Below, piece by piece: positions 1-33,074 of a stretch of DNA of 33,074 nt. Below the pieces are notes generated by a model. It searched no databases, had not been told where the DNA came from, and saw nothing but the letters and a program-made list of their open reading frames with translations. The first letter of the stretch is position 1; every line of letters starts with the position of its first letter. This stretch comes from Comamonas denitrificans. Its GTDB lineage: Bacteria > Pseudomonadota > Gammaproteobacteria > Burkholderiales > Burkholderiaceae_C. Location of the stretch: the NCBI RefSeq assembly GCF_017368815.1, contig NZ_JAFNME010000028.1:1-33074 (forward strand). The letters are read 5' to 3'. Made by a program: the position numbers and the translations under genes.

Positions 1-89
1 CGCAGTGGATATGGCGGTATAACCATGAACGCCCAAATATGGCATTGGGCGGCATCACCCCCAGACAGCGGCTGGCCATGGCCGCATAG
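1..89 (+). CDS. IS3-family transposase, C-terminal fragment
   Basis: Only the last 28 codons of a transposase lie in the window, read in the frame that starts at base 3 and stops at TAG 87-89. The residues include YNHERPN, MALGG and TPRQRLAMAA, the usual end of the rve (DDE) integrase domain in the OrfB product of IS3-family elements. In the family this domain carries out cut-and-circularise transposition. The 5' part lies outside the window, so whether the element is intact cannot be judged. It points towards the truncated VF530 gene on the opposite strand, and the two are separated only by the presumed right end of the element. Confidence 0.8.
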   Translation, partial: QWIWRYNHERPNMALGGITPRQRLAMAA

Positions 90-127
90 CTCTACTTCTC
101 AGAGTGATGGTTTATGGGGGGATTACC
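1..127 (+). mobile_element. IS3-family insertion sequence, right end
   Basis: After the transposase stop codon about 38 bases remain, ending in GGGGGGATTACC at 115-126. The neighbouring minus-strand VF530 gene follows its family consensus only up to the ACC-CCC codons at 128-133 and then runs into this sequence. The junction near 127/128 is therefore inferred to be the element boundary. The left end and any target-site duplication lie outside the window, so the exact terminal base is uncertain by one or two nucleotides. Confidence 0.6.
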
Positions 128-301
128 GGGGGTTTTGCGCAGGAATTTGAGGCTGGAGGACACGCTGGGATCGCTGGTAAAGCAGCGCACTGGAATGCGC
201 TGGCCCAGCTTCTTCCAGCCGTAATAGGCCACCAGCGCCGTGACGATGGCCTCCAGCGTCAGGCCATGCAGCGGGTTGCGGGGTTGGGTGGGGGTTGTCA
301 T
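92..301 (-). pseudogene. VF530/DUF2132 family DNA-binding protein, 3' end replaced by IS
   Basis: The product starts [13 protein letters not shown] and contains [27 protein letters not shown] and [10 protein letters not shown], the signature of the small VF530/DUF2132 family of about 70-80 residues. In the family FLRKTP is followed by W-A-R and a last helix. Here the frame changes to a foreign tail of 11 residues ([11 protein letters not shown]) encoded by the end of the adjacent IS3 element. The gene therefore lost its last helix by insertion and is probably non-functional. ATG 299-301 was chosen by family length; an in-frame ATG at 338-340 would add 13 unconserved residues. The family is described as DNA-binding from structure; its role is unknown. 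Confidence 0.75.
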
Positions 302-388
302 GTCAAGATCTTGAAAGGCAATGTACTTAGCAAAATGCAATGCAATACATTGATTTTATTGAGTTTTATCGATTCGTTTAGCAACTGC

Positions 389-421
389 TAAGCACTTGTT
401 AAACACTTTTTAAACACTTTT
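389..421. repeat. Three tandem 11-bp iteron-like repeats
   Basis: Positions 389-399, 400-410 and 411-421 read TAAGCACTTGT, TAAACACTTTT and TAAACACTTTT. This is an 11-bp unit, about one helical turn, repeated head to tail without spacers. A 6-bp inverted repeat TTAGCA-AC-TGCTAA (378-391) overlaps the first unit. The array lies in the AT-rich gap between the end of the AlbA_2 ATPase gene and the start of the VF530 gene. Helically phased direct repeats are typical of cooperative protein-binding sites, but no binding protein can be named. Confidence 0.6.
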
Positions 422-439
422 AAAACGCCCTGTTTTATC

Positions 440-2155
440 TCAACGCAACGTGTAATACGGCTTCCCCTGCGCTGAATTCTTGGTGAGAAAACCTTCTGGT
501 AAGCACCATTTCTTGAAAAGCCGCGACGCCTGCACCTGCGCAGAAGGAGAGTCTCCTAACCCGAGCAACTCCCGTAGCAGGGCATTGTCGATCCGCTGGT
601 GGTCACTCAGGTACTCGCGTACCAGCTCTGCATAGCGCACCGGGTTCAGCCCCCGTGTCCGCGTGTAGGCCGCTTTGCCTTTGATAACCGTGGCGACGCC
701 CTTCGAGAGGTGAAACGTCGCTGCCGAGGTATGCCCTTTGCGCTCCAGCAAATTCAGCGGTGCAGCGCACATGGCCTCTAGCACCGCGCGCGCATCGTCA
801 CGCGGCAGCTGCAGCACTTGCGCTGCTTGGCCCACATCCATGAACGATTGGCCCACCAGGGCATCCAGCACCAGCAAATGGTCCAGCGTCACTACTGCTC
901 CTGCGGCATCCAGCCGCGCTGCCACTTGGGCGACGGCGCTGTGGGTTTCGCGGTTGAATAAGCGCAGGGTGACGGTGTAGCCATCGGTCTGGTATTGCGG
1001 ACGGCGCTTGCCGTACACCAGGGCAGAGCGGAAGATGCGCCGCCGCCCAATGCCCGATGACTCCACCAGCCGCAGCTTTACCAGCGCATTGGCCAGTGTG
1101 CGGTTGCGCGGCACCGCCTCGTGCCGCAGGATGTTCTCGGGCGTGATGCCGGCCACAAACCCGCCAGGGCTGGTCACCACCAGCTCTTGGGCTGAATGCC
1201 GCACCAAAATCTCGCCAGGGTTCAGATAGTCGCGGTGTGTCAAGGCATTCAGTACCGCTTCGCGTACGCCCTCAATGGGGTACTGCGGAATGCGCAGCTT
1301 GAACAGACCCAGCTCAATTTCCCGCTCCGGATTCAGCGGGCCCACAAACACCTGCTCCATGCGCTCCACCGCTTCGAGCAATGGCAAGCGATCAATATCG
1401 TTGCGCGCCACCGTGGTCTCGCTGTCGTGCAGCACATAGTGGAACTGCGCCTGGGGGCAACAGCGGGCCAATACCTCCCGGCGCGCAAACAGCAAGACCC
1501 CGGTGTGGGTCACTACCCCGTCACGCACAGCCTCCAGGCCTTGCAAAAACTCTAGGTCTGGCAAGTCAAGCAGGCCAGAGGACGGCGCCTTGCTGCGCAG
1601 CACCTGGCGGGCACGCTCCAACTGCAAAGGGTCCAGGTCGGACAACGCCACCCCCTGGGCGGGCGCACCGCTCCAGTCCAGCGCCGCGCTGGCCACCTGG
1701 GCGCGTTGAAACGCCACGCGATCCAGCGGCATGCAGTTCTTGCCCACCCGCTGCTTGAACAGGCCCGCCGCCGTGCCGTAGGGCTTTTGCTGGCCCTCGG
1801 GCACACGCACTATCAACAGCTTGCCTGTGCCCTCGGGCACGGACAACTCCAGCACCTCGGCCTCGATGCCTGGGCGCGTGCCGTCATAAATACCGCGCTT
1901 GAACACATCCACATCATGGCCATGCGTGCCCACAATGGCCTGCGCACGGCCCCGCTGCTTGTCGGCCACGCCAAACACCACCACACCCCCGGCAGCATTG
2001 GCAAAGCACACCGCGTATTCGCAGGCCACCTTCAAATCTTCCTTGGGGCCCAAGGAAGGCTTGAAGTCCAGAAACTCGCTCTCCAGCGCATCGGCGATAG
2101 CGTCATCCAACTGGGCCAGCAGCGCCAGAATGTCTTCATTCGAGGGAATGCTCAT
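440..2155 (-). CDS. AlbA_2 / RecG-like ATP-binding protein of the RM locus
   Basis: This 571-residue protein has an N-terminal AlbA_2 (Schlafen-type) domain at about residues 22-155, with ESEFLDFK and CFANAAGGVVVFGVAD as its characteristic motifs. A central GHKL-like ATPase module (HATPase_c_4) at about 285-400 shows EAVLNALTHRDY, SPGGF, a PRN motif and SSGIGRRRI. The C-terminal 170 residues look like helix-turn-helix segments. Such proteins, often named putative transcriptional regulators or RecG-related, commonly accompany Type I restriction loci and defence islands; their exact role is not settled. The gene lies 103 bp downstream of hsdS on the same strand, with a palindromic element between, so it may be co-transcribed. 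It is the last gene before the IS-damaged edge. Confidence 0.8.
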   Translation of the reverse strand: MSIPSNEDILALLAQLDDAIADALESEFLDFKPSLGPKEDLKVACEYAVCFANAAGGVVVFGVADKQRGRAQAIVGTHGHDVDVFKRGIYDGTRPGIEAEVLELSVPEGTGKLLIVRVPEGQQKPYGTAAGLFKQRVGKNCMPLDRVAFQRAQVASAALDWSGAPAQGVALSDLDPLQLERARQVLRSKAPSSGLLDLPDLEFLQGLEAVRDGVVTHTGVLLFARREVLARCCPQAQFHYVLHDSETTVARNDIDRLPLLEAVERMEQVFVGPLNPEREIELGLFKLRIPQYPIEGVREAVLNALTHRDYLNPGEILVRHSAQELVVTSPGGFVAGITPENILRHEAVPRNRTLANALVKLRLVESSGIGRRRIFRSALVYGKRRPQYQTDGYTVTLRLFNRETHSAVAQVAARLDAAGAVVTLDHLLVLDALVGQSFMDVGQAAQVLQLPRDDARAVLEAMCAAPLNLLERKGHTSAATFHLSKGVATVIKGKAAYTRTRGLNPVRYAELVREYLSDHQRIDNALLRELLGLGDSPSAQVQASRLFKKWCLPEGFLTKNSAQGKPYYTLR

Positions 2156-2202
2156 GCAGTGGCCTCCGGTGATCGGGGTTGGGCATATTTAAAATTAGAG
2201 GA

Positions 2203-2249
2203 AAATAGGCCTATACCCCTTATGGGACAAGCGCAAGAAGCTATTAAAA
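2203..2249. repeat. Palindromic AGCT element, copy 1 (degenerate)
   Basis: This AT-rich stretch begins AAAATAGGCC and ends AAGCGCAAGAAGCTATTAAAA, which matches the right-hand end of the other AGCT-ended elements in the window. The left arm matches poorly, so this copy is probably decayed. It fills most of the gap between hsdS and the AlbA_2 ATPase gene. Confidence 0.45.
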
Positions 2250-2258
2250 GTAAAGCAC

Positions 2259-3512
2259 TCATACTGACAGCGTACCGCCCAAGGCGGCTTCGGTGGCGGC
2301 CTGGGCTTCGGGCAGGTGCAGTTGGCCGGAGATTAGGCGGGGGAGCAAGGTGTCGCGCAGGGTGGAGAGGGTTTGGGTTTTGCTCTCGTTAACGGCGATA
2401 CGCTGTTTCAGCGGTAGCACAAGTTCGTCAAAACCGTTCAATACCGCCACGGATGGAATGACGATGGGTAGGCACGCCAGCTTTGCTCGACCCAATTCGG
2501 TCTGCCCGGTAGACCCCTCTCCCATTGCTTCAATTTCAGGCTGTTTGCGGGCCATGAATTGCCCGAGATAGGGCCAACTTAGATCAGACCCTGCACGTAC
2601 AACCGTAACGTGAGAGTCAACGATGATCTGCTCTGGAAGGCGCAAAACTTGTGCAATGCGACCCAATGTGCCAACGCCTGTGGAGTTCACCAATACATCG
2701 CCGACTGCTACTTCTCGACCATCAATTTTGCGCTGTGAGGGGTCATGCCTACGCCCCTTGGAGAAGTCAACAGAGAAGTCTCGAACGCACTTTTGGTTGA
2801 GGACAAGGACACCACCAGCTTCAATGTACTTGGGTGACAAACCGCGATTCAGGTAGCCACACACTGAGCCAAGCGTTCCAACCCGCCACCCCCTCGGCAC
2901 CTCCCCCAACTCCGACGTTTCAAACCCATCGGGAAACAGCGCTGCGGTGGCCTCGTCCATGCCTTCAGGCGTGCGGCCTTCCATCTTGGCGCGCACGGGG
3001 TCGAAATCGACGAACCAGGACTTGAACAGGGCCTGGGCGATGGCTTCAAGGGTGGCGTTGGTTTCGCGCAGGAGGGTGATGCGGTCGTCGAGGGCGCCTA
3101 CGATGCCCGAGATGGCTCGCTGTTCTCTCGGGTAAGGAATCTGCGTTTCTATCGCATTCAACGTTGTCTGATTGATCAACGGCTGGCCGGAGCCGCTGCG
3201 CCAGTTATTCAGATTCAGCTGCTTGAGTAGGTAGTACAGAAAGTTAGGATCGTTCTCTCCCTTTGCGGTTGCACGGATTGCGTTATCCGTCACCCAGCAA
3301 GCTTCGCGAGAAAAGTGAACCGAACCACAGTAGGAGCCAACGCGCCCAATCACGATCGTGTTCGGCGGGGAGTTGAACTCCCTCGCTTGACCAATTAATC
3401 CGTTTGACCCAAATACCGGAACAGGGGCTGCTTCTTCCCGCTCTGGGCTGGTTCGTCCGTTTGCAAAGCTCAGAACTTCTTCAAGTCGTGCGACACGCAA
3501 CTCAGAACTCAT
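2259..3512 (-). CDS. hsdS: Type I restriction-modification specificity subunit HsdS
   Basis: HsdS supplies the DNA sequence recognition of a Type I methyltransferase (M2S) and restriction (R2M2S) complex. The 417-residue protein has the expected architecture: target-recognition domain 1 at about 1-130, a conserved helical spacer at about 131-185 (EQRAISGIVGALDDRI, ALFKSWFVDFDPVRAK), target-recognition domain 2 at about 205-365, and a second spacer ending in TLRDTLLPRLISGQL. Two different TRDs imply a bipartite asymmetric target. The start ATG overlaps the stop of the DUF1016 gene by 4 bp (3509-3512), indicating translational coupling. The first bases of the gene lie inside a 41-bp direct repeat also found at the hsdM/DUF1016 junction. 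Confidence 0.92.
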   Translation of the reverse strand: MSSELRVARLEEVLSFANGRTSPEREEAAPVPVFGSNGLIGQAREFNSPPNTIVIGRVGSYCGSVHFSREACWVTDNAIRATAKGENDPNFLYYLLKQLNLNNWRSGSGQPLINQTTLNAIETQIPYPREQRAISGIVGALDDRITLLRETNATLEAIAQALFKSWFVDFDPVRAKMEGRTPEGMDEATAALFPDGFETSELGEVPRGWRVGTLGSVCGYLNRGLSPKYIEAGGVLVLNQKCVRDFSVDFSKGRRHDPSQRKIDGREVAVGDVLVNSTGVGTLGRIAQVLRLPEQIIVDSHVTVVRAGSDLSWPYLGQFMARKQPEIEAMGEGSTGQTELGRAKLACLPIVIPSVAVLNGFDELVLPLKQRIAVNESKTQTLSTLRDTLLPRLISGQLHLPEAQAATEAALGGTLSV

Positions 3513-3542
3513 ACCCCAGCCCCCCCAGCTTCGCCCGAATCA
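3502..3542. repeat. 41-bp direct repeat, copy B (DUF1016/hsdS junction)
   Basis: Bases 3502-3542 match 4581-4621 at 39 of 41 positions, the differences being at 3509 and 3523. The repeat spans the end of the DUF1016 gene and the start of hsdS. In another frame it still encodes the tail of HsdM ([12 protein letters not shown]), so it looks like the original hsdM-hsdS junction left behind after the nuclease gene was inserted. Confidence 0.9.
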
Positions 3543-4591
3543 TCGCCACCCGCAGCATCCAGCCCCAACTCCCTCTCCAATTGCTCAATGCTGGGCAGCT
3601 GCCCCCGCAGCGCCTCGGGCAGGGTATGGCTGAGGTGGTAGGTCGCAAGGCCCATCGGCTTTTGCATATCGCTCAGGGCGTATTCAGCCACCAGTCGGTC
3701 TTTGCTTTTGCACAGCAGCAGGCCAATGGTGGGCTGGTCGCCCTCGCGGCGCAGTTGTTCGTCCACGGCCTTCAGGTAGAAGTTGAGCTTGCCGGCAAAC
3801 TCAGGCTCAAAGTCCACGGTTTTCAGCTCCACCACCACGTAGCAGTGCAGGCGTGCGTGATAGAAAAGCAGATCCAAGAAGAAGTCGCGCTCGCCCACTT
3901 GCAGCGGCACCTGGCGGCCCATGTAGGCAAAGCCTGCGCCCAGTTCCAGCAAAAACTGGGTCACATGCTCGATGAGGGCGGTTTCCAGCTCGCGTTCGGT
4001 GTGTTCTGGGGTCAGGGAGAGAAAGTCAAACTGGTACGGGTCTTTGAGCAGTTGCACCGCCAAGTCAGATTGCACGGCGGGCAGGGTCTGGGCAAAGTTG
4101 GTAATGGCCTTGCCCTCGCGCTGCCACAGACCGCTTTCGATCTGGTGGGTGAGCACGCTGCGGCTCCAGCCGTAAGTTTGCGTGGCTTGCACGTAGTACA
4201 GCGCCTCGTCCGGCTGTTTGCACTTGGTCAGGATGGCGAGGTGATGGCCCCAGGGAATGGCCATCAATTGCGCAACAGGCTGTTGCGCAATTGCTGGTGA
4301 GGCATTCCAGAAGCTGTACCAGCGCCGTATCTGCTCCAGATTGCGCTTGGAAAACCCCTTGACCTCAGGAAACTCGCGCATCAAGTCGGCGCTGAGCTGG
4401 TTCAAAAAACCGCTTCCCCACGCAAACTGCGTTTGTTTGGCCACCATGTCGGCGCCCAGTTCCCAATAAAACTGCAGCATGGCCGTGTTGACGGCCACCG
4501 CCGCCTTGAGCTGTACCTGGCGGTAGCGGGCCTTCAGCTCGACCAGCCACGGGCCATATCCGTCAGCGGGTGCAGTTATTTCAGAACCCAT
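3509..4591 (-). CDS. DUF1016/YhcG-family PD-(D/E)xK nuclease
   Basis: The 360-residue protein has an N-terminal DUF1016_N helical domain (about 12-170, with [19 protein letters not shown] and [10 protein letters not shown]) and a C-terminal PD-(D/E)xK nuclease fold (about 180-340). The likely catalytic residues are D240 (in FFLDLLFYH) and E255/K257 (in VVVELK). Family members are often encoded inside or beside Type I restriction loci; their role is not well defined. The gene overlaps hsdM by 11 bp and hsdS by 4 bp, so all three form one translationally coupled operon. It is bracketed by a 41-bp direct repeat, suggesting insertion as a single-gene cassette. Its last residues (SGEAGGAGV) are the HsdM tail read in another frame, not a conserved part of the family. 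Confidence 0.9.
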
Positions 4592-4621
4592 ACCCCAGCC
4601 CTCCCAGCTTCGCCCGAATCA
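4581..4621. repeat. 41-bp direct repeat, copy A (hsdM/DUF1016 junction)
   Basis: This is the partner of 3502-3542, 1079 bp away. It covers the last codons of hsdM ([12 protein letters not shown] then stop) and the first codons of the DUF1016 gene. Both copies contain an ATG(A/G)GTTCTGA start region on the minus strand, so the same sequence provides the overlapping start codon for the next gene at each junction. Confidence 0.9.
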
Positions 4622-6143
4622 GCGCATCCAGCTCTGCGCCCTTGGCCATTTGTTCGCCCAGTTTTTCGGTGAGCTTTTGCATCTTGTCGGCAAAGGCTTC
4701 GTCGTCGTCTTCCACCGCCTCAGCGCCCACGTAGCGGCCCGGGGTGAGCACATGGCCGTGCTGGGCGATTTCGGCCAGGGGCACGCTGCGGCAAAAACCG
4801 GGCTGGTCGTGGTAGTCGGTAATGCTGGCGCCCGTTTCCACCTCGCCACGCCAGGCGGCGACGGTTTCGGCAATGCGGGTGATGGCGGCATCGTCCAGCT
4901 CGGCCTGCACGCGGCTGATCATGCGGCCCTGCTTGCGCGCGTCGATAAACAGCACTTCGCCCTTGCGCGTTTTCTGCTTGGCCAGGAACCACAGGCAGGC
5001 GGGGATTTGCGTGTTGAAGAACAACTGGCCGGGCAGGGCCACCATGACTTCGACCACGTCGGCATCGACCATGGCGGCGCGGATCACGCCTTCGTTGTTC
5101 TGGCTGCTGCTCATGCTGCCGTTGGCCAGCACAATGCCGGCGCGGCCCGTGGGGCGCAGGTGGTGCAGCATGTGCTGCAGCCAGGCGTAGTTGGCGTTGC
5201 CTTGCGGGGGCGTGCCATACACCCAGCGCGGGTCGCCCTCTAGGCTGCCGTGCCACCAGTCGCTGATGTTGAAGGGCGGGTTGGCCAGGATGTAGTCAGC
5301 GCGCAGGTCGGGGTGCTGGTTGCGGATAAAGGTGTCGCCCGGCTCTTTGCCCAGGTTGAAGTCAATGCCGCGAATGGCCAGGTTCATGGCCGCCAGGCGC
5401 CAGGTGGTAGGGTTGGATTCTTGGCCATAAATACTGACATCGCCCGTCCTGCCTCCGTGTGCAGCTATGAATTTTTCTGACTGCACAAACATGCCGCCTG
5501 ATCCGCAACAGGGGTCATACACCTTGCCCTGGTGCGGGGCCAGCACGGCCACCAGGGTTTTGACAATGCTGGCGGGGGTGTAGAACTGGCCGCCTTTTTT
5601 GCCTTCGGCGCTAGCAAATTGGCCAAGAAAGTATTCATAGACTTGGCCCAGCACGTCGCGCGCTTGGCTGGGGCTATCGCCAAAGCCGATGGTGGAAATC
5701 AAATCCACCAACTCGCCCAGCTTGCCATCGGGCAATTGGGCGCGGGCGTAGCGCTTGTCCAAAATGCCTTTGAGCTTGGGGTTCTCCAGCTCGATCAGCG
5801 CCAGCGCGTCGTCAATGCGTTTGCCAATGTCGGGCTGCTTGGCGCTAGAGCGCAGGTCTTCCCAGCGGGCACCTTCGGGCACCCAGAACACGTTGTCGGC
5901 GGTGTAGTAGTCACGGTCTTCGAGTTCGGCGGCAATGTCTTGGCCAGAGGCATCGCCATAGAACAGCTCATCGTCGGGGTCGCGCAGGCGCTGGGTGAGC
6001 AGTGCGGTGTGGCCGGTAAAGCTGTCCGAGATGTATTTGATAAAAATCAGGCCCAGCACCAGGTGCTTGTATTCGGCCGCATCCATGTTGGCGCGCAGCT
6101 TGTCAGCCGTGGCCCAGAGGGTTTTTTTAATGTCGTCGAGCAT
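4581..6143 (-). CDS. hsdM: Type I restriction-modification methyltransferase subunit HsdM
   Basis: HsdM transfers a methyl group from S-adenosylmethionine to N6 of adenine in the target chosen by HsdS. The 520-residue product has an N-terminal HsdM_N helical domain (1-about 150) and the N6_Mtase domain with motif X GGQFYTP (184-190), SAM-binding motif [11 protein letters not shown] (210-219) and catalytic NPPF (288-291), so it appears catalytically intact. ATG 6141-6143, giving [10 protein letters not shown], matches family starts. The open frame continues 72 codons upstream into the tRNA-Val gene, but those residues are unconserved. It is the promoter-proximal gene of the operon. No HsdR (SF2 helicase-nuclease) is encoded anywhere in the window. 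Confidence 0.93.
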
Positions 6144-6276
6144 GTTGTTACAAAAGTGCCATGGCAAGCCACGGACTATAGGCGACAAAAGCCAGGCGTT
6201 AGCTGGGACCAACAACCGCAAACGCTTGGCTGGGGAACGCCCAGAACGATGCCAAGCACGACAAAAAGCCAGACGA

Positions 6277-6315
6277 AAAAAAACCTGTTTCTCTTGGGGA
6301 AAAACAGGTTTTTTT
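6277..6315 (-). terminator. Rho-independent terminator of the tRNA-Val pair
   Basis: A perfect 13-bp stem joins AAAAAACCTGTTT (6278-6290) to AAACAGGTTTTTT (6302-6314) with an 11-base loop and flanking A and T tracts on both sides. It lies directly downstream of the tRNA genes on the minus strand and separates them from the hsd operon. It could also act in the plus direction. Confidence 0.85.
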
Positions 6316-6322
6316 GAATTTT

Positions 6323-6397
6323 TGGTGGGTCGTAGTGGGATCGAACCACTGGCTTCCACCGTGTGAAGGTGGCACTCTACCGCTGAGTTAACGACCC
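6323..6397 (-). tRNA. tRNA-Val (anticodon CAC)
   Basis: The minus strand folds into a full cloverleaf: acceptor stem GGGTCGT/ACGACCC, D-arm with CTCAGCGGTAGAG, anticodon stem CCACC/GGTGG around loop TTCACAC, and T-arm with GGTTCGATCCC. The anticodon is CAC, reading GUG. An encoded CCA (6323-6325) is included. It lies 8 nt downstream of a second tRNA with the same anticodon but a different body. Confidence 0.93.
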
Positions 6398-6405
6398 GGT
6401 AGTCG

Positions 6406-6480
6406 TGGTGGGTGATGCAGGGTTTGAACCTGCGACCCCTGCCGTGTGAAGGCAGTGCTCTACCACTGAGCTAATCACCC
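6406..6480 (-). tRNA. tRNA-Val (anticodon CAC), second copy
   Basis: The cloverleaf has acceptor stem GGGTGAT/ATCACCC, D-arm CTCAGTGGTAGAG, anticodon stem CTGCC/GGCAG with loop TTCACAC, T-arm GGTTCAAACCC and an encoded CCA. The anticodon is CAC. It is the promoter-proximal member of the pair, and its acceptor, anticodon and T stems differ from its neighbour, so the two are not a recent duplication. Confidence 0.93.
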
Positions 6481-6550
6481 TTTTACCGAAACATGCCTGG
6501 GGCGCTGTTTGCGGAAAGACAGGATTATGGCACAAATTTAACGCGCTATT

Positions 6551-7261
6551 TCAGGATTGGGCACTGCGCCAAACTGTTTTTCCGCCACTGGCTTTGTCGA
6601 TGGCGGCCAAGGTTTCTTCGTGGGCGGCCAACTCTTGGGCACTGGCGGGCAAGACGGGCAGTTGATACTGGCGCAGGTCGATGCGCTGGGCCGGGCTGTC
6701 GTGTGCGCTGCCGGACTGGCCATCGTCGCCCAACAGGGCGTGCTGGCCACGCGTCATGTAGATGTAAACATCGGCCAGCAATTGGGCATCGAGCAATGCG
6801 CCGTGCAAGGTGCGCCCGCTGTTGTCCACGCCCAGTCGGTCGCACAGGGCATCGAGCGAGTTGCGTTTGCCAGGAAAGAGTTCTTTGGCCAGGGCCAGCG
6901 AGTCGGTTACGCCGGCCACAGCGGTTTTCAGTGGGGGCAGGCCCAGCAGGGAAAACTCTTTCTCCAAAAAGCCCATGTCAAACGGTGCGTTGTGGATGAT
7001 CAGTTGCGCCCCTTGCAGGTAGGCCAGGATGTCGCGGGCTTTTTCAGCAAATTTGGGCTTGTCGCTTAAAAACTGCGTGGTCAAGCCGTGTACGCGCAGG
7101 GCATCTTCGTGGCTGTCGCGCTCGGGGTTGAAGTACAGGTGCAGGTTGTTGCCGGTGGGTTTGCGCCCGACCAGCTCAACGCAGCCCAGCTCAATGATCC
7201 GATCGCCGTTGTCGGGCGAGAGGCCGGTGGTTTCTGTGTCCAGAACAATGAAACGCTGCAT
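6551..7261 (-). CDS. dnaQ: DNA polymerase III epsilon subunit (3'-5' proofreading exonuclease)
   Basis: DnaQ is the proofreading subunit of the replicative polymerase core. The 236-residue product has the DEDDh exonuclease domain with all five catalytic positions visible: D8 and E10 (LDTETTG), D95 (HNAPFDMGFL), and H153 and D158 (LHGALLDAQLLADVY). The C-terminal 45 residues form the usual variable tail that contacts the alpha subunit. Length agrees with the family (about 230-245). The start ATG at 7259-7261 directly precedes the first beta strand. It sits downstream of iscA with only a palindromic repeat between, and upstream of the tRNA-Val pair. Confidence 0.95.
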   Translation of the reverse strand: MQRFIVLDTETTGLSPDNGDRIIELGCVELVGRKPTGNNLHLYFNPERDSHEDALRVHGLTTQFLSDKPKFAEKARDILAYLQGAQLIIHNAPFDMGFLEKEFSLLGLPPLKTAVAGVTDSLALAKELFPGKRNSLDALCDRLGVDNSGRTLHGALLDAQLLADVYIYMTRGQHALLGDDGQSGSAHDSPAQRIDLRQYQLPVLPASAQELAAHEETLAAIDKASGGKTVWRSAQS

Positions 7262-7268
7262 ATTTTTT

Positions 7269-7353
7269 ATAGCTTGTTACGCTTTAAATACGGGGTTTCA
7301 GATACTTTTAATATCAAAAACAAGGTAAATAAAGCGCAAGCAGCTCCTTTAAA
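7269..7353. repeat. Palindromic AGCT element, copy 2 (iscA-dnaQ)
   Basis: The element starts ATAGCTTGTTACGCTT and ends AAGCGCAAGCAGCTCCTTT AAA. It shares GCTTTAAATAC and TTTCAGATACTT, in the same order and nearly the same spacing, with copy 5 at 27261-27347. Its right end covers the iscA stop codon. It is probably a small non-autonomous or REP-like element; stem-loop formation in the transcript is possible. Confidence 0.75.
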
Positions 7354-7675
7354 TGCGGAAACTTTCACCGCAACCACAACGATCGCGCTCATTGGGGTTG
7401 GTGAATTGGAAGCTCTCGTTCAAGCCGTTGCGCACGTAATCAATTTGCGTGCCATCGAGCAAGGCGAGGTGTTCCGGGGCAATCAGCAGCTTGGTGCCGT
7501 GCTGCTCAAACACCACGTCTTCGGCCCTGGCTTCATCGGCGTATTCCAGTTGGTAGGCAAAGCCGGAGCAGCCGGTGGTTTTAATCCCCAGCCGCACGCC
7601 AATGCCGTGGCCTTGGCGCTGCAGGTAGTTGCTGACGTGGCGAGCTGCACGCTCGGTAACCGTAATCGTTGCCAT
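7349..7675 (-). CDS. iscA: Iron-sulfur cluster assembly protein IscA
   Basis: This 108-residue A-type carrier protein has the three conserved cysteines that bind iron or an Fe-S cluster: C36 (TTGCSGFAY) and C100/C102 (RCGCGESF), the canonical IscA/ErpA pattern. A clear ribosome binding site, GGAGAG, precedes ATG 7673-7675. It follows the iscU-like gene by 27 bp as the last gene of the iscR-iscS-iscU-iscA cluster. The usual hscB, hscA and fdx genes do not follow. The stop codon falls within the adjoining palindromic element. IscA rather than ErpA is chosen from context. Confidence 0.92.
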   Translation of the reverse strand: MATITVTERAARHVSNYLQRQGHGIGVRLGIKTTGCSGFAYQLEYADEARAEDVVFEQHGTKLLIAPEHLALLDGTQIDYVRNGLNESFQFTNPNERDRCGCGESFRI

Positions 7676-7702
7676 GGACGACTCTCTCCAAAGAAATAAA
7701 AA

Positions 7703-8104
7703 CTAATGATTGACGCGGTGGTGTTGGCGGCAATCGGCCACCGCGCTGCGCACGGCATCTTGCACCAACATGGCACCAAACACCCGCGCGGGTGGTATTT
7801 GCAGCGCTTGCACCAAGCGGCTGCTGGTCAGCTGCAGGGCCTCATCCAGGGTTTTGCCGTGTAGCCATTCGGTCATTAACGAGGCGGCGGCAATCGTGGC
7901 GGTGTCGCCATAGGCTTGAAAGCGCACGGCCTCGATGCGTTGGGTGCCGATGGGGCATTGCAAGTGCAGTTGCACCACCGCCCCCGTTTCTTGGCTGCCC
8001 ACACGGCCCACGCCCACCCCAGGGGCCGGGGTGGCCAAGCTGCCCACATTGCGTGGGTGGCGGCTGTGCTCTAAGAGCAAATCACTGTAGTGCTGAGAAG
8101 CCAT
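7703..8104 (-). CDS. IscU-like scaffold homologue lacking all cluster-ligand cysteines
   Basis: The 133-residue protein is clearly colinear with IscU: YSDLLLEHSRHPRNVGS at the start, VGVGRVG, then FQAYGDTATIAAASLMTEWLHGKTLDEA. However, the three invariant cysteines are replaced. E. coli C37 (with D39) aligns with T40 (and A42), C63 with D67, and C106 (with H105) with G110 (and F109). The LPPVK motif recognised by the chaperone HscA reads IPPAR. Remaining cysteines C50 and C125 are not at ligand positions. It starts 6 bp after iscS, so co-translation with the desulfurase is likely. It should not be able to hold a canonical [2Fe-2S] cluster; it may be a regulatory or structural partner of IscS, or a decaying paralogue. 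A normal iscU would be expected elsewhere in the genome. Confidence 0.85.
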   Translation of the reverse strand: MASQHYSDLLLEHSRHPRNVGSLATPAPGVGVGRVGSQETGAVVQLHLQCPIGTQRIEAVRFQAYGDTATIAAASLMTEWLHGKTLDEALQLTSSRLVQALQIPPARVFGAMLVQDAVRSAVADCRQHHRVNH

Positions 8105-8110
8105 AACTCT

Positions 8111-9310
8111 TTACCGCCCAACGAAACCTAAACCCGCAGGCACCGCCAGTGGGCTAATGGCTTGCAGCGCTAGCACCGCGCTGCGGATGCAGGCCAGCGC
8201 CTGGGCGATGTCGGCCTCGGTGCTAAAGCGCCCGTAGCTGATGCGCAAACTGCTGTGTGCCAAGGGGTGGCTGCGCCCCAAGGCTTGCAGCACATGGCTG
8301 GGTTCGATGCTGGCCGAGGTGCAGGCCGAGCCGCTGGACAGCGCGACGGTGTCGCTGACGCGGGTCATGAGCGCTTCGCCCTCAATGCCGGCAAAGCTGA
8401 AGTTCAGGTTGTGCGGCACGCGCTGCGTGGCATCGCCGTTGAGCACCACACCGGGCACATCGGCCAAACCTGCCAGCACTTGCTGCTGCAACTGGCGGGC
8501 ATGGGCGTTGTCGTGCGCCATTTCAAGCTGGGCCAGGCGAAAGGCTTCGCCCATGCCCACGATTTGGTGGGTGGGCAAGGTGCCCGAGCGCAGGCCGCGC
8601 TCATGCCCACCGCCATGCATTTGCGCCTGCAGGCGCACGCGCGGCTGGCGGCGCACGTACAGGGCACCGATGCCTTTGGGGCCATAGGTTTTGTGCGAGG
8701 CCAGGCTCATCAAATCCACCTGCATGGCCTGCACATCCAGCGCCACTTTGCCCGTGGCCTGGGCCGCATCAACGTGAAACAGCACGCCCTGCTGCCGGCA
8801 CAGCTGGCCAATGGCGGCGCTGTCGTGTACCACGCCGATTTCGTTGTTCACCGCCATGACGCTGACCAGAATGGTGTCCGGCCGCATGGCCGCTTGCAGC
8901 GCGCTTAAATCCACCAGGCCATTGGGTTGCACATCCAGAAAAGTGACGGCAAAGCCTTGCTGCTCTAAGGCCCGCATGGTGTCGAGCACGGCTTTGTGCT
9001 CAGTTTTCAGGGTAATAAGGTGGCGACCTTTGTCCTGATAAGCCAGGGCTGCGCCCGTGATGGCCAGGTTATTGGACTCGGTGGCCCCACTCGTCCAAAC
9101 CACGTCGCGGGCCTGGGCACCAATCAGGGCGGCCACATGGCTGCGGGCCTGCTCGACGGCTTCCTCGGCCTCCCAGCCCCAGGCGTGGGTGTTGGATGCG
9201 GGGTTGCCAAAATGCTCGGCCAGCCACGGCACCATGGCCTGCACGACCCGAGGATCGACCGGGGTGGTGGCGGCATAGTCCAAATAGATAGGGCGATTGA
9301 ACGACGGCAC
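8111..9310 (-). CDS. iscS: Cysteine desulfurase IscS
   Basis: IscS converts cysteine to alanine with PLP and passes the sulfur as a persulfide to Fe-S assembly and tRNA thiolation. The 399-residue protein keeps the PLP lysine K207 (SHKTYGPKG), H105 (TEHKAVLD), D181 (HVDAAQ) and the catalytic loop cysteine C330 (SSGSACTSA), so it should be active. The C-terminus after about residue 375 ([14 protein letters not shown]) does not resemble the conserved tail of E. coli IscS, the region that docks IscU, matching the divergence of the next gene. The start is GTG (9308-9310), as no in-frame ATG precedes the conserved [11 protein letters not shown]. It lies 11 bp after iscR. Confidence 0.93.
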
Positions 9311-9321
9311 CGAAAGCTCAC

Positions 9322-9864
9322 TCAGGATTTGTTGCTACTAAAAACATTGCCCAGCGCGAACACCGAATTGGGGGCGTTTACGCGAATGGGTTTGACCACG
9401 GGGGCCGAAGAAATGGCGCGGCGCACCACCGGCTTGTCTTCGATTTGGATACCGCGTGCCAGCTGGTCATCGACCAGCTTTTGCAAGGTGACGGAGTTTA
9501 AAAATTCAACCATGTGGTTGTTCAGGGCCGCCCACAGGTCGTGCGTCATGCAGCGGCCTTGTTCGCCCAGACAGTTTTCTTTGCCGCCACACTGGGTGGC
9601 ATCAATGGGTTCATCGACCGAGGTGATGATGTCGGTCACCGTAATGTCGGCCGCTTTGCGGGCCAGGGTGTAGCCGCCGCCGGGGCCTCGGGTGGATTCG
9701 ACCAACTCGTTGCGGCGCAATTTGCCAAACAGTTGCTCTAGATAGGACAGCGAAATTTGCTGGCGCTGGCTGATTGCCGCCAAGGTGACGGGGCCGCTGT
9801 TTTGGCGCAGGGCCAGATCAATCATGGCAGTTACGGCAAAACGGCCTTTGGTGGTCAAACGCAT
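9322..9864 (-). CDS. iscR: Rrf2-family Fe-S regulator IscR
   Basis: IscR is a [2Fe-2S]-sensing repressor/activator of Fe-S assembly genes. The 180-residue product has the Rrf2 winged helix (1-about 80: [44 protein letters not shown]). The cluster-binding segment has C92, C98 and C105 with H108 (CMTH), the Cys3-His ligand set. The spacing between the last two cysteines is one residue longer than in E. coli. The C-terminal tail of about 50 residues is longer than in E. coli (162 aa). ATG 9862-9864 follows AAAGGAGC at good distance; an upstream start would add 14 hydrophobic unconserved residues. It is the first gene of the isc operon and probably regulates it. Confidence 0.93.
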
Positions 9865-9912
9865 GGCAAGCTCCTTTAAAAAATAGAACAAAAACGCCAA
9901 AAACAAGTAAGC

Positions 9913-9978
9913 GGGCCACTCCCAGGTTTCTGTGCAATGGCCCTACTTTCTTATTTCTTGACTAATTTGTAGGACTAT
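9913..9978 (-). promoter_or_regulatory. isc operon control region with a candidate IscR type 1 site
   Basis: Bases 9957-9978 (plus strand) contain CTTGACTAATTT then GACTAT, fitting one full half and the outer end of the palindromic IscR type 1 motif (YYGACTRWWWY ... TAT), with mismatches in the second AGTC. Between this and the gene lies an inverted repeat GGGCCA (9913-9918)/TGGCCC (9938-9943) that could form a leader hairpin. Autoregulation by IscR is the expected use; the site assignment is by eye. Confidence 0.5.
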
Positions 9979-10061
9979 AGCACAAAAACCCCTTACCCCA
10001 GTCGGACACAGTGCAATAGCCGCTTCCGCCCGCACAGGCCGGGGCCGCGTTTGCGCAGGCT

Positions 10062-12122
10062 TTAGCCAAGCCCGAGCAGCTGATTTTTCAAGATGGCCAG
10101 CTGGTCGCGCAAGCGGGCGGCAGATTCGAACTCCAGGCGTTTGGCCGATTCGAGCATCTCTTTTTCAACGCGCTTGATTTCTTTGGCCAGTTCCACTTCG
10201 GACAAGGCGGCCGCAGCCTGCGCCCCAGCGGCGGCGCGGGCCACCTCGCGGCTTTGTTGCTGGGATTTATCGCTGTACACGCCGTCGATCAAATCCTTGA
10301 CCCGCTTGACGATGGCGGTGGGGACGATGCCGTTGGCCAGGTTGAACGCCGTTTGCTTGGCGCGGCGGCGCTCGGTTTCGTCCATGGCTTTGCGCATGGA
10401 ATCGGTGATGCGGTCGGCGTACAAAATCGCCTTGCCGTGCAAGTTGCGCGCCGCACGGCCTATGGTTTGAATCAGGCTGCGCTCAGAGCGCAAAAAGCCT
10501 TCTTTATCGGCATCCAAAATCGCCACCAACGAGACTTCGGGAATGTCCAGCCCTTCGCGCAGCAGGTTGATGCCCACCAGCACGTCAAACGCTCCCAGGC
10601 GCAGGTCGCGGATGATTTCTACGCGCTCGACCGTGTCCACATCCGAGTGCAAATAGCGCACTTTGACGCCGTTTTCGCTCAGGTACTCGGTCAGCTGCTC
10701 GGCCATGCGTTTGGTCAGCGTGGTGATCAGCACCCGCTCATGGCAGGCCACGCGCTGGTGAATTTCCTGCAGCACATCATCGACTTGGCTGCTGGCTGGG
10801 CGCACTTCAATCTCAGGATCGACCAAGCCGGTGGGGCGCACCAATTGCTCCACCGTCTGGCCACTGTGCTGTTTTTCGTAATCCGCCGGGGTGGCTGAGA
10901 CAAACACCACCTGGCGCATGCGCTGCTCAAACTCTTCCAGCTTCAAAGGCCGGTTGTCCAGCGCCGACGGCAGGCGAAAGCCATACTCGACCAAGGTGGT
11001 TTTGCGCGAGCGGTCGCCGTTGTACATGGCCGAGAGCTGCCCCATCATCTGGTGGCTTTCATCCAAAAACATCAGCGCATCTTTGGGCAGGTAGTCGATC
11101 AGCGTGGCCGGTGGCTCGCCCGGTGCCGCGCCAGAAAGGTGGCGCGAATAGTTCTCGATGCCCTTGCAGTGGCCCAGCTCAGAAAGCATTTCCAGGTCAA
11201 AGCGGGTGCGCTGCTCCAGGCGCTGGGCCTCTACCAGCTTGCCCGCCTCGACCAGCTCGGCCACACGCTGGCGCAATTCTTCCTTGATGGTTTCCACCGC
11301 CCGCAGCACCACATCGCGCGGGGTGACGTAGTGGCTGCTGGGGTACACCGCAAAGCGCGGAATGCGCTGCTGCACCTGGCCGGTGAGCGGGTCAAACAAT
11401 TGCAGGCCATCGACCTCGTCGTCAAATAGCTCAATGCGGATGGCCAGCTCAGAATGCTCGGCCGGGAACACGTCGATGGTGTCGCCACGCACGCGAAACT
11501 TGCCCCGGCTGAAATCGTCGTCGTTGCGCTGGTACTGCATGCGCACCAGCTGGGCGATCAGCTCGCGCTGGGCAATGCGGTCGCCCACGCGCAGCATCAG
11601 CACCATCTGGTGGTAGCTCTCGGGCTCGCCAATGCCGTAGATGGCCGAGACGGTGGCCACAATGATCACATCGCGCCGCTCCAGCAGGCTTTTGGTGCAG
11701 GACAGGCGCATTTGCTCAATATGCTCGTTGATGGCGCTGTCTTTTTCGATGAACAGATCGCGCTGCGGCACGTAGGCTTCGGGCTGGTAATAGTCGTAAT
11801 AGCTGACGAAATACTCCACCGCGTTTTGCGGGAAAAACTCGCGAAACTCGCTGTACAACTGCGCCGCCAGCGTCTTGTTGGGCGCAAACACAATCGCCGG
11901 GCGGCCCAATTGGGCAATGACGTTGGCCATGGTGAAGGTCTTGCCCGAACCGGTCACGCCCAGCAGGGTCTGAAACGCCTCGCCATCGCGCACGCCTTCG
12001 ACCAGCTGGGCAATCGCCGTGGGCTGGTCACCTGCGGGCGGATAGGGCTGGAACAGTGCAAACGGGGAATTGTCGAAATGCACGAATTGTCCCGCCGGGG
12101 CGGGTGAGGGAGTTTTTTGCAT
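10062..12122 (-). CDS. uvrB: Excinuclease ABC subunit B
   Basis: UvrB is the damage-verifying helicase-like subunit of nucleotide excision repair; it is loaded by UvrA and recruits UvrC. The 686-residue product has Walker A GVTGSGKT (55-62), the beta-hairpin [12 protein letters not shown] (108-119) that inserts between DNA strands, DESHQMM, helicase motifs V and VI ([22 protein letters not shown]), and a C-terminal UVR motif ([21 protein letters not shown]) that binds UvrC. It is full length. Only 39 bp separate it from the tetR-type gene on the same strand, and no CTGT-N8-ACAG SOS box is visible there, so its promoter may have been displaced by the incoming efflux cassette. Confidence 0.97.
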
Positions 12123-12161
12123 ACGGGGAAAACTTTAACAGGCACGCTGCCACAACAGCCA

Positions 12162-12797
12162 TCAGGCCAATAACTCGCACAACATGTCGATATGCGCCTG
12201 GCGGTAGTGCGGATCGGGTTCTGCGCCTTCGCCAAACACGGTATGCCACAGCAGTACATGCACGATGGGCGACAGCACCAGCCAGGGGTGGCGGGCCAGC
12301 ACGGTGTCTTTGCGGCCACTGGCCTCCAGGTTGTGGTGGATCACGGCCATGACCTGCTGGGTGTGCTGCTGGGTGAGCTTTTTCCACTCGTCCACGCGCA
12401 GCGGCACGCGCTCGCGCTCGGGAATCAGCAGGCGCACCAGCGTAATCACCTCCGGTGCCAGCAAGGCAGCGTGCAGCCGATCGACCGTCCACTCCGCCAC
12501 CGCCCGGGTGCCGGCCACCGCCGCCAGTTGCGGCATCTGCGCCCAGTCGGTGCGGTTCAGGCTGCGGTCCAGCAGCGCCTTGAAGATGGCGTCCTTGCTG
12601 TCGAAATGGGCATACAGCCCGCCTTTGGACAGGCCGCAGCGCTGGGCAATGTCGTCCATCCGCGCCGCCGTGAAGCCACGGCGAGAGAACTCCTGCAATG
12701 CCGCGTCCAGTATCTGCGGCACGCGCTGCGCGGGTGCCAGGCGCAATCTGCGCCTGGGTTGAGTCCTATCGTTGTCCATCATGCCCGGTATTGTCAC
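12162..12797 (-). CDS. TetR/AcrR-family repressor of the adjacent efflux operon
   Basis: The 211-residue protein has a TetR_N helix-turn-helix at about 22-68 (VPQILDAALQEFSRRGF, DDIAQRCGLSKGGLYAHF) and a divergent C-terminal ligand-binding domain. It is transcribed divergently from the outer-membrane channel gene, with a perfect 14-bp palindrome in the 76-bp gap, the usual arrangement for a local repressor of a drug exporter. The start is uncertain: GTG 12795-12797 has a GGAG 11 bp upstream, whereas ATG at 12780-12782 or 12777-12779 would shorten it by 5-6 residues. The inducing ligand is unknown. Confidence 0.88.
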   Translation of the reverse strand: MTIPGMMDNDRTQPRRRLRLAPAQRVPQILDAALQEFSRRGFTAARMDDIAQRCGLSKGGLYAHFDSKDAIFKALLDRSLNRTDWAQMPQLAAVAGTRAVAEWTVDRLHAALLAPEVITLVRLLIPERERVPLRVDEWKKLTQQHTQQVMAVIHHNLEASGRKDTVLARHPWLVLSPIVHVLLWHTVFGEGAEPDPHYRQAHIDMLCELLA

Positions 12798-12840
12798 GCC
12801 TCAAAAAGCTCCGTCGGAAAAACCAAGTATGCTATTAGAT

Positions 12841-12854
12841 ACCGACTAGTCGGT
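12841..12854. promoter_or_regulatory. TetR-type operator palindrome
   Basis: ACCGACTAGTCGGT is a perfect 14-bp palindrome centred between the divergent tetR-type gene and the efflux operon, in a locally AT-rich stretch. Position and form are those of a TetR-family operator that would repress both directions. It ends 19 bp before the ATG of the channel gene. Confidence 0.75.
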
Positions 12855-12873
12855 TATTATTCTGGTTTGAGCC

Positions 12874-14364
12874 ATGCACAACTTCCCGACCCTTAGCGCA
12901 CAGCACGGCTGTGCCCCCTCCCCCCGCCGCAAGGGCCTGTCTGCCTGGCTGGCCCGCAGCTTGCCGCCCCTGGCATGCAGCCTGGTTCTGGCCGGCTGCA
13001 CCAGCCTGGCCCCGGTCTACGAGCGCCCCACCACCGCCCTGCCCGCGCAATTTGCGGACAGCCGCCCGGTGCAGGCCAGCGACGTGAACCAACTGGCCTG
13101 GCGCGACTACTTCCGTCACCCCGAGTTGCAGACACTGATCGAACACGCCCTGCAGCACAACCGCGACCTGCAGGCCGCCATGCTGCAGGTCGCGCAAGCC
13201 CGCGCGGCCTACGGCATCGCCCGGGCCGAACGCAGCCCTGCCGTCGGCCTGGGACTGGAATCGCAACGGGCGCAGGTGCCGGGGGATTTGAATATCAGCG
13301 GCCAGCCGGTGATCTCCAGCCAGCACCAGCTGGGCGTGGGCTTCACCAGCTGGGAACTGGATGTGTGGGGCCGCGTGCGCAGCATGAACGAAGCGACCCT
13401 GCACAGCTACTGGGCCAGCGCCGAAGGCCAACGCGCCGCCCACCTGCTGCTGGTGGCCCAGGTGGCCGATGGCTGGCTGGCCGTGCGCGAGCTGGACTGG
13501 CGGATTCACCTCGCCGAACAGGCCCTGGCCACCCGCGCCGAAGCGCGGCGCGTGTTTGCCCGCCGGGTGGAGGTGGGATCGTCCTCGCGCCTCGATTTCG
13601 TCCAGGTGGAACTGCTGTGGCAGCAGGCCGGCACCCTGGTCGCCCAATTGCGGTTGCAGCGCAGCACCCAGCTGCACGCCCTGGGCCTGCTGGTCGGGCA
13701 GCCCGATCTGGCACTGCCGCCCAGCCCCCAACCGCTGGCAGAACTGCTGCCGCTGGCCCCCCTGGCCCCGGGCCTGCCTGCGCAACTGCTGGAAAACCGG
13801 CCCGACATCCTGGCCGCCGAACACCAGTTGCAGGCGGCCAACGCCCGCATCGGCGCGGCGCGGGCGATGTATTTCCCGCGCATTGCCCTCACCGCCCTGG
13901 GCGGTACGGCCAGCGCCGAGCTGGACGGCCTGTTCACCGCCGGCAGCCGCGCCTGGACGTTTGCGCCCAGCATCGCCCTGCCGCTGTTCGACGGCGGGCG
14001 GCGCAAGGCCAATGTGCAGTTGAGCGAAGTGCAGCGCGAGCAAGCCGTGAACCACTACCAGCGCACCATTGAAGCCGCCTTCCGCGACGTAGCCGATGCT
14101 CTGGCGGCCACCCAGTGGCTGGACACGCAACTGCACAGCCTGCAGGCCACCGAAGCCACCCTGACCGAACGCGCCCGCCTGGCCCGGCGGCGCTATGACG
14201 CGGGAGCCACGCGCTACTTCGAGGTGCTGGATGCCGAGCGCGACCTGCTCGCCGCCCAGCAGCAGGTGGTGCAGGCCGAGCGGGCCCTGCACAGCGCCCG
14301 CCTGCAGCTCTACACCGCCCTGGGCGGCGGCAGCGCCCAGTTGCCCCCGCCCACCGCTGATTAA
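12874..14364 (+). CDS. Outer-membrane efflux lipoprotein, NodT/OprM family
   Basis: This protein would form the trimeric outer-membrane and periplasmic channel of a tripartite exporter. The 496-residue product has a lipoprotein signal peptide with lipobox LAGC (acylated cysteine C42) and two OEP repeats of the NodT subfamily, with GFTSWELDVWGRVRS, ENRPDILAAEHQLQAANARIGAARA and PSIALPLFDGGRRKANV as recognisable segments. It is the first gene of the plus-strand operon; the adaptor gene follows after 27 bp. Here and in the next three genes GC is clearly higher than in uvrB or tyrB, suggesting a different origin. Confidence 0.93.
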   Translation: MHNFPTLSAQHGCAPSPRRKGLSAWLARSLPPLACSLVLAGCTSLAPVYERPTTALPAQFADSRPVQASDVNQLAWRDYFRHPELQTLIEHALQHNRDLQAAMLQVAQARAAYGIARAERSPAVGLGLESQRAQVPGDLNISGQPVISSQHQLGVGFTSWELDVWGRVRSMNEATLHSYWASAEGQRAAHLLLVAQVADGWLAVRELDWRIHLAEQALATRAEARRVFARRVEVGSSSRLDFVQVELLWQQAGTLVAQLRLQRSTQLHALGLLVGQPDLALPPSPQPLAELLPLAPLAPGLPAQLLENRPDILAAEHQLQAANARIGAARAMYFPRIALTALGGTASAELDGLFTAGSRAWTFAPSIALPLFDGGRRKANVQLSEVQREQAVNHYQRTIEAAFRDVADALAATQWLDTQLHSLQATEATLTERARLARRRYDAGATRYFEVLDAERDLLAAQQQVVQAERALHSARLQLYTALGGGSAQLPPPTAD

Positions 14365-14391
14365 AAAAGAGAACATTCCGGAAAGCACACC

Positions 14392-15462
14392 ATGGACGCA
14401 CGTATCAAAAAATGGATCGCCCCCGCCGCGATTGCGCTGATCGCCGCAGCCGCCTACTTTGCCTGGAACGCCAGCCGCGACAGCGGCCCGGGCGCGGGTT
14501 TCGTTCAGGGCAATGGCCGCATCGAAGCCACCGAGATCGACATCGCCACCAAACTGCCCGGCCGCCTGGCCGAAGTGCTAGCCGCCGAAGGCGACTTCGT
14601 CCAGGCCGGTACAGCCCTGGCCCGCATGGACGTGGCCGCCCTGCAGGCCCAGCGCAGCGAAGCCGTGGCCCGCCACGCCCAGGCGCAGCACGGCGTGGCC
14701 ACCGCCCACGCCCAGGTGGCGCTGCGCGAGAGCGACCTGCGGGCCACCCAGGCGCAAGTGGCCCTGCGCGAGAGCGAGCTGGATGCCGCCCAGCGCCGCC
14801 TGGCCCGCTCCACCGAGCTGGCCCGCGACGGCGCATCCTCCCAGCAGGAGCTGGACGACGACCGCGCCCGCCAGCGCAGCGCCCAGGCGGGCGTGACCGC
14901 CTCCAAGGCACAGGTGGACGCTGCCCGCGCCGCCATCCAGGCGGCCCGCACCCAGGTCACCGGTGCCCAAGCCCAGGTCGCCGCCGCGCAGGCCAGCATC
15001 GAGCGCATCGATGCCGACCTGCACGACGCCACCCTGACCGCCCCGCGCGATGGCCGGGTGCAGTTCCGCATCGCCCAGGAGGGCGAGGTGCTGGGGGCCG
15101 GGGGCCGGGTGCTGAACCTGGTCGATCTGTCCGACGTCTACATGACCTTCTTCCTGCCGGAAACCGCCGCCGGGCGCGTGGCCATCGGCAGCGAGGCCCG
15201 CATCATCCTGGACGCTGCGCCGCACATCGTCATCCCGGCCACGATCAGCTTTGTCTCGGCCACTGCGCAGTTCACGCCCAAAACGGTGGAAACCGCCAGC
15301 GAACGCCAAAAGCTCATGTTCCGCGTGCGGGCGCAGATTGACCGCGAACTGCTCGCCCGCCACCTGCAACAGGTCAAGACCGGCCTGCCCGGCGTGACCT
15401 GGGTGAAGCTGGACGCCAGCACCCCCTGGCCCGCCACCCTGCAACCCAACGTGCCGCAGTAA
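14392..15462 (+). CDS. HlyD-family periplasmic adaptor (YhiI-like)
   Basis: This membrane-fusion protein would link the inner-membrane ABC pump to the outer-membrane channel. The 356-residue product has one N-terminal membrane anchor (about 9-25), a lipoyl/barrel-sandwich half ([18 protein letters not shown]), a long alpha-helical hairpin (about 80-205) rich in Ala and Gln, the second lipoyl half ([11 protein letters not shown]) and a beta-barrel domain (VYMTFFLPE). The hairpin contains an internal repeat, QVALRES, twice 14 residues apart. An adaptor, an RbbA-type ABC fusion and a YhhJ-type permease in this order match E. coli yhiI-rbbA-yhhJ. It ends 5 bp before the ABC gene. Confidence 0.93.
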
Positions 15463-15467
15463 ACGCC

Positions 15468-18266
15468 ATGGCAGAAACTGTCGTCCGCCTGACCGATGTC
15501 GCCCTGCGCTATGGCGACACGCACGCCCTGGCCGGCATCACGCTGGACATCCCCGCCGGGCGCATGGTCGGCCTGATCGGCCCCGACGGCGTGGGCAAAT
15601 CCAGCCTGCTGGCGCTGATCGCCGGGGCCCGCATCATCCAGCACGGCCAGGTCGAAGTGCTGGGCAGCGACATGGCCCAGCGCCGCCACCGCAACGCCAT
15701 CCTGCCGCGCGTGGCCTACATGCCGCAGGGGCTGGGGCGCAACCTCTACCCCACCCTGTCGGTGGAGGAAAACCTGCAATTCTTCGCCCGCCTGTTCGGC
15801 CACGACGCTGCCGAGCGCCGCCGCCGCATCGACGACCTGACCCAGGCCACCGGGCTGCAAAAATTCCTGGCCCGCCCGGCCGGCAAGCTCTCCGGCGGCA
15901 TGAAGCAAAAGCTCGGCCTGTGCTGCGCCCTGATCCACGACCCCGACCTGCTCATCCTGGACGAGCCGACCACCGGCGTCGACCCGCTGGCCCGCGCCCA
16001 GTTCTGGGACCTGATCGCCCGCATCCGCACCACCCGCCCCGGCATGAGCGTGCTGGTCGCCACCGCCTACATGGACGAAGCCCAGCGCTTCGACTGGCTG
16101 GTGGCCATGGACGCAGGCCAGGTGCTGGCCACCGGCACGCCCGCCGCGCTGCTGGCGCAGACCGGCACGCAGCACCTGGAGGCCGCCTTCATCGCCCTGC
16201 TGCCCGCCGAGAAAAAACGCGGCCATGCCGAGGTCGTCATCCCGCCGCTGCAGGCGCACGCCGACGACATCGCCATCGAGGCGCGTGACCTGACCATGCG
16301 CTTCGGCGACTTCGTGGCCGTCGATCACGTCAATTTCCGCATCCGGCGCGGGGAGATTTTCGGCTTCCTCGGCTCCAACGGCTGCGGCAAGTCCACCACC
16401 ATGAAGATGCTCACCGGGCTGATGCCGGCCAGCGAGGGGCAGGCCTGGCTGTTCGGCAATCTGGTCAACCCGCACGACATCGCCACGCGGCGGCGCGTGG
16501 GCTATATGTCGCAGGCCTTCTCGCTGTACGGGGAGCTGACGGTGCGGCAAAACCTGGTGCTGCACGCCCAGCTCTTTCACGTCCCCGAAGCGGACGTGAA
16601 AGAGCGCGTGCAGGAAATGCTGGAGCGCTTTGGCCTGCAGGGCGAGGCCGAAGCCCTGCCCGAGCGCCTGCCCCTGGGCCTGCGCCAGCGCCTGTCGCTG
16701 GCCGTGGCCATGGTGCACCGGCCCGAGCTGCTCATCCTGGACGAGCCGACCTCGGGCGTCGATCCCGTGGCACGCGACCAGTTCTGGCAACTGCTGGTGG
16801 AACTGTCGCGCCGCGACCAGGTGACGATCTTCATCTCCACCCACTTCATGAACGAGGCCGAGCGGTGCGACCGCATGTCCATGATGCACGCCGGCCGGGT
16901 GCTCGACAGCGATGCCCCCGCTGCCCTGGTAGCCAAGCGCGGCGCGGCCACGCTGGAAGAAGCCTTCATCGGCTATCTGCTGCAAGCCTCGGGTGAAACC
17001 GCGCCCCCGGCAGCGGAAGCATCAACAAACATAGCTTCTTCCGCTGACAAACAAAACAATTCAAATATAAAACACCATGAAAACATTTCTGAATCAGCGG
17101 AATTAGCAACTGAATCAATAGCGAACCGCCCCGCCACCCCGGCGTTCAGCCTGCAACGCCTGTGGAGCTACGTCTGGCGCGAAACCCTGGAGCTGCAACG
17201 CGACCCGGTGCGGGCCACGCTGGCGCTGGTCGGCTCGCTGGTGCTGATGGTGGTGATCGGCCTGGGCATCAACATGGACGTGGAAAGCCTGCGCTTTGCC
17301 GTGCTCGACCACGACCAGACCAGCATCAGCCGCAGCTATGCGCAAAGCCTGTCCGGCTCGCGCTACTTCACCGAACGGGCACCGCTGGCCAGCTACGACG
17401 AACTCGACCAGCGGATGCGCAGCGGCGAGCTGTCGCTGGCGCTGGAAATTCCCCCCGGCTTCGGCCGCACCGTGCTGGCGGGCCAGCCCGCCGCCATCGG
17501 CGCCTGGTTCGACGGGGCCATGCCCCAGCGCGGAGAGACGGTGAGCGGCTACGTGCAAGGCATCCACCAGCACTGGCTGGCCGAGCAGGCGCGGGAGCGC
17601 ACCGGCCTGAAGCTGGGCAGCAACGTGGCGGTAGAGACGCGCTTTCGCTACAACCCGGACGTGAAAAGCCTGCCCGCCATGGCCCCGGCGGTCATGCCCA
17701 TGCTGCTGCTCATGCTGCCCGCCATGCTCACCGCCCTGGCCGTGGTGCGCGAGAAGGAGCTGGGCTCCATCCTCAACCTCTACACCACCCCGGTGACGCG
17801 CGTGGAATTCCTGCTGGGCAAGCAACTGCCCTACGTGCTGCTGGCCATGCTCAACTACCTGCTGATGTGCGCCCTGGCGGTGTTCGCCTTCGGCGTGCCG
17901 ATCACCGGCAGCTTTGCCACCCTCACCCTGGCGGCGCTGCTGTTTTCCATCATCGCCACCGGCATGGGGCTGCTGGCCTCGGCCGTCACGCGCAGCCAGA
18001 TTGCGGCCATGTTCTTCGCCCTGATCGGCACCATCATCCCGGCCTCGCAATTCTCCGGGCTGACCGACCCGGTGTCGTCCCTGGAGGGCGTGGGCCGCTG
18101 GGTGGGCGAGATTTATCCGGCCACCCACATGTTCGCCATCAGCCGGGGCGTGTTCAGCAAGGCGCTCACCCTGGGCGACCTGACGGCGGCCTTCACCGCG
18201 CTGGCGCTGGCCATCCCCGTCATCATGGGCATCGCCATCTGGGCGCTGCCCAAGCAAGAGCGCTGA
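15468..18266 (+). CDS. rbbA: RbbA/YhiH-type ABC transporter: two ATPase domains fused to a permease
   Basis: The 932-residue protein has NBD1 (about 5-235: Walker [10 protein letters not shown], signature LSGGMKQK, Walker [13 protein letters not shown]) and NBD2 (about 265-500: Walker [11 protein letters not shown], signature altered to LPLGLRQR, Walker [13 protein letters not shown]). An ABC2-type membrane domain follows (about 560-930), with a first helix, a large extracytoplasmic loop and a five-helix C-terminal bundle. This matches E. coli RbbA, reported both as ribosome-associated ATPase and transporter; here the operon points to export. Residues about 520-552 form a polar, Asn/Ser-rich AT-rich linker that coincides with a palindromic repeat element read in frame. 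Confidence 0.92.
17031..17111. repeat. Palindromic AGCT element, copy 3, inside rbbA
   Basis: ATAGCTTCTTCCGCTGA (17031-17047) faces TCAGCGGAATTAGCAACT (17094-17111), giving perfect 9-bp inner arms TTCCGCTGA/TCAGCGGAA around an AT-rich centre. The ends resemble the intergenic AGCT elements of this genome. The element stands out against the very GC-rich rbbA gene and is translated in frame as the linker between the second ATPase and the membrane domain. Confidence 0.65.
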
Positions 18267-18284
18267 ACGGAAAAAGGAATACCG

Positions 18285-19412
18285 ATGCTGCTCACCCTCA
18301 AAAACATCTGGCGCCTGGGCATCAAGGAGCTGTGGAGCCTGTGGCGCGACCCGGTGATGCTGATCCTCATCGTCTACACCTTCACCGCCTCGGTCTACAC
18401 CGCCGCCTCGGCCATGCCCGAGACGCTGCACCACGCGCCCATCGCCATCGTCGATGAAGACCACTCGCCCCTGTCGCAGCGCATCGCCTCGGCGTTCTAC
18501 CCGCCGCACTTCATGCCACCGCAACTGCTGTCCTGGCAGGCGGTGGATGCGGGCATGGACGCGGGCGACTTCACCTTCGCCCTGACCATTCCGCCCAACT
18601 TCCAGCGCGACGTGCTGGCGGGCAAGAACGCCACCCTGCAACTGAACGTGGACGCCACGCGCATGAGCCAGGCCTTCAGCGGCAGCGGCTACATCCAGCA
18701 GATCGCCCTGGCCGAGGTGCGCGAATTCACCCAGCGCTACCGCGCCGCCACCGCCCTGCCCGTGGCGCTGGAGCTGCGGGCCCGCTTCAACCCGGGGCTG
18801 AACAAGATCTGGTTCGGGGCGCTGATGCAGATCATCAACAACGTGACCATGCTCTCCATCATCCTCACCGGCGCAGCGCTGATCCGCGAGCGCGAGCACG
18901 GCACCATCGAACACCTGCTGGTCATGCCTGTCACGCCCACGCAGATCATGCTGGCCAAGGTCTGGTCGATGGGCGCAGTGGTGCTGCTGGCCGCCGGCAT
19001 CTCCCTGCACCTCGTGGTGCGCGGGCTGCTGCAGGTACCCGTCGAGGGCAGCATCCCCCTGTTCATGGCCGGGGCGGCGCTGTGCCTGTTCGCCACCACT
19101 GCCATGGGCATCTTTCTGGCCACCATTGCCCGCTCCATGCCGCAGTTCGGCCTGCTGATGGTGCTGATCCTGCTGCCGCTGCAACTGCTCTCGGGCGGCA
19201 TGACGCCGCGCGAATCCATGCCCGAGCTGGTGCAAAGCGTCATGCTGCTGGCCCCCACCACCCACTTCGTCGAACTGGGCCAGGCCATCCTCTACCGGGG
19301 CGCGGGGCTGGACGTGGTGTGGCAGCCCTTCCTGGCCCTGGCCGCCATCGGCAGCGCCCTGTTCGCCCTGTCGCTGGCGCGGTTTCGCAAGACCATCAGC
19401 CAGATGGCGTGA
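18285..19412 (+). CDS. yhhJ: ABC-2 type transporter permease (YhhJ-like)
   Basis: This 375-residue inner-membrane protein has one N-terminal helix (about 24-42), a large extracytoplasmic domain (about 45-170) and five C-terminal helices, the ABC2_membrane_3 pattern. Segments such as ALIREREHGTIEHLLVMPVTPTQIMLAK and LLPLQLLSGGMTPRESMPE are typical. It lies 18 bp after the rbbA-type gene with AAAGGA as ribosome binding site and would pair with the fused permease domain. It is the last gene of the efflux operon. The exported substrate cannot be deduced. Confidence 0.93.
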   Translation: MLLTLKNIWRLGIKELWSLWRDPVMLILIVYTFTASVYTAASAMPETLHHAPIAIVDEDHSPLSQRIASAFYPPHFMPPQLLSWQAVDAGMDAGDFTFALTIPPNFQRDVLAGKNATLQLNVDATRMSQAFSGSGYIQQIALAEVREFTQRYRAATALPVALELRARFNPGLNKIWFGALMQIINNVTMLSIILTGAALIREREHGTIEHLLVMPVTPTQIMLAKVWSMGAVVLLAAGISLHLVVRGLLQVPVEGSIPLFMAGAALCLFATTAMGIFLATIARSMPQFGLLMVLILLPLQLLSGGMTPRESMPELVQSVMLLAPTTHFVELGQAILYRGAGLDVVWQPFLALAAIGSALFALSLARFRKTISQMA

Positions 19413-19482
19413 ACCGCGCCCCTCCGGCCAGAAGCCTCGCATCTGCCGCCCTGGGCCGCCCTCCAGGGCAACGCGTTGGCGC

Positions 19483-19506
19483 AATGGGCTGCAAAAGCAG
19501 CCCATT
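19483..19506. terminator. Perfect hairpin after the efflux operon
   Basis: AATGGGCTGC (19483-19492) and GCAGCCCATT (19497-19506) pair perfectly with an AAAA loop. There is no T tract, so termination is uncertain. It lies 71 bp after the permease stop and 94 bp before tyrB, and could instead be an operator or leader structure for tyrB. Confidence 0.4.
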
Positions 19507-19599
19507 CGCACATAAAATAGAGGGCTTTCCCTGGCGGCATCCGGCTTGCTATCAAAGAGGGAGAGCACGCTTTTTTTCTACCCTCAAGGACAAAGAACC

Positions 19600-20802
19600 A
19601 TGTCTCTGTTTTCCGCTGTCGCAATGGCCCCGCGCGATCCCATTTTGGGCCTGAACGAACAATACGCTGCCGATCCCAACCCGCAAAAAGTCAATCTGGG
19701 CGTGGGCGTGTACTTCGACGACAACGGCAAATTGCCCCTGCTGCAGTGCGTACAAGCGGCTGAAAAAGCCCTCATGGACACCCCGACAGCCCGTGGCTAT
19801 CTGCCCATCGACGGGATTGCTGCCTACGACAACGCCGTCAAAGCCCTGGTGTTTGGCGCCGATGCCGAGCCCGTCACCAGCGGCCGCGTGGCCACCGTGC
19901 AAGCCATTGGCGGCACCGGCGGCCTGAAAATCGGTGCCGACTTTTTGCACAAGCTCAACCCCAACGCCAAGGTGCTGATCTCTGACCCCAGCTGGGAAAA
20001 CCACCGTGCCATCTTTCAAAACGCCGGTTTTGAAGTTGATACCTACGCCTACTACGACGCGGCCAAGCGCGGGGTGAACTTTGACGGCATGCTGCAAAGC
20101 CTGCGCAGCGCCGCCCCTGGCACCATCGCCGTGCTGCACGCCTGCTGCCACAACCCCACCGGCTACGACATCACCCCCGCGCAGTGGGACCAAGTGATTG
20201 AGGTGGTGAAGGCCAACAACCTGGTCGCCTTCCTCGATATGGCCTACCAGGGCTTTGGCCATGGCATTGCCGAAGACGGCGCAGTGATTGGCAAATTTGT
20301 TGCTGCCGGGCTGAATATTTTTGTTTCCACCTCGTTCAGCAAAAGCTTCAGCCTGTACGGCGAGCGCGTGGGGGCCTTGTCGGTGGTCGCCAATGACAAG
20401 GAAGAAGCCGCCCGCGTGCTCTCGCAGCTGAAAATCGTCATCCGCACCAACTACTCCAACCCGCCCACCCACGGCGGTGCGGTGGTGGCCAAGGTGCTCA
20501 CCACCCCGGCCCTGCGCCAGCAATGGGAAGAGGAGCTGGGCGCCATGCGCGTGCGCATCAAGGCCATGCGCCAAAAACTGGTCGATGGCCTGCAAGCCGC
20601 CGGTGTGCAGCAAGACATGTCTTTCATGACGCAGCAAATCGGCATGTTCAGCTACTCGGGCCTGACCAAAGAGCAAATGCTGCGCTTGCGCAGCGAATTT
20701 GGCGTTTACGGCACCGACACCGGCCGCATCTGCGTGGCCGCGCTCAATAGCCAAAACGTTGGTTACGTCTGCCAGGCGATCGCCAAGGTATTGCAAGGCT
20801 AA
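19600..20802 (+). CDS. tyrB: Aromatic-amino-acid/aspartate aminotransferase (TyrB type)
   Basis: This PLP enzyme transfers amino groups between aromatic or dicarboxylic amino acids and 2-oxoglutarate. The 400-residue product is a class I aminotransferase: PRDPILGLNEQYAADPNPQKVNLGVGVY at the N-terminus, HACCHNPTGYD, FLDMAYQGFG and the PLP lysine in STSFSKSFSLYGERVG. Length fits TyrB/AspC (about 396-400). ATG 19600-19602 follows AAGGA; an upstream in-frame ATG at 19546 gives unconserved residues. tyrB beside uvrB is a plausible ancestral divergent pair now separated by the efflux cassette. Confidence 0.93.
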   Translation: MSLFSAVAMAPRDPILGLNEQYAADPNPQKVNLGVGVYFDDNGKLPLLQCVQAAEKALMDTPTARGYLPIDGIAAYDNAVKALVFGADAEPVTSGRVATVQAIGGTGGLKIGADFLHKLNPNAKVLISDPSWENHRAIFQNAGFEVDTYAYYDAAKRGVNFDGMLQSLRSAAPGTIAVLHACCHNPTGYDITPAQWDQVIEVVKANNLVAFLDMAYQGFGHGIAEDGAVIGKFVAAGLNIFVSTSFSKSFSLYGERVGALSVVANDKEEAARVLSQLKIVIRTNYSNPPTHGGAVVAKVLTTPALRQQWEEELGAMRVRIKAMRQKLVDGLQAAGVQQDMSFMTQQIGMFSYSGLTKEQMLRLRSEFGVYGTDTGRICVAALNSQNVGYVCQAIAKVLQG

Positions 20803-20836
20803 ATTTGCGCCTTTGCGCCTTTGCCTGTGCAATGCA

Positions 20837-20864
20837 AAAGCCACCTTCACAGGTGGCTTTTTTT
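20837..20864 (+). terminator. Rho-independent terminator of tyrB
   Basis: AAGCCACC and GGTGGCTT form the stem (outer A-T pairs extend it to 9 bp) with loop TTCACA, followed by a run of seven T. It begins 34 bp after the tyrB stop codon. Confidence 0.9.
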
Positions 20865-20948
20865 ATAGCTACCCGCGCAACAATCACAACATTTTTTTGA
20901 AGTATTTGCAAAAATATGGCGTGTACTCAGCGGAAACAGCTATTTAAA
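20865..20948. repeat. Palindromic AGCT element, copy 4
   Basis: The element starts ATAGCTACCCGCGC, abutting the tyrB terminator, and ends CAGCGGAAACAGCTATTTAAA, the same terminus as copy 5. The centre is AT-rich. It fills most of the gap between tyrB and the convergent dioxygenase gene; no open reading frame is supported there. Confidence 0.65.
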
Positions 20949-20987
20949 CCATACCGTCCGCCCCAGCGCTCTGGGCCGCCCCGCGCA

Positions 20988-21833
20988 TCACTCCCACACC
21001 ACCGAGCGCATACCAATCGAGGCCATTTGAAACCCAGCATTGAAAAAGCGGGGGCGATCGCCCGGCACCACCGCTGCAGCCGCGTAAAGCAGCGGCAAGA
21101 AATGCTCGTGCGTGGGGTGGCAGACCTCGGTGATATCCCCCCATTGGGCAAACTGCACCAGCGGCTGCACATCGCCCGCCAGAATGTGATTGGCCACACG
21201 GTCATCAAACTGCAGCGCCCAGCGGTAGGTGGCATTAAGGCCCATGCCCTGGCGCAGGGTGGACAGGTTGTGCACCACATTGCCACTGGCCACCAAGAGC
21301 ACGCCGCGCTCGCGCAGCGCGGCCAATTGCTGGCCCAGCGCCCAGTGCTCGGCAGCAGGGCGGGTGATGTCCATGCTCAGTTGCACCACGGGGATATCGG
21401 CCTGCGGAAACATGGGCTGCAGCACGCCCCAGGCACCGTGGTCCAGACCGCGCTCCCAATCGACGTTCAGCGGCTTGCCTGTGGCCGGATTTTTTAACGC
21501 CGCCGCCAATGCCGGGGCCAGTGCGGGGGCCCCCGGGGCGGGGTAGCGGCACTGGTACAGCTCAGGCGGAAAACCACCAAAATCATGCAAGGTGGCCGGT
21601 TGCGCGGCCCCACTCAGCGCCCAACTGCCGCCGGTCAGCCAATGCGCAGAGATGCACACAATCAACGTTGGGCGGGGAAAGCGTTGCAACAATTCTTGCC
21701 CCAGATCGGCCCAGGTTAAATGCCAAGCGTTTTTTTCAATGGCATTCATGGGGCTGCCATGGCCGACAAACAGCACCGGCAAGCGTGGGGTGACGGGGAG
21801 CAAATCGGATAACAAAGCAGCAGTCATGCCCAT
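20988..21833 (-). CDS. DODA-type extradiol aromatic ring-opening dioxygenase (YgiD-like)
   Basis: The product (about 281 residues) is a class III extradiol dioxygenase of the LigB/DODA type, a metal enzyme that opens catechol rings. Family signatures are LPVLFVGHGSPMNAIE, CISAHWLTGG, LDHGAWGVLQPMFPQADIPVVQLS and VASGNVVHNL, whose histidines are the expected metal ligands. E. coli YgiD acts on DOPA, but the physiological substrate here is unknown. The start may be ATG 21831-21833 or 21825-21827; neither has a good ribosome binding site. The sodB terminator ends only about 20 bp upstream, so expression may depend on readthrough. Confidence 0.88.
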   Translation of the reverse strand: MGMTAALLSDLLPVTPRLPVLFVGHGSPMNAIEKNAWHLTWADLGQELLQRFPRPTLIVCISAHWLTGGSWALSGAAQPATLHDFGGFPPELYQCRYPAPGAPALAPALAAALKNPATGKPLNVDWERGLDHGAWGVLQPMFPQADIPVVQLSMDITRPAAEHWALGQQLAALRERGVLLVASGNVVHNLSTLRQGMGLNATYRWALQFDDRVANHILAGDVQPLVQFAQWGDITEVCHPTHEHFLPLLYAAAAVVPGDRPRFFNAGFQMASIGMRSVVWE

Positions 21834-21852
21834 GATTACAACAAAAATACAC

Positions 21853-21882
21853 AAAAAAAACCCGCTGACGCAGGCCAGCGGG
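21853..21882 (-). terminator. Rho-independent terminator of sodB
   Basis: On the minus strand CCCGCTG (21882-21876) pairs with CAGCGGG (21867-21861), followed by eight T (21860-21853). It lies 39 bp after the sodB stop and immediately before the dioxygenase start. Confidence 0.88.
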
Positions 21883-21921
21883 TGGAGCCGAAGGGGAGTT
21901 CTTCAACGGTTAAGGCTGAGC

Positions 21922-22506
21922 TCAGGCGGCAAAGTTGGCCTGGGCAAAATCCCAGTTGGCCAAGTGGTTCAAGAACACTTCGACAAACTTGGGACGGGCA
22001 TTGCGGTAGTCGATGTAGTAGGCGTGCTCCCACACGTCCACCGTCAGCAAGGCCTTGTCGGCGGTGGTCAGGGGGGTGCCAGCCGGGCCGGTATTGACGA
22101 TGTCCACGCTGCCATCGGCTTTTTTCACCAGCCACGTCCAGCCCGAGCCAAAGTTGCCCACGGCCGATTTGGTGAATTCTTCTTTGAACTTGTCAAAGCT
22201 GCCCCACTTGGCGTTGATGGCCTCCAGCAACGCGCCGGTAGGAGCGCCACCGCCTTGGGGCTTCATGCAGCTCCAGAAGAAGGTGTGGTTCCAGATTTGC
22301 GCCGCGTTGTTGTAGATGCCGCCGGAAGATTTTTTGATGATCTCTTCCAGGCCCATGTTTTCAAACTCGGTGCCTTTTTGCAGGTTGTTCAGGTTCACCA
22401 CATAGGCGTTATGGTGCTTGCCGTGGTGAAACTCCAGCGTTTCTTGGCTGTAGTGGGGGGCCAGTGCGTCGATGGCGTAAGGCAGAGCGGGCAGGGTATG
22501 TTCCAT
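21922..22506 (-). CDS. sodB: Superoxide dismutase (Fe/Mn family, probably Fe)
   Basis: This enzyme dismutes superoxide to oxygen and hydrogen peroxide. The 194-residue cytoplasmic protein keeps the metal ligands H27 ([11 protein letters not shown]), H74 (NHTFFW), D157 and H161 ([13 protein letters not shown]). [11 protein letters not shown] and NFGSGWTWL are typical of the FeSOD subgroup, and the length matches E. coli SodB (193). There is no signal peptide. AGAGGAA precedes ATG 22504-22506. It has its own terminator and an imperfect palindrome 58-74 bp upstream. Confidence 0.96.
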
Positions 22507-22563
22507 GGTGTTCCTCTTGATGGTTAGAAATTGTGAGAAAAAAACTGCAGGTTTCTTTGCGTG

Positions 22564-22580
22564 AGTACTGAGTCAGCACT
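22564..22580. promoter_or_regulatory. Imperfect palindrome upstream of sodB
   Basis: AGTACTGA-G-TCAGCACT has 8-bp arms with one mismatch, 58-74 bp before the sodB start codon, where an operator or a leader hairpin would lie. No regulator can be named. The rest of the 201-bp gap to xseA holds no other convincing feature. Confidence 0.35.
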
Positions 22581-22707
22581 GAATTTGATTTAACGCAAAA
22601 AGTCGCCAACCGGTTAATTGTAGGCACAAGCACACACTTTGGCTGACCGCCCCGGATAAAAAGCGCCAGGTGCCACAATCGGCGGCAACCCGGCTGCAAC
22701 CCAACTT

Positions 22708-24015
22708 TTACAGCAAACGCGGTTGCACTACGGTTAAATCCAAACGGCCGTCAGCCAATTGCGCTTGCAAAGCCGTACCGACCGGAGCGCTGCCCACCGA
22801 AGATACCACTTGCCCCTGGGGGGTGGTCAGCCACGCAAACCCGCGCTGCAGCACGTGTTCCGGGTTGAGCAGCTCCAGCCGCTGCGTCAGCAGCGCCAAG
22901 GTTTGGCGGCGCTGCTGCAGCTGGCGTTGAAAATTTTTATGAAAATTGGCCTCTAACGCTTGCTGGGTAAGCGCTGACTGCTTCAATTTTAATTGAACGG
23001 CTTGCGCCATTTGCTGGCCTTGGCGCTGGCACAGCAAGCGCTGGGTTTGCAGCGCCTTGCCCGGCTGCCCCAGGCGCAGAGTCAGTTTGTCCAGCCACTG
23101 CTGCTGGTTTTGCACGCGCTGCTGCAGCAAGCGCTCAATACGTTCTGCCCAAGCCTGCAGTTGCAACAGGCAATCGGCGCGGGCCGGGGCCACCAGCTCA
23201 GCGGCGGCCGTGGGGGTGGGCGCGCGCACATCGGCACAAAAATCGGCAATGGTGAAATCGGTCTCGTGCCCCACGCCACTGACCAGTGGCACCGGGCTTT
23301 GCACAATGGTGTGGGCCAAGGCCTCATCGTTAAAGGCCCACAGGTCTTCCATGGAACCGCCACCGCGCACCAGCAAGATGGCATCCACCGGGGGGTGCGG
23401 GCCCGGTTGCTGCGCCAGCGCGTACACCTGGTGCAAAGCCGCCACCAAAGAGGCCGGCGCTTGCTCCCCCTGCACCAAGGCAGGCACCAACACCACCGGC
23501 AAATACGGGGCCCGGCGCTGCAAGGCGGTCACCACATCGTGCAAAGCAGCCGCCCCCAGCGAGGTCACCAAGCCAATCCCCCGGGGCATGGCGGGCAAGG
23601 GGCGCTTGCGCTCCGCAGCAAACAGGCCCTGCGCTTGCAAACGCTCTTTCAGGCGCAGGAACTGCTCCATCCAGCTGCCTTGCCCGGCCCGCTGCAGTTT
23701 TTCGACAATCAGCTGCAAATCACCACGCTGCTCGTACACCCCCAGCTGGCCTTGCAGCTCGACCAAATCGCCATCGCGCGGGGAAAAATCCAGGTTTTGC
23801 GCAGCACGGCGAAACATGGCGCAGCGCAGTTGGCCGGTGGCATCCTTGATCGAAAAATAGCAATGCCCACTGGGCGCACGGGAAAAGCCGGCGATCTCCC
23901 CCCGCACCTGCACGGGGTTGAAGCGTGCCTGCAAACTATCGGCAATGGCTTGGCACAAGGCCCCCACCGCCCACACGGGCGCAGCACCGGGGCCATTCAA
24001 AGAAGCTTGATACAT
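22708..24015 (-). CDS. xseA: Exodeoxyribonuclease VII large subunit
   Basis: XseA with several XseB subunits degrades single-stranded DNA and functions in repair. The 435-residue product has the N-terminal OB-fold (about 25-115: FNPVQVRGEIAGFSR, GHCYFSIKDATGQLRCAMFRR), the catalytic domain (about 130-330: GIGLVTSLGAAALHDVVTALQRRAP, LLVRGGGSMEDLWAFNDEALA, PLVSGVGHETDFTIADFCADVRAPTPTAAAE) and a coiled-coil C-terminus rich in Gln and Leu that binds XseB. It appears intact. xseB is not adjacent. It is divergent from exbB with an 87-bp gap. Confidence 0.95.
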   Translation of the reverse strand: MYQASLNGPGAAPVWAVGALCQAIADSLQARFNPVQVRGEIAGFSRAPSGHCYFSIKDATGQLRCAMFRRAAQNLDFSPRDGDLVELQGQLGVYEQRGDLQLIVEKLQRAGQGSWMEQFLRLKERLQAQGLFAAERKRPLPAMPRGIGLVTSLGAAALHDVVTALQRRAPYLPVVLVPALVQGEQAPASLVAALHQVYALAQQPGPHPPVDAILLVRGGGSMEDLWAFNDEALAHTIVQSPVPLVSGVGHETDFTIADFCADVRAPTPTAAAELVAPARADCLLQLQAWAERIERLLQQRVQNQQQWLDKLTLRLGQPGKALQTQRLLCQRQGQQMAQAVQLKLKQSALTQQALEANFHKNFQRQLQQRRQTLALLTQRLELLNPEHVLQRGFAWLTTPQGQVVSSVGSAPVGTALQAQLADGRLDLTVVQPRLL

Positions 24016-24102
24016 AAGAAAACCGGTAAAACGGCAAAAGCACCTTGTCAGGCAGTGATAATCAGCGGTTGATTTTCACCTACACCACGCGGAGAGAATA
24101 CG

Positions 24103-24726
24103 TTGCTGACCATCATCCAAGCCGCTGGCTGGCCCATCTGGCCCCTGATTGCCTGCTCTATTTTGGCCTTGGCGCTCATTGTGGAGCGCTTTATTTCGCT
24201 CAAAGCCAGCAAGATCGCCCCCGAAAATCTGCTGCAAGAGGCCATCTCCGTCTCGCGCCAAGGGGTTCCCAGCGAGCAAGTGATTGCCCAACTGGCCCAA
24301 AACAGCGCCCTGGGCGAGGTCTTGGCCAGCGGCCTCAAGGCCATCGGCCAGTCCAGCCAGCAAGAATACCTGCAGGCCCAAATGGAGACCGCCGGCCGCG
24401 CCGCAGCGCACAAGCTGGAGCGCTACTTGGGGGCTCTGGCCACAATTGCTTCGGCCGCCCCCCTGCTGGGCCTGCTGGGCACCGTGATTGGCATGATTGA
24501 GATTTTTGGCTCGCAAGCGGGCGGCGGTGCGGTTGGCAGCGGCAACCCGGCGCAACTGGCCCATGGCATTTCGATTGCGCTGTACAACACCGCTTTTGGT
24601 TTGATCGTGGCCATTCCGGCACTGATTTTTTGGCGCTACTTTCGCGCCCGGGTCGATGGCTATTTGCTGCAGCTGGAGCTGGCCAGCGAGCAATTTCTGC
24701 ACCACTTGTTGCAACTGCGCCGCTAA
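24103..24726 (+). CDS. exbB: ExbB/TolQ/MotA-family proton channel protein
   Basis: This inner-membrane protein forms, with ExbD, a proton-driven motor that energises TonB- or Tol-type systems. The 207-residue product has three membrane segments (about 9-28, 108-130 and 153-175) and the MotA_ExbB signature LATIASAAPLLGLLGTVIGMIEIF followed by GISIALYNTAFGLIVAIPALIFW. The start is TTG (24103-24105): no ATG is available at the conserved N-terminus, and GGAGAG lies 6 bp upstream. It precedes exbD by 39 bp. No tonB is adjacent; the position upstream of lpxK suggests an envelope role. Confidence 0.92.
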   Translation: MLTIIQAAGWPIWPLIACSILALALIVERFISLKASKIAPENLLQEAISVSRQGVPSEQVIAQLAQNSALGEVLASGLKAIGQSSQQEYLQAQMETAGRAAAHKLERYLGALATIASAAPLLGLLGTVIGMIEIFGSQAGGGAVGSGNPAQLAHGISIALYNTAFGLIVAIPALIFWRYFRARVDGYLLQLELASEQFLHHLLQLRR

Positions 24727-24765
24727 ACGGCCCCGCCCGCAGAACCCGCAGGAGGACAAGCGCCC

Positions 24766-25197
24766 ATGGCCATCAACTTTCGCAAGCGCCGCACCGAAGA
24801 GCCTGAGATCAACCTGATCCCCTTCATCGATGTGCTGCTGGTCATCCTCATCTTTTTGATGCTGACCACCACCTACAGCAAATTCACTGAAATGGAATTG
24901 ACCCTGCCCAGCGCCGATACCGAGCAGCTGCGCGACCGGCCCAAAGAAGTCATCGTCAGCATTGCCGCCGATGGCCGCTACGCCGTAGGCAAAGATGCGC
25001 TGCAAGACCGCAGTGTCGAGGGCATCGCCAGCGCCCTGACCCGCCATGCCCCGGCCGGCAAGGACAGCATCGTCATCATCAGCGCCGATGCCAATGCACC
25101 GCACCAATCGGTCGTCTCGGCCATGGAAGCGGCGCGGCGGGCCGGGCTGTCGCAAATTACCTTTGCCACCCAAGCGACCTCCGCTGCAGGCCAATAA
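24766..25197 (+). CDS. exbD: ExbD/TolR-family biopolymer transport protein
   Basis: The 143-residue partner of ExbB has a short cytoplasmic N-terminus (RKRRTEEPEINLIPFIDVLLVILIFLMLTT) whose membrane helix carries the aspartate needed for proton translocation (IDVLLV), then a periplasmic ExbD domain (about 45-143) ending in ARRAGLSQITFAT. GGAGGA precedes ATG 24766. The following lpxK frame is open from inside this gene. Confidence 0.94.
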   Translation: MAINFRKRRTEEPEINLIPFIDVLLVILIFLMLTTTYSKFTEMELTLPSADTEQLRDRPKEVIVSIAADGRYAVGKDALQDRSVEGIASALTRHAPAGKDSIVIISADANAPHQSVVSAMEAARRAGLSQITFATQATSAAGQ

Positions 25198-25222
25198 GCA
25201 GCCAGCCACCCTCCGCGCTGCC

Positions 25223-26269
25223 TTGCCCAATCGCCCACCGCCCCCGCCTGCTTTCAGTGGCCAGCGCTCCCCATGGCAGCGCCGGGGCCTGGGGATGCGC
25301 CTGCTGTGGCCACTTTCGCAGCTGTACCGGGGACTGCAGGCTTGGCATGCCCGCCGCCAGCGCCCCATCCACGCCGGGGTGCCCGTCATCGTCGTGGGCA
25401 ATGTGATTGCTGGCGGGGCTGGCAAAACCCCCGTCACCCAAGCCGTGGTCACCTATTTGCAGCAGCACGGCTGGCAGCCGGGCATTGTCTCGCGCGGCTA
25501 TGGCCGCCGCACCACCGATTGCCGCCAAGCCCTGCCCGACAGCCCTGCCCATGAAGTGGGTGACGAGCCCGCCCTGCTGGCCCGCACCACCGGCGCACCG
25601 GTCTTTGTGGCCCGCCAGCGCATCGAGGCCGTGCAGGCCTTGCGGGCGCACTACCCGGCCACCAACATCATCGTCAGCGACGATGGCTTGCAGCACTTGG
25701 CGCTGGCCCGGGATATTGAGCTGTGCGTTTTCAACGAGGACGGCATCGGCAACGGCTGGCTGCTGCCCGCTGGCCCGCTGCGCGAACCCTGGCCACGCCC
25801 AGTCACCGCCACGCTGTACGCAGGCCAACCACCCCAGCCCATGGGCAGCGCCCCAGCGTTTGCGCTGCAGCGCCGCTTGGCCCCCACGGCCTACAACGGC
25901 CTGGGCGAGCACATTGATTTGCTCACCCTGGCCCAGCAACCCGTAGAAGCCGTGGCCGCCATTGCCCGCCCTGGCGCCTTTTTTGCCATGCTCCAGGCCC
26001 AAGGCATCCCCTTGGCCACCACCCAAAGCCTGCCAGACCATGCCGACTTTGCCCATTTTTCACGCCAGTGCGGCCACGACACCCCCTTGCTCTGCACCGA
26101 AAAAGATGCCCGCAAGCTGTGGTGCCAGCACCCCCAGGCCTGGGCCGTGCCGCTGCAATTGCAGCTACCGACCGATTTTTGGGATTTGCTCGCGCGCGAA
26201 TTGGCCAAGCTGCAGCCCACCAACAGCCCGCCAGAGCACGTGAACGCCACTACCATTAGCCCTTTTTAG
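25223..26269 (+). CDS. lpxK: Tetraacyldisaccharide 4'-kinase
   Basis: LpxK phosphorylates the 4' position of the lipid A disaccharide precursor at the inner membrane. Recognisable are the membrane-associated N-terminus [15 protein letters not shown], the P-loop region [48 protein letters not shown] and the Walker B-like [22 protein letters not shown]. The start is uncertain: ATG 25295 would cut into the conserved N-terminus seen in homologues, so TTG 25223 is preferred (348 residues), though it has no clear ribosome binding site. The order lpxK-trm112-kdsB matches E. coli lpxK-ycaR-kdsB; msbA is replaced here by exbBD. Confidence 0.9.
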
Positions 26270-26285
26270 ACAACCTGAGCGCACT

Positions 26286-26477
26286 ATGGATGCCAAACTT
26301 CTCGAACTGCTGGTCTGCCCCGTGACCAAAGGCCCCCTCACCTACGACCGCGAACACCAAGAGCTAATCTCGCGCAGCGCCCGCCTGGCCTACCCGGTGC
26401 GCGATGGCATTCCCATCTTGCTCGAAGGCGAAGCCCGCACCTTGAGCGACGATGAACTCCAAGCCCTGGCCCCATGA
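26286..26477 (+). CDS. Trm112-family small protein (YcaR-like)
   Basis: This 63-residue protein belongs to the Trm112/UPF0434 family ([34 protein letters not shown]). Eukaryotic members are zinc-binding activators of methyltransferases; the bacterial role is not established. The cysteine pair of many relatives (CPxC) is reduced to one cysteine (CPVT), so zinc binding is doubtful. Its stop overlaps the kdsB start (ATGA, 26474-26477), indicating translational coupling. Confidence 0.92.
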
Positions 26478-27262
26478 GCTTTCACGTTTTGATCCCGGCG
26501 CGGCTGGCCTCCGCGCGCCTGCCGAACAAACCCCTGGCCGACATTGGCGGTGCCCCCATGGTGGTGCGTGTTGCCCAGCAAGCGCTGCGCAGTCAAGCGG
26601 CCCAAGTGGTGGTGGCCGCTGACAGCGCCGCCATTGCCGATGCCTGTGCCGCCCACGGCATTCGCGCTGTTTTGACCGACCCCGACCACCCCAGCGGCAG
26701 CGACCGCTTGGCCCAGGCCTGCGCCCTGCTCGGCCTGGACGGAGATGCCATGGTGGTCAATGTGCAAGGCGATGAGCCGCTGATCGACCCGGCACTCATC
26801 AACGCCGTGGCCCAGGTGCTGGCCCACACCCCGCAAGCGAGCATGGGCACCGCCGCCCACCCAGTGCATAACCTGCAGGATTACCAAAACCCCAACGTGG
26901 TCAAAGTGGTGTGCAACGCCCAGGGCCTGGCCCATTACTTCAGCCGCGCCCCCATCCCTTGGCACCGCGACCAGGCGGGTACGCAGTGGTGGGATGGCAA
27001 CAGTGCCGCTGCCCATGCCACCTCCTTTGCACCGCTGCGCCATATCGGCATCTACGCCTACCGTGCCGGGTTTTTACGCCAATTTCCCACCCTCCCCCCG
27101 GCCCCCACCGAACAGGTCGAGGCCCTGGAGCAGCTGCGCGCCCTGTGGCACGGCCACGCCATTGCCGTACACACTGCCGCCCAGGCTCCTGGCCCAGGGG
27201 TGGACACCCCCGAGGATTTAGCGCGGGTGCGCCATCTTTGGGCGCAAATAGCATTAAATTAA
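26474..27262 (+). CDS. kdsB: 3-deoxy-manno-octulosonate cytidylyltransferase
   Basis: KdsB activates KDO with CTP to CMP-KDO for the lipopolysaccharide inner core. The 262-residue product shows the nucleotidyltransferase N-terminus ([21 protein letters not shown]), [27 protein letters not shown], ISxxPIPW-like RAPIPWHRD, and [15 protein letters not shown] with [12 protein letters not shown]. Length fits the family (about 248-260). It follows lpxK and trm112 in a lipid A/KDO operon. Its stop codon abuts a palindromic element. Confidence 0.96.
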
Positions 27263-27347
27263 TAGCTGTTTCCGCTTTAAATACAACGTTTTCAGATACT
27301 TAAAGCCCTGAAATGCTGATTATTCAAGCGGAAAAAGCTCTTTTAAA
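27261..27347. repeat. Palindromic AGCT element, copy 5 (kdsB-adk)
   Basis: AGCTGTTTCCGCTT (27265-27278) and AAGCGGAAAAAGCT (27326-27339) match as an inverted repeat at 13 of 14 positions; the end is TTTTAAA. The interior shares GCTTTAAATAC and TTTCAGATACTT with copy 2. This is the best preserved copy. The remaining 180 bp before adk should contain the adk promoter, but no strong -35/-10 pair is evident. Confidence 0.8.
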
Positions 27348-27426
27348 TAAAGCCACCGCCTTCTCTGCTGGGCCAGTCCCAGCGATTGGTGCTTGCAAAA
27401 GCCATGCTGCAGTGCAAAATTTGTAA

Positions 27427-28188
<762 letters not shown>

Positions 28189-28222
28189 AACCCCTGGCCA
28201 CGCCATGCGGCCTTTGCGCCAT

Positions 28223-28254
28223 AAAAAAAGCCCCTGTTCGCAGGGGCTTTTTTT
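28223..28254. terminator. Bidirectional terminator between adk and asparaginase
   Basis: AAAAAAAGCCCCTG (28223-28236) and CAGGGGCTTTTTTT (28241-28254) form a perfect stem with a TTCG tetraloop. T tracts in both orientations serve the convergent adk and asparaginase genes; the last bases overlap the asparaginase stop codon. Confidence 0.93.
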
Positions 28255-29263
28255 ATGGCGAGGGCCCAGGGGGGACAGAGGGCGACATGCAGCGCAGCAT
28301 CAAGCTGATGCGGGCTTTGAGCGGCGGCAAATCCACCACCTCGGCATCATCTTGGCCCGGCGCTTGCACGATGCGGCCCTCAACGCAACGGGTGGTACGC
28401 ACAATCAGCACCCCCGCCGCCCGCGCACGCTGCAGCGCCGGCAACCACGCCGCATGCACCGTTCCATTGCCGGTGCCCGCCACCACCAGGCCGCGCACCC
28501 CGGCAGCAACCAAGGCATCCACCCCCTCAGCCCGCGCCCCGGCATGGCTGGTGACCACCTCCACCCACGGCCAAGGCAAGGGGGGCAGGGGCACGGCATT
28601 TTTAACCACCACCTGCTGCGGCAGGCGCTGTGCCCAGCGCAGCCGCCCCTCCTCCACCCACGCCACAGGGCCGGCGGGGGCCGAGCTCAACGCATGCACC
28701 TGGTAGGCATGGGCTTTGCGCACCGCAGCGGCGCTGTGCACCTCCCCCGCCGCCACCACCAGCACCGGCTGGCCTGCCTGCGCCCAGGCCAGCGCCCCCT
28801 CATCCACCGCACAGACCAAGGCATCGCGCAGATTGGCCGGGCCATCGGCCGATAAGGCACTGGCCGGGCGCATGGCACAGGTCAATACCACCGGCTTGCC
28901 CGCAGGCAGCACGCACTGCAAAAACCAGGCGGTTTCTTCCAAGGTATCCGTGCCGTGGGTAATCACAACAGCGGCCACCTGCGGATCGGCCAGCTGCTGC
29001 CCGCACGCCTGGGCCAAAGCCAGCCAATCGCCATCGCCGATGTCTTTGCTATCGAGTTGGCGCACCTGCTGGGGCCGCACCACACAACCGGCTGGCACCG
29101 CAATGCCCCCCAGCAAGTCTTGCGCCGCAATTTGCCCCGCTTGGTAGCCCACGCCGCTGGCACTGCCGGTACCGGCAATCGTGCCCCCCATGCCCAGCAG
29201 GGCCAGGGTGTTGGCAACGGTGCTGGCGTTCGTACTGGTGTTTTGCCTCATGGCTGCTTGCAT
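28253..29263 (-). CDS. L-asparaginase (type II-like)
   Basis: This amidohydrolase converts asparagine to aspartate and ammonia. The product of about 336 residues has the catalytic threonine motif LLGMGGTIAGT near the N-terminus, VVITHGTDTLEETAWFL with the second catalytic triad, TCAMRPASALSADGPANLRDAL, and the C-terminal GLVVAGTGNGTVH. No convincing signal peptide precedes GGTIA, so a cytoplasmic location is likely. Starts at ATG 29261-29263 or 29249-29251 are both possible. It is divergent from lexA, and the 54-bp gap contains the SOS box. Confidence 0.92.
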   Translation of the reverse strand: MQAAMRQNTSTNASTVANTLALLGMGGTIAGTGSASGVGYQAGQIAAQDLLGGIAVPAGCVVRPQQVRQLDSKDIGDGDWLALAQACGQQLADPQVAAVVITHGTDTLEETAWFLQCVLPAGKPVVLTCAMRPASALSADGPANLRDALVCAVDEGALAWAQAGQPVLVVAAGEVHSAAAVRKAHAYQVHALSSAPAGPVAWVEEGRLRWAQRLPQQVVVKNAVPLPPLPWPWVEVVTSHAGARAEGVDALVAAGVRGLVVAGTGNGTVHAAWLPALQRARAAGVLIVRTTRCVEGRIVQAPGQDDAEVVDLPPLKARISLMLRCMSPSVPPGPSP

Positions 29264-29309
29264 CCCCAAACAAACTGGTTAAAAATACAGTGACTGTACA
29301 AATTCACAG
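29258..29309 (+). promoter_or_regulatory. lexA promoter with SOS box
   Basis: CTGT-N8-ACAG (29294-29309, CTGTACAAATTCACAG) matches the LexA consensus exactly and lies 8 bp before the lexA start, overlapping its ribosome binding site AGGA. TTGCAT (29258-29263) and TAAAAA (29280-29285), 16 bp apart, are candidate -35 and -10 elements. Autorepression by LexA is expected; effect on the divergent asparaginase gene is possible. Confidence 0.85.
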
Positions 29310-29317
29310 GAACCACC

Positions 29318-29953
29318 ATGGCCCTGCCTAAACTCACCGCCCGCCAGCAAGAGGTGTTGGAACTCATCCAAACCTCCATCACCGCTACCGGGGCCCCCCC
29401 CACCCGGGCAGAAATTGCCCAGGCACTGGGCTTTAAATCGGCCAATGCCGCCGAAGAGCACCTGAAAGCCCTGGCCCGCAAAGGCGCCATTGAGCTGGTC
29501 AGCGGTACCTCGCGCGGTATCCGGTTGCGCCTGCACGCCGCGCAGGAGCAGGTCACCCAACTGGCCAGCACCTTGGTCCTGCCCCTGATTGGCCGGGTGG
29601 CCGCTGGCTCGCCCATTCTTGCGCAGGAGCATATTGACACCACCCACAGTGTGCCCGAGAGCATGTTTGAGCGCCGCCCCGACTACCTGCTGCGCGTGCG
29701 TGGCATGTCCATGCGCGACCTGGGCATCCTCGATGGCGACTTGCTCGCCGTGCAGGCGACCCAACAAGCACGCAGCGGCCAGATTGTGGTGGCGCGCCTT
29801 GATGATGAAGTCACCGTCAAACGCCTGGAGCTGTTGCCCACCGGTGCCCGTCTGCACCCGGCCAACCCCGATTACCCCATCATCGAAGTGCGCGATGCGG
29901 AAAGCTTTGCCATTGAAGGCTTGGCCGTTGGCTTGGTGCGCCCCGGGCTGTAA
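29318..29953 (+). CDS. lexA: SOS repressor LexA
   Basis: LexA represses SOS genes and cleaves itself when stimulated by RecA filaments. The 211-residue product has the N-terminal winged helix (1-about 70: [43 protein letters not shown]), the cleavage site A96-G97 (VAAGSPILA), and the S24 peptidase domain with S131 (GMSMRD) and K168 (VTVKRL). The repressor appears fully functional. It converges with tex with only 11 bp between the stop codons. Confidence 0.97.
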
Positions 29954-29973
29954 GCGCCGGGGTGTTACTTTTT
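29941..29973 (+). terminator. Possible terminator at the lexA stop
   Basis: CCCCGG (29941-29946) and CCGGGG (29957-29962) can pair across a 10-base loop that contains the lexA stop codon; TTACTTTTT follows. The stem is short, so this is a weak candidate. It also overlaps the end of tex on the other strand. Confidence 0.4.
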
Positions 29974-32373
29974 CAAGCCTTGTAGCTTGGCAAAGGCCGA
30001 TGCCATGGCGCTGTGCCCAGCAGCCCCACCGGGCTGATGATCGCGGCGCTCACCACGGTCACCGCGCCGCGCGGGCGCATTGCCCCCCCGGCCTGCAGCT
30101 TCAAAACGATTGTCACGCGGGCCATCACGGCGGGCGGGGGCGGCATCCAGCTTCATCGTCAGGCTGATGCGCTTGCGCGGTGCATCCACCTCCAGCACTT
30201 TGACTTTCACAATCTGGCCGGTTTTCACCACCTCGCGGGCATCTTCGACAAACTTGTGGCTCAGTTGGCTGACGTGGACCAAACCATCTTGGTGTACGCC
30301 CAAATCGACAAACGCCCCAAACTGCGCCACGTTGCTGACGGTGCCCTCCAGCACCATGCCTTCTTTTAAGTCGGCAATGCTTTCCACCCCGTCATTGAAG
30401 CGAGCAACGACAAAATCAGGGCGCGGGTCACGGCCTGGCTTTTCCAGCTCACCCAAAATATCGCGCACCGTGATGGCGCCAAAGCGCTCATCGGCAAACT
30501 GGGCGGGGTTGAGTTTTTGCAACTGTTCGCTGCGCCCCATGAGCGCCTCGATCGGGGTCTTGGTGGCCTGCAAAATTCGCTCGACCACGGGATAAGTTTC
30601 GGGATGAACGCCGGTCATGTCCAAAGGATTGACCCCACCGCGAATGCGCAAAAACCCTGCCGCTTGTTCAAAGGTTTTGGGCCCCAGGCCGCTGACTTCA
30701 AGCAATTGCTTGCGGCTTTGAAAGCGCCCATGGGCATCGCGCCAGCGCACCACCGATTTGGCCACCGTGGCCGACAGGCCTGACACCCGCGCCAGCAGTG
30801 GGGCCGAGGCGGTATTCAAATCCACGCCCACGGCGTTCACACAGTCTTCCACCACACTGCCCAACTGGCGGGCCAAGTCGCTTTGGTTCACATCGTGCTG
30901 GTACTGGCCCACGCCAATGCTTTTAGGGTCGATCTTGACCAGCTCGGCCAGCGGGTCTTGCAAGCGCCGGGCAATGCTGACCGCACCGCGCAGGCTGACA
31001 TCGACATCCGGCAGCTCCTGGCTGGCAAACTCGCTGGCCGAATACACCGAAGCGCCCGCCTCGCTCACCACTATCTTTTGTAGAGCTGCTAGCGCTTTAC
31101 CAGATTGCGTTTGCGCCGTTTTTTCTACCAATTTAATCACATCGGCTGCCAGCTTATCGGTCTCGCGGCTGGCGGTGCCGTTGCCAATGGCAATCAGCTG
31201 CACGCCATGGCGCTGCACCAGGGCGGCCAGGGTCAAGACACTGCCCTCCCAATCGCGGCGCGGCTCGTGGGGATAGACCGTGGTGGTCTCCAGCAGCTTG
31301 CCGGTGCTATCGACCACAGCCACTTTCACGCCGGTGCGAATCCCAGGGTCCAGCCCCATCACAGCCCGAGGCCCGGCGGGGGCGGCCAAGAGCAGGTCGC
31401 GCAGGTTGTCGCCAAAGACTTTGATGGCCACAGCCTCGGCGGCTTCGCGCAAACGGGTAAACAGGTCGCGCTCAATGGACAGGCTCAGCTTCACGCGCCA
31501 TGTCCAGGTGACGCATTTGCGCAGCAGGTCATCGCTCTTGCGGTTTTGGTGGCTCCAGCCCAGGTGCAGGGCAATGTGGCCTTCGGCCAGGCTCATCTGC
31601 CCCAAAACGGGCTCTTGGGGCTGCACCAGCTTGGCATCCAAAATCTCCAGGCTGCGGCCCCGAAAAACGGCCAGCGCCCGGTGCGAAGGAATGCGGCCAA
31701 TGGGCTCTTCGTAATCAAAATAATCACGGAACTTGGCCACTTCGGGCTCTTGCTCATTCTTGCCTGCCACCAGGCTGGAGCGCAGCAGGCCATCGGCCCA
31801 CAGCCATTCGCGCAGCTTTTGCACCAGCGCCGCATCCTCAGCCCAGCGCTCGGACAAAATGTCGCGCACGCCATCGAGCACGGCTTGGGGAGTGGAAAAA
31901 TCCGGGCCTGGCTTGCCATCGTCAAGCACCGTGGCCGGCTGGCAATAGGCTTGGGCGTGTTCGTGGGGATCGAGCGTGGGGTCGGCCAGCAACTGATCGG
32001 CCAGCGGCTCAATGCCGAACTCTTTGGCAATTTGGCCTTTGGTGCGGCGCTTTTGCTTGAACGGCAGGTAAATATCTTCCAGCTCTTGCTTGGTGGCCAC
32101 TTGGGCAATCGCCAAGCGCAAGGCATCGGTCAGCTTGCCTTGCTCATCAATGGCTTTGAGCACGGTGCCGCGCCGCTCATCCAGCTCGCGCAGGTAGGCC
32201 AGGCGCACTTGCAGCTCACGCAGCTGGGCATCGTCCAGCCCGCCCGTGGCCTCTTTGCGGTAACGGGCAATAAACGGCACCGTCGCCCCGCCATCCAATA
32301 ATTCCACGGCCGCCGTTACCTGTGCGGCCCCCACTTTTAACTCGGCGGCAATTTGCCCAATAATTTTTTGCAT
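29965..32373 (-). CDS. tex: Tex-family S1 RNA-binding transcription accessory protein
   Basis: Tex is a conserved nucleic-acid-binding protein linked to transcription; its exact action is not settled. The 802-residue product has the N-terminal helical domain (IIGQIAAELKV, VPFIARYRKEATGGLDD), the YqgF-like domain (AVMGLDPGIRTGVKVAVVD, IAIGNGTASRETDKL), ASVYSASE, DVSLRGAVSIARRLQDPLAELVKIDPKSIGVGQYQHDV, helix-hairpin-helix repeats (NAVGVDLNTASAPLL, LLEVSGLGPKTFEQAAGFLRI) and an S1 domain (MVLEGTVSNVAQFGAFVDLGVHQDGLVHVSQLS). ATG 32371-32373 fits the family start. Residues about 420-432 (TQSGKALAALQ) look like an insertion next to KIVVSEAGAS and coincide with an AGCT-type repeat. Confidence 0.95.
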   Translation of the reverse strand: MQKIIGQIAAELKVGAAQVTAAVELLDGGATVPFIARYRKEATGGLDDAQLRELQVRLAYLRELDERRGTVLKAIDEQGKLTDALRLAIAQVATKQELEDIYLPFKQKRRTKGQIAKEFGIEPLADQLLADPTLDPHEHAQAYCQPATVLDDGKPGPDFSTPQAVLDGVRDILSERWAEDAALVQKLREWLWADGLLRSSLVAGKNEQEPEVAKFRDYFDYEEPIGRIPSHRALAVFRGRSLEILDAKLVQPQEPVLGQMSLAEGHIALHLGWSHQNRKSDDLLRKCVTWTWRVKLSLSIERDLFTRLREAAEAVAIKVFGDNLRDLLLAAPAGPRAVMGLDPGIRTGVKVAVVDSTGKLLETTTVYPHEPRRDWEGSVLTLAALVQRHGVQLIAIGNGTASRETDKLAADVIKLVEKTAQTQSGKALAALQKIVVSEAGASVYSASEFASQELPDVDVSLRGAVSIARRLQDPLAELVKIDPKSIGVGQYQHDVNQSDLARQLGSVVEDCVNAVGVDLNTASAPLLARVSGLSATVAKSVVRWRDAHGRFQSRKQLLEVSGLGPKTFEQAAGFLRIRGGVNPLDMTGVHPETYPVVERILQATKTPIEALMGRSEQLQKLNPAQFADERFGAITVRDILGELEKPGRDPRPDFVVARFNDGVESIADLKEGMVLEGTVSNVAQFGAFVDLGVHQDGLVHVSQLSHKFVEDAREVVKTGQIVKVKVLEVDAPRKRISLTMKLDAAPARRDGPRDNRFEAAGRGGNAPARRGDRGERRDHQPGGAAGHSAMASAFAKLQGLKK
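31074..31110. repeat. AGCT-type repeat remnant inside tex (copy 6)
   Basis: AGAGCTGCTAGCGCTTTA (31082-31099) resembles the arm of the intergenic AGCT elements and lies in tex where the protein is several residues longer than E. coli Tex, as remembered. Only one arm is clear, so this is tentative. Confidence 0.35.
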
Positions 32374-32672
32374 GCGCTCATGTGCCCAAAGCACGCTGAA
32401 AACCAGAAAGGGGGCGAGTTTGCCACAGCGCTGCCCAAGAGCCAGGGCTGCAACGGGCACTTGCCCACAGGAAATATGCGCTGCATGCAAAGACCCGCTG
32501 CAGTCACCACCGTGCCATAGGAGGCACAAAAGCGACGATAGCATCCGCTTATTAAGGCATTCAGCGCAATGCAAAGCATGTCAAAATGTTTCCACTGGCT
32601 CTTCACAAAAGAGCAAAAAACTTTCAGGCAAAGTCGCTGAAACGTCACGAAAGAACAAAAGAGGCCGCACGC
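32374..32672. other. Divergent intergenic region, tex to FimV-like gene
   Basis: This 299-bp region contains no supported gene. On the minus strand TTGACA (32585-32580 region) could be a -35 element for tex, but the -10 is unclear. GCTCTT/AAGAGC near 32598-32614 forms a small hairpin without a T tract. Promoters for both genes should lie here. Confidence 0.4.
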
Positions 32673-33074
32673 GTGCGATTAAGAAATCAATTTCTAGGGA
32701 TAGCTTGCCTTACCGCAGCAGCGCAGGCGTGTGCCCTGACCCTGGGCACGCCACAAAACCCCGTGGTGCTAGGGGCACCGCTGGATGTGCGCATCACCAT
32801 CGTTCCCGATCCCGGCCAGACGCTGGACAGCAGCTGCATCCAAGCCCAGGTGATGCAGGGCGAGGTCTTCACCCCCGTCCGCACCACCTTGATTGCACCA
32901 CAGACCCTGCGCATTCGTTCGCAACAAGCCATCAACGAACCCCTGGTCAGCCTGACGGTCAGCGCTGGCTGCAGCGGCCAAATCTCGCGCAGTTACACCT
33001 TGTTTGCCGACCCCCCGCAGCTGCTGCCCAGCACGCAACCCGCCGCCGCGTTGTCGCCAAGCCCTCCCCCAGAA
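32673..33074 (+). CDS. Exported protein with FimV-like N-terminus (partial)
   Basis: A frame open to the window end encodes at least 134 residues. It starts at GTG 32673 after AAGAGG (no ATG is in frame) with a signal peptide (VRLRNQFLGIACLTAAAQACA), then LTLGTPQNPVVLGAPLDVRITIVPD, a two-cysteine domain (SSCIQAQV ... SAGCSGQISRSY) and a Pro/Ala-rich stretch at the edge. The ALxLGxPxxxVxLGxPL opening and PVNEP-like segment (INEPLVSLTV) recall the N-terminal domain of FimV/HubP proteins, which act at the cell pole or in type IV pilus assembly. The assignment is tentative because the rest of the gene is missing. Confidence 0.6.
   Translation, partial: MRLRNQFLGIACLTAAAQACALTLGTPQNPVVLGAPLDVRITIVPDPGQTLDSSCIQAQVMQGEVFTPVRTTLIAPQTLRIRSQQAINEPLVSLTVSAGCSGQISRSYTLFADPPQLLPSTQPAAALSPSPPPE

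Follow-up and report, generated by a model that had tools for sequence, protein, structure and literature searches.

The isc operon of Comamonas denitrificans encodes, in the place of the Fe-S cluster scaffold IscU, an IscU-fold protein that has kept none of the cluster-ligand positions. This protein and its relatives, here designated IscU*, were found in 14 genomes (six of the window genus and eight of a family sample), all 14 of which possess SUF. We somewhat favor the interpretation that SUF took over cluster assembly, whereupon IscU lost its scaffolding function and was kept as a putative IscS-binding subunit.

An IscU-fold protein without cluster ligands in the isc locus

The window, i.e. 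the complete analysed stretch of 33,074 nucleotides, contains the following features in and around the isc locus.

6551..7261, minus strand: dnaQ-like exonuclease gene (RNase_T), conserved downstream neighbour (locus comparison, profile)
7262..7348, no strand: place of hscB-hscA-fdx in canonical relatives, vacant here (locus comparison)
7349..7675, minus strand: iscA, three cysteines kept (profile match, alignment)
7703..8104, minus strand: iscU*, encoding a 133-aa protein of the IscU fold that lacks cluster ligands (ORF, profile match, alignment)
7775..7780, minus strand: codons of Phe109-Gly110, at the positions of E. coli H105-C106 (alignment)
7784..7798, minus strand: IPPAR, replacing the LPPVK motif (alignment)
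7904..7906, minus strand: codon of Asp67, at the position of E. coli C63 (alignment)
7979..7981, minus strand: codon of Ala42, at the position of E. coli D39 (alignment)
7985..7987, minus strand: codon of Thr40, at the position of E. coli C37 (alignment)
8111..9310, minus strand: iscS, with no other IscS detected in the genome; catalytic Cys328 intact, tail ending early after SPL(386)
9322..9864, minus strand: iscR (relatives start with MRLTTKGRF, here at 9864; the listed ORF extends from 9906)
10062..12122, minus strand: uvrB, conserved upstream neighbour (named by reading of the ORF; locus comparison)

The reading frame at 7703..8104 had been described in the first-pass annotation as intact and colinear with IscU, which is correct for the minus strand; the plus-strand frame over the same interval contains stops. 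The protein matched PF01592 (NifU_N) with an E value of 1.7e-25 and 90.1 bits, above the gathering cut-off of 22 bits. Its scores with TIGR01999 (IscU; 99 bits, cut-off 192.4) and TIGR01994 (SufU; 38.4 bits, cut-off 92.5) were below the thresholds of both families. Alignment to E. coli IscU bore out the replacements noticed at first pass, namely C37 by Thr, D39 by Ala, C63 by Asp, H105 by Phe and C106 by Gly, as well as the change of LPPVK to IPPAR. The K59 position is occupied by Gln, and the two remaining cysteines are both located off the ligand positions. An AlphaFold2 model (pLDDT 93.3, pTM 0.87) predicted a well-defined fold. The protein thus has the fold of an IscU scaffold and its orthologous place in the order uvrB-iscR-iscS-iscU-iscA-...-dnaQ, and it lacks the ligand set C37/C63/C106 with D39 and H105, the LPPVK motif and the hscBA-fdx partners (hscB and fdx being sought at the locus). 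Since no cluster-ligand position is kept, it is not a canonical scaffold, as had been proposed; the sulfur relay that had been offered as one possible role is unlikely for a protein with zero cysteines at any of these positions. Full-length relatives (P0001 to P0005) showed 98, 83, 73, 65 and 70% identity, P0001 comprising 171 sequences. Relatives in other assemblies and data and related genomes share the trait, and sequencing error was rejected as the cause of the cysteine loss.

The order uvrB-iscR-iscS-iscU-iscA-hscB-hscA-fdx-dnaQ was present in all 11 canonical loci that were laid out. The 14 IscU* loci have the same gene order minus hscB, hscA and fdx, and iscU* adjoins iscS in every one of them, with a spacing of 6 nt in the window; in G011 the contig begins within iscS and therefore covers neither uvrB nor iscR. 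In four of the 14 genomes (G163, G455, G398, G336), iscA was not found at the locus and iscU* is followed by dnaQ. Loci shrunk to iscR-iscS-iscU*, in which iscA, hscBA and fdx were not found, were seen in L117, L118, L120 and L121. The first-pass annotation had correctly pointed to the missing hscBA-fdx after iscA and to a divergent IscS tail, which is also short, and had taken both as signs of a specialised second system. This last view has to be revised: the operon of the window is the ancestral isc locus in its normal place, stripped in situ, whereas a different contig carries SUF, which is the second Fe-S system of the genome.

Other observations concern the surroundings of isc loci. Beside dnaQ, the window carries a type I restriction-modification cluster (440-6359, minus strand) with a Schlafen/AlbA_2 protein, HsdS, a YhcG-type PDDEXK nuclease and HsdM. 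In G263, IscR (L119:8232-8792, minus strand) has ENGMGGGKC where relatives have ENCMGGGKC, so that a presumed cluster cysteine may be lost. An order-level relative encodes a shorter NifU_N-type protein with cysteines of its own (NPLCGDC, RGCLLC; L049, around 6767-7042, minus strand).

Fe-S cluster assembly genes of the window genome

The window genome (G000; 3.0 Mb, 99.98% complete, 74 contigs) encodes two NifU_N proteins, the IscU* of the window and one SufU (153.8 bits by TIGR01994). The search for a second iscU with three cysteines, which had been suggested at first pass, thus yielded none. SufU is part of a sufBCDSU operon on a contig other than the window's; SufB, SufC, SufS and SufU scored above the NCBIfam cut-offs and SufD below (170.9 vs. 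222 bits). The second IscS-like match of the genome was SufS with 32% identity, and the one IscA relative elsewhere was ErpA. The likewise suggested search for hscBA-fdx gave no HscA above the cut-off in the genome and no hscB or fdx at the locus; the genome also yielded no CyaY. A second isc system was therefore rejected: IscU and IscS were each found once, and no HscA reached the cut-off.

IscU* occurs together with SUF and without HscA and CyaY

Within the genus, SUFBD was detected in 6 of 53 genomes, and exactly these six carry a low-scoring IscU that was read as IscU*. Canonical IscU (by score) was present in 45 of the 53 genomes, HscA above the cut-off also in 45, and two incomplete genomes (G050 and G061, 75 and 59% complete) had no IscU match in this search. 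In the family sample, SUFBD was found in 58 of 399 genomes including G000. The other 57 comprise 44 with canonical IscU by score, eight with IscU*, which had intermediate scores and were identified on reading, and five with only a SufU-like match. The family search for IscU covered the SUFBD-positive genomes (58 of 399, the other 341 being SUFBD-negative), so that outside the genus the link with SUF was examined from the SUF side only; for IscUs without a fetched locus, canonical status refers to the score alone.

HscA above the cut-off was present in 41 of the 44 canonical SUF genomes of the family, in none of the eight with IscU* and in one of the five without IscU. Among the three canonical genomes lacking a full HscA, two have it in pieces (G394, G458) and one has none (G386). 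CyaY was found in 15 of 15 canonical genomes examined from g1, g21 and g87. G386 is an exception, having canonical IscU but neither HscA above the cut-off nor CyaY; its isc contig stops 75 bases past the IscU match. Taking all 14 IscU* genomes together, neither CyaY nor HscA above the cut-off was found in any. Three SUF genomes (G162, G175, G405; L126, L127, L128) have kept iscR-iscS-iscA without an iscU between iscS and iscA. G339 and G410 (85 and 87% complete), which lack IscU and IscS and keep CyaY or HscA, are read as assembly gaps.

Further IscU-like proteins with altered ligands were noticed: a divergent group (P0011 to P0014) with YGCPHC or YGCPYC near the C63 position and no cysteine at the C37 and C106 positions, P0008 without the three ligand cysteines and with D39 replaced by Glu and S107 by Ala, and P0009 without two of the ligand cysteines.

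Origins of IscU* and SUF

A DnaK tree was computed with 13 of the 14 IscU* genomes, G005 being left out because only a fragment was available, and 47 others. IscU* appeared in three places, namely in the window genus, in G243 with G384, and in G419 with g112. Supported branches forced three changes, and a single change occurred in 0% of 200 bootstrap trees. In a quick IscS tree using 75 of 94 rows, two changes suffice, because the fast-evolving IscS proteins of the window genus join those of g112 on a long branch. An AU test on IscS accepted vertical arrangements (p 0.69 and 0.80). A single origin via operon transfer, though possible, is not needed, as the AU test allows vertical descent and the loci are syntenic.

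In the SufB tree, the 23 SufB sequences of the family that were used formed one clade, in which the window genus stood, with weak support, beside G188, a member of another genus. Since in addition 47 of the 53 members of the genus had no SUFBD match, SUF was probably gained by transfer within the family.

Uneven loss of ligands and retention of the fold

For comparison with the 14 IscU* proteins, 81 canonical IscUs with retrieved loci were used. None of the 14 retains C37 or D39 (Glu replacing D39 in eight); C63 is lost in 12, C106 in six and H105 in three. C106 is consequently kept in eight proteins and C63 in two; neither is present in the window protein, G005, G012, G419, G398 and G336. G38, G62, W76, P101 and other positions are kept in 14 of 14, and the reading frame is intact in all. 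Y3 persists in 13 of the 14 proteins and is missing from a fusion protein described below; its exchange for Ala reportedly disrupts the interface with IscS (PMC13423590). K59 is likewise kept in 13 and Y61 in 12, with Phe in the other two. Position 103, which in E. coli IscU is a lysine reported to face IscS (PMC2854127), is Lys or Arg in 12 of 14.

At the level of alignment cells, 21 of 70 were retained at the ligand positions, 92 of 140 at the IscS interface according to Shi et al. and 614 of 1036 at other invariant positions. A special conservation of the IscS interface is unsupported overall (66% vs. 59% elsewhere). N90, S107 and E111 were lost in 32 of 42 cells, the corresponding figure for all other invariant positions being 438 of 1134, and S107 is Ala in 12 of the 14 proteins. 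Permutation over positions gave modest p values of 0.027 for the five ligand positions and 0.033 for N90/S107/E111; cell-level Fisher values ignore relatedness and were not relied on. D39A/V, N90A, S107A and E111A are reported to shift E. coli IscU to the structured state (PMC13423590). These patterns suggest that, once scaffolding was gone, cluster-handling residues costly to stability may have been released while the IscS-docking fold was kept. S107A, C63S and T60A arose in parallel in separate IscU* lineages.

Purifying selection on IscU*

Values of ω were determined according to NG86 with a codon bootstrap for 95% limits. Among near pairs, IscU* showed ω of 0.185 (0.088-0.333) for G005-G012 and 0.181 (0.092-0.326) for G398-G336, the members of both pairs lacking C63 and C106, 0.200 (0.111-0.343) for G024-G065 and 0.252 (0.143-0.413) for G243-G384, the last two pairs having C106. 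For G000-G005, ω was 0.148 (0.046-0.275) vs. 0.201 for IscS, at a dS of about 1.5, which is near saturation; G163-G455 gave 0.235 with an upper limit of 1.12, as there were too few differences. The upper limits were thus 0.28-0.41 in five of six near pairs. IscS had ω of 0.08-0.20 in the same six pairs, and canonical IscU 0 to 0.09 in seven pairs and up to 0.10 in another set. In the distant pairs of the window genus, with dS above 1.2 (G000-G024, G000-G065 and three that involve G011), values were 0.30-0.50 for IscU* and 0.20-0.28 for IscS. IscU* is therefore under purifying selection in near pairs, with a constraint that is weaker than that on canonical IscU and either relaxed or shifting. 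The dN/dS well below 1 for which the first-pass annotation had asked was thus found among near relatives (0.15-0.25), the distant pairs being looser. The same annotation had considered its reading undone if a sole IscU had been altered by sequencing error or random decay. The window protein is indeed the sole IscU of its genome, but error and random decay are not borne out by the near-pair values.

The IscU docking face of IscS and an IscS-IscU* fusion

The IscU footprint on IscS was defined as positions 309-316, 347 and 379-391 after Shi et al., and the invariant positions in it were counted. In IscU* genomes, 155 of 210 footprint cells were kept, compared to 16 of 45 where iscU is missing (three genomes of two genera); for the rest of the IscS core the numbers were 2279 of 2458 (93%) and 476 of 531 (90%). 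SPL(384-386) was present in 14 of 14 IscS proteins with IscU* and in none of the three without iscU. Of the cells in the TusA footprint, 65 of 69 and 13 of 15 were retained, respectively, and the sulfur outlet of IscS to TusA seems to be preserved. The window genus had the weakest docking face, retaining 55 of 90 cells (in G000, 8 of 15 positions). In G000, G024 and G065, moreover, IscS has a cut tail, a part that is reported to be required for IscU binding in E. coli (PMC2854127).

In G011, which belongs to a Comamonas-group lineage, IscS and IscU* are encoded in one reading frame (L043:1-1494; 498 aa on the contig). A distinct full-length IscS-IscU* fusion of 543 aa, P0022, is represented by five sequences on four contigs and is 95% identical to that of G011 over the IscU part. 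In the alignment, the first IscU helix of the fusion is shortened and unrecognisable. As E. coli IscU without residues 1-12 is reported to fail to bind IscS (PMC2854127), the covalent tether would compensate for the lost binding. An AlphaFold2 model of P0022 had a pLDDT of 50.8 and a pTM of 0.42 with a shallow alignment and was not used. P0038, an IscS-IscU protein with canonical cysteines represented by one sequence among the best 120 of 7998 matches listed, looks like an assembly join and was not counted.

Possible function of IscU*

In IscU* lineages, SufBCD would now build the Fe-S clusters, and IscS would be kept as a sulfur source for TusA and tRNA thiolation, thiamine and the molybdenum cofactor. 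IscU*, being more rigid and free of a cluster, would dock on IscS where canonical IscU does and, by occupying or tuning the desulfurase, might set the share of sulfur that is left for other clients; in one lineage, this dock may have been made permanent via gene fusion. IscU and TusA are reported to compete for IscS in vitro with Kd values of about 3 and 8 μM, IscU alone causing a slight rise of IscS activity and a fall of the TusA-stimulated activity (PMC11302665). In a cluster-free IscU unable to accept sulfur, only the effect that competes with TusA would remain. The lack of a canonical scaffold together with near-pair ω well below 1 makes the role of an IscS partner, one of those proposed at first pass, the best reading; for the putative binding itself, the IscS-IscU* fusion and the retained docking face of IscS are indirect indications. 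Relaxed ω, the eroded IscS dock and the cut tail in the window genus count against this reading, and the three SUF genomes without iscU count against its necessity, as the role must be dispensable somewhere. A more far-reaching proposal, which we consider somewhat doubtful, is that IscU has a separable, cluster-independent function on the desulfurase, and that, relieved of scaffolding by SUF, it was three times stripped of its cluster site, frataxin and HscBA-Fdx, kept as a dedicated, structurally stabilised regulatory subunit of IscS and once fused to it.

The main rival is that IscU became dispensable after the takeover by SUF and is fading under weak selection, the sampled genomes representing stages toward deletion. 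The uneven loss of ligands (C37 and D39 in 14 of 14, C63 in 12, C106 in six), the ω above canonical values that reaches 0.30-0.50 in distant pairs, the eroded IscS dock of the window genus and the absence of iscU beside a kept iscR-iscS-iscA in G162, G175 and G405 would all be expected of such a relic. We nevertheless regard this as unlikely, though deserving serious consideration, in view of the upper ω limits below 0.42 in five of six near pairs, with G000-G005 at a dS of about 1.5, the intact frame in all 14 genomes, the parallel changes S107A, C63S and T60A and the fusion to IscS in G011 and P0022.

Two other functions appear improbable. IscU* might be a reduced sulfur or metal carrier that takes up a persulfide or metal via C106 or C63 and passes it on, which would suit the eight proteins with C106 and the two with C63; both cysteines are absent from the window protein and five others, and selection is no weaker without C106 (0.185, 0.181) than with it (0.200, 0.252). 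With an equally small chance, IscU* might serve a new partner other than IscS, such as SUF proteins or IscA. Within the genus it is indeed confined to the six SUF genomes, the 45 with canonical IscU lacking it, and the IscS docking face is eroded there; yet iscU* adjoins iscS in all 14 genomes and is fused to it in one, persists in four whose locus has no iscA, and is on a different contig than SUF in the window genome. That the open frame is an artefact, due to sequencing error or maintained merely for translation of the downstream iscA, is suggested by nothing but the short iscS-iscU spacing and can practically be dismissed given its presence in other assemblies, the four genomes without iscA downstream and ω values indicating selection at the protein level.

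Comparison with known systems

The IscU fold, SUF beside a reduced ISC and solitary IscS are already known. A selected ligand-free IscU next to IscS and an IscS-IscU fusion appear to be new, as a literature search, mostly of papers outside subscription, returned no report of a Cys-less IscU beside IscS or of an IscS-IscU fusion. IscU* represents a natural experiment in separate lineages, in which the parts of ISC serving clusters only (IscU ligands, HscA, CyaY and the isc fdx) are set apart from those serving IscS. Frataxin disappeared along with the IscU ligands, IscS and the fold of IscU staying behind, which suggests that it is scaffolding by IscU, and not IscS in itself, that depends on frataxin. 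To find out how the desulfurase responds to IscU binding, both the cluster-free IscU and its fusion with IscS may also serve as tools.

Compared to the IscU of ISC systems (TIGR01999, E. coli IscU, human ISCU2), IscU* lacks the ligands and has an altered LPPVK motif, and in contrast to canonical ISC its loci are devoid of hscBA-fdx and its genomes of CyaY and above-cut-off HscA. SufU, the zinc-dependent sulfur acceptor of SufS, belongs to the same superfamily (PF01592) and is present in the window genome in addition to IscU*. Unlike frataxin-bearing ISC systems, the 14 IscU* genomes yielded no CyaY. Frataxin/CyaY and IscX have folds unrelated to that of IscU. Like these modulators, which bind IscS (PMC2854127, PMC11302665), IscU* would act as a cluster-free IscS binder. 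The truncated ISC of M. tuberculosis, as described in PMC10848736, is alike in that SUF makes the clusters and IscS is kept; there, iscU is gone, whereas here a ligand-free IscU has been kept beside IscS.
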